A stretch of 64,000 nucleotides of DNA from Paraburkholderia phytofirmans PsJN (lineage in GTDB: Bacteria; Pseudomonadota; Gammaproteobacteria; Burkholderiales; Burkholderiaceae): contig NC_010681.1 in assembly GCF_000020125.1 (NCBI RefSeq), positions 3,720,001 to 3,784,000 of the forward strand, given 5' to 3'. Both the position numbers and the translations under genes were made by a program. Below the pieces are notes generated by a model. The model had not been told where the DNA came from, ran no database searches, and was given only the letters and a program-made list of their open reading frames with translations. Positions 1-64,000 of this stretch are shown here, one piece after another. Position 1 is the first letter of the stretch, and each line of letters opens with the position of its first letter.

Positions 1-2
1 TC

Positions 3-191
3 AACAACGGCTCGAATTACGACATGGCCGCGCTGAACGCGTCGATCACGCAGCAGGCATCGATGATCGCGTATCTGAACGACTTCAAGCTGATGTTCAT
101 GGCGACGCTGCTGGTTATTCCGCTTCTGCTGTTGATCCGCCCCGCGCATAAGGCGGCGGACGCCTCGGTGGCGCATGCCGCGATGGATTGA
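3..191 (+). CDS. DHA2-family MFS efflux permease, C-terminal fragment (EmrB-like)
   Basis: An open frame enters from the left edge and stops with TGA at 189-191, giving the last 62 residues of a larger protein. A motif of the type ITQQASMIAYLNDFKLMF is followed by one hydrophobic helix (FMATLLVIPLLLLI) and a short polar tail. This is the usual end of the 14-helix DHA2 drug:H+ antiporters such as EmrB, inner-membrane pumps that work with a periplasmic adaptor. The adaptor and the rest of the pump lie outside the window. It converges with the GntR gene. The family call is recognition from the tail only; the substrate cannot be inferred. Confidence 0.7.
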   Translation, partial: NNGSNYDMAALNASITQQASMIAYLNDFKLMFMATLLVIPLLLLIRPAHKAADASVAHAAMD

Positions 192-248
192 GGCGCAGCG
201 CTGACCCGGATAGTCGCCGTCGCAGCGAGCTGCGCGCGACGCCCGCGT

Positions 249-926
249 CTAAGCTTCGATCCGCCCGCGCGTCACACCCAACAGTGCCGCCATCGCCGCC
301 CGCGCCGCCGCTGCGTCGCGATCGCGAATCGCTTCGAACACCGCCGTATGCTCGGCCAGCGACGCGTTGAACACCTCCGCGCGTTTTGCATTCAGGCGCA
401 GTTGCGCTTCGAGCGTGCGCTCGATCAGCGTGCCGAGGGGAATCAGCAATTCGTTGCTGCACGCGGTCAGCACGCTCAAATGGAACCGCAGATCGGCACG
501 TACCCATTCGTCGACATTGCGCGCCGTCACCATCGCTTCGTGCGACGCGGCGAGCGCGCAGAAAGTGTCGTCTGTATAGGAAGCCGCCGCCAGACTCGCG
601 GCATACGGCTCGATCATCTCGCGCATTTCCTGCAGCTTGAGCGCGAAAGCCATCGGCTCGGCGACCCGCGAGTACCAGTCGAGCACGTCGACATCGAGCA
701 GATTCCACGCGCGTCTCGGACGCACGCGCGTTCCCACGCGCGGACGCGATTCGATCAGGCCTTTCGAAGTCAACGTGCGCAACGCCTCGCGCAACACTGT
801 GCGGCTTACGCCGAACGTTTCCATCAACTCCGCTTCGCGCGGCAGGATCGAATCGGGCGCATAGTCGCCGCGCAGAATCGCGGTCGCCAGCTGATGGGCG
901 ACACGCCCATGCAGATCGTGCTGAAT
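249..926 (-). CDS. GntR-family regulator, FadR/FCD subfamily (DgoR-like by context)
   Basis: A winged-helix domain near the N-terminus (LHGRVAHQLATAILRGDYAP, then a recognition helix in GVSRTVLREALRTL) is followed by an all-helical FCD ligand domain rich in Asp and His. It is transcribed away from dgoD, as expected for a local repressor of galactonate catabolism; the E. coli dgo operon is controlled by a GntR protein, DgoR. The start is uncertain. The frame stays open to 1196, but no ATG lies near the conserved domain. A good AGGAG (about 932-938) sits 6 nt before an ATT codon at 926, which I use here (225 aa); a longer N-terminus is possible. Palindromes at 1059-1085 are the likely operator. 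Confidence 0.75.
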   Translation of the reverse strand: MQHDLHGRVAHQLATAILRGDYAPDSILPREAELMETFGVSRTVLREALRTLTSKGLIESRPRVGTRVRPRRAWNLLDVDVLDWYSRVAEPMAFALKLQEMREMIEPYAASLAAASYTDDTFCALAASHEAMVTARNVDEWVRADLRFHLSVLTACSNELLIPLGTLIERTLEAQLRLNAKRAEVFNASLAEHTAVFEAIRDRDAAAARAAMAALLGVTRGRIEA

Positions 927-1058
927 AGCTTTCTCCTGGCGGCCTTTCGGCGCTATTGATAGGGGAACCGAGCCCGGAACGAGGGCGATTATCCGGCATC
1001 TCCACCGTGAGATGACTGCTTCGACAACGCCATGCTCAGATACGGGTTTTGCCAATAT

Positions 1059-1085
1059 TTGGCCAATAATACTATTAATAGTACT
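1059..1085. promoter_or_regulatory. Palindromic operator region between the GntR gene and dgoD
   Basis: Three short palindromes overlap here: TTGGCCAA (1059-1066), the perfect 14-mer TACTATTAATAGTA (1070-1083), and AGTACT (1080-1085), whose GT-AC core resembles FadR-type GntR operators. They form an AT-rich island in the divergent gene spacing. Seen directly: the symmetry. Inferred: binding by the neighbouring GntR protein. Confidence 0.45.
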
Positions 1086-1210
1086 TAAATGCGCTTTTGT
1101 TGTAGCATGTGAATCCTCGAATAGTTCGCAGACGCCTAAGGCCGATGCCTTGCACGGGGCCGGAGTGAGCGCTAAAGCGCCAACGCCGGCCGACAAAGGA
1201 GACGCACACC

Positions 1211-2359
1211 ATGAAAATCACCAAGCTCGAAACCTTCATCGTTCCGCCGCGCTGGTGCTTCCTGAAAATCGAAACCGACGAAGGCATCGTCGGCTGGGGC
1301 GAGCCCGTGGTCGAAGGCCGCGCACACACGGTGGCGGCCGCCGTGGAAGAACTGTCGGACTACCTGATCGGCAAAGACCCGCTTCTGATCGAAGACCACT
1401 GGCAGGTCATGTACCGCTCGGGCTTCTATCGCGGCGGCCCGATCACCATGAGCGCGATCGCCGGCGTCGACCAGGCGCTGTGGGACATCAAGGGCAAGCA
1501 TCATGGCGTGCCGATTCATGCGCTGCTCGGCGGCCAGGTGCGCGACAAGATCAAGGTGTATTCGTGGATCGGCGGCGACCGTCCGAGCGACGTCGCGAAT
1601 AACGCGCGCGCCGTGGTCGAACGCGGCTTCAAGGCCGTGAAGATGAACGGCTCGGAAGAGTTGCAGATCATCGACACCTTCGACAAGGTGCAAGGCGTCA
1701 TCAACAACGTCGCAGCCGTGCGCGAGGCGGTCGGACCGAACATCGGCATCGGCGTGGATTTCCACGGCCGCGTGCACAAGCCGATGGCCAAGGTGCTAGC
1801 GAAAGAACTCGACCCGTACAAGCTGCTCTTCATCGAAGAGCCGGTGCTGTCGGAGAACGCCGAAGCGTTGCGCGACATCGTCAATCAGACCAACACGCCG
1901 ATCGCATTGGGCGAGCGTCTTTACTCGCGCTGGGACTTCAAGCACATCCTGTCGGGCGGCTACGTCGACATCATTCAGCCGGACGCGTCGCACGCGGGCG
2001 GCATTACCGAGTGCCGCAAGATCGCGTCGATGGCGGAAGCCTACGACGTCGCGCTCGCGCTGCATTGCCCGCTCGGCCCGATCGCTCTGGCGACCTGTCT
2101 GCAGATCGACGCGGTGAGTTACAACGCGTTCATCCAGGAACAGAGCCTCGGCATTCACTACAACCAGGGCAACGACCTGCTCGATTACATCAAGAACCCG
2201 GAGGTCTTCAAATACGAAGACGGCTTCGTGTCGATTCCGCAAGGCCCGGGCCTCGGCATCGAGGTCAACGAGGAGAAAGTGCGGGAGATGGCCAAGGTCG
2301 GCCATCGCTGGCGCAATCCGGTGTGGCGCCATGAGGATGGCAGCGTCGCCGAGTGGTAA
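1211..2359 (+). CDS. dgoD: D-galactonate dehydratase
   Basis: The enzyme dehydrates D-galactonate to 2-dehydro-3-deoxy-D-galactonate, the first step of the De Ley-Doudoroff galactonate route in the cytoplasm. The protein is 382 aa, the same length as E. coli DgoD, and reads as an enolase-superfamily member. It has an N-terminal capping domain ([21 protein letters not shown]) and a barrel with the Asp/Glu metal ligands in [15 protein letters not shown] and PIALGERL. The catalytic His lies in the DASHAGGI and HCPLGP regions. A strong AAGGAG lies 9 nt before the ATG. The aldolase and kinase of the pathway are not adjacent, so they must be elsewhere. Confidence 0.92.
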
Positions 2360-2371
2360 TCGCGTGAAGGA

Positions 2372-2397
2372 ACGCCGCCTGCGGGCGGCGTTTTTGT
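2372..2397 (+). terminator. Rho-independent terminator of dgoD
   Basis: An 8-bp perfect stem (ACGCCGCC, loop TGCG, GGCGGCGT) is followed by a T-rich run. It starts 12 nt after the dgoD stop codon. Confidence 0.9.
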
Positions 2398-2646
2398 TTG
2401 CGTCGGCGACCGCATCGCCGGTGCGGTCCGCGCGTTACGGTCACGTGACGCGCGGGCCGTCGCAGTAACGTAACATCCCGGACCGAACGGGCTCGAAAAG
2501 GCGTTTGTCGCGCTCCGTCCAGACCCGCACGCATCCCGCAAAGCCTTGTCCAGAAAGGTTTTTAAGCCGTCCGTTCGGCACCAGACAGAAACATGGCCCG
2601 CTCCTTGCTCAAATGCATTCAAACGACAAATGCATCGGGGAAAATC

Positions 2647-2949
2647 ATGGGCGAGTTCCTTCCAGACTATCTGCTCCGCGAACAGGCCGCCGTCGGCGCG
2701 TTGGTGGTGTTCGGCGTGCTGCGCATTATCGGCGCGGCGCTCGCATTCGAGCGCGGCTGGCGCATCTCGGTGGTCGAGAAATGCTTTATCGGCGCCGCAG
2801 TGCTGTACTGCCTGCCGCAACTCTTCGATCTGCTGACGCATATGTACGGCTCGCGCGCCGCGGGCGCCGAGCTGGAAGGCAAAGCCGCGGGCTGCGCCAT
2901 CGCGCTCTTTTGCGCGCCGATCCTCGGCCATCGGCTTGGTTTCGAATAA
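2647..2949 (+). CDS. Small membrane protein of unknown function
   Basis: This is a 100-aa hypothetical protein with three probable hydrophobic helices: AAVGALVVFGVLRIIGAALA, VEKCFIGAAVLYCLPQLF and AAGCAIALFCAPILG. I chose the ATG at 2647 because GGGGAAAA lies a few nt upstream; an in-frame ATG at 2593 would add 18 polar residues. The end overlaps the open frame of the next small gene, which suggests co-transcription. I do not recognise a family. Probable location: inner membrane. Confidence 0.6.
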   Translation: MGEFLPDYLLREQAAVGALVVFGVLRIIGAALAFERGWRISVVEKCFIGAAVLYCLPQLFDLLTHMYGSRAAGAELEGKAAGCAIALFCAPILGHRLGFE

Positions 2950-2962
2950 GCGGCGCTTTGCC

Positions 2963-3193
2963 ATGCAACTGGCCAGGCGGCTCATGAGGCGGCCGAAACC
3001 CACGTTTCGCGCGGGCGACGTTCTGAAGCTGAAGTCAGGCGGCCGCCCGATGACTGTCACCTGGAGCGGCCCGGTGCTGTTCGCGCCGGGCAACTGGCTG
3101 ATCTGCCAATGGTTTAGCGATGCCGGCGAGCTGCAGCAGGAGATGTTTCCGGAGGAGACCCTGGAGCGGACGAGCCGCGTGCTCGCCGCCTGA
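2963..3193 (+). CDS. YodC-like protein (DUF2158)
   Basis: A 76-aa protein whose body reads FRAGDVLKLKSGGRPMTV, then a short spacer, then CQWFSDAGELQQEMFPEETL. This is the pattern of the small DUF2158/YodC proteins: a GDVV-KSGGP strand followed by a W/C-rich strand. Its biochemical function is unknown. A TTG at 2936 would give a 14-nt overlap with the preceding gene; I use the first ATG. A strong terminator 50 nt downstream closes the two-gene unit. Confidence 0.7.
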   Translation: MQLARRLMRRPKPTFRAGDVLKLKSGGRPMTVTWSGPVLFAPGNWLICQWFSDAGELQQEMFPEETLERTSRVLAA

Positions 3194-3241
3194 AAAGTGT
3201 AGTAACGGATTGCTGGCCACCGCCAGGCGACCGTGTGTATT

Positions 3242-3273
3242 GCGCCGCACGCTTTGCCGTGCGGCGCTTTTTT
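3242..3273 (+). terminator. Rho-independent terminator
   Basis: A perfect 10-bp stem (GCGCCGCACG / CGTGCGGCGC) with a 6-nt loop is followed by six T. It ends the small two-gene unit on the plus strand. Confidence 0.92.
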
Positions 3274-3387
3274 ATGTGGCGACGTCGCGCTTGCGAGACG
3301 TTGTGGACCTGAACCCTTGCGGACGCGATTGCGGTTCAGGTACCGCCAGTCATATCTCTTGATTCGCCACGACCTCGCGCCACGCTG

Positions 3388-4323
3388 TCAACCGAGTCCG
3401 AGCGCGGCGAACGCCGGCACGCTATGCGACAGCGCGGCCGCCGCGACGAACACGCCGATCATCGCCAGCGCTTCCAGATACAGCACGTTGACGAAGGTGT
3501 GGGCGTCCATTGTCGAGGCCGTGCGGCGAAGGCGCGGCAGCGCCAGAAAGCGGTTGAGTCCGCCGAGCACGAGCGCGAGCGCGACCAGCGCGAGCTTGAG
3601 CATCAGCACGTGTCCCCACGTACTGAGTTCAATCGCCTCGAACGAGCCACCCGAACCCCGCACTGCGTTGAAAATGCCGGAGAGCAGCACGAGCGCAACC
3701 GCCACCACCGACACGTTCGACACCTGCGTCGCCGTGCGGATCAACATACCGCGCGCGGTCGAGGTGCCGAGTGCCGGCAGAACCGCGAGCCCCGCCGCCA
3801 TCGCCAGACCGCCCCACACGCTGGTGACGAGCACGTGCAGCGTTTGCATGGCGATCGCGGCCGAGGCCGGGCCGGCATCCGCAGCATGACCCAGCGACGC
3901 CTTGCCGGCGGCGATCGCGACGACCGCGAGCCACAGGAGCGCATTGCGCAGCATGCCCGTATGACTTGCCATGGCCGTGCCGAGCAGCACTAGCGCGCCG
4001 GCAAACGCAAGGCTCCAGCCGTAACCGACATGGGTTTGCGTCAGCACGGTCGGCACCACGCCGATGGCGGCCGGCAACCCGACGCCGCTCATCGACGCCG
4101 CCTGATACAGCAGCCAGCCGAGATCCGCAAGCACCAGCACGACGGTGGCCGTTAGCATCGAGCGTTGCGCGCGCAACCAGGCAAGGCGCGCGGGCGAGAT
4201 CTTCTGCTGGGCGTCCTTGGCGAGCCACGCGCCGAGCAACGCCGAACCGACGGCAAACGCAAACGCGACGTTCATGAGCGCGGCCATGGCGACCTGCCCG
4301 ATCCAGAGTCCGTCGATGCTCAT
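3388..4323 (-). CDS. copD: CopD-family copper resistance / uptake membrane protein
   Basis: A 311-aa polytopic inner-membrane protein with about eight hydrophobic segments and scattered His and Met residues (THVGYGW, HAADAG, MQTLHVLVTSVWGG, TWGHVLMLKL). This is the CopD pattern, proposed to move copper across the inner membrane together with periplasmic CopC. Its ATG overlaps the copC stop codon (ATGA), so the two are translationally coupled. No copA, copB or cop two-component system lies beside the pair, so it resembles the minimal copCD arrangement linked to copper acquisition rather than a full resistance operon. That last point is inference. Confidence 0.85.
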   Translation of the reverse strand: MSIDGLWIGQVAMAALMNVAFAFAVGSALLGAWLAKDAQQKISPARLAWLRAQRSMLTATVVLVLADLGWLLYQAASMSGVGLPAAIGVVPTVLTQTHVGYGWSLAFAGALVLLGTAMASHTGMLRNALLWLAVVAIAAGKASLGHAADAGPASAAIAMQTLHVLVTSVWGGLAMAAGLAVLPALGTSTARGMLIRTATQVSNVSVVAVALVLLSGIFNAVRGSGGSFEAIELSTWGHVLMLKLALVALALVLGGLNRFLALPRLRRTASTMDAHTFVNVLYLEALAMIGVFVAAAALSHSVPAFAALGLG

Positions 4324-4697
4324 TTGACGATAAACGCAAAGTCGCCTTGGGTACGGTGGCCGTCCGTGGCTACCGCGATCCAGTGCACCGCATAGCGGCC
4401 GGCGCCCAACTGCGGCAGCGGCAGATGCATGACCCGGCCGTCCTGCTCGTCGACCTGCGACTCAGCCGGTGCGGCCGCCTTGCCGCTGATGTCGGCAAGC
4501 GTGATCTTGCTGAAGGCCGGTTCGAGCGGCTCGGTGAAATGAATCGTCACTTCGGAGGGCGCGGCGACTTCGGCGTTGGCGGCCGGCTCGCTTGAGCCCA
4601 GATGCGCATGGGCGAATGCCGTGGACGTCACGAGCAGCGCCGCGGCGCCGAGCATCGACGCTCGCAACGCCGGACGGGAAAAATTAAGTAGCTTCAT
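4320..4697 (-). CDS. copC: CopC-family periplasmic copper-binding protein
   Basis: 125 aa with a clear signal peptide: positive start, hydrophobic core, then cleavage at AFA before HAHLGSSEP. The mature protein therefore begins with His, the classic N-terminal Cu(II) ligand of CopC. A second expected ligand is the His in VATDGHRTQG near the C-terminus, preceded by Asp. The Met-rich Cu(I) loop of pseudomonad CopC is not obvious, so a Cu(II)-only type is likely. It lies directly upstream of copD with a 4-base overlap and is divergent from the cytochrome genes. Confidence 0.87.
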   Translation of the reverse strand: MKLLNFSRPALRASMLGAAALLVTSTAFAHAHLGSSEPAANAEVAAPSEVTIHFTEPLEPAFSKITLADISGKAAAPAESQVDEQDGRVMHLPLPQLGAGRYAVHWIAVATDGHRTQGDFAFIVK

Positions 4698-4973
4698 TTA
4701 AGGCCGATAGCGGATGATCAGGAAAACAGTGGGCGTCGGACCCAGGCGCGTCGAGACCGGACGAAGTCCGGCGCGCCCGGAAGTGTACGCTTCGATGGTT
4801 CGCGCGGGCGTCGGTTCAACCTGGTTTATGGATAGTTCGTGCGCGGCCAGGCCGTGCACCCTTGATCGCGCAGACAAATTTGGGATAACAGTTAGGCAGC
4901 GTGAAACGCTTGCGCGCGTCAAACTGTCGCATGGCTGTGACAGCTGGAACCTTCTCTAATGTGCCAAATAGTC

Positions 4974-4996
4974 ATCATCACCCTTCGATGATAGAA
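4974..4996 (+). promoter_or_regulatory. Possible promoter and operator before the cytochrome pair
   Basis: The 382-bp gap between copC and the cytochrome gene holds an inverted repeat, ATCATC-N7-GATGAT (4974-4992). It overlaps a -10-like TAGAAT (about 4991-4996), roughly 85 nt before the cytochrome start. No convincing -35 is visible. The rest of the gap shows no gene. Confidence 0.3.
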
Positions 4997-5079
4997 TGCT
5001 GCGTCGCCGCAGCGCCGGCTGCCCTTCACACCGAGCCGCTCGAAGTTCGGTCAGGTCCCCGATTTTGATGGAGTTACGC

Positions 5080-5799
5080 GTGTCTTCAAGACGCATTTTC
5101 CGCCCGTTGCTCGCCCTTCTGCTGATCGGCTCCGCGGGCGTCTATAGCGCTGCGAAAGCGCAGACTCAACCGAAAGCCCCCGATACGATGGAAGCGCGCG
5201 TGCAAGGCTGTACGGCCTGCCACGGCACGCATGGCCAAGGTACGGACAACGACTACTTCCCTCGCCTCGCGGGCAAGCCGGCCGACTATCTGTACAACCA
5301 GCTGCAGAATTTCCGCGAAGGGCGCCGCAAGTACCCGCCCATGAACTACCTCGTCACGTATCTCTCGGACGACTACCTTCATCAGATCGCCACGTATTTC
5401 TCGCAACAGCGTCCTCCGTATCCGCCGCCGGCCAAGCCGACGGTATCGTCGAGCACGCTCGCGCGCGGCCAGCAGATCGTGCTGAACGGCGACGCCTCGA
5501 AGCAGATTCCCGCTTGCGCGGCCTGCCACGGCAAGACATTGACCGGTATGCAGCCGGCTATCCCGGGTCTGGTCGGCCTGCACTCCGATTACATCAGCGC
5601 GCAACTCGGCGCATGGCGCTCGGGCTCGCGCCATGCCATCGCGCCTGATTGCATGCACACCATCGCCACGCGTCTGACCGACGAAGACGTGAACGCCGTT
5701 GCCGCCTGGCTTTCCACGCAACAGGCCCCACAAAACCCCGTGCCGGCTCCGGCCCGCTCGATGAAGACTCCGCTTGCCTGCGGCAGCGAACCGCAATAA
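5080..5799 (+). CDS. Di-haem c-type cytochrome (c4-like)
   Basis: About 239 aa with a signal peptide (SSRRIFRPLLALLLIGSAGVYSAAKAQ) and two CxxCH haem sites (C44-C47-H48 and C146-C149-H150). Each site sits in a separate class-I fold, the layout of cytochrome c4. Periplasmic electron carrier. I prefer a GTG start at 5080, because GGAG ends 6 nt before it and the signal peptide then starts correctly; an ATG at 5068 is the alternative. The tri-haem gene follows after 21 nt, so the two probably form an electron-transfer operon. The C-terminal tail beyond the second domain is Pro-rich and unusual for c4. Confidence 0.85.
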   Translation: MSSRRIFRPLLALLLIGSAGVYSAAKAQTQPKAPDTMEARVQGCTACHGTHGQGTDNDYFPRLAGKPADYLYNQLQNFREGRRKYPPMNYLVTYLSDDYLHQIATYFSQQRPPYPPPAKPTVSSSTLARGQQIVLNGDASKQIPACAACHGKTLTGMQPAIPGLVGLHSDYISAQLGAWRSGSRHAIAPDCMHTIATRLTDEDVNAVAAWLSTQQAPQNPVPAPARSMKTPLACGSEPQ

Positions 5800-5820
5800 G
5801 GCACCGGGAGAGACACTCAA

Positions 5821-7119
5821 ATGAAACGCAAGTCTTTGTTCGCCCTCTCGGCAGTCGTCGTCGTTGCGGCTGCCGCACTCGTTCCCGTCCTGTGGTCGGG
5901 CGGCGACCATCTACATAACGGCACGGCCATGGCGGCAACGCCCGCCGACCAGGCCGCGCTGATCAAGCAAGGCGAGTATCTCGCCCGCGCCGGCGACTGT
6001 ATCGCCTGCCACACGGTGCGCGGCGGCAAGCAGTTCGCCGGCGGTCTGCCCATGGCCACGCCGTTCGGCACCATGTTCACGCCGAACATCACGCCTGACG
6101 ACCAGTACGGTATCGGCAAGTGGACGCAGGACGACTTCTACCGCGCCATGCACACCGGCCGTTCGAAAGACGGCAGCCTGCTGTATCCGGGCTTCCCGTT
6201 CACCAGCTACACGAAGGTCACGCGCGCCGACTCGGACGCGATCTACGCGTATCTGCGTTCGGTCACGCCGGTGAACGTGCCGAGCCGTCCGCACGAACTG
6301 AAATTCCCGTTCAACCAACGCAACATGCTGATCGGCTGGCGCACGCTGTTCTTCCGTGAAGGCGAGTACAAGCCGGATCCGACCAAGTCGGTCGAATGGA
6401 ACCGTGGCGCGTATCTGATCGAAGGCCTCGGCCATTGCGGCATGTGCCACACGTCGATCAACGCCATGGGCGGCCCGGTCAGCTCGGCGGCATTTGCCGG
6501 CGGCCTGATTCCGCTGCAGAACTGGTACGCGCCGTCGCTCACGTCGAACAAGGAAGCCGGCCTCGGCGACTGGGAAACCAAAGACATCGCCGATCTGCTG
6601 AAGACCGGCGTGTCGAACCGCGGCGCCGTGTTCGGTCCGATGGCCGAAGTGGTTCACAACAGCCTGCAGTACATGTCGGACGCGGACATCAACGCCATGG
6701 CCACGTACCTGAAGACGATTCCGCAGAAGAGCGAAGCGCCTGAACCGCTGCAACTCGAAACGTCGGAAAAGTTTGGCGGCGAACTGTTGAAGCAAGGTCA
6801 GAAGATCTACGCCGACAACTGCGCAAAGTGCCACGCGGAAAATGGCCTCGGCATGCCGCCGGCCTTCCCGCCGCTCGCGAACAACCAGTCGATTCAGATG
6901 CCTTCGGCGGTCAACCCGATCCGTATGGTGCTGAACGGCGGTTACCCGCCGAGCACGGATGCCAACCCGCATCCGTACGGCATGCCGCCGTTTGCTCAAG
7001 CGCTGTCGAATCAGGAAGTCGCGGCGGTTGTGACGTACATCCGTATGTCGTGGGGCAACCACGGTACGGCCGTCTCGCCGCAGCAAGTATCCGATCTGCG
7101 TTCGGCGCCGCTCGACTAA
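5821..7119 (+). CDS. Tri-haem cytochrome c subunit (alcohol/gluconate dehydrogenase type)
   Basis: 432 aa with an N-terminal signal or anchor helix and three CxxCH motifs at C60, C206 and C334. Each is followed by a distal Met region, such as GGLPMATPFGTMFTPNITPD in domain 1. This three-domain form is the membrane-associated cytochrome subunit that takes electrons from periplasmic quinoprotein or flavoprotein dehydrogenases (AdhB, Gdh, 2-ketogluconate dehydrogenase) and passes them to ubiquinone or an oxidase. No dehydrogenase catalytic or small subunit is adjacent; its partner here is the upstream di-haem cytochrome. The physiological donor is therefore unknown. Confidence 0.85.
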   Translation: MKRKSLFALSAVVVVAAAALVPVLWSGGDHLHNGTAMAATPADQAALIKQGEYLARAGDCIACHTVRGGKQFAGGLPMATPFGTMFTPNITPDDQYGIGKWTQDDFYRAMHTGRSKDGSLLYPGFPFTSYTKVTRADSDAIYAYLRSVTPVNVPSRPHELKFPFNQRNMLIGWRTLFFREGEYKPDPTKSVEWNRGAYLIEGLGHCGMCHTSINAMGGPVSSAAFAGGLIPLQNWYAPSLTSNKEAGLGDWETKDIADLLKTGVSNRGAVFGPMAEVVHNSLQYMSDADINAMATYLKTIPQKSEAPEPLQLETSEKFGGELLKQGQKIYADNCAKCHAENGLGMPPAFPPLANNQSIQMPSAVNPIRMVLNGGYPPSTDANPHPYGMPPFAQALSNQEVAAVVTYIRMSWGNHGTAVSPQQVSDLRSAPLD

Positions 7120-7138
7120 GCAGCGTTCGTTGCACCCG

Positions 7139-7179
7139 GGGCGCGGCCTGCGAAATTCGCGGCCGCGCCCTTTGTTTTT
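7139..7179 (+). terminator. Terminator after the cytochrome operon
   Basis: A 10-bp perfect stem (GGGCGCGGCC / GGCCGCGCCC) encloses an AT-containing loop that can itself pair. TTTGTTTTT follows. Confidence 0.88.
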
Positions 7180-7182
7180 GAA

Positions 7183-7298
7183 GGACCGGTATCATGAGGG
7201 CAGTAGTTACCCTGAGAAAACGCCGGTCCGCCCCAGTTTTCTCACTCCGCGGGGGACCTGTCGCGAAGCGACAGGTCTGGGGCGCTTGTGAAACTGGG
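7183..7298 (+). promoter_or_regulatory. Structured leader with competing helices upstream of trhA
   Basis: Several perfect complementary segments are packed before trhA. GGACCGG (7183-7189) pairs with CCGGTCC (7223-7229). GACCTGTCGC (7255-7264) pairs with GCGACAGGTC (7268-7277) across a GAA loop. CGCCCCAG (7229-7236) pairs with CTGGGGCG (7277-7284). CCCAGTTT (7232-7239) pairs with AAACTGGG (7291-7298). The last two share their left arm, so they exclude each other. The 3' arm ends two bases before the AGGAG of trhA. It could be a cis-regulatory RNA or a mobile palindromic element. The transcription start is unknown, and the first helix lies so close to the preceding terminator that it may not be transcribed. 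Confidence 0.5.
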
Positions 7299-7313
7299 CA
7301 GGAGATAAGAATC

Positions 7314-7934
7314 GTGCATGTCGGGGAGCGTTTTAACAGCATTACCCACCTCGTCGGCGCCGTTTTGTCGGTGGCGGGTCTTGCAACGCTCGTAACGATG
7401 GGCGCGCTCGACGGCGACGCGTACAAGGTGGTCAGCTTCAGCGTATACGGTGCGATGCTGTTCGTGCTGTATGCTATCTCGACGCTTTACCACAGCGTGC
7501 GCAATCCGCGTGCGAAGGCGGTTCTGCAGAAATGCGACCATTCGGCGATCTACCTGCTGATCGCCGGCAGCTACACTCCGTTCACGCTCGTCACATTGCG
7601 CGGACCGTGGGGCTGGTCGCTATTCGGCGTAAGCTGGGGGCTTGCCGCTCTCGGCATCGTGCAGGAATTGACGCTGGGGCGACGCACCCGCAGCGTTTCG
7701 ATGGTGCTGTATGTTCTGATGGGATGGCTCGCGCTCGTGGCCGTCCGCCCGCTGGTTGAAGCCTTACCGGCAGCGGGTACCGCCTGGCTCGTGGCCGGCG
7801 GAGTCATCTACAGCGTCGGCATCTACTTCTTCATCAACGACGAGCGCATCCGGCATGGACATGGTATCTGGCACCTGTTCGTACTGGCGGGCAGTCTGTG
7901 TCAATTCGTCAGTGTCGCGCGCTATGTCGCATGA
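7314..7934 (+). CDS. trhA: Hemolysin III / TrhA family membrane protein
   Basis: 206 aa with seven hydrophobic segments and the family signatures: GERFNSITHLVGA at the start, STLYHSV in the second helix, DHSAIYLLIAGSYTPF in the third, and the C-terminal GHGIWHLFVL. The conserved Ser/His/Asp residues match the PAQR-like hydrolase site. E. coli TrhA (YqfA) has been tied to membrane energetics and lipid homeostasis; true haemolysis is doubtful. The GTG at 7314 is chosen because AGGAG lies 9 nt upstream and the conserved GERFNSITH begins at once. An ATG at 7194 would run through the structured leader and is unlikely. Confidence 0.85.
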   Translation: MHVGERFNSITHLVGAVLSVAGLATLVTMGALDGDAYKVVSFSVYGAMLFVLYAISTLYHSVRNPRAKAVLQKCDHSAIYLLIAGSYTPFTLVTLRGPWGWSLFGVSWGLAALGIVQELTLGRRTRSVSMVLYVLMGWLALVAVRPLVEALPAAGTAWLVAGGVIYSVGIYFFINDERIRHGHGIWHLFVLAGSLCQFVSVARYVA

Positions 7935-8147
7935 CACCCCACGGCGGCGAAATGCAACTTAAGGCCAGTCAACGTGTCTGCATAGCGCGTTGAAGCATTC
8001 GGCACGCGTTTCCCGCGTGCCGCCGATTTCTCTGCGAACGGAACTGGGCTTCGGCCTCGAACACGCCAAGCGGGTGTGTTCACGCGGCATTTATGCCTGC
8101 CGGAGCCCATGTGTGCCGTTCGCGAAACTGCATTGCAAAGATCTTTT

Positions 8148-9695
<1,548 letters not shown>

Positions 9696-9743
9696 GCTTC
9701 AAGGCTTAGCCGACGTCGCCAGCCGTTGTCCTCGCATCGAGAA

Positions 9744-10268
9744 CTACCGGCCCGCCGCGGCAGCCGCTTGCTTCAGGTGCTCGATCTGCTGTTCCCATCG
9801 ATCGAGCACCGCCTTTCCCTCCCCTTCCAGTTCGAACGTAATGCCGCTCGTCAGGCGCGCATAACGGACACTTTGCGCCTCCGCCGTGTCGATCGAACCG
9901 TGCAGATAGACGAGCCCGCTGGCATCGCCCTCGACGCTCGCTAGCGGCGTCATGAGCAACTGCACCTGATAGAACGCCGCGTCGCAGACAAAGGTGAGCG
10001 CTGCGCGTCCGCTTTGCGCGATGGCGCGCGTCGCCCTCGCTTGCGGCCACAACGCGATGCATAACGTGCGCGAATCAGGCGCGTACAACTCGCCGACGCC
10101 GAGCAGTGACGTGCGTACATGGCCATCCGTATCGACGCTCAGCAGCGACGCGGTGAAACCCGTCTTGCTCGCCAGCGACGAACCGTCGAACAACGTGCGC
10201 ACGGCATCGGGCCATTCATCGAACACGGTCTGTTCGACTGGACGTTCGGGTGCGGGGGAATCGCTCAT
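9744..10268 (-). CDS. Pyridoxamine 5'-phosphate oxidase-like flavin-binding protein
   Basis: 174 aa. The split-barrel pattern is visible: FTASLLSVDTDGHVRTSLLGVGELYAPD, a strand-loop TLCIALWPQARATRAIAQSGRAALTFV, and a final amphipathic helix ending in Ala-rich residues. These proteins bind FMN or F420 and act as oxidoreductases or stress-linked binding proteins; I cannot give a substrate. The start MSDSPAPERP at 10268 is preferred over the track-end Met at 10331 because the extra residues are not domain-like. It is convergent with rhlE. Confidence 0.65.
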   Translation of the reverse strand: MSDSPAPERPVEQTVFDEWPDAVRTLFDGSSLASKTGFTASLLSVDTDGHVRTSLLGVGELYAPDSRTLCIALWPQARATRAIAQSGRAALTFVCDAAFYQVQLLMTPLASVEGDASGLVYLHGSIDTAEAQSVRYARLTSGITFELEGEGKAVLDRWEQQIEHLKQAAAAAGR

Positions 10269-10318
10269 GATGTCGATCTGAAGAAAAGTAAGCCAGCCTG
10301 CATCATGCCTCGAAACAC

Positions 10319-10344
10319 AAATGGCCCGCATAAGCGGGCCATTT
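10319..10344 (-). terminator. Terminator of the di-iron protein gene
   Basis: An 11-bp perfect stem (AAATGGCCCGC / GCGGGCCATTT) with a 4-nt loop. Read on the minus strand it ends in ATTTGTGTTT, 28 nt beyond the stop codon of the gene ending at 10372. Confidence 0.75.
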
Positions 10345-10371
10345 GCAACGCCGGCGATTCAAGCCGGGCGA

Positions 10372-11199
10372 TCAGCGAAAGAACACATGCTGCGTGATCT
10401 TGGCGAGCGGGTAATGCACGCCGGGCTGAATCCGCGCCGGCAGATCGAGCGGCTTGAGCAGCATCTTCACGCACATGTCGGCCGACAGATTGCGTCGCAC
10501 CAGCGCATTGATACGCGCCGCGCGTTCGCGGTTATAAGTCGAGTCGTGCACGCGCTCCGGATAACGCGTCGCGAACACGTGCCGCAAAGCGATCTCCGAA
10601 TCTTCGTTCTTGATCTCCATGACGCGGCGCATGAGCGCGCCGAGCACGGCGAGCCTGCCGTTGCCTTCGATCTTGTTGTACTTCTTGAAGTACTTGAAAA
10701 AGTGCTTGTAGTGACGGACTTCGTCGGTGCGGATGTTGTCGGTGATCTGCTTGAGCACCGGCTCGTCCGAGCATTCGCCGATCGCGCGATACAAGGTCGC
10801 CGTGCCGGTTTCCACCACGCAGCGCGCGACCATCTCGAGCGCGCGGGTCTTTTCGAAGTCCTCCACTGAGCAGGTCAGCGAATACTCTTCCATGAAATTA
10901 CGAAACGCCGTGTCCCAGTCGAATTCGGGCCACACATAAGCGATATACGTCTTGAGCGCGCGGCCATGCTGCAACTCTTCCGGCTCCCACTCCTGGTTGA
11001 GCCAGGCCGAGACCTCAGGATCGCCGTTAAAGAAAGTGCTCAGATTACTCGTGTAAAGATCGGAGCCGCTTTCGATAAACGAAGACGCGCACAGCAACAG
11101 CAGCAAATCTTCGTTGGCGACGGCCTTTTGCCGATCAATGCGGGTGAGGTCGATGTCCTCGATCCGCCAGGGCATGACATGGTTCAGCTCAGTGTGCAT
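10372..11199 (-). CDS. Ferritin-like di-iron protein resembling acyl-ACP desaturase
   Basis: 275 aa, all helical, with no signal peptide. A full di-iron ligand set is present: a Glu in the first helix (about E43), E75-x-x-H78 in WEPEELQHG, E130 in the third helix, and E160-x-x-H163 in RTDEVRHYKHF. The two ExxH boxes resemble EENRHG and DEKRHE of soluble stearoyl-ACP desaturase (FA_desaturase_2). This suggests an O2-using desaturase or oxygenase rather than iron storage. It is monocistronic, between its own promoter and terminator. No redox partner or fatty-acid gene is adjacent, so the substrate is unknown. Confidence 0.7.
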   Translation of the reverse strand: MHTELNHVMPWRIEDIDLTRIDRQKAVANEDLLLLLCASSFIESGSDLYTSNLSTFFNGDPEVSAWLNQEWEPEELQHGRALKTYIAYVWPEFDWDTAFRNFMEEYSLTCSVEDFEKTRALEMVARCVVETGTATLYRAIGECSDEPVLKQITDNIRTDEVRHYKHFFKYFKKYNKIEGNGRLAVLGALMRRVMEIKNEDSEIALRHVFATRYPERVHDSTYNRERAARINALVRRNLSADMCVKMLLKPLDLPARIQPGVHYPLAKITQHVFFR

Positions 11200-11315
11200 C
11201 GTGTCTTGCTCCGAAAGCTGTATCGACTCGCGGAGCTCGCTCGAAACCGCCCGCTCTCGGCCGGGCCGGTCCGCCGTGTCTGATACAGCGCCTTGAATTA
11301 GAGTTAACCCCTTGT

Positions 11316-11343
11316 ATTCTGCATCTTAGTCGGTGTTTCGCAA
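11316..11343 (-). promoter_or_regulatory. Probable sigma70 promoter of the di-iron protein gene
   Basis: On the minus strand TTGCGA (11343-11338) is followed after 16 nt by CAGAAT (11321-11316), about 120 nt before the ATG. The rest of the 348-bp gap up to 11547 holds a terminator and no gene. Confidence 0.4.
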
Positions 11344-11443
11344 CTCTGCAGATAACCCAGCACAGACCATGCCGAGCCGCCGCAGTTCCAATGGCGTGGT
11401 AGTCGAATCATTCGGTCGGACAATGGCGCGGCGCGCGAGGCAT

Positions 11444-11470
11444 AAAAAAAGCCAGCTCGAAGAGCTGGCT
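11444..11470 (-). terminator. Terminator downstream of the MHS transporter
   Basis: Read on the minus strand, a 9-bp perfect stem AGCCAGCTC / GAGCTGGCT with a 3-nt loop is followed by seven T. Confidence 0.88.
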
Positions 11471-11547
11471 TGAGTCTGTGACGATAGCTCGTCAGTCAGG
11501 TTTGACGGGCATGGCGGCGCTTTGAATCAACGGCGCAAGGCTCGCGA

Positions 11548-12921
11548 TCAGGCGATCTGAACGCCGTGCATTAGACGCACGCGGCGCATGCGCCACGCCA
11601 CGACCGCGAGCGAAAGTCCCGACAGCACCGCGGCAATCAACACGTAGTAACTTGGCGCAAGTTTGTCCCCAGTCAAATGAATGAAGGTTTCGACGATCGT
11701 GGGCGCGAAGCCGCCGAAGATCGTCACGCCGATGCTGTAACCGATTGAAAGACCCGTCGAGCGCACTTGCGTCGGAAAGATTTCGGACATCAATGCGGGC
11801 ATCGGCCCGGAATAAGCCGCCTTGAAAATGCCCGCCGTGCCCTGCAACAGGAGCAACCAGCCGATGGTCGGATGAGACTGCAGCAGCGCGAACATCGGAT
11901 AGATCAGCGTGCCCATCAGGATCGACGTGGTTAGCATGATGCGAATCCGGCCGATGCGATCGGACAACGCGCCCATCACCGGCGAGAGCAGGAATTGCAG
12001 GCCGCCGTTGAGCACCACCACGCCGAACGATGCCGCCGCCGGCATGTGCAACTGCTTGACGGCGTACATCGGCATGTAGAGCTGCAATACGTAGACGCCT
12101 ACCGTGGATTGCGCGACGATGCCGACCGCGAGCAGCAGGTTGACCCACTGGCTGGCGAACGACGCGTCCTTCTCTTCGCTTGCCGTCGAGCGAGCGCCGG
12201 CCACTTCACGCGCCTCACGCGCCTCGCGCAGCGCGAGGAACTCCGGCGTCTCGTCAAGGTGCGAACGGATGTAATAGCCCACCGGGCCGACCAGCAAACC
12301 GAACACGAACGGCAGGCGCCAGCCCCAGTCATTCAGTTGCGCGGGCGGCATCCATGCGGTCAACAACGAGCCGAACGCGGCGGCCGTAATCGCCGCAAGC
12401 CCCTGGCTCGCGAACTGCCAGCTCGCGTAATAGCCGCGGCGCGACGCGCTATGTTCGACCATGAAAGCAGTCGCGCTGCCGAACTCACCGCCCACCGCGA
12501 AGCCTTGCACGAGCCGCGCGAGCAGAATCAGGATCGGCGCGGCGATTCCAATCGACGCATACGGCGGCATCACCGCCATCGTGAAGGTGCCGACCATCAT
12601 CAGCGCGATGGCGAGCGTCAGCGCCGCCTTGCGGCCTTTGCGGTCGCCGTAGATGCCGAGCACGACCGCGCCCAGCGGCCGCATCAGAAACGAGATGCCG
12701 AAGGTGGCGATGGCAAGGAGTGTGGAAAGCCACTCGTCCTTCATCGGAAAAAACTCTTTGGCGATGATGGTCGCGAAGTAGCCATAGACCAGAAAATCGA
12801 ACCACTCGAGCGCATTGCCGACCGACGACGAAAACACGATCCGCCGCACCATCGCTTTGGAAAGCGGCGCTTGCGCGGAATGAGGGGAAGCTGTCGCCGA
12901 AGGCGACGCGTGGGTCTGCAT
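11548..12921 (-). CDS. MFS transporter, metabolite:H+ symporter (MHS) family
   Basis: 457 aa with twelve predicted helices. MHS hallmarks are the N-terminal SSSVGNALEWFDFLVYGYFA, the loop GIYGDRKGRKAAL, RLVQGFAVGGEFGSATAFMVE and the central WRLPFVFG. Relatives carry organic acids, shikimate, proline or betaine; this sequence alone does not fix the substrate. The ATG at 12921 has GGAGAC just upstream. It lies 188 bp downstream of gamma-glutamyltransferase on the same strand, so an operon importing an amino acid or organic acid released by that enzyme is possible but unproven. Confidence 0.87.
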   Translation of the reverse strand: MQTHASPSATASPHSAQAPLSKAMVRRIVFSSSVGNALEWFDFLVYGYFATIIAKEFFPMKDEWLSTLLAIATFGISFLMRPLGAVVLGIYGDRKGRKAALTLAIALMMVGTFTMAVMPPYASIGIAAPILILLARLVQGFAVGGEFGSATAFMVEHSASRRGYYASWQFASQGLAAITAAAFGSLLTAWMPPAQLNDWGWRLPFVFGLLVGPVGYYIRSHLDETPEFLALREAREAREVAGARSTASEEKDASFASQWVNLLLAVGIVAQSTVGVYVLQLYMPMYAVKQLHMPAAASFGVVVLNGGLQFLLSPVMGALSDRIGRIRIMLTTSILMGTLIYPMFALLQSHPTIGWLLLLQGTAGIFKAAYSGPMPALMSEIFPTQVRSTGLSIGYSIGVTIFGGFAPTIVETFIHLTGDKLAPSYYVLIAAVLSGLSLAVVAWRMRRVRLMHGVQIA

Positions 12922-13109
12922 GATGTCTCCTGCTCTTTCAGATGCTCGATGCCGGACGCCTGGCGCGCGGGAAGCGAGCGCCGTCGGCAACCGGTGTATT
13001 TGATCGGTGCGATGCCTTTAGCGCGCAGCGGGCGATGCCCGCGGAATCGCCCGCGCATGCAGCGAAGCGCAGCCTCCAGCGGCGCCTCGCCTTGCGCATA
13101 GGTGCTGGC

Positions 13110-14747
13110 CTAAAACCCCGCGGCCAACCCGTCACGGCGGCTATCGCTTGCCGCCACATAGCCGCGCTCCGGATCGTTGCGATCGAGCTTCCAGATGTAC
13201 TGGCCGGAGCCGAAGTCCATATACGGATCGTCGACCGACTTGATCGTGTGGCCGAGCTTCTGCAAGGCCTCGGCGGTCTTCGGATCGAGCGTCGATTCGA
13301 TGTCGATCGTGAAATCGCGATTGACCTTCCAGCGCGGCGCGTCGCACGCGGCCTGCGGCTGCTGACCGTAGTCGAGCATCCGCACGATGGATTGCAGGTG
13401 GCCTTGCGGCTGCATGTCGCCGCCCATCACGCCGAAGCTCATGACCGCTTCCTGCTGGCCGTTCACCTGCTGCGTAAGGAACGACGGGATGATGGTGTGG
13501 AACGGCCGCTTGCCGCCTTCCACCACGTTCGGCGACTTCGGGTCCATCGAGAAACCGCAGCCGCGGTTCTGCATGGCGATGCCGCTATCCGGCACCACGA
13601 TGCCCGAGCCGAAGCCCATGTAGTTCGACTGGATGAAGCTGACCATCATGCCGCGCTCGTCCGCCACCGACATGTAGATGGTCCCGCCGGCCTTCGGCAT
13701 GCCGAAGTCGAACTGCGTGGCGCGCTTGTGATCGATCAGTTTGGCGCGCGAGGTGAGGTAGGCGTCGTCGAGCATCTGCTCTGGCGTGACTTCCATCGAA
13801 CGTGGATCGGCGACGTAGCGGTAGACGTCGGCGAAGGCCAGCTTCATGGCTTCGATCTGCAAATGCTGCGACTCGACGCTGTCGACCGCCAGTTCCTTCA
13901 CATCGAATTTTTCGAGAATGCCCAGCGCGATCAGCGCCGCGATGCCCTGCCCGTTCGGCGGAATCTCATGCACCGTGTAGCCGCGATAATCCTTGCCGAT
14001 CGGCTCGACCCAATCCGCTTTGTAGCTGCGCAGATCGTCGAGCGTCAGCGCGCCGCCGCCTTCACGGGCGAACGCGGCGATCTGCTCGGCGATCTCGCCT
14101 TCGTAGTACGCGCGCGGGCCCTGTTCGGCGAGCTTGCGCAGCGTCTTTGCATGGCCGGGAAAGCGCACCAGTTCGCTCACTTCCGGCGCGCGGCCGCGCG
14201 GCATGAAGGTTTGCGCGAAGCCCGGCAGGTCCTTCAGTTCCGGCACGGCGGCGGCCCACTTATAAGCGACGATGCTCGCCACCGCGTGACCGCGCTCGGC
14301 GATTTCGATGGCCGGCTCCATCAGGTCGGCGAACGGCAGCGAGCCGAATTTCTGATGCAGCGCTTCCCAGCCGGCGATCACGCCGGGCACCGTCACCGCG
14401 TCCCAGCCGCGTTTCGGTTGCTTCGCCAGACCGTTTTCCTCGCCGTATTTGCGCTTGAAGTAATCGACGTTCCACGCCGCCGGCGACACGCCCGACGCGT
14501 TGAGGCCATGCAGCTTCTTGCCGTCCCATACCAGCGCGAACGCGTCGCCGCCCAGCCCGCACGAGACCGGCTCGACGACGGTGATGGCGGCGGCGGCCGC
14601 GATCGCAGCATCGACGGCATTGCCGCCTTTCCACAGCATGCGCAGCCCGGCTTGCGCCGCGAGCGGATGCGAAGTCGAAACGATGTTGCGCGCGAATACA
14701 GGCAGACGCGGCGTCGGATAAGGGTTTTGCCAGTTGAAGCCAGTCAT
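13110..14747 (-). CDS. ggt: Gamma-glutamyltransferase family protein
   Basis: 545 aa, the usual length of an Ntn-hydrolase GGT precursor. Conserved pieces: STSHPLAAQAGLRMLWKGGNAVDAA near the N-terminus; GGTIYMSVAD, where the Thr (about T356) is the expected self-cleavage point and nucleophile; then FIQSNYMGFGSGIVVPDSGI and a Gly-Gly pair in VMGGDMQPQGH. No signal peptide is seen, so it is probably cytoplasmic, unlike E. coli GGT. Such proteins hydrolyse gamma-glutamyl amides or related acyl compounds, and substrate predictions are unsafe. The ATG at 14747 is preferred over GTG at 14756. It is divergent from glpR and upstream of the MHS transporter. Confidence 0.85.
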   Translation of the reverse strand: MTGFNWQNPYPTPRLPVFARNIVSTSHPLAAQAGLRMLWKGGNAVDAAIAAAAAITVVEPVSCGLGGDAFALVWDGKKLHGLNASGVSPAAWNVDYFKRKYGEENGLAKQPKRGWDAVTVPGVIAGWEALHQKFGSLPFADLMEPAIEIAERGHAVASIVAYKWAAAVPELKDLPGFAQTFMPRGRAPEVSELVRFPGHAKTLRKLAEQGPRAYYEGEIAEQIAAFAREGGGALTLDDLRSYKADWVEPIGKDYRGYTVHEIPPNGQGIAALIALGILEKFDVKELAVDSVESQHLQIEAMKLAFADVYRYVADPRSMEVTPEQMLDDAYLTSRAKLIDHKRATQFDFGMPKAGGTIYMSVADERGMMVSFIQSNYMGFGSGIVVPDSGIAMQNRGCGFSMDPKSPNVVEGGKRPFHTIIPSFLTQQVNGQQEAVMSFGVMGGDMQPQGHLQSIVRMLDYGQQPQAACDAPRWKVNRDFTIDIESTLDPKTAEALQKLGHTIKSVDDPYMDFGSGQYIWKLDRNDPERGYVAASDSRRDGLAAGF

Positions 14748-14890
14748 GTCGAACACTCTCGAAAGCGCGGCCCGGCTTGCGGAAAACGCCGGAAACCATT
14801 GGAAGACAGATCAAACGCGGGGTGAGACGGGATGACGCATGAATCAGCCGCGGAACCTCGGATTGCATCGTGATCCGGCCCAAAAAACAA

Positions 14891-14909
14891 ATTCATTTAT
14901 CAAATGAAT
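14891..14909. promoter_or_regulatory. Perfect inverted repeat between ggt and glpR
   Basis: ATTCATTT-ATC-AAATGAAT is an 8-bp perfect inverted repeat with a 3-bp spacer, in the 353-bp divergent gap. It looks like an operator for a dimeric regulator of ggt, glpR or both. It does not match the GTTCG-type half sites found before glpD, so GlpR is a poor candidate. Nothing else is obvious in the gap. Confidence 0.45.
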
Positions 14910-15100
14910 AAATGCGTAAACAGGCTGAATAGATCGATGTGCAGTCGTCCCCTATCTTATGCACGTCGCACGAGTTGGCAGACAAGGCGCTTGAAGGTCT
15001 TACAATACGCTCACCCCATTCACGCATCACTCGCTTACCGGTTCAGCCTGGCACGCCGGCGGCGGGCGGCGCGGATAAAAAACTCACGAAACCGAGACAC

Positions 15101-15880
15101 ATGACCCGAGACCCCCGCCTGACTCTCAATGCTCGGCAACAGGAACTGCTGGAGTGGGTGCAACGCGACGGCTTCGTGACCGTGGATGACCTCGCGGCCC
15201 ACTTCGACGTGACGCCGCAGACGATCCGCCGCGACGTCAACTGGCTCGCCGATATGAACCTGCTGCGCCGCTACCACGGCGGCGCAAGTCTGCCGACCAG
15301 TTCCGAAAACGTCTCCTATACGGCGCGTCAGCGCATGTTCCATGACGAAAAGCGTCGCATTGCGGCGTTAGTGGCCACTCACATTCCCGATCAGGCTTCG
15401 CTCTTCATCAATCTCGGCACCACCACCGAAGAAGTGGCGCGCGCACTCAATCGGCATCGCGGCCTGCGCGTGATCACCAACAACCTGAACGTCGCCAGCA
15501 TGATGAGCGGCTATCCGGATTGCGAGGTGCTGGTGACCGGCGGCATCGTGCGACCGTGGGATAAAGGTATCGTCGGCGAGCTGGCGATCGATTTCATCCG
15601 GCAGTTCAAAGTGGACTTCGCGATCATCGGCACGTCGAGCATTGAAACGGACGGCACGCTGCGCGACTTCGACACGCGCGAGGTTCGCGTGGCGGAGGCC
15701 ATCATCCAGCATGCACGCACCGTTTTCCTCGCCGCCGACAACTCGAAATTCGGCCGCCCTGCGCTGGTTCGCCAAGGCCATCTCGATCAGATCGACGCCT
15801 TGTTCACGGACATTGCACCACCCGCCGAGATGGCCGAAACGCTCACAGCTGCCAATTGCCAAGTGTATATCGCCGACTGA
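15101..15880 (+). CDS. glpR: Glycerol-3-phosphate regulon repressor, DeoR family
   Basis: 259 aa. An N-terminal DeoR helix-turn-helix (QQELLEWVQRDGFVTVDDLA, then FDVTPQTIRRDVNWLA) precedes the sugar-phosphate sensor domain with INLGTTTEEVARAL, ITNNLNVASMM and ADNSKFGRPALV. In relatives glycerol-3-phosphate releases the repressor from DNA. The nearby glpD-glpK-glpF genes support GlpR over other DeoR proteins. The ATG at 15101 begins at the conserved N-terminus; the longer frame to 14939 is not supported. Unlike many genomes, glpR here is separated from glpD by 2 kb of other genes. Confidence 0.88.
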   Translation: MTRDPRLTLNARQQELLEWVQRDGFVTVDDLAAHFDVTPQTIRRDVNWLADMNLLRRYHGGASLPTSSENVSYTARQRMFHDEKRRIAALVATHIPDQASLFINLGTTTEEVARALNRHRGLRVITNNLNVASMMSGYPDCEVLVTGGIVRPWDKGIVGELAIDFIRQFKVDFAIIGTSSIETDGTLRDFDTREVRVAEAIIQHARTVFLAADNSKFGRPALVRQGHLDQIDALFTDIAPPAEMAETLTAANCQVYIAD

Positions 15881-16197
15881 CGCCAGGCGTTTGCCGCCAT
15901 GTTGCAGCGCACGCGAAACTTCGAGTGAAATCAAGGATCTGGCTGCGGCTCCTAACCGCCTCTCAAGCGCCCAATTGTCAAAGGGAGAATTTACTGGGAC
16001 CGATTTGGTGTTTAACGTGCGGTTGACTACACTCCAGTTCCCCGGCGTACTTTTCCGCATTCTGCGTAGCGCCGGTTACGTGAACCGTCGTTAAGTCTGT
16101 CGTTAAGTCGCACCTCCCGCCTGATTCTTTGCGGACTTCACTGGCAAGAGCCAGTCGCCGGCAAGGCCGTCCGCGTTTGCTTGACATGGAGAGAACA
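15881..16197. other. 317-bp gap with no recognised gene
   Basis: Open frames run into this stretch from glpR in another reading frame but lack homology-like features. A TTGACT at about 16023 could be a -35 box, but no good -10 lies at a proper distance. No strong hairpin is seen behind glpR. Confidence 0.4.
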
Positions 16198-16395
16198 ATG
16201 CTAAGTCCGCATGAATTCGCCACGTTGTTGCTCGTCAAGGATGCTCCGAACCAGGTCGATATGGAGCGAGAAGAACTCGACGCACTGCTGGAACGCCAGT
16301 TGGTGCAACTCGAACGGCTCGCATCGGGCAACGAACAATGGCGCGTGACTGAAAGCGGCGATACCGCATTGCGGGCCATCAAGCGTTTTTCCTAG
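16198..16395 (+). CDS. Small acidic protein of unknown function (65 aa)
   Basis: The ATG at 16198 follows GGAGAGAACA, a strong ribosome site. The product is a 65-aa helical protein: an N-terminal LSPHEFATLLLVKD, a Glu-rich helix EREELDALLERQLVQLERL, and the end WRVTESGDTALRAIKRFS, which resembles the beta-wing of a small winged-helix protein. No family is recognised with confidence. It is free-standing between glpR and the TetR gene. Small size, good RBS and ordered sequence argue that it is real. Confidence 0.6.
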   Translation: MLSPHEFATLLLVKDAPNQVDMEREELDALLERQLVQLERLASGNEQWRVTESGDTALRAIKRFS

Positions 16396-16561
16396 TTTTG
16401 TTGCGTTCATTGCGTCTTGCGGCTGGACGGGGCGGTTGACGTCCGGCATCGTGACGGCGCACGGGCGGTGCATTCAGCGCACGTGCCTTTGCTACTTTGA
16501 AATCTCTTTCTTCGTTTGAAAAGCAGGACGCCGCCGGCGTCCGCGCTGTTGTACCCAAATC

Positions 16562-16576
16562 ATTTACACAGTAAAT
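16562..16576. promoter_or_regulatory. Candidate operator of the TetR-family gene
   Basis: ATTTAC-ACA-GTAAAT, a perfect 15-bp palindrome, ends 28 bp before the ATG of the TetR regulator. Size and position fit autoregulation, the usual mode for this family. Confidence 0.55.
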
Positions 16577-16604
16577 TGACGCGACGGACTTTCTGCCCTC
16601 GCGC

Positions 16605-17234
16605 ATGCCCAAAACGCTCTCCCCCGACGACATCCAGCAATTCCGCGAAGCCATGCGGCACGTGGCCGAGAATGCATTCGCCACGCGTGGCGCCGAAGGC
16701 GTGACGATGCGTGAACTGGCGAGAGAACTGGGTTGCAGCGCCATGACGCCCTACCGCTACTTCCGCGACAAGGACGAGATTCTCGCGATGGTGCGCGCCG
16801 CGGCGTTCAATCGCTTCGCGGCGCGCCTCGAAGCGGCGGCGCAGACCGCCCCGGAAACGGATCACTCGGTGGTGAGCGAAGCCTACGTGGCGTTCGCACT
16901 CGACGAACCGCACGCCTATCGGTTGATGTTCGATCTGGCTCAGCACGCAAGCGTTTATCCGGAACTCGCCGCCGCCTCACAGCGCGCGTGGCGCATGCTC
17001 GGCGAGCACTTCGAGCGGCTCGTAACCGCGGGCATTCTGGAAGGCGATCCGCAGCTGATCGGTTACGCGTACTGGGCGAGTCTGCACGGCTTCACCATGC
17101 TGGCGCTGGCTAATCAGTTGCCGTTGCCACAGGTGCAGCAACCTGCGGGCGCCGTCAATTCGCCCACGCGCGAAGCCGTGTTCGCGCAAATTCGCCGCAT
17201 GTTATGGCGCGGCGCGCAGGCGCAGCACGGATAG
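16605..17234 (+). CDS. TetR/AcrR-family regulator
   Basis: 209 aa. The N-terminal HTH (about residues 12-60) reads VAENAFATRGAEGVTMRELARELGCSAMTPYRYFRDKDEILAMV, a canonical TetR DNA-binding domain. The C-terminal part has the WHG-type helical ligand domain (YVAFALDEPHAYRLMFDLAQ, YAYWASLHGFTMLAL). The target is unknown, because no transporter or enzyme is divergent from it. The palindrome 28 bp upstream is a likely autoregulatory site. It converges with the lipoprotein gene. Confidence 0.87.
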   Translation: MPKTLSPDDIQQFREAMRHVAENAFATRGAEGVTMRELARELGCSAMTPYRYFRDKDEILAMVRAAAFNRFAARLEAAAQTAPETDHSVVSEAYVAFALDEPHAYRLMFDLAQHASVYPELAAASQRAWRMLGEHFERLVTAGILEGDPQLIGYAYWASLHGFTMLALANQLPLPQVQQPAGAVNSPTREAVFAQIRRMLWRGAQAQHG

Positions 17235-17309
17235 CGCTGATTGCGCCCGAAGCGGACCGGTTCAACGAATAGCGATAAGCGAGCGGAAAGACGGCGCTCG
17301 CGTTCAGGC

Positions 17310-17684
17310 TCAACCGTTGCGCAACGTCGGATCGACAGCTGCCCGCCAACTCAACGCCCTGGCACGCTGATCGGTGAAGAACGCCACCCACTGATTACGC
17401 ACCTGTGGATCGGTGCTCACGCCCTGGCTCGCGTGACGCTGCGCGATCGCTGTCTGGAATGCACAGAAATCTTCCTTCGACAGCTTGCCGCTCCGGTTCG
17501 CCACGTACGCGTCGAACATCGCCGCGTAGACGCCTTGTGCGTCGTTGCCGTAGTCGACCGTTTGGGCGCTGCACATCTGCTGCAACGACGCGAACGACGG
17601 CGCGCCCCTCGTTCCGCTCAGGCTCGGCGAGCTCACACACCCCGCGAGAAGCGTAGCGGCGCCGATCATCAAAAGTCCACGCAT
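17310..17684 (-). CDS. Putative lipoprotein of unknown function
   Basis: 124 aa. It begins MRGLLMIGAATLLAGCVSS, a signal peptide with the lipobox LLAGC, so Cys16 should be lipidated. The mature part has no recognised family; an acidic-basic helix (MFDAYVANRSGKLSKEDFCAFQTAIA) has a spacing reminiscent of helix-rich periplasmic domains. The ATG at 17684 follows GAGGTGAATTC. A longer frame to 17807 exists but would run into the glpD operator region and lacks signals. Probable location: outer- or inner-membrane periplasmic face. Confidence 0.65.
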   Translation of the reverse strand: MRGLLMIGAATLLAGCVSSPSLSGTRGAPSFASLQQMCSAQTVDYGNDAQGVYAAMFDAYVANRSGKLSKEDFCAFQTAIAQRHASQGVSTDPQVRNQWVAFFTDQRARALSWRAAVDPTLRNG

Positions 17685-17811
17685 GAATTCACCTCGAAAT
17701 GGCTGCTGCCGAGAGTATCGTCCGTGGCCGCGCGTTGCGCCACTACCCGGACAACCGTTAGAGGGGCGTCCAAACAAACCGAACTTTACTTTTTCGAATA
17801 TGTTCATTAAA

Positions 17812-17841
17812 GTTCGAAAACGAACACTATCGGTTCGATAG
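17812..17841. promoter_or_regulatory. Candidate GlpR operators upstream of glpD
   Basis: Two perfect inverted repeats lie side by side: GTTCG-AAAA-CGAAC (17812-17825) and CTATCG-GTT-CGATAG (17827-17841). The first resembles the GTTCG...CGAAC core of known GlpR sites in E. coli and pseudomonads. Further TTCGAA and GTTCA half sites lie just upstream (17793-17812). They end 45 bp before the glpD start codon, a good place for repression. Confidence 0.6.
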
Positions 17842-17886
17842 ACTTTTCAAACAGTTTTTCCGGATACCACGCAGGGGACACAGCAG

Positions 17887-19416
17887 GTGACGCAAGGCTC
17901 GAGATACGATTTGCTCGTCGTGGGCGGCGGGATCAACGGCGCAGGCATCGCTCGCGATGCGGCGGGCCGCGGCCTGTCGGTGCTGCTCTGCGAACAGGAC
18001 GATCTGGCGGCGCATACGTCGTCGGCCAGCACGAAGCTCATTCACGGCGGCTTGCGCTACCTCGAATACCGCGAGTTCGGACTGGTGCGAAAAGCGCTGC
18101 AGGAGCGCGAGACACTGCTGCGCGCAGCGCCGCACATCATGTGGCCGCTGCGCTTCGTGATGCCGCACATGCCGGATCTGCGCCCGGCCTGGCTGATCCG
18201 CGCCGGTCTCTTTCTCTACGACCATCTCGCCAGGCGTGAGCTGCTGCCCGGCTCGCGCGGCATCGTGATGCGCAATCATCCGGCGGGCGCGCCGCTGGTC
18301 GATTCGATCAAGCGCGGCTTCGTGTATTCGGACGGCTGGGTCAACGACGCGCGTCTCGTCGTGCTGAACGCACTGGACGCGCAGGAGCACGGCGCGAAAA
18401 TTCTCACGCGCACCAAGCTGCTGAGCGCGGTGCGCGCAGGCGGCGAATGGCGCGCGCAACTCAAGCGCGCGGACGGCACGCTTCTGGACGTGCGCGCCGC
18501 ATCGATTGCGAACGCCGCGGGCCCGTGGGTCGGCGAACTGCTGCAAGGCGCGCTCGGCCGCGCCGCGTCGCACAGCGTGCGGCTCGTGAAAGGCAGCCAT
18601 ATCGTCACGCGGCGTCTGTTCGAACACGACCACGCGTACATTTTCCAGAATCCGGACAAGCGCATCATCTTCGCGATTCCGTACGAACACGACTACACGC
18701 TGATCGGCACGACGGACCTCGAATATCGCGGCGACCCGTCGCAAGTGGCGATCAACGCCGACGAAACGCAGTACCTGTGCGACTCGATCAACCGCTACTT
18801 CAAGCAGAAGATTTCGCCGGCCGACGTGCGCTGGACCTATTCGGGCGTGCGTCCGCTGCTCGAGGAAGAAGGCGCGGACAATCCGTCCGCGGTCACGCGC
18901 GACTATTCGCTCGAGCTCGACGCGCCCGCCGGTGAAGCGCCGCTGCTGTCGGTGTTCGGCGGCAAGATCACCACCTTCCGCAAACTGGCGGAAGAAGCCG
19001 TCGACAAACTCGCGCAAGCGCTGCAAAACGGCGCGTCTTCGTGGACGGCCGGCGCGCCGTTGCCCGGCGGCGATATTCCGAACGCCAACTTCGAACGCTT
19101 TCTGAGCGAATTCAAACAGCAGCATGCATGGCTGCCAGCCGATCTGGCGCATCGCCTCGCCCGCGCTTACGGCACGCGCGTCAAGCAGGTGCTCGGCAAT
19201 GCGCGTTCCGTGGCCGATCTTGGCCGCGCCTTCGCGCCGGGTCTTTACGAAGCGGAACTGACGTACCTGCGCGACACCGAATGGGCGCGCAGCGCGCAGG
19301 ACGTGCTGTGGCGCCGATCGAAACTCGGCTTGCACGTCGAACCCGGCACGCTCGATTCGATCACACGCGATATCGACGCATGGTTCGCCCGCGAACCCGC
19401 GCGCGAAGGCGCATAG
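17887..19416 (+). CDS. glpD: Aerobic glycerol-3-phosphate dehydrogenase
   Basis: 509 aa. Oxidises sn-glycerol-3-phosphate to dihydroxyacetone phosphate at the inner membrane and passes electrons to ubiquinone. The FAD dinucleotide fold is at the N-terminus (VVGGGINGAGIARDAAGRG). Family blocks are STKLIHGGLRYLE, the substrate-site region VRLVKGSHIV, TYSGVRPLLEEE and SVFGGKITTFRKLAEEA. The start is GTG at 17887 with an AGGGGA upstream. The glpK gene follows after 179 bp. It sits behind the putative GlpR operators. Confidence 0.95.
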   Translation: MTQGSRYDLLVVGGGINGAGIARDAAGRGLSVLLCEQDDLAAHTSSASTKLIHGGLRYLEYREFGLVRKALQERETLLRAAPHIMWPLRFVMPHMPDLRPAWLIRAGLFLYDHLARRELLPGSRGIVMRNHPAGAPLVDSIKRGFVYSDGWVNDARLVVLNALDAQEHGAKILTRTKLLSAVRAGGEWRAQLKRADGTLLDVRAASIANAAGPWVGELLQGALGRAASHSVRLVKGSHIVTRRLFEHDHAYIFQNPDKRIIFAIPYEHDYTLIGTTDLEYRGDPSQVAINADETQYLCDSINRYFKQKISPADVRWTYSGVRPLLEEEGADNPSAVTRDYSLELDAPAGEAPLLSVFGGKITTFRKLAEEAVDKLAQALQNGASSWTAGAPLPGGDIPNANFERFLSEFKQQHAWLPADLAHRLARAYGTRVKQVLGNARSVADLGRAFAPGLYEAELTYLRDTEWARSAQDVLWRRSKLGLHVEPGTLDSITRDIDAWFAREPAREGA

Positions 19417-19595
19417 TCGGATATCGCCACGCAGCGTATGCGCGGCATGCGAGAGAACTGAACCGCATCGATTCACCCTCGGCTGAACGAAGCCGGGCGG
19501 CACCATCACACGTGTTGCTGCCCGCTTAAAACTACAAGCCGTTCCCGTCGCCGGCTTTGCGCCCGGCGATTCATAAAACGCATGGAGAAGAGACA

Positions 19596-21095
19596 ATGCA
19601 GGACCAGTACATCCTCGCGCTTGACCAAGGCACCACCAGCTCGCGCGCGATGCTGTTCGACCGGCTCGGCAATATCGTGTCGACTGCTCAAAAGGAATTC
19701 CAGCAGATCTATCCGCGTCCGGGCTGGGTCGAACACGATCCGCAGGAAATCTGGTCGACTCAGGCGGGTGTCGCTGCCGAAGCCGTGACGCGCGCCGGCA
19801 TGAACGGCACCTCGATCGCCGCGATCGGCATCACCAATCAGCGCGAAACCACGATCGTGTGGGATCGCGAAACCGGCCATCCGATCTACAACGCGATCGT
19901 CTGGCAGGACCGCCGCACCGCCGACTTCTGCGACCAACTCAAAGAGCAAGGGCTCGAAGAGAAAGTCCGCGCCAAAACCGGCCTGCCGATCGACTCGTAC
20001 TTCTCGGCGACCAAGATCCGCTGGATTCTCGATAACGTCGAAGGCGCGCGCGAAAAGGCCAGACAGGGCCGCCTCGCGTTCGGTACTGTGGACAGCTGGC
20101 TGGTGTGGAATTTCACCAAGGGCGGCCTGCACGTCACCGACGTCACCAACGCGTCGCGCACGATGCTCTTCAACATCCACTCGCTGAAGTGGGACGATGA
20201 ACTGCTCGAAGCGCTCGACATTCCGCGCAGCATGCTGCCGGAGGTGCGGGCTTCGTCGGAAGTGTACGGACCGACCAAGACCACCGTGTTCGCTTCGAAG
20301 ATTCCGCTCGCGGGCATCGCCGGCGATCAGCACGCCGCCCTCTTCGGGCAGATGTGCACGGAGTCGGGCATGGTGAAGAACACCTACGGCACCGGTTGCT
20401 TCCTCGTGATGAACACCGGCGACAAGCCGATTGAATCGAAGAACAATCTCGTCACCACGATTGCGTGGCAGATCGGCGATCAGATCAATTACGCGCTCGA
20501 AGGCAGCATCTTCATTGGCGGCGCCGTGGTGCAATGGCTGCGCGACGGCCTCGGCATCATCAAGAATGCTGCTGAGATCGAAACGCTGGCACGCAGCGTG
20601 TCTCACTCCGACGGCGTGTATCTGGTGCCCGCCTTCGCCGGCCTCGGCGCGCCGCATTGGAACGCCCGTGCTCGCGGCACGCTGTTCGGCGTGACGCGCG
20701 GCACGTCGTCCGCGCATATTGCGCGCGCCGCGCTCGACTCGATCGCCTACCAATCGCTCGACGTTTTGAAAGCGATGGAAGCCGACTCCGGCATTCGCAT
20801 CGGCGAATTGCGGGTGGACGGCGGCGCCTGCGCCAACAATCTGCTGATGCAATTCCAGGCGGACATTCTCGGCGTCGACGCGGTGCGCCCCAAGGTGGCG
20901 GAAACCACCGCATTGGGCGCGGCTTACCTGGCCGGTCTCGCGGTGGGTTACTGGAAAGACGTCGACGAACTGCAAAGCCAGTGGAAGCTCGACCGCCGCT
21001 TCACGCCCGCGCTGCCGCACGCCGAAGTCAAGCAGTGCCTCGACGGCTGGCAGCGCGCGATTCGCGCCGCGAAGGCCTGGGCCGACACGCCCTGA
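19596..21095 (+). CDS. glpK: Glycerol kinase
   Basis: 499 aa. Phosphorylates glycerol with ATP in the cytoplasm, trapping it as glycerol-3-phosphate. FGGY-family signatures are complete: N-terminal [16 protein letters not shown], the glycerol-contact region [27 protein letters not shown] block, [13 protein letters not shown] and the C-terminal [19 protein letters not shown]. The ATG at 19596 follows GGAGAAGAGA. An in-frame start at 19557 is unlikely. It lies between glpD and glpF. Confidence 0.96.
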
Positions 21096-21128
21096 GCATC
21101 TTTTTCAACCTTCTCATCCATCGATAAA

Positions 21129-21151
21129 GAAGCCGCTCATCCCGCGGCTTC
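21129..21151 (+). other. Hairpin between glpK and glpF
   Basis: An 8-bp perfect stem, GAAGCCGC and GCGGCTTC, with a 7-nt loop and no U tract. It could stabilise the upstream mRNA or lower glpF expression; it is not a normal terminator. Confidence 0.4.
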
Positions 21152-21180
21152 CCTGACAACAATATTTCGGATACCAAACA

Positions 21181-21894
21181 ATGTCACCTTACATTGCTGA
21201 ATTCATCGGCACTGCGCTCGTGGTGCTGCTCGGCGACGGCGCCGTCGCCAACGTGCTGCTCGCGCGCACCAAAGGCAAAGGCGCGGACCTGATCGTGATC
21301 GTCATGGGCTGGGCGATGGCCGTGTTCATCGCCGTCTATGTCACCGCGTCGTTCAGCGGCGCTCATCTGAATCCTGTCGTGACCATCAGCCTCGCGCTGG
21401 CCGGCAAGTTCGCCTGGGCCAAGGTGCCCGGCTATATCGCGGCGCAAATGCTCGGCGGCATGGCCGGCGCGCTGCTCGTATGGATCGCGTATCGGCAGCA
21501 CTTCGCCAAAGAAGGCGATGCCGATGTGAAGCTCGGCGTGTTCTGCACCTCGCCGGCAATACGCAGCGTGCCGCACAACCTGCTCACGGAAATGATCGCC
21601 ACCTTCGTGCTGATTCTGGGCGTGCTGTATCTGGCTTCGCCGCAAGTCGGTCTCGGTGCGCTCGACGCGCTCCCGGTCGGCCTGCTGGTTCTCGGCATCG
21701 GCATCTCGCTCGGCGGCCCGACCGGTTACGCGATGAGTCCCGCTCGTGATCTGTCGCCTCGTTTGATGCACGCGCTGCTGCCGATTCCGGGCAAGCGCGA
21801 CAGCGACTGGCACTACGCGTGGATTCCAGTTTGCGGGCCGCTGCTGGGCGGCGCGGCGGCGGCGTGTTTGTACCTGTATCTGCACGTGCACTGA
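21181..21894 (+). CDS. glpF: Glycerol facilitator (aquaglyceroporin, MIP family)
   Basis: 237 aa, six membrane helices plus two half-helices. The first pore box is SGAHLNPVVT (N64-P65-V66) and the second is GYAMSPARD (S186-P187-A188), so both canonical NPA boxes are altered. The loop GDADVKLGVFCTSPAIRS and the end WHYAWIPVCGPLLGG resemble Gram-positive GlpF more than E. coli GlpF. Inner-membrane channel for glycerol entry. It follows glpK after 85 bp and is the last glp gene here. Confidence 0.88.
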   Translation: MSPYIAEFIGTALVVLLGDGAVANVLLARTKGKGADLIVIVMGWAMAVFIAVYVTASFSGAHLNPVVTISLALAGKFAWAKVPGYIAAQMLGGMAGALLVWIAYRQHFAKEGDADVKLGVFCTSPAIRSVPHNLLTEMIATFVLILGVLYLASPQVGLGALDALPVGLLVLGIGISLGGPTGYAMSPARDLSPRLMHALLPIPGKRDSDWHYAWIPVCGPLLGGAAAACLYLYLHVH

Positions 21895-22071
21895 TCCGCG
21901 CGACGTAGGCAAGGCTCACTCAGGCGTGCATCGCGGTGCGCCTGAGCAAAGAAGTCACGGAAAGCAGCGGCGCCGCTCAGGTGCCGCCAAAGCACGTATC
22001 ATGACGCTTTCACTTACCGCGCATGAACTTGCAATTGCCTTGCTCATGCGCTTCGCTTTCCGTTTTCAGGC

Positions 22072-22758
22072 ATGATCGACCACCTCATCTGTGACTGCGA
22101 CGGCGTGCTCGTCGACAGTGAAATCATCGCTGACCGCGTGATGCTCGAAACGCTGAGCGCCACGTTCCCCAGCCTCGACTTCGAACCCATCGTCAAGACG
22201 GCCTTTGGTCAGCAAACGTCGCGCTTTCTCGAAGGCATCGAGAAGTCGTTCGATATCACGTTGCCCGCGAATTTTTTCGAGACCATCGAACACAACGTCG
22301 AACTCGAACTGGCGGCTTCGCTCAGTCCGATCAACGGCGTGCGCGACGCGTTGCAACGCGTCACGTTGCCGGCCGCCGTCGTGTCGAACAGCCGGATGGC
22401 GCGCGTGAATGCATCGGTGCGGCGCGCGGGTTTGCAGCAGATTTTCGGCGAACGCATTTTCAGCGCGGAACCGGTGGCGCGGCCGAAGCCGTATCCCGAC
22501 GTGTATCTGTTCGCCGCGAAAACGCTGGGCGTGGAGCCTTCGCGATGCGTGGTGGTGGAAGACAGCGTGGCGGGTTTGAATGCCGCGCGCGCGGCGGGCA
22601 TGAAGACGATCGCGTTCGTCGGCGCGAGCCATATTCCCGATGGCTACGCGGACGCGCTGCGCAAGATGGGCATGACGCGGATCATGCAGCATATGGATGA
22701 ATTGCCCGCGCTGGTTGAAGCCGGTGTACGCGGAGAATTTGGCGACGTGCAGTCGTAG
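22072..22758 (+). CDS. HAD-superfamily (IA) phosphatase, sugar-phosphate type
   Basis: 228 aa. Motif I is CDCDGVLVDSE with the nucleophile and acid/base Asp (D9 and D11). An all-helical cap follows, then motif II in VVSNSRMARV, the lysine in ARPKPYPDVYLFAA (motif III), and motif IV in VVEDSVAGLNAARAAG. These are phosphoglycolate- or 6-phosphogluconate-phosphatase-like enzymes of the cytoplasm; the substrate cannot be fixed. The last dozen residues are encoded by the first copy of a ~72-bp repeat that continues past the stop codon. Confidence 0.85.
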   Translation: MIDHLICDCDGVLVDSEIIADRVMLETLSATFPSLDFEPIVKTAFGQQTSRFLEGIEKSFDITLPANFFETIEHNVELELAASLSPINGVRDALQRVTLPAAVVSNSRMARVNASVRRAGLQQIFGERIFSAEPVARPKPYPDVYLFAAKTLGVEPSRCVVVEDSVAGLNAARAAGMKTIAFVGASHIPDGYADALRKMGMTRIMQHMDELPALVEAGVRGEFGDVQS

Positions 22759-22925
22759 GTTTTCGCGGCATCTGCAAAAACCCGCTGCATTGCCGGCATA
22801 CGCAGCGAATTCGACGACATGCAACGCAGCCGTTCGCGGCAATGGAATAAGGCGGCTGGGATGCCCATGTGTGCGGCGAATTCGACAGCAGCAATCGCGG
22901 CCGTTCGCGTTAATAAGAAAAGCCG
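22722..22925 (+). repeat. Three imperfect tandem copies of a ~72-bp unit
   Basis: The anchor GAATT(T/C) recurs at 22735, 22807 and 22878, each preceded by a TACGC/TGCGG-type run and followed, about 25 nt later, by TTCGCGG or TTCGCGT. Copy 1 contains the HAD stop codon; copies 2 and 3 are non-coding. Copies 2 and 3 are closer to each other than to copy 1. Confidence 0.6.
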
Positions 22926-22944
22926 GCTGCGCGAGCCGGCTTTT
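22918..22944. terminator. Bidirectional terminator between the HAD gene and ribB
   Basis: AAAAGCCGGCT, a 5-nt spacer, then AGCCGGCTTTT: an 11-bp perfect stem with an A run on one side and a T run on the other. It can serve both convergent genes. Confidence 0.85.
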
Positions 22945-23003
22945 TCACATCATCACTGCAAGCGAGTGCGCGCGTCGTGTCACGCGTTCGCGCTCCCCGC
23001 GCA

Positions 23004-23738
23004 TCAAGCCTCGTCAGCCACGCATTCGCGCGCCTGCGCCAGCGTCTGACGAAACTCCACCAATTCGGCGATGGTCAGCATCGGCAGATTGTGTTGCGCG
23101 GCGAAACGCTCCACATCGGCGCCGCGCGTCATCGTGCCGTCCGGATTCATCAGTTCGCATAGCACGCCAGCCGGTTTCAGACCCGCAAGAATCGCGAGGT
23201 CCACCGTGCCTTCGGTGTGGCCGCGGCGAGCCAGCACGCCGCCGGGTTGCGCACGCAACGGGAACACGTGACCGGGACGCACGATATCGGCGGGCTTCGC
23301 CGTGTCGGCGATCGCGGCGCGAATGGTCGTCACGCGATCGAGCGCGGACACGCCGGTGGTCACGCCATCGCGCGCTTCGATTGAAATCGTGAACGCGGTG
23401 CCGTGACGGCTTTCGTTGTTGACAGCCATGGGCGGCAGTTCAAGCGCGCGGATTTTCTCGTCGGGCAAACACAGGCACACGATGCCGCTGCATTCGCGGA
23501 TCAGCAACGCCATGGTTTCGACGGACAGACGCTCGGCGGACACGATCAGATCGGCTTCGTTCTCACGGTCGTGGTCGTCTTGCAGAACGACGGCGCGGCC
23601 ATCGCGCATGGCTTGCAAGGCGGCGGCGATACGCGGCGGAACGGCTTCGGTGTCGAGCAGCGGGAGGTCGAGGAATGCGCTATCCGCAATCGTCGACGGA
23701 GCAGGGAAAGTAGCAAAGGTCATGATTGAAACGCTCAT
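23004..23738 (-). CDS. ribB: 3,4-dihydroxy-2-butanone-4-phosphate synthase
   Basis: 244 aa. Makes the four-carbon riboflavin precursor from ribulose-5-phosphate. Signatures are the acidic [35 protein letters not shown], the [18 protein letters not shown] block, and [24 protein letters not shown] with the catalytic His and Glu. There is no GTP cyclohydrolase II domain, so this is a single-function RibB-type protein, probably an extra copy apart from a rib operon. Strong support comes from the FMN riboswitch upstream. An ATG at 23723 is a possible alternative start. Confidence 0.93.
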
Positions 23739-23874
23739 CGCAAAAGTTGGGCGAGAAACGTTTCAGGGCATTGCAAACAGACAAAGACGCGCCGTTGAAC
23801 GCCGCGCAAAGCGACGCTCGCGCACCGCCTCGACCTGCAAGCGGCGCCACGGAAACGAACATGACTATCTGCAC

Positions 23875-24050
23875 ATCTTCTTCCATCCGGACTCTAACCG
23901 TCGGCCCTGGCTTCTCACCAGATCTGCTGACCCCACTTCAGTCTTTCCTGTTTCGAAGACCGTACGACGTGGGCGCTCGCGGGCTCGCCGGCTCACGCTT
24001 TCGCGTTGCCGGCATACCGCCGGTGGGGAATTTCGCCCCGCCCTGAAGAC
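23875..24050 (-). ncRNA. FMN riboswitch (RFN element) controlling ribB
   Basis: Read on the minus strand, the conserved RFN blocks appear in order: TTCAGGGCGGGGCGAAATTC, then CCCCACCGGCGGT, a variable hairpin, AGCCCGCGAGCG, GTCAGCAGATCTGGTG, and the 3' block AGTCCGGATGGAAGAAGAT. It ends about 137 nt before the ribB start, so the expression platform lies in that leader. FMN binding should lower ribB expression. The motif match was made by eye. Confidence 0.93.
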
Positions 24051-24173
24051 GCACTGATTGCCGGATCGACCGGCTAGCAAAGCATACAACAGCCGCGCCG
24101 CACGTGCAGCGCAACCCTACTGATCAGACGGAGATCTCTCGCTCGGAGCACATGCGTCCGCAAAAGATGCCGA

Positions 24174-24863
24174 TCAAACCGGTGCGACTTCGCGCGCCGG
24201 CTCATGGTGCGCGGGCACGTCCCAGCGCGGCGGCGTCTCCGCCTTCAACGTCACGCGAAACGCGCGCGCTTCCGTGTCGCCGGGATTGCGCAGGCTATGC
24301 GGCTGGTCGGCGTCGAACACGATCGCGTCGCCGGTGGCCAGCAACTGGCGTTGATCGTGGACGCTGACTTCCAGCGTGCCTTCGCTCACCACCAGATTCA
24401 CCGTCGTGCCCGGCGCGCGGCGCGTGCCGGCTTCGGTGTGCAACGGCGCAATACGCAGTTCGTGAAACTCGGCGGCGGTCGGTTCGGCGTCGGGATAAAG
24501 CGGCCGGGCCGAATAGCGGCCGTTCGAACTGACGACACGCGACGAGCGCTCCGCCGGCAAATGCTCGAAGCCGTTCGTCGCGTGACGCCGCAAGAAAGCC
24601 GCCACCGACACCTTCAACGCCGCCGCCACCTTGCACAGCACCTTGATGGACGGCACGCTGCGCGCCGATTCGATCTGCGCGAGCATGGCGCGAGAAACGC
24701 CGGACGCGCGGGCCAAAGCATCGAGCGACAGTTGCCGCTCGGCGCGCAAACGGGCGAGATTCACACCGACCAGATGTTCAAGTGCGTCGAAAGGTTCAGC
24801 GGCACGCGGCGACGTATCGGTGTCAGCCGTGGGATCGCGAACGAGCGCAAGCGGGGAATGCAT
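24174..24863 (-). CDS. XRE-family regulator with C-terminal cupin domain
   Basis: 229 aa. The HTH (about residues 30-90) reads VGVNLARLRAERQLSLDALARASGVSRAMLAQIESARSVPSIKVLCKVAAAL. The C-terminal half is a cupin 2 barrel (GTLEVSVHDQRQLLATGDAIVFDADQPHSLRNPGD). Such HTH-cupin proteins sense a small molecule and control amino-acid, polyamine or fatty-acid genes. The effector is unknown. It is downstream of a divergent MFS gene unit only in position (same strand, 188-bp gap), so a functional link is not shown. Confidence 0.85.
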   Translation of the reverse strand: MHSPLALVRDPTADTDTSPRAAEPFDALEHLVGVNLARLRAERQLSLDALARASGVSRAMLAQIESARSVPSIKVLCKVAAALKVSVAAFLRRHATNGFEHLPAERSSRVVSSNGRYSARPLYPDAEPTAAEFHELRIAPLHTEAGTRRAPGTTVNLVVSEGTLEVSVHDQRQLLATGDAIVFDADQPHSLRNPGDTEARAFRVTLKAETPPRWDVPAHHEPAREVAPV

Positions 24864-24966
24864 GATTGCCTCCAGGAGCGCCGCCGGACGGCGGGCAAAC
24901 GGTTAGTGGAAGCAAGATAGCATCGCGCCCCGCCGCGCCCAACGAAGTTATCTTCACACTGTTATC

Positions 24967-24996
24967 AGCATTGCGGAGGACGTTTTCCGCAATGCT
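24967..24996. other. Perfect 11-bp inverted repeat between the MFS and XRE genes
   Basis: AGCATTGCGGA and TCCGCAATGCT flank an 8-nt loop. No T run follows on either strand, so it is a hairpin or operator rather than a clear intrinsic terminator. It is 55 bp past the stop of the MFS gene and about 100 bp before the XRE gene start. Confidence 0.45.
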
Positions 24997-25051
24997 TGTG
25001 CGAATTTTTCATAAGGGCATCGCGGCGGCCGGTTCACGGACCGGGGCGCGC

Positions 25052-26218
25052 TTACGCCCCCTGCGCCACCGTCGGCGCAGGCGCATCCATACGCGCCGCG
25101 AGCCAGGTCAGCAGCAACGCCGCCACGCTGACCGCCGCCGCCACCCAAGGCAAGGTATCGAGCGAATGGCCGTGATTGATCACCAGACCGCCAAGCCACG
25201 CGCCGCCCGCATTGCCGACGTTGAACGCACCGATATTCAGTGTCGAAGCCAGATTCGGCGCCGCGGCCGCTTTCTCGACTACGCGCATTTGCAACGGCGG
25301 CACCGTGGCGAACGCAGCAATGCCCCACACGAAGATCGTGATCGCCGCGGCCACTTGCGAATGGCTGGTGCGCGCGAAGATCGCCATCACCACCGCGAGC
25401 GCAACCAGAATGCCCATCAGCGACGGCATCAGTGCACGGTCCGCCAACTTGCCGCCGACCGTATTGCCGATCGTGAGGCCCACGCCGAACAGCACCAGAA
25501 TCAGCGTGACGCCGCGCGGCGAGAAGCCGCTCACCTGCTCGAGAATTGGCGCTATGTAGGTGAACACGACGAACACGCCGCCGAAGCCGAGCACCGTCAT
25601 GGCGAGCGCGGTCCAGACTTGCGGATCCTTCAACACGCGCACTTCATGACCGAGTCCGACCGGACCTGCGTCATGACGATTCGGCACCAGCGCCGTGACG
25701 CCCGCGAGCGACAGCACGCCGAACGCGCTGACGATCCAGAACGCCGCGCGCCAGCCGAACTCCTGGCCGACGAACGTGCCGAACGGCACGCCGAGCACGT
25801 TCGCCAGCGTCAGGCCGGTGAACATGAGCGCAATCGCGCTGGCGCGCTTTTCGGCCGGCACGAGCGAAGCCGCCACCACCGCGCCAATGCCGAAAAACGA
25901 GCCATGCGCGAACGACGTCACCACGCGCGCGATCATCAGCACGGAATAACTGGACGCGACCGCGCACAGCGTATTGCCCACGATGAACACGCCCATCAGC
26001 AGTTGCAGCGCCAACTTGCGCGGCATCTTGCTGGTCACCACCGCGAGCAACGGCGCGCCGACGGCGACGCCGAGCGCGTACCCGCTCACCAGCAAACCCG
26101 CCGACGGAATCGACACCGCCAGATCGCGCGCCACCTCGGGCAGCAAGCCCATGATCACGAACTCCGTCGTGCCGATGGCGAATGCGCTGATCGCCAGCGC
26201 CAGTAATGGAATGGGCAT
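25052..26218 (-). CDS. MFS transporter, AraJ/YdhP-like DHA1 family
   Basis: 388 aa, twelve helices. The N-terminus LLALAISAFAIGTTEFVIMGLLPEVA is the family hallmark, followed by GYALGVAVGAPLLA and ARVVTSFAHGSFFGIGAVVAASLV. Relatives export arabinose-like sugars or small drugs at the inner membrane. A GGAGAAGAA lies before the ATG. The VOC gene ends 16 bp upstream, so both are co-transcribed and face a divergent LysR gene, a typical small efflux/detoxification unit. Substrate unknown. Confidence 0.86.
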   Translation of the reverse strand: MPIPLLALAISAFAIGTTEFVIMGLLPEVARDLAVSIPSAGLLVSGYALGVAVGAPLLAVVTSKMPRKLALQLLMGVFIVGNTLCAVASSYSVLMIARVVTSFAHGSFFGIGAVVAASLVPAEKRASAIALMFTGLTLANVLGVPFGTFVGQEFGWRAAFWIVSAFGVLSLAGVTALVPNRHDAGPVGLGHEVRVLKDPQVWTALAMTVLGFGGVFVVFTYIAPILEQVSGFSPRGVTLILVLFGVGLTIGNTVGGKLADRALMPSLMGILVALAVVMAIFARTSHSQVAAAITIFVWGIAAFATVPPLQMRVVEKAAAAPNLASTLNIGAFNVGNAGGAWLGGLVINHGHSLDTLPWVAAAVSVAALLLTWLAARMDAPAPTVAQGA

Positions 26219-26234
26219 TTCTCTTCTCCAGGAT

Positions 26235-26669
26235 TTAAATTTCAGCGTGATGCAGCGCCGTCACGAATTCGACGACGACGCCCGGCGCGAGCGCCACGAA
26301 CAGTTGCGCCTGTGCCTCTTGCGGTCCCATTTGCGGCACTCGTGCGGTTCGATAATCGACACCATGTGCATGCAGGCGACCGAGCAGCGCCCGCCATTCG
26401 GCGGCACGCTCCAGCCGGAACGCGATGTGGTCGATGCGCGGCGCCGTCCTGCCGGCCGCGGCGGGCACCGTCGCGTCGATCAGATGGATCAGCGGGCGGC
26501 CGTTCGCGTAAAGCCAGTAGCCGTCAACCGAAAACGCCGGCCGTGCGCCTTGGGTCAATCCGGCCACGTCGACGAAAAAACGTCGGACCGTGTCGAGGTC
26601 GGCGGTAACGATGGTCGCGTGATCGAGCTGCATGGCGTGGGCGGTCCCAGGGTTTTCCATGAGCGCCAT
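26235..26669 (-). CDS. VOC-superfamily (glyoxalase/bleomycin-resistance-type) protein
   Basis: 144 aa or shorter. From MQLDHATIVTADLDTVRRFF onward there are two beta-alpha-beta-beta-beta modules, with metal-ligand-like residues in LDHATIV (His), LIHLIDATV (His), RIDHIAFRLER (His) and VVVEFVTAL (Glu). It binds a divalent metal and may be a dioxygenase, glyoxalase or antibiotic-binding protein. The true start may be at 26633; none of the candidate starts has a strong ribosome site. It is upstream of the MFS gene in the same unit. Confidence 0.75.
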   Translation of the reverse strand: MALMENPGTAHAMQLDHATIVTADLDTVRRFFVDVAGLTQGARPAFSVDGYWLYANGRPLIHLIDATVPAAAGRTAPRIDHIAFRLERAAEWRALLGRLHAHGVDYRTARVPQMGPQEAQAQLFVALAPGVVVEFVTALHHAEI

Positions 26670-26706
26670 TGTCGAGGCTGCGCGTCAATTTGATAATTGG
26701 CGTAGC

Positions 26707-26736
26707 ATTTGAAGCATTTTCAAATCTCATTTGAAA
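26707..26736. promoter_or_regulatory. Candidate LysR operator in the VOC/lysR divergent gap
   Basis: ATTTGA (26707-26712), a 7-bp spacer, TCAAAT (26720-26725), then a further ATTTGAAA (26729-26736). This T-N11-A-like inverted repeat with an extra half site is the common layout for a LysR regulator controlling a divergent unit and itself. The spacing between the two divergent genes is only 75 bp. Confidence 0.5.
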
Positions 26737-26744
26737 GCTTCGCA

Positions 26745-27728
26745 ATGGACAACCTCGGTGACATCCGTCTGTTCGTCGAAGCGGCGCAGCAGGGCAGCCT
26801 GTCGGCGGCCGGCCGCAAGATGGGACTGACGCCGGCCGCCGCCAGCGCGCGCCTTGCCAAGCTCGAAGCCGGCCTCAAAACGCGCCTGTTCGAACGCACC
26901 ACCCGTCAGCTCAGGCTCACCGACGAGGGCCGCCTGTACCTGAATTGCTGCCGTCAGGCGCTGCAATCGCTCGACGACGCCGAAGCCGCGCTGCAAGCCG
27001 GCCAAGGCGTCGTGCGCGGGAAAGTGCGGGTATCGGCGACTTCGGACTTCGGCCGTAATCTGCTGATGCACTGGCTCGACGAATTCAACGCGCTGTATCC
27101 GGAAGTGACCTTCGCGCTCACTTTGTCGGACTCGCTGGCAAATCTGGTGCAGGAGGACATCGATCTGGCGATCCGCTTCGGCGTGCCGCAGGACAGTTCG
27201 CTGGTCGCCCGCAAGCTGGCGCCGAACCGGCGCGTGCTGTGCGCGTCGCCGGACTACATCGCGCGTAAGGGCGAACCGAAAGATCCGCACGATCTGGCCA
27301 ATTTCGACTGCATCGTGCTGGCCACCGCCACCGGGCTGGCGAACGAGTGGCGCTTCACGCGCGGCGACGAGGTGCAGCACTACACCGTGCCGTTCGAAAC
27401 CGCCCGCGAGACCAACGACGGCGCCGTCGCCCGCGAATGGGCGCTGCGCGGCTACGGCATCGTGATCAAGTCGATGTGGGACGTGGAAGCCGACCTGCGC
27501 GCCGACGGCCTGAAGATCCTGCTGCCGGAATGGCGTTATCCGGATGCGCCGCTGCACGCGCTCTACCATCGCAACCGCTTCATGGCGCCGCGCGTGCGCG
27601 TGTTGCTGGATTTCCTGAGCGAGCGTTTCGCGCAGGTGTCGGACGAACTGGAAGGTCTGCTGGGCTTGCCGCCGGAGCGTCCGCGCCGGCAGGCGGCCGG
27701 GGAAACCGCATCGCGCGAAGGGCTATAA
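26745..27728 (+). CDS. LysR-family transcriptional regulator
   Basis: About 327 aa. The N-terminal HTH reads [53 protein letters not shown]. The C-terminal effector-binding part ([33 protein letters not shown]) follows the CrgA/DsdC-like pattern. The ATG at 26745 starts at [10 protein letters not shown]; the longer frame from 26709 crosses the operator repeat and is unlikely. It probably regulates the divergent VOC-MFS unit; the inducer is unknown. Confidence 0.88.
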
Positions 27729-27891
27729 TATTGAGCTACGCTGCAAACGTGCCCTGAAAGCAGGCCACAGCGGCAGCCCGCTGCGGCCCATGACGGTAAA
27801 TAAGCGCCGCCCCGCGGCCCGCTCGCACGTTTCGCCCTCTTCACCTTTTAAACGACGCCCCCAGGTTAACCACTGCGACCGGCGAAATTCG

Positions 27892-29265
27892 ATGACCAAG
27901 AAAGTTTATGTAAAGACCTTTGGCTGCCAGATGAACGAGTACGACTCCGACAAAATGGTCGACGTACTCGGCGCGGCTGAAGGGCTCGTCAAGACCGACA
28001 CGCCGGAAGACGCGGACGTCATTCTGTTCAACACGTGCTCGGTGCGCGAAAAAGCGCAGGAAAAAGTGTTCTCCGACCTCGGCCGCGTGCGCGAGTTGAA
28101 GGAAGCGAATCCGAATCTGATCATCGGTGTGGGTGGTTGCGTTGCGAGCCAGGAAGGCGCGGCGATCGTGTCGCGCGCGCCGTACGTCGATCTGGTGTTC
28201 GGCCCGCAAACGCTGCACCGTCTGCCGCAAATGATCGACAAGCGCCGTGAAAGCGGCCGCGCGCAAGTGGACATCTCGTTCCCGGAAATCGAAAAGTTCG
28301 ATCACCTGCCGCCGGCGCGCGTCGACGGCCCGAGCGCGTTCGTGTCGATCATGGAAGGCTGCAGCAAGTACTGCAGCTATTGCGTCGTGCCGTACACGCG
28401 CGGCGAAGAAGTGTCGCGTCCGCTGGATGACGTGCTGACCGAAATCGCCGGTCTCGCCGATCAAGGCGTGCGCGAAGTCACGCTGCTCGGCCAGAACGTG
28501 AACGCCTATCGCGCCGGCCTCACGCTGGGTTCGACGGAAATCGCCGACTTCGCTCAGTTGATCGAATACGTCGCGGATATTCCGGGCATCGAACGGATTC
28601 GCTACACCACGTCGCATCCGAAGGAATTCACGCAGCGCCTGATCGACACCTACGCGAAGGTGCCGAAGCTCGTCAGCCACCTGCATTTGCCGGTGCAGCA
28701 CGGCTCGGATCGCATTTTGATGGCCATGAAGCGTGGCTACACGGTGCTCGAATACAAGTCCGTGATCCGCAAGCTGCGCGCAATCCGCCCTGACCTGTCG
28801 CTTTCCACGGACATGATCGTCGGCTTCCCCGGCGAGACGGAAGAAGACTTCGACAAGATGATGGCGCTCGTGCACGAGATGAAGTACGACACCAGCTTCT
28901 CGTTCATCTACAGCCCGCGTCCCGGCACGCCGGCCGCGAATCTGCACGACGACACGCCGCGCGAAGTGAAGCTCAAGCGTCTGCAACATTTGCAGGCCAC
29001 CATCGAGGAAAACGTGCAGCGCATCAGCGATTCGATGGTCGGCAAGATCGAGCGCATACTGGTTGAGCGCCCGGCCCGCAAGGATCCGAACGAACTCGCC
29101 GGCCGCACCGAGAACAACCGGGTGGTGAATTTCCCGGCGCCAATCGCGTCGCACGCAAGGCTGATCGGCCAGATGGTCGACGTGAAAATCGTCAAAGCGT
29201 ACCCACATTCGCTACGTGGCGAGCTCGTGCTGGTTCATGACGACGCCCCGGCCACGACCCATTAA
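27892..29265 (+). CDS. miaB: tRNA-2-methylthio-N6-dimethylallyladenosine synthase
   Basis: 457 aa. Radical-SAM methylthiotransferase that adds the 2-methylthio group to i6A37 of tRNAs. Its N-terminal UPF0004 domain has three cysteines for the auxiliary cluster ([32 protein letters not shown]). The radical SAM cysteines are in [15 protein letters not shown]. The C-terminal TRAM domain ends near LVHDD. The ATG at 27892 is used although an ATG at 27790 exists in frame. It heads the miaB-phoH-ybeY-corC-lnt cluster. Confidence 0.96.
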
Positions 29266-29311
29266 GCGACGCAAACCCGCGTATCGAAACCGACAGGATC
29301 GACCCACCGCC

Positions 29312-30385
29312 TTGAAGACCACTCAGCAGCATCTGGAATTCACCGCACCGCGCGAAGACAACGCGCGGCTCGCCAACCTCTGCGGCCCGCTCGACGAGAA
29401 TCTGCGCCAGATCGAGCAGGCGCTCGATGTAACGCTGCAACGCCGTGGCCACCGCATCACGATTCGCGGGCGCGGCGCGAAACTCGCGCTCACCGCGCTC
29501 GAGAAGTTCTACGACAACTCACAGAAGCCACTGTCGGTCGACGACATCCAGCTCGCGCTCGTTGAAGTGCGTCAGCCGGCACGGCATCGCGCGAACGGCA
29601 ACGGCCATGGCACTCAAGCGCTGGATCCGCGCTTCCCCGGCAATCCGGACCACCCGTTCGACCAGCCCGCCGACGCCGGCGACGACGACCTCGAAGAACT
29701 CGGCCCGAAGCTGTACACGCGCCGCGCGGATCTGCGCGGCCGTACGCCGGCGCAGCGCGAGTATCTGAAGCAGATCATCTCGCACGACGTGACCTTCGGC
29801 ATCGGTCCGGCCGGCACCGGCAAGACCTATCTCGCGGTCGCTTGCGCGGTAGACGCGCTCGAGCGCGACCAGGTCAAGCGCATCGTGCTGACGCGTCCTG
29901 CGGTCGAAGCAGGCGAGCGTCTCGGCTTCTTGCCGGGCGATCTGGCGCAAAAGGTCGATCCGTATTTGCGTCCTTTGTACGACGCGCTGTATGACCTGCT
30001 CGGCTTCGACAAGACCGCCAAGATGTTCGAGCGGCAGATGATCGAAATCGCGCCGCTCGCGTACATGCGCGGCCGCACGCTGAACCACGCGTTCATCATC
30101 CTCGACGAGGCGCAGAACACCACGCCCGAACAGATGAAAATGTTCCTCACGCGGATCGGTTTCGGCTCGAAGGCGGTGGTAACCGGCGACACGACCCAGG
30201 TCGACTTGCCGCGCGGCCACAAGAGCGGGCTGATCGAAGCGCAGCAGGTGCTGGCCGACGTGCGCGGCATCGCGCTTACGCGCTTTACCAGCGCTGACGT
30301 GGTGCGGCATCCGCTGGTCGCGCGAATTGTGGAGGCGTACGATGCGCATTCGCAGAAAACCGCCAGTCCGGCGGATTCGCGCTAA
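29312..30385 (+). CDS. phoH: PhoH-family ATPase (YbeZ)
   Basis: About 357 aa. The N-terminal part is an RNA-binding-like R3H/KH-type region ([22 protein letters not shown]). The P-loop is [21 protein letters not shown] and the Walker B box is [23 protein letters not shown]. YbeZ works with YbeY in ribosome or RNA metabolism. TTG at 29312 is my preferred start (AGGA about 12 nt upstream); an ATG at 29216 would overlap miaB by 50 bp. A Gly/Asp-rich linker at about residues 90-130 separates the two domains. Confidence 0.93.
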
Positions 30386-30432
30386 GCGCCCGTAGCCGCA
30401 ACGAACGTAAAAACGCATCACAACGAAACCGC

Positions 30433-30894
30433 ATGAGCCGCGCCCCGAAACTGACGTTGAATCTGCAATTCCCCGCCGCCAGGAGCTGGCCGGAACACAA
30501 GGCGCTGCTGCCGCGCGCCACCGTGGCCGGCTGGATCAAGGCGGCGCTCTTCGCGGACGGCGAACTGACCGTGCGTTTCGTCGATGCCGATGAAGGCCGC
30601 ACGCTGAACCGCACCTATCGCGGCAAGGATTATTCGACCAATGTGCTGACCTTCGCCTACGCCGAATCGGAAGACGATCCGGTGACGGGCGACCTGATCC
30701 TGTGCTGTCCGGTGGTCGAGAAGGAAGCCGCCGAACAGGGCAAGCCGCTCATCGCGCACTACGCGCATCTGCTCGTCCACGGCACACTCCACGCCCAAGG
30801 CTACGACCACGAAGTCGAGGAAGAAGCCGAGGAAATGGAAGCAATCGAAACGGAAATCCTGGCCAAGCTCGGCTTTCCCGACCCTTATCAGTAG
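30433..30894 (+). CDS. ybeY: Endoribonuclease YbeY (rRNA maturation factor)
   Basis: 153 aa. The zinc site H-x3-H-x5-H is present in [15 protein letters not shown]. The fold begins [13 protein letters not shown] and has the [10 protein letters not shown] and [14 protein letters not shown] segments. Acts in 16S rRNA 3'-end processing and 70S ribosome quality control. It lies 48 nt after phoH, the expected partner. Confidence 0.95.
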
Positions 30895-30941
30895 GCGTCG
30901 ATCACCCCGCGTCGCCAACGTCCAGTCCGTTCAAAACCATC

Positions 30942-31679
30942 GTGAGCACCTCTTCTCCTGAAGCCGACACCCGAACGCCCTGCCCGGACTATCCGCCGGC
31001 GCTCGGCGAATCCCGGCTGCTGACGGACGAGGAATTGCGCGCATCGCTCGAATGCACGTTGCGCGACTGGGACCGCAAGAGCGACCTGTGGCTGTTCGGC
31101 TACGGCTCGCTGATCTGGAATCCCGGCCTGCCCACCGTCGAAGCCACCCGATCCAAGGTCCACGGCTATCACCGGGGGCTCTACCTGTGGTCGCGTGTAA
31201 ATCGCGGCACGCCCGAACAGCCGGGCCTCGTGCTCGCGCTCGATCGCGGCGGTTCGTGCACCGGCATCGCATTCCGGCTCGCTGCCGAAGGCTCGATGCC
31301 GCATCTCGAAGCGCTCTGGCGCCGCGAAATGGCGATGGGTTCATACCGCCCGGCGTGGCTGCCGTGCGTGCTCGCCGACGGCCGGCGCGTCGACGCACTG
31401 GCCTTCGTCATGCGCCGCGACGTGCCGAGCTACACCGGCAAGTTGCGCGATGACATCGTCAAAACGGTGTTCGGCTGCGCGAGCGGGCGCTATGGCACCA
31501 CGCTCGACTACGTTAGCCGGACAGTGCATGCGTTGCGTGAGAGCGGCATGCCCGACCGCGCACTCGAAGCGTTGCTCGAACGGTGCCGCGAGGAAAGCCG
31601 CGAGGAAAGCCGCGAAGCAAGCCGCGAAGCAAGCCGCGAAGCAAGCGTAAAAGCCGGCCAGAAAGCGGACCAGAAATAA
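30942..31679 (+). CDS. ChaC-like gamma-glutamylcyclotransferase with repeat-built tail
   Basis: 245 aa from GTG at 30942. The key block is LWLFGYGSLIWNPGL, the YGSL motif of glutathione-specific gamma-glutamylcyclotransferases, followed by a conserved pattern RSKVHGYHRGLYLWSRVNRGTPEQPGLVLALDRGGSC. A catalytic Glu is expected near GSMPHLEALWRREM. The enzyme would split gamma-glutamyl peptides to 5-oxoproline. The C-terminal ~25 residues are a degenerate REES/REAS repeat and vary in length. It sits inside an otherwise conserved ybeY-corC pair. Confidence 0.82.
   Translation: MSTSSPEADTRTPCPDYPPALGESRLLTDEELRASLECTLRDWDRKSDLWLFGYGSLIWNPGLPTVEATRSKVHGYHRGLYLWSRVNRGTPEQPGLVLALDRGGSCTGIAFRLAAEGSMPHLEALWRREMAMGSYRPAWLPCVLADGRRVDALAFVMRRDVPSYTGKLRDDIVKTVFGCASGRYGTTLDYVSRTVHALRESGMPDRALEALLERCREESREESREASREASREASVKAGQKADQK
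31586..31645 (+). repeat. 12-bp tandem repeat at the 3' end of the chaC-like gene
   Basis: Five head-to-tail 12-bp units: two CCGCGAGGAAAG (31586-31609), then three CCGCGAAGCAAG (31610-31645). Because 12 is divisible by 3, copy-number change would keep the reading frame and alter only the length of the charged tail. Confidence 0.9.
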
Positions 31680-31682
31680 CCC

Positions 31683-31702
31683 CGCCGACCGGCGCTTTTT
31701 TT
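31683..31702 (+). terminator. Likely terminator of the chaC-like gene
   Basis: A short GC stem (CGCC, loop GACC, GGCG) is followed by seven T just after the stop codon. The short stem makes it weaker than the others in this window. Confidence 0.6.
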
Positions 31703-31880
31703 CCCGAAAACGCTTTTCCGCGCGTAATCAGTTAGGATTGACCCACGCCTGCCCTCACGGCGGAGCCGCTTCACCCCAGCTTCACTCATCGCCCAGCCGG
31801 GCGGGACACGGTCCTGCCATGTGCCTGGTGTATCCTTAATGCTCTGCAACAGCGCGCCCAGTCTTGCCGGGCGCACTACC

Positions 31881-32774
31881 ATGAACGACACGTATCCCAG
31901 TCGACGCCAACTCGACAAACCGCAGGAAAAGCGCTCACTCCTCGAGCGTCTGACCGACTTCATCTCGCCCGAGCCCGACTCGCGCGCCGAACTTCTGGAA
32001 ATTCTGCAGGACGCGCACGAGCGCAACCTGATCGACGCCGACTCGCTGTCGATGATCGAAGGCGTGTTCCAGGTGTCCGAACTCAGCGCGCGCGACATCA
32101 TGGTGCCGCGGGCGCAAATGGACGCGATCAATATCGCGGACAATCCCGCCGAATTCATCCCGTACGTGCTGGAAAAAGCGCACTCGCGCTATCCGGTCTA
32201 CGAGGGCAATCGCGACAACATCATCGGCGTGCTGCTGGCCAAAGACCTGCTGCGCTACTACGCCGAAGAAGAATTCGACGTGCGCGGCATGCTGCGCCCC
32301 GCCGTGTTCATCCCCGAATCGAAGCGCCTGAACGTGCTGCTGCACGACTTCCGTGTGAATCGCAATCACCTCGCGGTGGTGGTCGACGAATACGGCGGCG
32401 TGGCCGGCCTGATCACGATCGAAGACGTGCTGGAACAGATCGTCGGCGACATTGAAGACGAATACGATTTCGACGAGGAAAGCGGCAATATCATCGCCTC
32501 GCCGGACGGACGTTTCCGCGTGCGCGCGCTGACCGAAATCGAACAGTTCAACGAGGCCTTCGGCACGCACTATTCGGACGACGAAGTCGACACGATCGGC
32601 GGGCTCGTCACGCATCACTTCGGACGGGTGCCGCATCGTGGCGAAAAAGTCCGCCTCGACGATCTGATCTTCGAGATTCTGCGCGGCGATGCCCGCCAGA
32701 TTCACATGCTGCTGGTGCGCCGCGATCCGCTCGCGGGCCAGCGCGAGCGCGAAGCGCAGCACGTGCAGACCTGA
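31881..32774 (+). CDS. corC: CorC-type magnesium/cobalt efflux protein (CBS + transporter-associated domain)
   Basis: 297 aa. Two CBS domains (SARDIMVPRAQMDAINI and MLRPAVFIPESKRLNVLLHDFRVNRNHLAVVVDEYGGVAGLITIEDVLEQIVGDIEDEYD), then a CorC/HlyC domain (FRVRALTEIEQFNEAFG to LDDLIFEILRG). Cytoplasmic or peripheral, regulating Mg2+/Co2+ efflux with CorA; YbeX in E. coli also affects ribosome metabolism. No DUF21 membrane part is present. It starts with the ATG at 31881 (MNDTYPSRR); the ATG at 31821 is less conserved. It precedes lnt by 59 bp. Confidence 0.92.
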   Translation: MNDTYPSRRQLDKPQEKRSLLERLTDFISPEPDSRAELLEILQDAHERNLIDADSLSMIEGVFQVSELSARDIMVPRAQMDAINIADNPAEFIPYVLEKAHSRYPVYEGNRDNIIGVLLAKDLLRYYAEEEFDVRGMLRPAVFIPESKRLNVLLHDFRVNRNHLAVVVDEYGGVAGLITIEDVLEQIVGDIEDEYDFDEESGNIIASPDGRFRVRALTEIEQFNEAFGTHYSDDEVDTIGGLVTHHFGRVPHRGEKVRLDDLIFEILRGDARQIHMLLVRRDPLAGQREREAQHVQT

Positions 32775-32833
32775 TCCGGCTTTTCGATGGGTTTGTTCCC
32801 GCTTCTTCAACTCCTCACGCCGACCGCGCAACA

Positions 32834-34582
32834 ATGGCCGACCCGATAACTTCCCGTTCGCGCCGCGGCGTGAGCGCTTCTGCCGCCCAGCAAACGCGCG
32901 GTCGCACGCTGCCGCGCTGGCATTACCTCGTCGCGCTGGCGGCGGGCGCGGCCAATACGCTCTCGTTCGCGCCGACGCCGCACGGCGGCTGGCTCGAACT
33001 CGCGATCTTCGCGTTCTTCTTCGCGTGGCTCACACGCAGCACCGGCTGGAAAAGCGCGGCGCTGACGGGCGGCGCGTTCGGCTTCGGTAATTTCGTGACC
33101 GGCGTGTGGTGGCTCTACGTCAGCATGCATTTCTACGGCGGCATGGCGGCGCCGCTCGCCGGCGCCGCCGTCGTGCTGTTCTCGCTGTATCTGGCGATTT
33201 ATCCCGCGCTGGCAGCCGGCGTCTGGTCGTTCTGCGCGGGTCACGCGCGCAACGGCGCGGCCATGGACGACGACACGCCGTTCTCGCCGACCTGGCACGG
33301 CGCGCTGGCGTTCGCAAGCGCGTGGGCGATCGGCGAATGGTTGCGCGGCACCGTGTTCACAGGCTTTCCGTGGCTGGCGAGCGGTTACGCGCAAGTGGAC
33401 GGTCCGTTCGCCGGCTTTGCGCCGGTGGCGGGCGTGTACGGCGTCGGCTGGATGCTGGCGCTGGTGGCCGCGCTGATCGTGCAGGCGGTGCTGGCGCTGC
33501 TCTCTTCGCGCAAAGCGGCCCGTAATGGCGGCGTCGACCTCAGCAACAGCGGCAAGAGCGCCAGAAACGGCAGCGACCGCAACACCGCCACGAAACCCGG
33601 CTTGGCGCGGGTAGCCGTGCCGGCCATCATCGCGTTGGCGCTGATCGCCGCCGGCCTGCTGCTGCCGCTCGTGCAATGGACCGTGCCGGCCAACGCGCCG
33701 CTGACCGTGCGTCTGCTGCAAGGCAATGTCAAACAGGAAATGAAGTTCGAGGAATCCGGCATGCGCGCCGCGATCGATCAGTTTCAGCAGATGATCACCT
33801 CGAAGCCGGCCGATCTGATCGTCACGCCAGAAACCGCCATCCCCGTGCTCGCGCAGCAATTGCCGGCGCCGTTCGCCTCGGCGGTGCGCAACTTCTCGGA
33901 CTCGACCGGCAGCGCGATCCTGTTCGGCGCGATCGGCGGCACGATCACGCCTGAGGGCCAGGTGATCGACTATACGAACAGCCTGTTCGGTGTCACGCCC
34001 GGCACACGCGACGTGTATCGCTACGACAAGCATCACCTCGTGCCGTTCGGCGAATTCGTGCCGTGGGGCTTCCGCTGGTTCGTCAATCTGATGAGCATTC
34101 CGCTCGGCGATTTCTTCCGTGGCGCGCCGGTGCAGAAGCCATTCATGGTGCACAACCAGCCGGTCGCCGTCGACATCTGCTACGAAGACATCTTCGGCGA
34201 AGAGATCGCGCGGACCATCCGCGAAAGCGCAACACCCGCCGGCGTGCTGGTCAACTCGACCAATCTCGCGTGGTTCGGCGACACGATCGCACTCGACCAG
34301 CATTTGCAGATCGCGCGCATGCGCTCGCTGGAAACCGGCCGCCCGATGCTGCGCGCGACCAACACCGGCATGACCGCCGCGATCGACGCACATGGCAAGG
34401 TGATCGGGCGCCTGACGCCGTACACGATCGGCTCGCTCGATGTCACCGTGCAAGGCACTACGGGCAACACGCCTTACATCACGAGCGGCAATAACACCGT
34501 GCTGGCGGTTTCGTTACTGCTGCTGGCATTCGGCTTTGCGTTCGGACCGGGCATTACGCGGCGCCGCAACGGCAAACAATAA
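32834..34582 (+). CDS. lnt: Apolipoprotein N-acyltransferase
   Basis: 582 aa. About six N-terminal hydrophobic helices, then a nitrilase-like domain with the catalytic triad: Glu in VTPETAIPV, Lys in RYDKHHLVPFGEFVPWG, and Cys in VDICYEDIFGEEIARTI. It N-acylates the terminal Cys of lipoproteins at the inner membrane. The end of the cluster agrees with the ybe-lnt order of E. coli. A linker rich in Asn, Ser and Lys at about residues 220-260 separates membrane and catalytic parts. Confidence 0.95.
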   Translation: MADPITSRSRRGVSASAAQQTRGRTLPRWHYLVALAAGAANTLSFAPTPHGGWLELAIFAFFFAWLTRSTGWKSAALTGGAFGFGNFVTGVWWLYVSMHFYGGMAAPLAGAAVVLFSLYLAIYPALAAGVWSFCAGHARNGAAMDDDTPFSPTWHGALAFASAWAIGEWLRGTVFTGFPWLASGYAQVDGPFAGFAPVAGVYGVGWMLALVAALIVQAVLALLSSRKAARNGGVDLSNSGKSARNGSDRNTATKPGLARVAVPAIIALALIAAGLLLPLVQWTVPANAPLTVRLLQGNVKQEMKFEESGMRAAIDQFQQMITSKPADLIVTPETAIPVLAQQLPAPFASAVRNFSDSTGSAILFGAIGGTITPEGQVIDYTNSLFGVTPGTRDVYRYDKHHLVPFGEFVPWGFRWFVNLMSIPLGDFFRGAPVQKPFMVHNQPVAVDICYEDIFGEEIARTIRESATPAGVLVNSTNLAWFGDTIALDQHLQIARMRSLETGRPMLRATNTGMTAAIDAHGKVIGRLTPYTIGSLDVTVQGTTGNTPYITSGNNTVLAVSLLLLAFGFAFGPGITRRRNGKQ

Positions 34583-34673
34583 GCCGCGCGATTAAATCGC
34601 ATCGATTCCGCGCGCCGCCTATTTGAATAGCGGCGCGCGAATCAAACCACCCCAAAAACACTGCAATAAAAAA

Positions 34674-34708
34674 ACGCGCGCCGCGAAATACCGCGAGCGC
34701 GCGTTTTT
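34674..34708. terminator. Bidirectional terminator between lnt and the M48 protease gene
   Basis: ACGCGCG (34674-34680) and CGCGCGT (34698-34704) flank an inner pairing CGCG...CGCG. An A run precedes and a T run follows. It separates the converging transcripts of lnt and the protease gene. Confidence 0.8.
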
Positions 34709-34722
34709 AGCCCAATCAAACT

Positions 34723-35481
34723 TTACTGGTTCGAAGCAATACGCTGCTGAATATGCTGCGCCCGCGCCGGCGACGCCGGATGCGAACTCAACATACTCGA
34801 TTTACCGCCATCCAATGCGGCGAGCTTGTTGAACGCCGTCACCAATCCCGACGGATCGAGATTTTTCTTTTTCTGCAAGTCGAACGAATAATCGTCCGCT
34901 GCGCTTTCCTGGGTTTGCGAGAATTGCGCGTTAATCAGCTTCTCGGAAAAGTCACCGAGTTGCGAACCGGACAGCGCGCCCGCCACACCACCCGCCGACG
35001 ACGCCACCGAGCGCGCCGCCGAAGTCGCATACGCGACCTGCATCGCCTTCTTCGTGTGGCCGAGCGCCACGTGGCCCATTTCATGGCCGACCACGCCGCG
35101 CACTTCGTTGTCGTTCATCATGTCCATGAGACCGCTGTAGACGCGCACGCAGCCGTTCGCCATGGCCCACGCGTTGACGTCCTTGGTCATGTACACCTTG
35201 TAGTTCACCGGCGTGCCGTTGATGTTGTCGCCCAGTTGCGCGGCGATCTTGTTCAGGCGCTTCTGATAATTGCTGTTCGCGGCGGCAATCTTGTTTTCGC
35301 TGTCCAGTTGCGTGCACGACTTGTCGGTCAGAGCACGCACGTCGGTGTCGCTCAGCGTGGCAGCCTGCGTGGCCATCTGGCCGGATTTGATCAGCGCGGA
35401 CGGATCGACGTTGCTGATATTCGAGCACGCTGCAAATAAGGCGCAGGCGGAAGCGGCAATGGCAAAGCGGTACGATTTCAT
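34723..35481 (-). CDS. M48-family zinc metallopeptidase, lipoprotein (LoiP/YggG-like)
   Basis: 252 aa. The N-terminus MKSYRFAIAASACALFAACSN contains a lipobox (FAAC), predicting a lipid-anchored periplasmic protein. The zinc motif is VVGHEMGHVALGHTKKAM (HExxH with M in place of L), and a downstream Glu in QESAADDYSFDL completes the site. Periplasmic proteases of this kind degrade misfolded outer-membrane proteins. Monocistronic with its own terminator. The E. coli relative LoiP is upregulated in osmotic stress. Confidence 0.85.
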   Translation of the reverse strand: MKSYRFAIAASACALFAACSNISNVDPSALIKSGQMATQAATLSDTDVRALTDKSCTQLDSENKIAAANSNYQKRLNKIAAQLGDNINGTPVNYKVYMTKDVNAWAMANGCVRVYSGLMDMMNDNEVRGVVGHEMGHVALGHTKKAMQVAYATSAARSVASSAGGVAGALSGSQLGDFSEKLINAQFSQTQESAADDYSFDLQKKKNLDPSGLVTAFNKLAALDGGKSSMLSSHPASPARAQHIQQRIASNQ

Positions 35482-35631
35482 GGTGGAAGTCTCTCTGCGA
35501 TGTTATTCATTTCAGCGGCGCGCTCTTAATGCACCGCCTGTTCGCAACAGGTTGCATATCGGCAGAAAAAGAAACCGATATGTAAATTGCATAAACCTGC
35601 ATGAACGCATTTACGCCCCACGACAGACAAA

Positions 35632-35661
35632 AAAATGCGCCTGACGGGCAGGCGCATTTTT
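35632..35661. terminator. Terminator between the GST and M48 protease genes
   Basis: A 12-bp perfect stem AAAATGCGCCTG / CAGGCGCATTTT with a 5-nt loop. It has an A run on the left and a T run on the right, so it works on either strand. It lies downstream of the GST gene, about 100 bp past its stop. Confidence 0.88.
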
Positions 35662-35759
35662 ACCACAAATGTAAGCTGTAGTTATGATTCTGGAAGCTTG
35701 AATGACACTATTTTGCAAATTTCGCGCGATGGCGGATTACCTTATTCAAAACCGCCTAT

Positions 35760-36374
35760 TCAGTCTGACGGCACCGTATCGATGAACGACTGACGCAGCG
35801 AGAGCTTCTGGAAATGTTTGTCCAGATTCGGATACGGCTCGCGCCAGTTCAATTCCGGCATGCGGAAATCCAGATAACCCAATGCACAACCCAGCGCGAT
35901 ATCGGCAAGCGTGTAGTGATTGCCCGCGCACCACGTCTTGCTGCCCAGTCCCTGCCCCATCGCGATCAGGGCTTCGTCGATCTTGCGTTGCTGGCGCGCC
36001 ACCCACGCGTCCACGCGCTGCTCCGGCGCGCGCTGCGTGACTTCGAGGCGAATCAGCACTGCCGCGTCCAGCACGCCGTCGGCGAGCGCTTCCCAGCAGC
36101 GAACCTCGACGCGCTCGCGTCCCGACTGCGGAATCAGCTTGCCGACCGGCGAAAGCGTATCCACGTATTCACAGATCACCCGCGAGTCGAACACCGCTTC
36201 GCCATCTTCCATCACGAGGCACGGCACCTTGCCGAGCGGATTGAAAGTGTGAATGTGGGTATCCGGCGCCCAGACATTCTCGGGCACCAGTTCGTAGTCG
36301 ATCTTCTTGTCCGCCAGCACGATCCGCGCTTTACGCACGAAGGGGCTGGTGAGCGAACCGATGAGTTTCATCAT
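35760..36374 (-). CDS. Glutathione S-transferase family protein (YibF-like)
   Basis: 204 aa. The N-terminal thioredoxin-like domain starts MKLIGSLTSPFVRKARIVLADKKIDYELV and includes the cis-proline loop GKVPCLVMEDGEAVFDSRVICEYVD. An all-helical C-terminal domain follows (VRCWEALADGVLDAAVLI to the end). The active-site residue is probably a Ser or Thr near the first helix, as in the YibF group. Cytoplasmic. Adjacent ATGs at 36371, 36374 and 36380 leave the start uncertain. Substrate unknown. Confidence 0.85.
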   Translation of the reverse strand: MMKLIGSLTSPFVRKARIVLADKKIDYELVPENVWAPDTHIHTFNPLGKVPCLVMEDGEAVFDSRVICEYVDTLSPVGKLIPQSGRERVEVRCWEALADGVLDAAVLIRLEVTQRAPEQRVDAWVARQQRKIDEALIAMGQGLGSKTWCAGNHYTLADIALGCALGYLDFRMPELNWREPYPNLDKHFQKLSLRQSFIDTVPSD

Positions 36375-36577
36375 TACCATCTGCCTTTATCTGAATCCGG
36401 CGAAAGTATAAGTGCTTGGCGGCGTTCACGAGCGTTCAGAAGCGTCGCGCCGACGCTTCGCGAGCCGCACTGGGGCTTGCTGTGGACGGATTGCAACAGC
36501 GCGGCGGGCGCGTCAGCCGCCGCTTCCACGAGTATCCCGCGCAAAATAACTCCGCGCATGGGCGCTACAATCGCACG

Positions 36578-37981
36578 ATGAACCAGCCGACCGAACCCAC
36601 CATCGCCATCGACGTCTACCGCACGCGCCGTGAGCGCGTACTCGCCGCGCTGCGGGCAGCGGGCGGCGGCGTCGCCATCGTTCCCACCGCGCCGGAAGCG
36701 CTACGCAACCGGGACGCCGATTATCCCTATCGGCACGACAGCTACTTCTATTACCTGACTGGTTTCACCGAGCCCGAGGCGCTGCTGGTGCTCGACGCCA
36801 GCGCCGCGCCCGGCGAACCGGCTTCGGTGCTGTTCTGCCGCGAGAAAAACGTCGAGCGCGAAACGTGGGAAGGTTTCCGCTTCGGCCCTGACGGCGCGCG
36901 CGAGGCCTTTGGTTTCGACGCCGCGTTCGCCGTCGCCGAAATCGATGTGCAACTGCCGCGCCTGCTCGCCGACAAGCCGTCGCTGCATTACGCGCTCGGC
37001 GCTTCGGCGCAACTGGACGAACGGGTGCGCGGCTGGCTCGACGCGGTGCGCGCCCAAAGCCGCGGCGGCGTCGCCGCGCCGGCGACCGCGCGCGACCTCA
37101 TCCCGTTGCTCGACGAGATGCGGCTTATCAAGGACGATCACGAACTCGCCATCATGCGCCGGGCCGGGCAGATTTCCGCCCAGGCGCATCGTCGCGCCAT
37201 GGCCGCTTGCCATCCGGGCGTGCGCGAGTACGAACTCGAAGCCGAACTGCTCTACACGTTCCGCAAGTTCGGCGCGCAGGCGCCGGCTTACACGTCGATC
37301 GTCGCGGCCGGCGCAAACGCCTGCGTGCTGCACTACCCGGCCGGCAACGCGATTGCCCAGGACGGCGACCTGATTCTGATCGACGCGGCCTGCGAACTCG
37401 ACGGCTACGCGTCCGACATCACCCGCACCTTTCCCGCCAGCGGCCGCTTCACGCCGGCGCAGCGCGAGCTGTACGACATCGTGCTGGCCGCGCAGCAGGC
37501 CGCGATCGACGCCACCCGCGCCGGCGCCACCTTCGACGACCCGCATCAGGCCGCCGTGCGCGTGCTGTCGCAGGGCTTGCTCGACACCGGCATCATCGAG
37601 CGCGCGAATTTCGCCTCCGTCGACGACGTGATCGCGGAGCGCGCCTACACGCCCTTCTATATGCACCGCACCGGCCACTGGCTCGGCATGGACGTGCACG
37701 ATGTCGGCGACTACCGCGAACGCGGCGCGCCGCGCGACGAAGCGGGCGCGCTGCCGTGGCGCACGCTGCAAACGTCGATGACGCTGACGATCGAGCCCGG
37801 CCTGTATATCCGGCCGACCGAAGGCGTCCCCGAGCGCTACTGGAACATCGGCATCCGCATCGAGGACGACGCGATAGTCACGCCGACCGGTTGCGAACTC
37901 ATGACGCGCGACGTACCGGTCGCCGCCGACGAGATCGAGGCGCTGATGCAGGAAGCCCGCGCGGCACATCGCGGCACATGA
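36578..37981 (+). CDS. pepP: Xaa-Pro aminopeptidase (aminopeptidase P)
   Basis: 467 aa. The pita-bread metallopeptidase fold carries the five metal ligands: Asp in LILIDAACELDGYASDITRTFPASGR, His in YMHRTGHWLGMDVHDVGDYRERG, Glu in MTLTIEPGLYIRPTEG and Glu in NIGIRIEDDAIVT. The N-terminal domain starts RRERVLAALRAAGGGVAIVPT. It removes N-terminal residues before proline in the cytoplasm. A UbiH-like hydroxylase follows after 19 nt. In E. coli the pepP-ubiH order is the same, which supports both calls. Confidence 0.93.
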   Translation: MNQPTEPTIAIDVYRTRRERVLAALRAAGGGVAIVPTAPEALRNRDADYPYRHDSYFYYLTGFTEPEALLVLDASAAPGEPASVLFCREKNVERETWEGFRFGPDGAREAFGFDAAFAVAEIDVQLPRLLADKPSLHYALGASAQLDERVRGWLDAVRAQSRGGVAAPATARDLIPLLDEMRLIKDDHELAIMRRAGQISAQAHRRAMAACHPGVREYELEAELLYTFRKFGAQAPAYTSIVAAGANACVLHYPAGNAIAQDGDLILIDAACELDGYASDITRTFPASGRFTPAQRELYDIVLAAQQAAIDATRAGATFDDPHQAAVRVLSQGLLDTGIIERANFASVDDVIAERAYTPFYMHRTGHWLGMDVHDVGDYRERGAPRDEAGALPWRTLQTSMTLTIEPGLYIRPTEGVPERYWNIGIRIEDDAIVTPTGCELMTRDVPVAADEIEALMQEARAAHRGT

Positions 37982-38000
37982 AACAAGGAAGTAACGCGCA

Positions 38001-39389
38001 ATGAACGATGTTTCCCAGTCGACGGTGATCCTGAAGCCCGCCAAAGCCGGCCCGCCCTTCGATTTCGACGTGACGATCGTCGGCGCCGGTCCGGTCGGGC
38101 TGGCGCTGGCCGGCTGGCTGGCGCGCCGCAGCGCGACGCGCGAGTTGAAGATCGCGCTCGTCGACGCGCGCGAGCCGGAAGATTCGATCGCCGATCCGCG
38201 CGCCATCGCCGTGTCGCACGGCAGCCGGATGATCCTGGAGCCACTGCGCTGGCCTGCCGACGCCACCGCGATCCAGCGTATTCATGTCTCGCAGCGCGGC
38301 CACTTCGGCCGCACGCTGATCGATCACGGCGAGCACGGCTTGCCGGCGCTCGGTTACGTGCTGCGCTACGGTTCGATCGTGCATGGTCTCGCCGAGGCGG
38401 TGCACGCGACCTCGGTGCATTGGTTCCGCTCCACTTCGGCTGCGGCGCCGACGCAGGAACTCGACGGCGTCACGTTGCCGATCGAAACCGCGGGCGTCAC
38501 GCGTCACTTGCGCACGCGCATTCTGGTGAATGCAGAAGGCGGGCTGTTCGGCGATCAGAAGTCTGCTAAACGCGCGGGAAAACGCGCCGGTAAGGACGCC
38601 AACATGAGTGCGGACGAGCAAGTCGGCCGCGAGGACGGCGACAGAATCGACAGCAGAGCCGCGAATATCGCGGCGGAAAGCGCAGATCGGCGCAGCGGCC
38701 ACGACGCCTCGGCCTCACGGCGCGCCGGCCGAGGCGCCGTCGAACCCGGCTCGCGCGACTATGGACAAACCGCGCTGGTCGGCACAGTGACGGTATCCGC
38801 GCCGCAACCGCACGTGGCGTGGGAGCGCTTCACGTCGCAAGGGCCGATCGCACTGCTGCCGATGGGCGGCGTGCGCGGCGCCGACTACGCGCTGGTCTGG
38901 TGCTGCGCGCCCGAAGAAGCCGCGCGCCGCGCACAACTCTCCGACGAAGACTTCCTGCGCGAGCTCGGCGCCGCATTCGGCGACCGCATGGGCCGCTTCA
39001 CGCACATCAAGGGACGCGCGTCGTTCCCGTTGGGGCTGAACGCTGCGGAAACGCTCGTGAATGGCCACATCGTCGCGATCGGCAACGCGGCGCAGACGCT
39101 GCATCCGGTCGCGGGCCAAGGTCTGAATCTGGGTCTGCGCGACGCGCACGCGCTCGCCGACGCCCTGTCAGCGGAAGGTCCGACACCGCTCGCGCTGGCC
39201 ACCTTCGCGCAACGTCGCGCGCTCGACCGGCGCATGACGATCGGCGCCACCGACACGCTCGCGCGTCTGTTCACCATCGACTTCGCGCCGCTCGCCGTCG
39301 TGCGTGGCCTCGCTCTTACCGCGCTCGAATTCCTGCCGCCGGTAAAAACCGCGCTGGCACGGCAAATGATGTTCGGACAGCGCCGCTAG
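38001..39389 (+). CDS. ubiH: FAD-dependent UbiH/VisC-like hydroxylase with an internal insertion
   Basis: 462 aa, longer than the ~390 of relatives. FAD motifs are DVTIVGAGPVGLALAGWLAR, the DPRAIAVSHGSRMIL region, and VAIGNAAQTLHPVAGQGLNLGLRDAHALADAL. It should hydroxylate the ubiquinone ring, and its place after pepP supports UbiH. Residues about 187-251 (38559-38753) form a Lys/Arg/Asp/Ser-rich insertion between NAEGGLFGDQ and RDYGQTALVGTV, where relatives are directly joined. The insertion is in frame, so the protein should be made. Confidence 0.85.
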   Translation: MNDVSQSTVILKPAKAGPPFDFDVTIVGAGPVGLALAGWLARRSATRELKIALVDAREPEDSIADPRAIAVSHGSRMILEPLRWPADATAIQRIHVSQRGHFGRTLIDHGEHGLPALGYVLRYGSIVHGLAEAVHATSVHWFRSTSAAAPTQELDGVTLPIETAGVTRHLRTRILVNAEGGLFGDQKSAKRAGKRAGKDANMSADEQVGREDGDRIDSRAANIAAESADRRSGHDASASRRAGRGAVEPGSRDYGQTALVGTVTVSAPQPHVAWERFTSQGPIALLPMGGVRGADYALVWCCAPEEAARRAQLSDEDFLRELGAAFGDRMGRFTHIKGRASFPLGLNAAETLVNGHIVAIGNAAQTLHPVAGQGLNLGLRDAHALADALSAEGPTPLALATFAQRRALDRRMTIGATDTLARLFTIDFAPLAVVRGLALTALEFLPPVKTALARQMMFGQRR

Positions 39390-39626
39390 GCGCGCCGCCC
39401 GCTCGCGCCGCACGGCCTTTTTGCTCAGCGCGCAAGGGTCCGCACGAGTAGCGCCGGTTCTATGAATCGGCGCACTTTCATAGAAGATTTAATGGGTTAC
39501 GACAGGCACATGTCGGGTGCCGGCTATCCGTTAACGCTAAAATAGCGGTTTTCTCTCGCATTTCGCGAACGCTCCGATTGACAGAAATTGTGCAATCGGC
39601 CGCGCGCGACCACCGCGTCTCACGTT

Positions 39627-40691
39627 ATGCCCACTCTCGGCTCCCACAATCTGCGTAATAACCTGTTCGTCGCGCCTATGGCCGGCGTGACCGACCGGCC
39701 GTTCCGGCAACTGTGCAAACGGCTGGGCGCGGGCTATGCGGTGTCGGAAATGGTCGCCTCGAACGCGCAGTTGTGGAAAAGCGAGAAGACCATGCGCCGT
39801 GCCAACCACGCGGGCGAGGTCGAGCCGATCGCCGTGCAGATCGCCGGCGCCGATCCGGCCATGATGGCCGAAGCGGCTCGCTACAACGTGGCGAACGGCG
39901 CGCAGATCATCGACATCAACATGGGCTGCCCGGCCAAGAAGGTATGCAACGTGGCGGCGGGTTCGGCTTTGCTGCAGAACGAGCCGCTGGTGCAACGCAT
40001 TGTCGAGGCCGTGGTGGGCGCCGTGGGCGTCGGGCCCGACGCGGTGCCCGTCACGCTGAAGATCCGCACCGGCTGGAATCGCGAGAACAAGAATGCGCTG
40101 AATGTCGCGCGTCTGGCCGAATCGGCGGGCATTTCCATGCTGACCGTGCATGGCCGCACGCGTGCCGACCTGTATCACGGGGACGCCGAATACGAAACCA
40201 TCGCCGCGGTGAAAGCCGCCGTGCGCATTCCCGTGGTCGCCAACGGCGACATTACCTCGCCGCACAAGGCGCGCGAGGTACTCGCCGCCACCGGCGCGGA
40301 CGCCATCATGATCGGCCGCGCGGCGCAGGGGCGCCCATGGCTGTTTCGCGAGATCGAGTATTTCCTGCAAACGGGCGAGTTGCTGCCGCCGCCGCGGATC
40401 GACGAGATCCAGCAGGTGATGAACGAGCATCTGGAAGACCACTACGCGTTCTACGGGGAATTTACCGGTGTCCGCACTGCGCGTAAGCACATCGGCTGGT
40501 ACACTCGCGGCCTTTCTGGCGCCAACGTGTTCCGGCATCGCATGAATACGCTAGACACCACGCGCGAACAACTCCTCGCCGTCAACGAATTCTTCGACGC
40601 CCAAAAGGCGATCTCAGACCGTCTCGTCTACGTCGACGAGACGCTCAGCGAAAACGGCGAGCCGGACCAAACCGACCGACTAGCAGCATGA
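39627..40691 (+). CDS. dusB: tRNA-dihydrouridine synthase B
   Basis: 354 aa. Flavoenzyme that reduces U to dihydrouridine in tRNA. Signatures are LFVAPMAGVTDRPFR, the catalytic Cys in INMGCPAKKVCN, VTLKIRTGW, LTVHGRTRADLY and ANGDITSPHKAREVLA. The ATG at 39627 is used over an in-frame start at 39588. The gene ends overlapping fis by 4 bp, the classic dusB-fis arrangement. A CGCTA-AAA-TAGCG repeat lies upstream at 39535-39547 beside a possible -10. Confidence 0.95.
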   Translation: MPTLGSHNLRNNLFVAPMAGVTDRPFRQLCKRLGAGYAVSEMVASNAQLWKSEKTMRRANHAGEVEPIAVQIAGADPAMMAEAARYNVANGAQIIDINMGCPAKKVCNVAAGSALLQNEPLVQRIVEAVVGAVGVGPDAVPVTLKIRTGWNRENKNALNVARLAESAGISMLTVHGRTRADLYHGDAEYETIAAVKAAVRIPVVANGDITSPHKAREVLAATGADAIMIGRAAQGRPWLFREIEYFLQTGELLPPPRIDEIQQVMNEHLEDHYAFYGEFTGVRTARKHIGWYTRGLSGANVFRHRMNTLDTTREQLLAVNEFFDAQKAISDRLVYVDETLSENGEPDQTDRLAA

Positions 40692-40921
40692 GCAAGAACA
40701 ATATCGAACAATCTGTCCGCGACAGCCTGGGAATGTATTTCCAGGATCTCGACGGCTCGAATCCGCACGACGTCTACGACATGGTGATTTCCTGCGTAGA
40801 AAAACCTCTGCTCGAAGTGGTGCTCGAGCAGGCCGGCGGCAACCAGTCGCTGGCCGCCGAGTATCTCGGCATCAACCGCAATACGCTGCGCAAGAAACTG
40901 CAACAGCACGGTTTGCTGTAG
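40688..40921 (+). CDS. fis: DNA-binding protein Fis
   Basis: 77 aa. The C-terminal helix-turn-helix reads EQAGGNQSLAAEYLGINRNTLRKKLQQHGLL, the diagnostic Fis end. The N-terminus is shorter than in enterics (98 aa), as is common in beta-proteobacteria. A nucleoid protein that bends DNA and stimulates rRNA promoters. Its ATG overlaps the dusB stop (ATGA), so it is translationally coupled. Confidence 0.96.
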   Translation: MSKNNIEQSVRDSLGMYFQDLDGSNPHDVYDMVISCVEKPLLEVVLEQAGGNQSLAAEYLGINRNTLRKKLQQHGLL

Positions 40922-40986
40922 CCCGTTGTAATTCGTTGTAGTTTCTCGCGCCCTGCCACGTTTCCCTTCGGCTTTTCGTCTTCATC

Positions 40987-42552
40987 ATGATCAAGCAAGC
41001 GCTCATCTCCGTTTCCGACAAGTCCGGCATCGTCGACTTCGCCAAGTCGCTGTCCGACCTCGGCGTCAAGATCCTGTCGACCGGCGGCACCGCGAAACTG
41101 CTCGCGGACGCGGGTCTCTCCGTCACCGAAGTCGCCGATTACACGGGCTTCCCGGAAATGCTGGACGGGCGCGTGAAAACGCTGCATCCGAAGGTGCACG
41201 GCGGCATTCTCGCGCGCCGCGACCTGCCGGAACACATGGCGGCGCTTGAGAAGCACGACATTCCGACCATCGACCTGCTGGTCGTGAATCTGTACCCGTT
41301 CGTGCAGACCGTGTCGAAAGAAGAATGCTCGCTGGAAGACGCGATCGAGAACATCGACATTGGCGGCCCGACCATGCTGCGTTCGGCCGCGAAGAATCAT
41401 CGCGACGTGACGGTGGTGGTCGATCCGGCGGACTACGCGGTCGTGCTCGACGAGATGCGCGCAAACAGCAATGCCGTTTCGTACAAGACGAATTTCCGTC
41501 TCGCCACCAAAGTGTTCGCGCACACGGCACAATACGACGGCGCGATCACGAACTACCTGACGAGCCTGACCGACGAACTGCAACACTCGTCGCGCAACAC
41601 GTATCCGGCAACGTTCAACCTCGCGTTCGACAAGGTGCAGGATCTGCGCTACGGCGAAAACCCGCATCAGAGCGCGGCGTTCTACCGCGACCTGAGCGTG
41701 CCGGCCGGCGCGCTGGCGAACTACAACCAGTTGCAAGGCAAGGAACTGTCGTACAACAACATTGCGGATTCCGACGCGGCGTGGGAATGCGTGAAGACCT
41801 TCGACGTGCCGGCCTGCGTGATCGTCAAACACGCGAATCCGTGCGGCGTGGCGCTTGGTGCGGATGCGCACGACGCGTACGCCAAGGCGCTGCAGACCGA
41901 TCCGACCTCGGCGTTCGGCGGCATCATCGCCTTCAATCGCGAAGTGGACGAAGCGGCGGCGCAGGCCGTGGCCAAGCAGTTCGTCGAAGTGCTGATCGCG
42001 CCGTCGTTCAGCGCCGAAGCGCGCCAGGTGTTCGCGGCCAAGCAGAATGTGCGTCTGCTGGAAATCGCGCTGGGCGAAGGCCATAACGCGTTCGATCTGA
42101 AGCGCGTGGGCGGCGGGCTGCTGGTGCAATCGCTCGACTCGAAGAACGTGCAGCCGCACGAATTGCGCGTGGTCACGAAGCGTCATCCGACGCCGAAGGA
42201 AATGGACGATCTGCTGTTCGCGTGGCGCGTGGCGAAGTTCGTGAAGTCGAATGCGATCGTGTTCTGCGGCAACGGCATGACGCTGGGCGTCGGCGCGGGC
42301 CAGATGAGCCGCGTGGACTCGGCGCGCATTGCGAGCATCAAGGCGCAGAACGCCGGTTTGACGCTGGCGGGTTCGGCGGTGGCGTCGGACGCGTTCTTCC
42401 CGTTCCGCGACGGTCTCGACGTGGTGGTGGCGGCGGGCGCGAGCTGCGTGATTCAGCCGGGCGGTTCGATGCGCGACGACGAAGTGGTTGGCGCGGCGGA
42501 TGAGCACAATATCGCGATGGTGCTGACGGGTGTGCGTCACTTCCGGCATTGA
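40987..42552 (+). CDS. purH: Bifunctional AICAR transformylase / IMP cyclohydrolase
   Basis: 521 aa. The N-terminal MGS-like cyclohydrolase domain has [15 protein letters not shown] and [11 protein letters not shown]. The C-terminal AICARFT domain has [27 protein letters not shown] and [13 protein letters not shown]. Last two steps of IMP synthesis, cytoplasmic. It follows fis by 65 bp. No purine riboswitch or PurR box is obvious before it. The 211-bp stretch after it holds no terminator that I can see. Confidence 0.97.
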
Positions 42553-42763
42553 TTTGGGTTTGGCAGCGGCGCCGGGTTCTTGTTGAAACCGGGTTGCTGG
42601 TGAGGGTTGAGGTTTCGAGATGCGGCCTGGTGGAATTATTCGCCGGGCCGTTTTCTTTGGTGCGGGCTTGGTGCGGGCTTCGGTTCGGCTCTTGTGTCGT
42701 GTGCGCCGTGTGCGCCGCTTGTTCCATTTGCTTCGGTCCTGCCGTGCTGGCGCCGAGCGCCGT

Positions 42764-43003
42764 TCAGTCGTCCGGGTCCTTTCTCGCATAGCCGCCGCTC
42801 ACATCAGCGTGTCGGCTGATATAAGTGCTGAGCCCCTGCCCGCGTTGCGCGAGACGTTTCAATGCAGCGACGTGCCGTGCGCCGACACTCGCCTCGGTGT
42901 ACCAATACACCACGCCGTGCCTGAAGCGGACAGCGACGAAATCGTCGCCGATTTCATAAGCCTCGACGCCCGAGTCGCCGCTGAGATTCCGATAGCGCTC
43001 CAT
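42764..43003 (-). CDS. Small conserved-type protein of unknown function
   Basis: 79 aa from the ATG at 43003, preceded on the minus strand by AGGAGG 9 nt away. It reads [40 protein letters not shown] and then a short basic, aromatic C-terminal half. A mixed beta fold is likely. The ordered pattern and strong RBS support a real gene. I do not recognise a family with certainty; it resembles short KTSC-like domains. It lies between purH and ruvC on the opposite strand. Confidence 0.6.
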
Positions 43004-43131
43004 GTGCGAATGCCTCCTTGCAGCACATCCAGCAGTTTTTATTCCGCCGATATCGGCGCGCGCCGGCCGCCGCGTGGCGCGCGTGTTGTAGTATCGCAAG
43101 CACCTGGTTTTTACCGCATTTGCGGCACCTC

Positions 43132-43674
43132 ATGAGAATTCTCGGCATCGACCCCGGCCTGCGCGTGACCGGCTTCGGCGTGATCGACCAAAGCGGCCAT
43201 ACGCTCAGCTATGTCGCGAGCGGCGTCATTAAAACCGCCGACGCCGATTTGCCGTCGCGTCTGGGTACCATCTTCGAAGGCATCTCCACATTGATCCGCC
43301 AGCATTCGCCGGATCAATCGGCGATTGAAAAAGTCTTCGTCAACGTCAACCCACAATCCACTTTGCTGCTCGGCCAGGCGCGCGGCGCGGCGATCTGTGG
43401 ACTGGTTGCGAGCGGGGTACCGGTCGCCGAATATACGGCCCTGCAATTGAAGCAGGCCGTGGTGGGTTACGGCCGCGCAACCAAGGAACAGATGCAACAG
43501 ATGGTGGTGCGTCTGCTCAACCTTTCCGGCGTACCCGGCACCGACGCCGCCGACGCGCTCGGCATGGCAATCTGCCACGCGCACGGCGGCACGACGCTGA
43601 GCACGTTGGGCGGCATCGCGCCTTCGCTGGCGAAGAAGGGGCTGCGGGTGAGGCGCGGACGTTTGGTCGGATAG
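43132..43674 (+). CDS. ruvC: Holliday junction resolvase RuvC
   Basis: 180 aa. Catalytic residues: Asp in [18 protein letters not shown], Glu in [23 protein letters not shown], and Asp in [16 protein letters not shown]. The DNA-cutting endonuclease of RuvABC recombination. The ATG at 43132 is used (MRILGIDPG); the longer frame from 43018 is not conserved. A 7-bp tandem array begins 45 bp past its stop. ruvA is 1 kb away, beyond a LysE exporter on the other strand. Confidence 0.96.
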
Positions 43675-43718
43675 AGCAGCACACGAGGCTCGTTGGCCCC
43701 ACTGCGCCACACACCTGT

Positions 43719-43830
43719 GTTCGTGGTTCGTGGTTCGTGGTTCGTGGTTCGTGGTTCGTGGCTCACGGCTCACGGCTCACGGCTCACGGCTCACGGCTCA
43801 CGGCTCACGGCTCACGGCTCACGGCTCACG
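43719..43830 (+). repeat. 7-bp tandem repeat array (GTTCGTG x6, GCTCACG x10)
   Basis: Six perfect GTTCGTG units (43719-43760) run straight into ten perfect GCTCACG units (43761-43830), with no spacer between them. Both units share the C-G context and the same length. It lies in the gap between ruvC and the LysE-family gene. All six frames stay open because a 7-bp repeat translates with a 21-bp period. Confidence 0.98.
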
Positions 43831-43871
43831 CAACATGGTACGCAACGCATCCAGACCGCGCGGTTCCCCGA

Positions 43872-44504
43872 TCAATTCCGGCTAGCCAGCGCAAGGCGGC
43901 AAGCCAACCCCGCGAACACCGTCCCCAACAAATACTGCGGCACCTTCGACGGCCGCCGCCCCGCCGACAGCTTGCGGCTCAGCTTGCTCGCCATCAAGAT
44001 CACCGCGCCATTCACGCAGAAGCCGATCAGGTTCAGCACGGTTGCCAGCACCATGATCTGCAACGCGACCGACCCCGCTTCGGGCCGCACGAATTGCGGA
44101 AACAGCGCGAGCACAAACAGCGCAACTTTCGGATTCAGCAGATTGGTGAAGAGGCCCTGACGAAAAATTCGGCCAACCGGATAACGGCTCAACGACGCAT
44201 TCGGCGCGAGCACCGTGCCCTGCGCACGGAATGTTTTCCAGGCGAGATAGAGCAGATACGCAGCGCCGGCAAATCGCACGAAGCCGTATGCCATCGGCAC
44301 AGCCAGAAAGAGTTGCGACAAGCCGAACGCCGCGGCCAAAGCATGACAATAGGTGCCGACCAGAATGCCCGCCAGCGACGCGAACCCCGCGGAAGGCCCC
44401 TGACTCACACTGCGCGAGGCAATCAGCAACATGTCGGGGCCGGGCGTGGCGGTCAACGCGAGACACGCGCCGGCAAACAGCGCGAGAGTGGTGAGGCTCA
44501 GCAT
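43872..44504 (-). CDS. LysE/RhtB-family amino acid exporter
   Basis: 210 aa with six hydrophobic helices. The family signature LTATPGPDMLLIASRSVSQGPSAG is at the N-terminus, then GFVRFAGAAYLLYLAWKTF and RIFRQGLFTNLLNPKVALFVLALFPQFV. Exports amino acids or homoserine lactone-like compounds at the inner membrane. The ATG at 44504 follows AAGGAGC; the longer frame to 44582 is not supported. Its stop is about 40 bp from the tandem array. Confidence 0.88.
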   Translation of the reverse strand: MLSLTTLALFAGACLALTATPGPDMLLIASRSVSQGPSAGFASLAGILVGTYCHALAAAFGLSQLFLAVPMAYGFVRFAGAAYLLYLAWKTFRAQGTVLAPNASLSRYPVGRIFRQGLFTNLLNPKVALFVLALFPQFVRPEAGSVALQIMVLATVLNLIGFCVNGAVILMASKLSRKLSAGRRPSKVPQYLLGTVFAGLACRLALASRN

Positions 44505-44664
44505 GAAAGCTCCTTCTGGGTGAGTGGGTTGAGAACCCGCCAAAAGGGATCTCAGTCTATGGGGCGGCCTCGAACGGGTCAACCGCGATTACGCGTAACC
44601 CACTCTCCACTCGACGCTCACGCGCTGCGCTACACTCGCCCTTTCTCTCGAAATTGAATTCGCC

Positions 44665-45246
44665 ATGATCGGTCGCATTGCCGGCGTTCTGCTGGAAAAA
44701 AACCCGCCGCATCTGCTCATCGACTGCAACGGCGTCGGTTACGAAGTGGATGTGCCGATGAGCACGTTCTACAACCTCCCCTCCACCGGCGAACGCGTCG
44801 TGTTGCTCACACAGATGATCGTCCGCGAAGACGCACACCTGCTGTACGGCTTCGGCACCGCGGAGGAACGCTCGACGTTCCGCGAACTGCTGAAAATATC
44901 CGGCATCGGTGCGCGCATGGCGTTGGCGGTGCTCTCCGGCATGAGCGTGCACGAACTCGCGCAGACCGTCACCATGCAGGACGCGGCGCGTCTGACGCGC
45001 GTGCCGGGCATCGGCAAGAAGACGGCGGAGCGCCTGCTCCTCGAACTGAAGGGCAAGATCGGCGCCGACCTGGGCGCGATGGCGGGCGCGGCATCGGCAT
45101 CCGACCACGCCTCCGACATCCTGAACGCACTGCTCGCATTGGGTTACTCCGAAAAGGAAGCGTTGACCGCCGTCAAAAACGTGCCGGCCGGCACTGGTGT
45201 TTCTGAGGGGATCAAGCTCGCGTTGAAGGCGCTCTCCAAGGGCTGA
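44665..45246 (+). CDS. ruvA: Holliday junction helicase subunit RuvA
   Basis: 193 aa. N-terminal OB fold ([31 protein letters not shown]). Tandem helix-hairpin-helix DNA-binding motifs are in [20 protein letters not shown] and [23 protein letters not shown]. The C-terminal domain III ([19 protein letters not shown]) contacts RuvB. Targets the RuvB motor to junctions. ruvB starts 122 bp downstream. Confidence 0.96.
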
Positions 45247-45368
45247 AGCTCAGCCCTCGGTTCGACATGCATGCGAGTGTCAACTGAAGCTTCGCACACG
45301 CCTGCGCACCGCGCACCCTGGCCATTCGGCCGAGTTTCGCGGCAGGCGGCTCGCGGTACAATGAACGC

Positions 45369-46433
45369 ATGATCGAAACCGACAAACTCGCCGCCGAGCG
45401 CATCATCGCGGCCACGCCCGTCTCGCCGAACGAAGAAGCGTTCGAGCGCGCGTTGCGTCCGCGCCAGCTCGAAGAATATGTCGGGCAGGAAAAAGTGCGC
45501 GGCCAGCTGGAAATCTTTATCGAGGCCGCCAAGCGCCGCTCTGAATCGCTCGACCACGTCCTGCTGTTCGGGCCACCGGGTCTCGGCAAGACCACGCTCG
45601 CGCACATCATCGCGCGGGAAATGGGCGTGAATTTGCGGCAAACGTCCGGACCGGTGCTCGAACGCGCCGGCGACCTCGCCGCGCTGCTCACCAATCTCGA
45701 AGCCAACGACGTTTTGTTCATCGACGAAATCCACCGGCTCTCGCCGGTCGTCGAAGAAATTCTGTACCCGGCGTTGGAGGATTATCAGATCGACATCATG
45801 ATCGGCGAAGGGCCGGCCGCGCGAAGCGTGAAGCTCGACCTGCAACCGTTCACGCTGGTCGGCGCGACCACGCGCGCGGGCATGCTCACCAACCCGCTGC
45901 GCGACCGCTTCGGCATCGTGGCGCGGCTCGAGTTTTATAACGCCGAGGAACTGGCGCGCATCGTCACGCGTTCGGCGTCGTTGCTGAATGCGCAGATTCA
46001 TCCGGACGGCGCGTTTGAAATCGCCAAGCGCGCGCGCGGCACGCCGCGGATCGCGAACCGTCTGCTGCGGCGCGTGCGCGACTTTGCCGAGGTGAAGGCC
46101 GACGGCAACATCACCGCGCAAGTGGCCGACGCGGCGCTCAAGATGCTCGACGTGGATGCAGTCGGCTTCGACCTGATGGACCGTAAGCTGCTCGAAGCAA
46201 TTCTGCACAAGTTCGACGGCGGCCCGGTCGGCGTCGACAATCTGGCGGCGGCAATCGGCGAAGAGCGCGACACGATCGAAGACGTCCTCGAGCCATATCT
46301 GATCCAGCAGGGCTTCCTGCAACGCACGCCGCGCGGCCGCGTCGCCACGCTGCTCACGTACCGGCATTTCGGCCTCGCCGCGCCGGATTCGTCGAGCGGC
46401 TTGCCGGGTCTGTGGGATTCCGCCGCGACCTGA
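45369..46433 (+). CDS. ruvB: Holliday junction helicase subunit RuvB
   Basis: 354 aa. AAA+ ATPase with Walker [19 protein letters not shown], Walker [17 protein letters not shown], sensor 1 in [12 protein letters not shown] and the arginine finger in LRDRFGI. C-terminal winged helix ([12 protein letters not shown]). Hexameric motor for branch migration of Holliday junctions with RuvA. It follows ruvA, separated by 122 bp. Confidence 0.97.
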
Positions 46434-46468
46434 GCGGCACACGTCACGCCCCACGAGACCGAATCAGG

Positions 46469-47410
46469 ATGTCCGACCAAACCAGGCAGCCCAACTCGTC
46501 CAACGGTCTCGCGCAACTTCTCACCGGCAGGCTCCGCTCGAAATTGGCCGCCGGCGTCACCAATCTGACAAGCGGCAGCGGTCCCACGCTCGACTACTCG
46601 TCGCCTCCGGGCGACCCCGGCTTGTTCGGCCCTGACTCCGTATGCTGGACAGTCCACGCCGATTTCACGTCCATGATGACGGGCGGCATCAGCGCGCTTC
46701 TGCTTCAGGCGCTGCACCCGCTGGCCCTCGCCGGCGTGTGGGACCATTCGACGTTTCGCACCGATATTCTCGGCCGCCTGCGCCGCACCGCGACATTTAT
46801 CGCGGGCACGACCTTCGGCAGCCGGCACGACGCACTGGCGCTGATCGAACGTGTGAAGCGCATTCATCTTGGCGTGAGCGGCGTCACGCCTGACGGCCAG
46901 CCCTATCGCGCGAGCGAACCCGAGTTGTTGACGTGGGTGCATGTCGCCGAAGTGTCGAGCTTCATGACCGCGCACCTGCGCTATGTGAACCCGGCACTGC
47001 CAATTGCCGCGCAGGATCAGTACTTCGCCGAGACCGCGCGCATTGCCGAGATGCTCGGCGCGTCGCACATTCCGCGTTCGCGAGCCGAGATCGATGATTA
47101 CTTGCTCGCGATGCAGCCCGAGCTTGTGGCCAGCGAGCGCACGCGTGAAGTCGTGAGGGTTCTTCTGAACGCGCCCGCCCCCAGCCTATCGATGCGGCCG
47201 GCCGGCGTGTTGATGTTCAACGCCGGCGTCGATCTTCTGCCTGATTGGGCACAGGCGATGTTGGGATTCCAGCGCTATGCCGTGCTTCGCCGCGCGGTGG
47301 CCAGGCCCGGCGTGCGGCTGGTCGCGCCGGTCATTCGCTGGGCGCTGGTGAATGGTGTGTCGAAACGGGCGCGCCGACGCGTGGCAGCGGGCGTAAGCGA
47401 ACCGGAATAA
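46469..47410 (+). CDS. DUF2236 (MpaB/Lcp-related) family protein
   Basis: 313 aa. All-helical, with the pattern FTSMMTGGISALLLQALHPLALAGVWDHS, HVAEVSSFMTAHLRY and the Arg-rich C-terminus. This is the DUF2236 fold of MpaB-type haem oxygenases and of the latex-clearing protein Lcp. His residues in LHPLAL and WVHVAE could ligate haem. No signal peptide. The ATG at 46469 follows AGG. It is downstream of ruvB by 36 nt and possibly co-transcribed, but unrelated in function. Confidence 0.8.
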   Translation: MSDQTRQPNSSNGLAQLLTGRLRSKLAAGVTNLTSGSGPTLDYSSPPGDPGLFGPDSVCWTVHADFTSMMTGGISALLLQALHPLALAGVWDHSTFRTDILGRLRRTATFIAGTTFGSRHDALALIERVKRIHLGVSGVTPDGQPYRASEPELLTWVHVAEVSSFMTAHLRYVNPALPIAAQDQYFAETARIAEMLGASHIPRSRAEIDDYLLAMQPELVASERTREVVRVLLNAPAPSLSMRPAGVLMFNAGVDLLPDWAQAMLGFQRYAVLRRAVARPGVRLVAPVIRWALVNGVSKRARRRVAAGVSEPE

Positions 47411-47587
47411 CGCGAGCGTCGGCGCTCGAACGCGCACAAACTGCGCAATCAAACGTCAGCGATAACCACCGCGTGAATATGCGCGTAAATCGCGACATCG
47501 ATCTTCGTCGGCCCGAATTCGCGGGACGCGCGCGAACGCGTTCGAATCAGCCGCGCAAGATCACGCTACCCGATCGCCCCGCGCCAA

Positions 47588-48259
47588 TCATCGCCCCGGC
47601 TCCGGCACCTTCTTGAAACTGTCATCCGCGCTCGGCGCATCGAGATGCGAGACGTCCGCCCACGAGACGATCGTCGCCTTGCCATTATCGAAATCCACGG
47701 CGTTCACGCTCGTGTTCAGCAACGGGTAGTTACGCGGCGCATCGAGCGGCAGGCCACAGGCAAAGCGTCGCACGCAATCGAGCACGCCGCCATGCGCGAC
47801 GCAAGCAATCCGTCCACCAGGGTGCGCGGCGACCAGCGGTTCGATCGCGTGCAGCACGCGATGGTAGAGCGTGCGCAGCGACTCGCCTTCCGGCGGTGCG
47901 AAGCCCGCATCGCGGGTCTGCCAGTGCGCGTATTCATCGGGGAACCGCAGGGCGATCTCGTCGCTATCGTGGCCCTGGAACGCGCCGTATGAACGCTCGC
48001 GCAGACCTTCGCGCAACTGCAGCGGCAGGGCGAGCGCATCGGCGATCGGCTGCGCGGTTTGCTGCGCGCGTTGCAGGTCGCTCGAATAGATCGCGTCGAG
48101 CCGTGCGCCCTGCTTCGCCTCATCGGCCATGCGGCGCGCCAGGCGCTGCGCCTGCGCCAGCCCCGTCGTAGCGAGCGGAATGTCAATGTGACCTTGAATG
48201 CGCTTGATGCGGTTCCAGTCGGTCTCGCCGTGCCGGATGAACAGAATCTGCGTCGTCAT
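47588..48259 (-). CDS. Histidine phosphatase (phosphoglycerate-mutase-like) family protein
   Basis: 223 aa. Catalytic His in LFIRHGETDWNR (RHG motif), and a second in CVAHGGVLD near residue 160. Conserved SDLQRAQQTAQPIADAL and GLRERSYGAFQGH. Includes GpmB, CobC and SixA types; the exact substrate is unknown. It follows dtd at a 104-bp gap on the same strand. Cytoplasmic. Confidence 0.83.
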   Translation of the reverse strand: MTTQILFIRHGETDWNRIKRIQGHIDIPLATTGLAQAQRLARRMADEAKQGARLDAIYSSDLQRAQQTAQPIADALALPLQLREGLRERSYGAFQGHDSDEIALRFPDEYAHWQTRDAGFAPPEGESLRTLYHRVLHAIEPLVAAHPGGRIACVAHGGVLDCVRRFACGLPLDAPRNYPLLNTSVNAVDFDNGKATIVSWADVSHLDAPSADDSFKKVPEPGR

Positions 48260-48363
48260 GGGATTGGAAGTGGGCGCCTTGGCCGGTGATGCCGAGCCGC
48301 TATTGTCGCAAAAGCGGTTGGAGGATGGATGCGCACGCCAGAGTGCGCATTGAAGGACAAAGC

Positions 48364-48822
48364 TCAGGCGTTCGTCTGCAGCCAGAACGTGACCGGCCCG
48401 TCGTTGACGAGCGAGACCTGCATGTCGGCGCCGAACTCGCCGGTCTCGACGATCGGGTGCTTCGCCCGCGCCGCCGCGACGAAGTAATCGAACAGGCGCT
48501 TGCCTTCATCCGGCGGCGCAGCCGGCGTAAAGCTCGGACGCAGGCCGCTGTTGGTGTCCGCGGCCAGCGTGAATTGCGACACGAGAAGCAAGCCGCCCGC
48601 GCGCCCGGCGCCATCGAGATTTTGCACGGAGAGATTCATCTTGCCGGCGGCGTCGCTGAAGACGCGGTAGCCGAGCACCTTGGCCAGCAACCGGTCGGCA
48701 GCCGCCTCGCTGTCGCCGCGTTCGGCGCACACGAGCGCGAGCAGGCCCGCCTCGATCGCGCCCGTCACGCGGTCGGCCACGCGCACTTCGGCGCGCCGCA
48801 CGCGCTGGATCAGCGCGATCAC
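48364..48822 (-). CDS. dtd: D-aminoacyl-tRNA deacylase
   Basis: 152 aa. Signatures are the N-terminal [15 protein letters not shown], the [17 protein letters not shown] motif and the C-terminal [13 protein letters not shown]. Removes D-amino acids from mischarged tRNA, notably D-Tyr-tRNA, which fits its place directly behind tyrS (31 bp). Confidence 0.95.
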
Positions 48823-48853
48823 CGGCGCGGCTCCGTTAGCGCCACTCTGAACA

Positions 48854-50104
48854 TCAGGCTGTCAGCGTGACGCGCGCAAAGCGGCGCTTGCCGACCTGCA
48901 CGACGTACTCGCCGGCTTCGACCTTCAGGCCCTTGTCTGACACGGTCGCGCCATCGATCTTCACGCCGCCCTGCTCGATATTGCGCAGCGCTTCGCTAGT
49001 AGACGGCACGAGGTTGGCCTGCTTGAGCAACTGGCCGATCGCGAGCGGGGCGCCCGCCAGCGTCACGGCCGGGATATCGTCCGGCACGCCGCCCTTCGCG
49101 CGATGGTTGAAGTCTTCGAGCGCGCGCTCGGCATCGGCTTGCGAGTGGAAGCGCGCGACGATTTCCTGACCGAGCAGCACCTTGAAATCTCGCGGATTGC
49201 GGCCCGCTTCGATTTCCTTCCTGAAGCCGGCGATTTCGTCCATCGGACGGAACGACAGCAGTTCGAAGTAACGCCACATCAGCACGTCGGAAATGCTCAT
49301 CAGCTTGCCGAACATGTCAGTCGGCTTTTCGCTGATGCCGATGTAGTTGTTCTTCGACTTCGACATCTTCTCGACGCCGTCCAGCCCCTCGAGCAGCGGC
49401 ATCGTCAAGATGCATTGCTGCTCCTGGCCGTATTGCTTCTGCAGCTCGCGGCCCACCAGCAGGTTGAACTTCTGGTCCGTGCCGCCGAGTTCGAGGTCCG
49501 CGTTCAGCGCGACCGAGTCATAGCCTTGCATCAGCGGATACAGGAACTCGTGGATCGAGATCGGCACGCCGCCTTGAAAACGCTTCGTGAAGTCTTCGCG
49601 CTCGAGGATCCGCGCCACCGTGTAGCGCGACGCGAGCTTGATCATGCCATCGGCGCCAAGCGGCATCGACCATTCGCTGTTGTAGCGGATCTCGGTCTTT
49701 TCGCGGTCGAGCACGAGCGCGGCCTGATCGAAATACGTCTTCGCGTTCGATTCGATCTGCTCGCGCGTGAGCGGCGGACGTGTGGCATTACGGCCCGACG
49801 GATCGCCGATCAGCGACGTGAAATCGCCGATCAGGAAGATCACGGTATGACCGAGATCCTGCAATTGGCGCATCTTGTTCAACACGACCGTGTGGCCGAT
49901 GTGGATGTCCGGCGCGGTCGGATCGAGCCCGAGCTTGATACGCAGCGGCTTGCCCGTAGCCGCGCTCTTCGCGAGTTTTTGCGCGAATTCGTCTTCGATC
50001 AGCAGTTCGTCGACACCGCGCTTGGTGATGGCGAGCGCGTGACGGACTTCGTCGGTGATCGGGAAGGCGGCAGCGGGGTTAGGCTTGGTGGACTCGGTGC
50101 TCAT
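48854..50104 (-). CDS. tyrS: Tyrosyl-tRNA synthetase
   Basis: 416 aa. Class I HIGH motif in [16 protein letters not shown] and KMSKS in [16 protein letters not shown]; a C-terminal S4 RNA-binding domain ([43 protein letters not shown]). This is the TyrS type-2 length and layout. The ATG at 50104 is used; the longer frame to 50242 is non-homologous. It forms a unit with dtd and is divergent from anmK. Confidence 0.96.
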
Positions 50105-50310
50105 GCTGGAAACGTGAAGTCGCGAAAAAAAGAGATTGTCCCATAGATGCGCGCCGCCGCGCCCACTGACGCAGCCACAATCGCCTCGCCGGCGCGCGAT
50201 TTCTGCGTTTGATGTCACACCACCGGCGTCGCGGCGCTTCATATTCGACCGCGCTTCGCCCGATAATCTGCTACAACGGATCGCAACGAACCATCGAGAG
50301 GAGCAGCAAC

Positions 50311-51441
50311 GTGGCGCAAGACCCCGCAGACGGCGTCTACTTTGGATTGATGTCCGGCACCAGCATGGACGGCGTGGACGGCGTGGCCGTCAAATTCGCG
50401 CAAGGCAAGCCGCCGGTGGTGCTGGCCGAGGCGTTTGTCGGCTTTGCCGCGGGCCTGCGCGACGCATTGTTCGCGCTCCAGCAACCCGGCGACAACGAGA
50501 TCGAACGCGAGGCGCTGGCCGCCAACGCGCTCGCCACGCGTTATGCCGTGTGCTGCCACGAACTGTTGCACGGCAGCCGCGTGCCGGCTGCGGAGGTGCG
50601 CGCGATCGGCGTGCATGGGCAGACGGTTCGGCATCGACCGGAAAAGGGCTATACGCGGCAAATCAACAACCCGGCGCTGCTCGCGGAAATGATGCATATC
50701 GACGTGATTGCCGATTTCCGCAGCCGCGATGTCGCGGCCGGCGGCCAGGGCGCGCCGCTCGTGCCGGCTTTTCACGCCACGGTGTTCGGCGCGAAAAACG
50801 AAACGCGGGTGGTCTGCAATCTTGGCGGCATCAGCAATATCACGATTCTGAATGCGACCGGCAGTGTGCGCGGCTTCGACTGCGGACCCGCCAACGCGCT
50901 GCTCGACGAGTGGGCGCAGCGCCATCTCGGCAAACCGTTTGACGAGAACGGCCATTTCGCGGCGGGCGGCAAGGTGGATCGCACGTTGCTGAATGCGTTG
51001 CTCGACGAGCCGTTTTTCAGCCAACAGCCGCCGAAGAGCACCGGCCGTGACCTGTTCAACGCGGAATGGCTCGATGCGAAGCTGCAGCCGTTCGCCGGGC
51101 TCGATCCCGCCGACGCGCAAGCGACACTGGTTGCGCTCACCGCCGTGACGGTCGCGCGCGAGATCGAGCGGCATGCGTCGGACGCGCGGGCCGTCTATGT
51201 CTGCGGCGGTGGCGCGCGCAACCCGGAGATTCTGAAGGCGTTGCAGCAGGCGCTGGAGGACAGCGGCGTCAGCGGCGTTCCCGTCATGACCACCGATGCG
51301 CTCGGCGTACCGCCAAGCCAGGTCGAACCGCTTGCTTTTGCCTGGCTCGCGATGCGCTGCGTGGCGCGTCTGCCGGGCAATCTGCCGGCGGTGACAGGCG
51401 CCTCAGCCGAGCGCGTGCTCGGAGCAATCTATCCGCGCTGA
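50311..51441 (+). CDS. anmK: Anhydro-N-acetylmuramic acid kinase
   Basis: 376 aa from GTG at 50311, with GAGAGGAG 7 nt upstream. ATP-binding signatures are [16 protein letters not shown] and [11 protein letters not shown]; the fold is of the ASKHA class ([27 protein letters not shown]). It converts anhMurNAc from cell-wall recycling to MurNAc-6-phosphate. A strong bidirectional terminator follows. Confidence 0.94.
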
Positions 51442-51468
51442 GCGCCGCGCGAGATTCGGATGCAGAAA

Positions 51469-51500
51469 ACAAGAAACGGGGCCGAAGCCCCGTTTCTTGT
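51469..51500. terminator. Very strong bidirectional terminator between anmK and erpA
   Basis: A 14-bp perfect stem, ACAAGAAACGGGGC / GCCCCGTTTCTTGT, with a CGAA loop. A run on the left and T run on the right serve both converging transcripts. Confidence 0.92.
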
Positions 51501-51524
51501 TTCAACCTGTCATTCAGCGCGCCA

Positions 51525-51890
51525 TTACACCGAGAACGACGAACCACAACCGCAAGTGGTCGTTGCATTCGGGTTCTTGATAACGAACTGCGCGCCGTTG
51601 ATGTCGTCCTTGTAGTCGATCTCAGCGCCCACCAGATACTGGTAGCTCATTGAATCGATCAACAGCTGGACGCCGCTCTTGTTCATGACGGTGTCGTCTT
51701 CGTTGACGGCTTCGTCGAAGGTAAAACCGTACTGAAAGCCCGAGCAGCCGCCGCCCTGCACGAAAACGCGCAGTTTGAGGTCCGCATTGCCTTCTTCTTC
51801 GATCAGTTGCTTGACCTTGTCAGCCGCTGCGTCGGTAAAAACGAAGGGGGCGGGCATCTCGGTCACGGGTGTATCGGTGACTGCGTTCAT
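51525..51890 (-). CDS. erpA: Iron-sulfur cluster insertion protein ErpA
   Basis: 121 aa. A-type carrier with the three conserved cysteines: [11 protein letters not shown] and the C-terminal CGCGSSFSV. Hands Fe-S clusters to apo-enzymes, including isoprenoid-synthesis proteins. It follows rpsI at a 278-bp gap and has its own terminator. The -10-like TACAAT on the minus strand near 51920 is a weak promoter candidate. Confidence 0.94.
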
Positions 51891-52094
51891 TCGAACTCTC
51901 CAAAAAGCTTCTAACCGCTATTGTAGGGCTGATCTCGATATCGTGCCGAAGCCCACAAAATCAATAGGTTCTTACTGAGAATCAGTGAACGGCACGTTCT
52001 GCCGCCGCCAGCCCGACTAAGCATGATGCATCGCCGCGCTGGTGACGAATTCGCTGCGCCAGCACCGCACCGCGCAAAACCGCGAACCCATGAA

Positions 52095-52128
52095 AAAAGC
52101 CGCCTTCGCGAAAGCGTTGGCGGCTTTT
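52095..52128 (-). terminator. Terminator of the rplM-rpsI operon
   Basis: Read on the minus strand, AAAAGCCGCC / GGCGGCTTTT is a 10-bp stem with a 14-nt loop. A run of T follows (AAAAAA on the plus strand). It lies 41 bp past the rpsI stop. Confidence 0.88.
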
Positions 52129-52168
52129 GCAGCGCACCGGCCCGAAAGCCGGTTTGCACCCGAAACGA

Positions 52169-52561
52169 TTAACGCTTCGAGAATTGCTTCCGGCGACGTG
52201 CCTTGTGGAAACCGACCTTCTTACGTTCCACTTCACGTGCGTCACGCGTAACGAAGCCAGCCTTCGACAGTTCCGGCTTCAGCGTTGCGTCGTAGTCCAT
52301 CAGCGCGCGCGTGATGCCGTGGCGAACCGCACCGGCTTGACCCGTTTCACCGCCACCCGTCACGTTGACCTTGATGTCGAACGTAACGCCGTGGTTCGTG
52401 AGTTCCAGCGGCTGACGCACGATCATCAGCGACGTTTCGCGCGAGAAGTAATCGGCGATAGGCTTGCCGTTCACAACGATATCGCCCTTGCCTGCCTTGA
52501 TGAAGACGCGTGCGACGGCGCTCTTGCGGCGGCCCGTGCCGTAATTCCAGTTACCGATCAT
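52169..52561 (-). CDS. rpsI: 30S ribosomal protein S9
   Basis: 130 aa. Signatures are [19 protein letters not shown] near the N-terminus, [19 protein letters not shown], and the basic C-terminal tail ending QFSKR, which contacts P-site tRNA. It is the second gene of the rplM-rpsI operon, 11 bp from rplM. Confidence 0.98.
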
Positions 52562-52572
52562 GTGGGCTCCCC

Positions 52573-53001
52573 TTAGATCTCGAGCGCTTTCGGCTGTTGT
52601 GCCGAATGCGGATGCGTTGCTTCAGCGTAGACCTTCAGCTTCTTGATCATCGCGTAGCCGAGCGGGCCCTTCGGCAGCATGCCCTTGACCGCTTTCTCGA
52701 GCGCACGGCCCGGGAAGCGTTCTTGCATCTTGCCGAACGTCGTTTCATAGATACCGCCCGGGTAGCCCGAGTGACGGTAGTACTTCTTGTCAGTAGCCTT
52801 GTTGCCCGTGACGCGCAACTTACCCGCGTTGATAACGATGATGAAATCACCGGTGTCGACGTGCGGAGTGAATTCAGGCTTGTGCTTGCCGCGAAGACGG
52901 TGTGCCACTTCGCTGGCGACACGCCCGAGAACCTTATCCGTCGCGTCAATCACGTACCATTCACGCGTAACCTCATGGGCTTTTGCGGAAAACGTCTTCA
53001 T
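52573..53001 (-). CDS. rplM: 50S ribosomal protein L13
   Basis: 142 aa. Conserved blocks [48 protein letters not shown] and [20 protein letters not shown]. Begins the rplM-rpsI operon. Its promoter is at 53123-53152. In E. coli the L13 mRNA autoregulates; I saw no clear leader structure here. Confidence 0.98.
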
Positions 53002-53122
53002 GATCGATCCAAAAAAATTGCTGCGCCCAATGTGTTTGTTCCTGCTTGTAGTGTGCGCATCGAGGCGCGTGCAGGCTCTCCCTGGTTCTTCCTCCGCGGG
53101 CGCGGATGCGGAAAAGCCTTGA

Positions 53123-53152
53123 ATTATAATGGAATTTGCTACGGCAAGTCAA
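53123..53152 (-). promoter_or_regulatory. Sigma70 promoter of rplM-rpsI
   Basis: On the minus strand TTGACT (53152-53147), an 18-bp spacer, then a perfect TATAAT (53128-53123), about 120 nt before the rplM start. It lies downstream of the sRNA terminator, so the two transcripts are separated. Confidence 0.8.
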
Positions 53153-53258
53153 AACGTACAGGAGTGAGCGCGAGATTCCGCTGGAATCTGGTAGCTGGAA
53201 GCGTAATTTAGCGAGCTATCCGGCTCTAACCGGCTGTGCGTCGCGCAGGACGCGGGCG

Positions 53259-53318
53259 AAAAAAAACCCGAACGAGCGGTTCGGGTTTAATCCACCAAAG
53301 GAGGAGGTGGAGGAGACA
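53259..53318 (-). ncRNA. Predicted ~60-nt double-hairpin sRNA with an anti-Shine-Dalgarno loop
   Basis: The transcript starts about 7 nt after the -10 at 53330-53325. The first hairpin is a 6-bp stem, UCCACC / GGUGGA, with the 9-nt loop UCCUCCUUU, which is fully complementary to a strong SD (AAAGGAGGA). The second is the terminator: 10 bp AAACCCGAAC / GUUCGGGUUU, then eight U (53266-53259). No ORF fits. It is on the rplM strand but precedes the rplM promoter. A trans-acting translation repressor is my inference; expression is not shown. Confidence 0.65.
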
Positions 53319-53324
53319 AAAACG

Positions 53325-53353
53325 ATTATATGAGCCGACCTTGTGCGACGCAA
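53325..53353 (-). promoter_or_regulatory. Promoter of the predicted sRNA
   Basis: On the minus strand TTGCGT (53353-53348), exactly 17 bp, then a perfect TATAAT (53330-53325), about 7 nt before the predicted sRNA. The optimum spacing and perfect -10 make it a likely strong promoter. Confidence 0.7.
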
Positions 53354-53651
53354 GAACATTTGCAATGCGAAATGCGATTTCATAATGTGGCAGCGTAGTT
53401 TTTTGGCTAGAATTTTCTAAATTTTCTTTGAAATCAAGCGCCAAGCGAGAACCGCACGGCCATATCCATAGAGACGAACTAGAGTAAAACCCCTAAATCT
53501 GCTAGGGCATTCCCGAATCGGCTGGACATGCCGCGGCGCAACACGCAAGCCGTCATCCGGCATAACTTGGGGCAAAAGTCGCCTCGGGCAGACACGCAAA
53601 CGCCGGGCTACAATGCCCTCTCGATAAGGCAAAAGCGCGGTGGAGCACAGC

Positions 53652-54074
53652 ATGGAATGCAAAGTGACCTGGATGGGACAGGACGGGATGGCGTTCGCAG
53701 CCGAGACGGGCAGCGGCCACCTGGTGGCAATGGACGGCGCGCCTGAAGGTGGCGGCCGCAACCTCGCGCCGCGTCCGATGGAAATGGTTTTGCTCGGCAC
53801 GGGCGGCTGCACCGCCTACGACGTCGTGATGATCCTGAAGAAAAGCCGTCAGGAAATCAGCGATTGCTCGGTGACACTGAAGGCCGAGCGCGCCAGCGAA
53901 GACCCGAAAGTGTTCACCAAGATCCACTTTCACTTCACCGTGACGGGCAAGAATCTGAACCCGGCCACCGTGGAACGCGCGATCAATCTGTCGCATGACA
54001 AATACTGCTCGGCCTCGATCATGATGGCCAAGACCGCCGAGCTGACGCACTCGTTCGACATCGTCGCGGGCTGA
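53652..54074 (+). CDS. OsmC/Ohr-family protein
   Basis: 140 aa. The conserved region GRNLAPRPMEMVLLGTGGCTAYDVVMILKKSRQ carries the first reactive Cys (GGCTAYD), and a second is in LSHDKYCSASIMM, the two cysteines of the peroxide-reducing OsmC fold. Thiol-dependent hydroperoxide detoxification, YhfA-like by sequence. GGTGGAG lies 6 nt before the ATG. A 650-bp gap before it holds the sRNA and the rplM promoter. Confidence 0.88.
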   Translation: MECKVTWMGQDGMAFAAETGSGHLVAMDGAPEGGGRNLAPRPMEMVLLGTGGCTAYDVVMILKKSRQEISDCSVTLKAERASEDPKVFTKIHFHFTVTGKNLNPATVERAINLSHDKYCSASIMMAKTAELTHSFDIVAG

Positions 54075-54141
54075 ACGCTGTCAGGCGGTCGCCGCGCGGC
54101 GCGGGCCTGAGCGCTCGCCGCCGAATGTGCGCACAAAAGAA

Positions 54142-54173
54142 AAATGCCGGCGTCCATCTGGACGCCGGCATTT
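54142..54173. terminator. Shared terminator of the OsmC gene and rnpB
   Basis: ATGCCGGCGTCCA / TGGACGCCGGCAT, extended to A/T pairs, then seven T on the plus strand and ATTTTTC on the minus strand. The converging OsmC and RNase P RNA transcripts both end here. Confidence 0.9.
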
Positions 54174-54187
54174 TTTTGTCAGGTGGC

Positions 54188-54600
<413 letters not shown>

Positions 54601-54693
54601 GGGGCGGATTTTAACACCTGCGGGAGCGGCAGGCCGGTTCTACGGGTGAAATAGCCGAATCGCCAAGGAGTCCTGCGACAAACCTCATCGCGC

Positions 54694-55521
54694 TCAACGC
54701 GCACGCCGCCCTGAGCGGAACACGGAGGTGTCGTCGTAAAACGCGGGCGAATCGTTCTCCGGCCACCAGCCCGGAACGCCCAGCACGGGCAACGGCGCGA
54801 ACATGCGGCTTGTCAGCGCATCGGTGGTCAGCAGCGCCGCCGCGACGGCCTCGTCCAGCCAAGCGTCTCGCTTCGCAGCGTCCCATTCGAAATACACGGG
54901 CGGCACTTCGACTATCCACGCATGCCCCGTGCAAGCCTTGAACGGCGCAATCAGCTTTTCCATCAGCGCATGGCCAAAACAGCGCACTTCGCAACGGCTT
55001 CCCCATGCGTCGCGCCGGGCCACGAGCAGCGTGTGCCAGTCGAATCCACGCAAAGCCGCGCTCAAAGCAGGATCAGCGCAAGCGAACAGCAATGCGTTCT
55101 CGTCAAACAAGGTTAGCGTATCGGGCACGCCGCCTCGCGTCGGACCGACGCCCAACACCTCGATGGCCGCCCACTGCCGCGCGTTCAGCGCTGCTTTGAT
55201 GCGCGGAAAGGCAAACCACATCGACGCATTGAAGAAGTCGTGCAGATTGTGGCGCGTCGGAACGCAGCCGGTCGACGCGATATGTGCTTCGTACGCCGCG
55301 CCGGGTGGCAAATCGTCCTGGGCGATAAACGCGAGGCGCTGGCCGCGCCCGGTGCTCTGCCGCATATCACCGGCGTCGGCGTTCATTTCGGCGAGCAATG
55401 CCGCGTAGCTCGTCAGGGCCGCTTGCTGCCACCGCTTGCCGCGTTCGGCAAAAGGCGCGAGCCACGGCTTGGTCCAGTCGATTGCAGCGAAACCTGGCGG
55501 CTGCGCCTCATGCGCCTGCAT
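54694..55521 (-). CDS. DUF3025-family protein
   Basis: 275 aa. The sequence, with FAAIDWTKPWLAPFAERGKRW, LHDFFNASMWFAFPRIKAALNARQ and VLGVPGWWPENDSPAFYDD, matches the uncharacterised DUF3025 group. These genes often follow pyrC in Burkholderiaceae, as here (12 bp gap). No catalytic function is known. No signal peptide or membrane segment seen. Probably co-transcribed with pyrC. Confidence 0.85.
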   Translation of the reverse strand: MQAHEAQPPGFAAIDWTKPWLAPFAERGKRWQQAALTSYAALLAEMNADAGDMRQSTGRGQRLAFIAQDDLPPGAAYEAHIASTGCVPTRHNLHDFFNASMWFAFPRIKAALNARQWAAIEVLGVGPTRGGVPDTLTLFDENALLFACADPALSAALRGFDWHTLLVARRDAWGSRCEVRCFGHALMEKLIAPFKACTGHAWIVEVPPVYFEWDAAKRDAWLDEAVAAALLTTDALTSRMFAPLPVLGVPGWWPENDSPAFYDDTSVFRSGRRAR

Positions 55522-55533
55522 CTTGCTGATGCC

Positions 55534-56595
55534 TTAAACCAGCCGCCAGCCAATCGACTCGCCGCCGCGCAGCGGCACGACCGGCGTATCGCCGACCGGC
55601 AATTCGGCCGGCAGCGTCCATTCCTCACGACGCAGCGTGACCTTCTCTTCGCTGCGCGGCAGACCGTAGAAGTCCGCGCCGAAAAAGCTCGCGAAGCCTT
55701 CGAGCTTATCGAGCGCGTTGGCGTTATCGAACGCTTCCGTGTACAGCTCCAAAGCGTGCAATGCCGTGTAGCAACCCGCGCAGCCACACGCGTGCTCTTT
55801 CAACCCCTTCGGATGCGGCGCACTGTCCGTGCCGAGGAAGAAACGCGGATTGCCCGACGTCGCAGCCTCGACCAGCGCCACGCGATGCGTCTCCCGCTTT
55901 AACACCGGCAGGCAGTAGTAATGCGGGCGAATGCCACCCTGGAAGATCGCGTTGCGGTTGTAGAGCAGGTGATGCGCCGTGATCGTCGCGCCCAGCAGCT
56001 CAGGCGCCGCGCCGGCTTCGCGGATATAGTCGACCGCGTCTTTCGTGGTGATGTGCTCGAACACCACTTTCAGCGCCGGAAACGCGCGGCGCAGCGGCGT
56101 CATGACCCGGTCGATGAACACCTTCTCGCGGTCGAACAGATCGATCGACGAATCGGTCACCTCGCCGTGCACGAGCAGCGGCATACCGACTTCCTGCATG
56201 ACTTCGAGCGTTTTGGCGCACTTCATGATGTCGGTGACGCCCGCGTCCGAATTGGTCGTCGCGCCCGCCGGATACAGCTTTACGCCATGCACGAAGCCGC
56301 TTTCGCGCGCGCGGCGGATCTCGTCGGGCGGCGTGTTGTCGGTCAGGTACAGCGTCATCAACGGTTCGAACTTCGCGCCTTCAGGAATCGCGGCGACGAT
56401 CCGCTCGCGATACGCCTGCGCCATCGCGGTGGTCGTGACCGGCGGCTTCAGGTTCGGCATGATGATCGCGCGGCCAAACTGGCGCGCGGTGTCCGGCAAC
56501 ACGGCGGCCAGCATTTCGCCGTCGCGGACGTGCAGGTGCCAGTCGTCCGGGCGGGCGAGTGTGATGGAGTCGATGGAAGCGTTGGAAGCGGTCAT
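55534..56595 (-). CDS. pyrC: Dihydroorotase (class II)
   Basis: 353 aa. Zinc-site HLHVRDG near the N-terminus; the carboxylated lysine in [16 protein letters not shown]; further ligands in [18 protein letters not shown] and [13 protein letters not shown]; and [14 protein letters not shown]. Converts carbamoyl aspartate to dihydroorotate in pyrimidine synthesis. The ATG at 56595 is used. The following gene is a DUF3025 protein. Divergent from a class II glutamine amidotransferase by 166 bp. Confidence 0.96.
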
Positions 56596-56761
56596 GGCGG
56601 CGGGAAACGAGATTCGACGACAAAAGCCAATCTATGCGGTCAAACCGCAACGTTGCGGCATAAACACACGTCAATTTTGCTATTTGGCGTTTCTGGCTCG
56701 GTGATATGCTTGGAAAATCATCATTGTAACGGCTCGCCCCGTTCACAGGCTTACCCGCAAC

Positions 56762-57697
56762 ATGTGCCAACTTCTCGGAATGAACTGCGCCGCGCCAACG
56801 GATGTCACGTTCTCGTTCACCGGCTTTGCGGCGCGCGGCGGCGTCACCGATCACCACGCCGACGGCTGGGGCATCGCCTTCTTCGAAGACAAAGCCTGCC
56901 GCCTGTTCATCGACCATCAATCGTCAGCGACCTCGCCGATCGCCGAAATGGTCAAGCGCTACCCGATCAAATCGAAGAACACCATCGCGCATATCCGCAA
57001 GGCGACGCAAGGGCACATCCTGCTGGAAAACTGCCACCCGTTCATGCGCGAATTGTGGGGACGCCACTGGATTTTCGCGCACAACGGCGATCTCAAGGAT
57101 TATTCGCCCGTGCTATCGGGCGTGTATCAGCCGGTCGGTACGACTGACAGCGAACTCGCTTTCTGCGCGTTGCTCGAAGGCCTGCGCAAAGCGTTTCCCG
57201 GCGCGCAGCAGCCGCCGCTCGACGAACTGTTCGCCGCGCTCGAAACCCTCACGCGCGAAATCACGCAGTTCGGCGTGTTCAACTTCCTGATGTCGAATGG
57301 CCAGGCGCTGTTCGCGCATTGCTCCACACATCTGTATTACATCGTGCGGCGCTGGCCGTTTTCCACCGCGCATCTCGTCGACGCGGACGTTTCGATCGAC
57401 TTCGCCAAATACACCACGCCCGAAGACCGCGTCGCGGTGATCGCCACCAAGCCGCTGACCGACAACGAAGTGTGGACCGCCTTCGAACCGGGCGATCTGA
57501 TGATGTTCCAGCACGGCGAAGTGATCGGGCGCGTCAACGTGCCGGTGCCGGATTCGGTGCTGGAAAAGCTGCGCAATCCGGCTTTGGATGCGTCGGCCTC
57601 AGCAACCACGATCGCCGCTTCGGCCGAAACGCTAGCGCAGCCGGAGGCCGAACTCGACCTCGAAGCGGCCGACGACACCGCCGCGTTCGAATCCTGA
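56762..57697 (+). CDS. Class II glutamine amidotransferase (YafJ-like)
   Basis: 311 aa. The N-terminal nucleophile is Cys2 in MCQLLGMNCA. Substrate-site blocks are TDHHADGWGIAFFED, IAHIRKATQGHILLENCHPF and FAHNGDLKDY. This is the amidohydrolase half shared by YafJ and EgtC. No synthetase partner is fused, so a gamma-glutamyl or amide hydrolase role is likely; substrate unknown. The C-terminus has an Ala/Glu-rich tail of ~40 residues. A strong terminator lies 39 bp downstream. Confidence 0.87.
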   Translation: MCQLLGMNCAAPTDVTFSFTGFAARGGVTDHHADGWGIAFFEDKACRLFIDHQSSATSPIAEMVKRYPIKSKNTIAHIRKATQGHILLENCHPFMRELWGRHWIFAHNGDLKDYSPVLSGVYQPVGTTDSELAFCALLEGLRKAFPGAQQPPLDELFAALETLTREITQFGVFNFLMSNGQALFAHCSTHLYYIVRRWPFSTAHLVDADVSIDFAKYTTPEDRVAVIATKPLTDNEVWTAFEPGDLMMFQHGEVIGRVNVPVPDSVLEKLRNPALDASASATTIAASAETLAQPEAELDLEAADDTAAFES

Positions 57698-57736
57698 TCA
57701 CTTGACCATCCGCTCAAAAGAGAGCCGCCACAAACG

Positions 57737-57766
57737 AAAAAGCCGCTTCGAAAGAAGCGGCTTTTT
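57737..57766. terminator. Bidirectional terminator between the amidotransferase and gltL
   Basis: AAAAAGCCGCTTC, loop GAAA, GAAGCGGCTTTTT: a 13-bp perfect stem with A and T runs at the ends. It serves both converging transcripts. Confidence 0.9.
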
Positions 57767-57816
57767 TCTGCCCGCGCCGCGCCGCATGAACGACGCGAGG
57801 CGACGCCATAACAAAC

Positions 57817-58542
57817 TCAGTGCAGAATCTTCGCCAGAAAGTCCTTCGCGCGATCCGACTTCGGATTCGCGAAGAAGTCTTCCTTGCGGTCGTCTTCCAC
57901 GATCAAGCCCTTGTCCATGAAGATCACGCGGTGCGCGACCTTCTTCGCAAAGCCCATTTCGTGCGTCACGCACATCATGGTCATGCCTTCCTGCGCGAGT
58001 TCGACCATCACGTCGAGCACTTCGTTGATCATTTCCGGATCGAGCGCCGAAGTCGGCTCGTCGAACAGCATGGCGATCGGATCCATCGACAACGCGCGCG
58101 CAATCGCCACGCGCTGTTGCTGACCACCCGACAATTGGCCCGGAAACTTGTCCGCGTGCGCACGCAGGCCGACGCGATCGAGCAGTTTCAACCCCTTCGC
58201 CGTAGCTTCGTCGTTCGAGCGGCCGAGCACCTTCACCTGCGCGAGCGTGAGGTTCTGGACGATCGACAGATGCGGGAACAGCTCGAAGTGCTGGAACACC
58301 ATGCCAACCTTGGCCCGCAGTTTCGACAGATTGGTTTTCTTGTCGGTGAGCGACTGCCCGTTGATGACGATCTCGCCCTTCTGGAACGGCTCGAGGCCGT
58401 TGACGGTTTTGATCAGCGTGGACTTGCCCGAGCCCGACGGCCCGCACACCACCACCACTTCACCCTTTTTGACTTCCGTCGTGCAGTCGGTCAGCACTTG
58501 AAACTGGCCGTACCACTTCGAAACATTCTTGATAGAGATCAT
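57817..58542 (-). CDS. gltL: Glutamate/aspartate ABC importer, ATP-binding subunit
   Basis: 241 aa. Walker A is [17 protein letters not shown], the signature [15 protein letters not shown], and Walker [15 protein letters not shown] with the H-loop in [10 protein letters not shown]. Polar amino acid uptake family. The ATG at 58542 ([12 protein letters not shown]) overlaps gltK by 4 bp; the frame to 58608 is not needed. It ends the gltIJKL operon. Confidence 0.93.
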
Positions 58543-59216
58543 CTTGCGACCTTTTTCTGAAGACCTTTGACGAGGCTCGACGCGACCACACAGATCACGA
58601 AATAACACGCGCCCGCGAACAGTACCATCTCGACATTCGTACCGTCACGGTCGCCAATATTCGTGGCGGTGCGGAAGAAGTCGGCGAGGCTGATCACGTA
58701 GACGAGCGACGTATCCTGAAACAGCACGATGCCTTGCGTGAGCAGCAGCGGGACCATGGCGCGGAACGCCTGCGGCAGCACGATCAGACGCATGGACTGC
58801 GCGTACGTCATGCCGAGCGCGAACGAAGCGTTGACCTGCCCGCGCGCCACCGACTGAATGCCGGCGCGGATGATCTCCGAATAGTAAGCCGCCTCGAACA
58901 GCGAGAACGCGACCATGGCCGACGCGAGGCGAATGTCGATATCCGGCGACAAACCGAGCACGTTTTGCAGCACCTGCGGCACGATCAGGAAGAACCACAG
59001 CAGCACCATCACCAGCGGGATGGAACGGAAGATCGTCACGTAACCCTTCGCGAACCACTCGAAGGGTTTGAACGACGACAGCCGCATCATGGCGAGAATG
59101 GTGCCCCAGACGATGCCGAACACGATCGCGATCAGCGTGATCTTGAACGTGACAATGGCGCCGGTCCACAGCGTAGGCAATGCGCCCGGAATACCGCTCC
59201 AGTCGAAATGGTGCAT
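58539..59216 (-). CDS. gltK: Glutamate/aspartate ABC importer, permease subunit GltK
   Basis: 225 aa, five membrane helices. The amino-acid permease EAA loop appears in [41 protein letters not shown]. Forms the inner-membrane channel with GltJ. Overlap with gltJ is a single base (TAATG), and with gltL 4 bp (ATGA), so the four genes are tightly coupled. Confidence 0.93.
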
Positions 59217-59962
59217 TACTTGCCTCCGATATAGCCGGGCAACCGGGTCTTGGCTTCGACCCAGCGCATGAGTTGCATCACGACCAGATTGATCAGCATG
59301 TACGCGATCGTGACCGCGATGAACGACTCATACGTCTGCGACGTGTAGTCGACCAGTTGGCGCGCCTGAGCGGACAGATCGAGCAGGCCGATCGTGGACG
59401 CCACCGCCGAGTTCTTGAAGATATTCAGAAACTCGGAAGTCAGCGGCGGCACGATGATCCGGTAGGCGACCGGCAGCAGCACATAGCGGTACGTCTGCCA
59501 TTGCGTGAAGCCCATGGCCAGGCCCGCGGCGCGCTGACCTTTCGGCAGCGCGTTGATACCCGAGCGCACCTGCTCGCATACGCGCGCAGCCGTGAAAAGC
59601 CCGAGACAGATGATCGACGACGAGAAAAACTGCGCGCCGGGCGGCAGTTGCTTGAACCAGTTGCCCATCGAAGCGGGCAGCAACTCCGGTATCACCAGAT
59701 ACCAGATGAAGAACTGCACGATCAGCGGGATATTACGGAAAATCGCCACATACAGCGTGCCGATGCCCGACGCCCATTTATTCGGCACCGTGCGCAGCAC
59801 ACCGAACAACGAACCGACGATCAGCGCGATCACCCACGCCGACAGCGACACGGTAATCGTCACCCAGAAGCCCGACAGCAGCCAGCCCAGATAGGTGGTC
59901 GGCTCGCCGGTGGAGACGGGACTCAGCAGAATGCCCCAGTTCCAGTGATATGACATGACCAA
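59216..59962 (-). CDS. gltJ: Glutamate/aspartate ABC importer, permease subunit GltJ
   Basis: 248 aa, about five membrane helices. The EAA loop is in [50 protein letters not shown], and the N-terminus [25 protein letters not shown] matches E. coli GltJ (MSIDWNWGIFLQ). It lies 76 bp downstream of the binding protein gene, leaving room for a processing site. Confidence 0.93.
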
Positions 59963-60038
59963 GACTCCAGCAAAAAGAAACGGAAGAAGCGCGTGGCCCC
60001 TTCCGTCTCGTTCAGCGTTTCAAAAAAACAGCTAAGGT

Positions 60039-60932
60039 TTAATCGATTGCCTTGTCATTCGGGCTCTTGTAGAGAGCCTTGATATCGTCGCTTTCCGGGA
60101 AGTTCAGATTCAGGCCCTTCGGCGGAATCGGCGATTCGAACCACTTCTTGTAGATCGCGTCGGCTTCGCCCGAGGTTTCGACCTTGGCGATCGCGTCGTC
60201 CACCACCTTCTTGAATTCCGGATCGTTCTTGCGAATCATGCAGCCGTACGCTTCATGCGATTGCGGCGCGCCGACGATCACAAAATCGCCCGGATTGTTC
60301 GACTTGGCGCGCTCGCCCGCGAGCAGCGCGTCGTCCATCATGAAGGCAGCGGCGCGGCCGGTGGAGAGCGTCAGGAACGACTCGCCGTGGTCCTTCGCGC
60401 TGATGATGTTCATGCCCATGCTCTTGTCCTGGTTCATCTTGCGAAGCAGGCGCTCGGACGTGGTGCCGGCGGTCGTGACGACCGTCTTGCCCTTCAGGTC
60501 CGCCCAGTCCTTGATGCCGGAGTCTTTCTTGGTCATCAGACGCGTGCCGATCACGAAGATTGTGTTCGAGAAGGCAGCCTGTTGCTGACGCTCAGCATTG
60601 TTCGTGGTCGAACCGCATTCCATGTCGACGGTGCCGTTCTGCACCAGCGGAATACGGTTTTGCGACGTGACCGGCGTGAGCTTCACCTTCAGGTTCGGCA
60701 TGTTCAGCTTCTGCTTCACCGCCTCAACGACCTTCAGAGCGAATTCCTGCGAGTAGCCGATGACGTTCTGCTTGTCGTCGTAATACGAAAACGGAATCGA
60801 CGATTCGCGATGACCCAGCGAAATGACACCCGTGTCCTTGATCTTTTTCAGCGTACCAGCGTCTTGCGCATGCGCGCCAACCGTAAACAGTCCGAGAGTC
60901 GCGAGCAGCAGCGCAGCTTTTTTAACCTTCAT
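60039..60932 (-). CDS. gltI: Glutamate/aspartate periplasmic binding protein
   Basis: 297 aa. Signal peptide MKVKKAALLLATLGLFTVGAHA, cut before QDAGTLKK. The mature SBP-3 protein has GVISLGHRESSIPFSYYDDKQNVIGYSQEFA, MECGSTTNNAERQQQAAFS and KTVVTTAGTTSERLLRKMN, which is the GltI pattern for L-glutamate and L-aspartate. The ATG at 60932 starts at the signal peptide; the longer frame to 61004 adds non-signal residues. First gene of the operon. Confidence 0.93.
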   Translation of the reverse strand: MKVKKAALLLATLGLFTVGAHAQDAGTLKKIKDTGVISLGHRESSIPFSYYDDKQNVIGYSQEFALKVVEAVKQKLNMPNLKVKLTPVTSQNRIPLVQNGTVDMECGSTTNNAERQQQAAFSNTIFVIGTRLMTKKDSGIKDWADLKGKTVVTTAGTTSERLLRKMNQDKSMGMNIISAKDHGESFLTLSTGRAAAFMMDDALLAGERAKSNNPGDFVIVGAPQSHEAYGCMIRKNDPEFKKVVDDAIAKVETSGEADAIYKKWFESPIPPKGLNLNFPESDDIKALYKSPNDKAID

Positions 60933-61075
60933 GTGTGATCTCCTTGGCAAGAACCGGCGCCAGTTTAGCAAAGTAATTATTCTGAAAGTATGGCTATAAA
61001 CCATGTTGTTGCGTGTGCGCCGCTACGGGTTGGCGGCGCTTCCGGCCGGTCGGTCAACCTTTCCGCATATGCAAA

Positions 61076-61106
61076 GGCGGGCGGCATCGATACGATGCCG
61101 CCCGCC
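61076..61106. terminator. 13-bp perfect inverted repeat, probable gdhA terminator
   Basis: GGCGGGCGGCATC and GATGCCGCCCGCC flank GATAC. On the minus strand only a short TTT follows, so termination may be weak. It is about 110 bp past the gdhA stop and 140 bp before gltI. Confidence 0.5.
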
Positions 61107-61217
61107 GGGTCGAACACGCCGTCTTGTGGACCGCGTTGAAGCAAGGATTGGCGGCGGCCCCGCGGAGTAGCGGAACCGCCGTTTGAAGCGGAAAAGAAGC
61201 CGATAGAAGCGGAAAGA

Positions 61218-62531
61218 TCAGGGATACAGGCCGCGCAGTTCGCGCGCTTCCAGAATCCGCTTACACGCGACGATAAACGCCGCCGTCCGCACGGACACCT
61301 TCTGCTCGCTCGACACTTGCCACACCGCGGCAAACGCTTCACGCATCACACGCTCGAGGCGCTGGTTGATCTCGTCTTCCGTCCAGAAGAAGCTCGAGAA
61401 GTCCTGCACCCATTCGAAGTACGACACGGTCACGCCGCCGGCATTGGCCACCACGTCCGGAATCACGAGGATGCCGCGATCGTGCAGGATGTCGTCCGCA
61501 GCCGTGGTGGTCGGGCCGTTCGCGCCTTCCACGACGATCTTCGTCTTGATCTTGCTGGCGTTCTTTTCGGTGATCTGGTTTTCCAGCGCCGCCGGGATCA
61601 GGATGTCCGATTCGACGGTCCAGAATTCCTCGTTCGTCACCGAGTCGGCTTCGGGGAAACCACCCACGCCGCCCGTTTTGGCCACATGTTCGAGCAGTGC
61701 GACGGCGTCGATACCGGTCGACTTGTACAGCGAGCCGGTGTGATCCTGCACGGCGACCAGCTTCGAACCGGCTTCCTGGAACAGACGCGCCGCGATGCCG
61801 CCCACGTTACCGAAACCTTGAACCGCAATGCGCGCGCCCTCGATGTCGACGCCGATACGGCGTGCGGCTTCCGAAGCCGTCACGAACACGCCACGGCCCG
61901 TCGCCTCGCGGCGGCCGAGCGAGCCGCCCAGCGTAATCGGCTTGCCCGTCACGACGCCGGTGGCCGTTTGGCCCTGGTTCATGGAGTACGTGTCCATCAT
62001 CCACGCCATGATCTGCTCGTTCGTGTTCACGTCCGGCGCGGGAATGTCGGTATTCGGTCCGATGATGATGCCGATTTCGCTCGTGTAGCGGCGCGTCACG
62101 CGCTCCAGCTCACCACGCGACAAGGTGCGCGGATCGACACGGATGCCGCCCTTCGCGCCGCCGTATGGCACGTTCACGGCAGCGTTCTTCACCGACATCC
62201 ACGCCGACAGAGCCATCACTTCCGACAACGTCACGTCCTGGTGGTAACGCACACCGCCCTTGCCCGGACCGCGCGACACGTTGTGCTGCACGCGATAGCC
62301 TTCGAAGTGAGCGACCGTGCCGTTATCGAGTTCGATAGGCACGTCGACGATCAGAATGCGCTTCGGGCGCTTCAGGGTTTCGAGCCAGCGGGACAGGGAG
62401 CCGAGGTACGGCGCAACGCGATCGACCTGACGCAGGTAGTTGCCCCACGGGCCGAGATCGTCTTTATTCAGGTAGGAAGGAACCGACTGCAACGTTGATG
62501 CGGATTGGACTGCTTGTTGCTGGGATGACAT
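61218..62531 (-). CDS. gdhA: Glutamate dehydrogenase
   Basis: 437 aa. Family blocks are [21 protein letters not shown] (catalytic Lys), [20 protein letters not shown], the dinucleotide fold [30 protein letters not shown] and the [13 protein letters not shown] block. Interconverts glutamate and 2-oxoglutarate plus ammonia. The sequence resembles the NAD-using catabolic enzymes of Burkholderiaceae rather than E. coli GdhA, but cofactor choice is not certain. Between gltI and a LysR gene. Confidence 0.92.
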
Positions 62532-62670
62532 GAACGCTCCGGCGTTGAACGAATGACAGCATTGTCGAAAAACGCCGTTTTGAAATCCAATGCCGTTTCC
62601 TTATCCGATTATGTTTTTTTTGCATAACGATTAAGAAGCCGCAAATTGGTGTCGTCGGGAGCCAGGATTT

Positions 62671-63627
62671 TCAGGCCGTGCCTTGCGCCAGTTCCTCCGA
62701 CACCACTTCCCACAATTGACGCGCGAGGATTTGCCGCGCGTCGTCGCTCTTCGCCGCGAGCTTGTCGCGATAGAGACGAATCTCCATGGTCAGCGTGAGC
62801 TGGCCTTCCGGCGTACCGCGCGTGGCGCGGTCGAGGCGGATCAGCTTGCCATCGGCGACCGCGTCTTCCACCGCACTGTGCGGCAGGAAGGCGATGCCGT
62901 GCCCGGCCAGCGCCATCGCCTTAAGTCCCTCGGCCATGTCGGTTTCGTAGAGGCGGTCGAGGTACAGGCGCTCCGGTGCGTTGGCGAGGATCACTTCGGT
63001 CATGCGGCCCAGGTACGCGTTCGGCGTGTACGACAGGTAAGGCGTGGGCGCCTCGGCCGTGCCCGGCAACGTGTGACGCGGCCGGCCGGCGCGGCCCGGC
63101 GCCGAGAACGGACTGATCGGTTCGTTGCCGAGCGTCAGCATGTCGTAGCGGCCCAGATCGAGCGCGACCGGATGGCTGGGATGGTGATAGCCCATCATCA
63201 GATCACAGCCGCCTTCCACGAGCGATAACGCCGCGTCGTGCACGTTCAGGGCTCGCAGACGCGTGTGGATCGGACCCAGATGGGCTTCGATCCGCTGCAG
63301 CCAGCGCGGGAAATAGGTCAGCGACAGCGTATGCGGCACGGCGAACTCGATGGTCGCCTGCGGCGTCGCCGTGTGACCGCGCAGCAGCGCGCGCGCTTCG
63401 TGGAACTGTGAGAGCATCGCGAGCGCCTGCTCGTTGAACACCTGGCCGGCCGCCGTGAGCCGCGTCGGATAGACCGAGCGGTCGATCAGCTCCGTGCCAA
63501 GCCATGCTTCGAGCGCCTGGATCCGCCGGGAGAACGCCGGCTGCGTGACGTGGCGCAATTCAGCCGAGCGGCTGAAACTACGCGTTTCCGCGAGCGAAAC
63601 GAAGTCTTCGAGCCATTTCAGTTCCAT
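62671..63627 (-). CDS. LysR-family regulator, HypT (YjiE/QseD)-like
   Basis: 318 aa. HTH: WLEDFVSLAETRSFSRSAELRHVTQPAFSRRIQALEAWLGTELIDRS. The effector part, IEFAVPHTLSLTYFPRWLQRIEAHLG and YLSYTPNAYLGRMTEVIL, resembles E. coli HypT, the hypochlorite-responsive regulator. Cys and Met residues needed for that response cannot be judged by eye. Same strand as gdhA, 139 bp upstream of its start. Whether it controls gdhA is unknown. Confidence 0.85.
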   Translation of the reverse strand: MELKWLEDFVSLAETRSFSRSAELRHVTQPAFSRRIQALEAWLGTELIDRSVYPTRLTAAGQVFNEQALAMLSQFHEARALLRGHTATPQATIEFAVPHTLSLTYFPRWLQRIEAHLGPIHTRLRALNVHDAALSLVEGGCDLMMGYHHPSHPVALDLGRYDMLTLGNEPISPFSAPGRAGRPRHTLPGTAEAPTPYLSYTPNAYLGRMTEVILANAPERLYLDRLYETDMAEGLKAMALAGHGIAFLPHSAVEDAVADGKLIRLDRATRGTPEGQLTLTMEIRLYRDKLAAKSDDARQILARQLWEVVSEELAQGTA

Positions 63628-63719
63628 GCGGGGCCTGCTGCCGACGGGAGAGAGGAAGTCAGCATTCTAGTGGGTGTCGTGAAGCGGGCTGTCGCCGCAG
63701 TGCGCCAGAACGCCGCAAT

Positions 63720-63941
63720 CTCGGCCTTCTCTCGGCCTTCGACATCGACCTGTGCGACGACGAGAGCTTCATCCGGCGCGTAGTCGAAGCAGGCCGCAAC
63801 GTGATCGCAGTGGACGATCCGCAGGCCAGCTGCCTGCATCTGGTGCATCCCGCGTCCACCTCGCGCTGTTTTTCGCGCTACTCGATGCCGTCGTTCACGC
63901 TGCCTACCCTGTTTCCCGGCTATGACGGTTACCCGGGCTAG
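63720..63941 (+). pseudogene. C-terminal remnant of a glycosyltransferase-like protein
   Basis: From about 63720 to a TAG at 63939-63941 the frame reads LGLLSAFDIDLCDDESFIRR, then VDDPQASCLHLVHPASTSRC, and ends LPTLFPGYDGYPG. The pattern looks like the end of a cell-surface sugar enzyme. No start codon, RBS or conserved N-terminal domain precedes it, and the upstream reading frame (63660-63719) has lost similarity. It seems a degraded fragment. The other 60 bp to the right edge show nothing. Confidence 0.4.
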
Positions 63942-64000
63942 CCGCTGCACGGGCGTTATGCCGTCGCCGCGTGACGCCGCGTCGAAATCAGGCCGGTCAG

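Follow-up and report, generated by a model that had tools for sequence, protein, structure and literature searches.

An RF02278 double-hairpin RNA gene between rplM and an OsmC-like gene, a probable ortholog of NcS27 (bdhR1) of Burkholderia cenocepacia

The window, i.e. the whole stretch of 64,000 nucleotides that was analysed, carries on its minus strand a short transcription unit between an OsmC-like gene and a gene at 52573..53001 (-) that we take to be rplM, encoding ribosomal protein L13. Read along the minus strand from 53353 to 53259, this unit consists of TTGCGT, 17 nt, TATAAT, CGTTTT and then TGTCTCCTCCACCTCCTCCTTTGGTGGATTAAACCCGAACCGCTCGTTCGGGTTTTTTTT. No tRNA or tmRNA was found at 52000-55000 of the window. 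The locus comprises the following features.

53640..54074, plus strand: OsmC-like gene, the upstream neighbour (PF02566; 92% identity to the neighbour in B. cenocepacia NCTC13227)
53340..53354, minus strand: conserved block CTTGCGTCGCACAAG over the -35 hexamer (TTGCGT, 53348-53353), with a TTGCnnnGCA core that is also seen upstream of the paralogues
53325..53330, minus strand: -10 hexamer TATAAT, read from the sequence, 6 nt ahead of TGTCTCC
53309..53318, minus strand: 5' end of the RNA, UGUCUCCUCC, made up of an unpaired tail (nt 1-7) and the start of stem 1 by predicted pairing; first anti-Shine-Dalgarno (anti-SD) module
53291..53311, minus strand: hairpin 1, UCCACC-UCCUCCUUU-GGUGGA, from fold prediction
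53297-53305, minus strand: loop of hairpin 1, UCCUCCUUU, read from the sequence; second anti-SD module
53264..53288, minus strand: hairpin 2, the stem of an intrinsic terminator, from terminator scan and fold
53259..53266, minus strand: run of eight T after the GGG of the terminator, read from the sequence
53123..53152, minus strand: promoter-like site of rplM, TTGACT-18-TATAAT, 11/12, from promoter scan
52573..53001, minus strand: rplM, the downstream neighbour, conserved in relatives

The first-pass annotation of this DNA had described a near-consensus promoter here. Its place, the 17-nt spacer and the -10 hexamer (6/6) were confirmed, but the -35 hexamer TTGCGT agrees with TTGACA at only 3/6 positions, so that our promoter scanner, which asks for at least 4/6 per hexamer, left the site unlisted. 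The TTGCnnnGCA core was found within 75 nt upstream of 61/90 rplM-linked copies of the RNA and of 50/56 other copies, the expectation from the window's own count being about 0.016 per 75 nt of one strand. This core is common to several loci and longer than a -35 hexamer. Three of the four homologues named double-hairpin RNAs share an upstream motif (PMC5688073), and the core is perhaps the shared motif mentioned in Sass 2017. The dyad in the -35 block (CTTGYRNNGCRCAAG) was considered as an operator of a wider regulon and rejected, since the genome has 8 matches to it and 18 to its reversed control; after this test only the core common to the copies remains.

The RNA specified downstream of this promoter is predicted to form two hairpins with an energy of -23.2 kcal/mol, which none of 200 dinucleotide shuffles reached (mean -10.5, z = -5.3), in keeping with the short two-hairpin minus-strand transcript proposed for this place. 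The claimed intrinsic terminator with eight U is present as well (stem 53288-53264, 8 T at the end), and the start-to-stop runs inside the unit span, by eye, at most 2-3 codons, which accords with the claim that it has no coding capacity. That rplM has a separate promoter, leaving the RNA an independent unit, is upheld by the 11/12 promoter-like site at 53152-53123. From the distance to the -10 hexamer, we infer that the 5' end should lie at 53317 or 53318. Nucleotides 1-7 of the tail are predicted to be unpaired with a probability of at least 0.99, and the predicted mean exceeds 0.8 in 97/99 distinct RNAs, the lowest being 0.35. Hairpin 1 occurs once in the window at up to 3 mismatches and in 0/100 shuffles. 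Among 26 distinct hairpin sequences from 144 copies (L004 and L005, of 146, were left out because their form does not fit), pairs 1-4 are invariant, as the selection of copies by TCCA and TGGA required, pair 5 is CG in 22, TA in 3 and TG in 1, and pair 6 is standard in 23/26, so covariation may lend weak support to hairpin 1, at one pair only.

This feature is a real sRNA gene, a copy of RF02278, Betaproteobacteria_toxic_sRNA. The Rfam search returned a match at 53258-53318 (-) with 71.7 bits against a threshold of 50 (E 1.6e-12) that covers all 64 model positions, and the predicted structure is that of the family: two hairpins, the second of which is the terminator, with a C/U-rich unpaired 5' tail and loop. 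The family owes its name to toxicity in E. coli when on a cloning vector (PMC4603805). The genome itself (8.21 Mb, 3 contigs) contains five matches, with 84.1, 75.2, 71.7, 50.0 and 49.4 bits, four of them at or over the cut-off and the last one just below. At E up to 0.001, matches were found in 58/58 genomes of a genus sample, 137/150 of a family sample and 128/200 of an order sample; over the cut-off, the corresponding numbers are 58/58, 133/150 and 75/200. None of 14 control genomes matched RF02278 in any of the genus, family and order searches. In the best-scoring copy of the genome (L001 1490-1521; G000:C3, 4431918-4431981 +), the 5' end is longer by one unit of 11 nt: TGTCTCCTCCA stands twice before TGTCTCCTCC there and once in the other listed copies of that class, a tandem duplication of the anti-SD unit.

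A relative that has been studied is NcS27 (bdhR1) of B. cenocepacia. In strain J2315, ncS27 is located at complement 3666557..3666648, is assigned to RF02278 and lies between BCAL3348a and BCAL3349 (PMC4603805), and BCAL3348 is named among the ribosomal protein genes (PMC5688073). BCAL3349 was annotated at 3666923..3667387 and its start was later re-annotated to 3666965, which puts the ncS27 3' end 408 nt from the re-annotated start of a 423-nt gene whose former start lies 42 nt upstream (PMC4603805). A pattern scan of named genomes yielded 20 loci, and the one that we examined belongs to B. cenocepacia NCTC13227 (L171). In this strain the sRNA sits between an OsmC-like gene (92% identity to that of the window) and rplM (96%), the end of its T run is 407 nt from the OsmC-like start MECKV, and the OsmC-like gene is 423 nt long with an alternative start 42 nt upstream. 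As this spacing (407/423/42) agrees within 1 nt with the published J2315 coordinates (408/423/42), NCTC13227 carries ncS27, and the same neighbours in the same orientation make the window sRNA its ortholog. The position of NcS27 between rplM and the OsmC-like gene is that of the window copy, with the J2315 side taken from published coordinates; the distance from T-run end to OsmC-like start is 393 nt in the window, unlike the 407 nt in NCTC13227. By way of NCTC13227, the locus, tail, hairpin 1 stem and terminator of NcS27 are the same as in the window copy, whereas the loop is UCCUCCUUU in the window and CUCCUCCUAA in NCTC13227. The feature is therefore already known, both as a family and as the ortholog of a studied RNA, and an apparently new anti-SD sRNA finds its place in a described family.

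Four homologues have been named double-hairpin RNAs, and other Burkholderia have three to five (PMC5688073). NcS27 was reported to be expressed, and its overexpression to slow growth (PMC5688073, PMC10987360); a review describes effects of this RNA on genes for carbohydrate transport and for the catabolism of phenylalanine and tyrosine (PMC10987360). Both ncS03 and ncS27 turn up in a transposon fitness screen (PMC12013268).

The stretch of about 1 kb ahead of rplM was searched for GTCTCCTCCA, TGGATT and a T run in the 58 genus-sample genomes (57 fetched plus the window) and in 40 genomes picked from the family sample of 150. An rplM-linked copy was found in 56/58 and 34/40 of these loci, respectively (90/98); copies farther upstream than the fetched stretch would be missed. 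In the eight loci without the pattern, a search of the fetched sequence with RF02278 at E up to 0.1 also found nothing, so the pattern hid no recognisable half-conserved copies there. Three genomes of the same genus (L035 in G034, L083 in G018 and L116 in G138) have no rplM-linked copy within about 1 kb and have family matches elsewhere. The adjacency to rplM is a conserved location and does not speak for a link between the RNA and that gene.

The loop had been expected to be conserved upstream of rplM in relatives. The exact loop UCCUCCUUU (DNA TCCTCCTTT) is kept in only 43/90 rplM-linked copies, so that this expectation fails in about half of them; a second TCCTCC is kept in 77/90 and the first base T in 89/90, and loops lacking the anti-SD core occur (CCCAAACATAGG, CCCCTTTAATGGTG and two long ones). 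The anti-SD idea holds through the 5' tail. The tail with the start of the stem, GUCUCCUCCA, is present in 90/90 rplM-linked copies, though it is part of the search pattern, and when 61 of the 63 distinct copies are aligned, without the two whose loops are long, no variation is seen in columns 2-11 (tail and stem start) or in GTGGATT, two stretches that the pattern mostly demanded. In addition, GTCTCCTCC, which was not asked for as such in the selection, is present in 57/57 Rfam-model loci, window included, a set that holds five loci of the genome itself and others taken by best score and so is biased to one class. The comparison thereby adds a detail, namely that the 5' tail is more strictly kept than the loop; judging by sequence conservation, the tail is the stricter anti-SD module and the loop a second, more variable one.

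The copies fetched from other loci share the 5' GUCUCCUCC with the window RNA. In the class seen most often among them the loop and the upper stem differ (UCCAU-GUCUCCUCC...AUGGA), with the loop repeating the tail sequence. The named RNAs of RF02278 (ncS03, ncS05 and ncS62 of J2315 and four in Herbaspirillum, PMC7011215) can be likened to the window RNA by family only, with several copies per genome in each case.

Where the window copy departs from NcS27 is at the 5' end. The ncS27 RNA of J2315 measures 92 nt and can give rise to a short form by processing (PMC5688073), whereas the short form is predicted to be the primary transcript in the window, where no leader was found; position and RNA body still match. 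In NCTC13227, 37 nt separate TATAAT and UGUCUCC, against 6 nt in the window. Among the rplM-linked copies, a -10-like hexamer is located 28-50 nt before TGTCTCC in 77/90, mostly at 34-38 nt, and exactly 6 nt before it in 3/90 (the window, L074 in G011 and L125 in G194), with no clear -10-like hexamer at either place in the other 10/90. If strict TATAAT is demanded instead, 61 have a leader, one has the hexamer at 6 nt and 28 have neither. The copies at other loci have TAnnnT 6 nt before the tail in 53/56. Many leaders hold, by eye, a small inverted repeat, GTTGCAG...CTGCAAC or GTTGTCG...CGACA. This distribution suggests that the lineage of the window deleted about 30 nt of leader. The parts of the published accounts available to us do not mention a leaderless NcS27, which may still be described elsewhere. 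On balance, it is more likely than not that the exact 5' end UGUCUCCUCC is the true family unit, reached either by cutting off a leader or by losing it so that the promoter fires right there. If so, the window copy would amount to a leader deletion made by nature: this NcS27 would begin with a 5' triphosphate and would not need processing. That a few genomes lack the leader suggests that the constraint lies on the mature 5' end.

Taking these lines of evidence together, we consider with a probability of about 0.88 that the window feature is an RF02278 double-hairpin RNA and the syntenic NcS27 ortholog, acting in trans on SD regions. From its own promoter, an RNA of about 60 nt would be made that ends at its own terminator. 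Two C/U-rich modules would let it pair with mRNAs at their SD regions, first the unpaired 5' tail UGUCUCC(UCC) and second the loop with UCCUCCUUU. Such pairing would block ribosome binding and, when nutrients are limiting, reduce the output of genes for transport and catabolism; strong overexpression would slow growth. The window copy is likely to be expressed and to act as the RNAs of its relatives do. The first-pass annotation had arrived at an SD-blocking sRNA, and in that it agrees with the published work on the family, the unit being independent and SD-complementary; what calls for revision is its choice of the loop as the singled-out module, as the tail probably outranks it. The SD-complementary loop UCCUCCUUU itself is there as described, and its core resembles the end of 16S rRNA, whose tail is GGCTGGATCACCTCCTTTCT at six places of this genome.

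By computed energies, the tail UGUCUCCUCC pairs with GGAGGAGACA at -17.7 kcal/mol and with a consensus SD at -9.4, and the loop piece CCUCCUCCUUU pairs with AAAGGAGGAGG at -18.2 kcal/mol, two letters of that piece being paired inside the stem of the folded RNA. The genome holds 16 full tail matches of the form GGAGGAGAC-N2-9-ATG and a single match to the reversed pattern. These 16 are among 259 GGAGGANNN sites in general (57 reversed), so part of the GGAGGAGAC excess is a general SD signal, and the tail-matching sites may only reflect how common SD sequences are. Two of the 16 GGAGGAGAC sites were dropped, their ORFs of 16-17 aa not being real, and Pfam searches of the remaining 14 ORFs, which for four of these covered the first 500 aa, up to the end of the fetched stretch, gave a match for 13. 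Six of the 14 match transport families (porin, periplasmic binding protein, MFS twice, amino acid permease and ABC ATPase); the other matches are to DUF485, AMP-binding (twice), GMC oxidoreductase, APH, a LysR substrate domain and HTH_20. The ORF with the LysR domain has no N-terminal domain match and so probably starts inside a gene. This list of predicted sites is compatible with the published proposal that the targets serve transport and catabolism.

Instead of pairing with particular mRNAs, the RNA could be a global decoy that imitates the 3' tail of 16S rRNA (CACCUCC-UCCUUU versus CACCUCCUUUCU), titrates strong SD sequences and so acts as a general brake on translation. Consistent with this, the 16S tails of this genome carry CACCTCCTTTCT, the loop piece pairs with the consensus SD UAAGGAGGUGA at -11.6 kcal/mol, and the family is named for its toxicity in E. 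coli (PMC4603805). However, the strictest module, UGUCUCCUCC, prefers GGAGGAGACA over the consensus SD (-17.7 versus -9.4), whether overexpression of NcS27 slowed growth depended on the substrate (review, PMC10987360), and S17S, the short form of the related RNA S17 of Bordetella pertussis, had no effect on exponential E. coli (PMC11722255), all of which leaves a decoy unlikely. In 90/98 loci examined the element precedes rplM on its strand, which would fit control of rplM in cis, as a leader or attenuator of its operon. We reject such control as highly improbable: the sRNA has its own terminator and rplM a separate 11/12 promoter-like site, the distance from sRNA start to rplM ranges from 210 to 985 nt, and copies of the same structure are found at other loci of the genome. 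A chance hairpin or plain terminator with no function in trans, of which the terminator half by itself would be an ordinary example, can be dismissed given the Rfam E value of 1.6e-12, the z of -5.3, the absence of hairpin 1 from 100 shuffles and the conservation in relatives.

The preferred reading, a trans-acting RNA with the tail as its leading module, finds a published parallel in S17, which, going by its description in a preprint (PMC11722255), is like the window RNA in the 5' end, unpaired tail and loop. S17 pairs near ribosome-binding sites (PMC11722255). It differs in having a 190-nt long form, which RNase E cuts to 67 nt (PMC11722255). S17S represses BP2158 via Site 1, at the 5' end, as shown by compensatory mutations, with slight help from Site 3; the mutations described are those of Sites 1 and 3, so they do not show that the first loop (Site 2) matters less (PMC11722255). 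Exponential E. coli BL21 was not impaired by S17S, so toxicity is not universal in the family (PMC11722255). Neisseria NmsR (RF02877) has, like the window RNA, two CU-rich unpaired stretches facing ribosome-binding sites (PMC5688073), but forms a tandem pair; membership of the window RNA in the NmsRb family (RF02877) was rejected at 30.5 bits against a cut-off of 52. Likewise, anti-hemB (RF02837) has a CCUCC loop and a terminator as in the window, from the alignment, and membership was rejected at 27.9 bits against 49.5.

The 5' UTR of rplM, at 53002-53100 (-) of the window, reads CAGGGAGAGCCTGC ... AAGCAGGA ... GGATCGATCATG and looks strongly conserved in the six loci compared and in L171. 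It could serve as a ribosomal-protein leader; the Rfam search gave nothing over threshold there. Two Rfam matches over threshold were found in the window besides RF02278, RNase P RNA class A at 54184-54597 (-) (RF00010, 285.9 bits), accompanied by a terminator-like site of 16 pairs at 54175-54140, and an FMN riboswitch at 23871-24054 (-) (RF00050, 99.9 bits).
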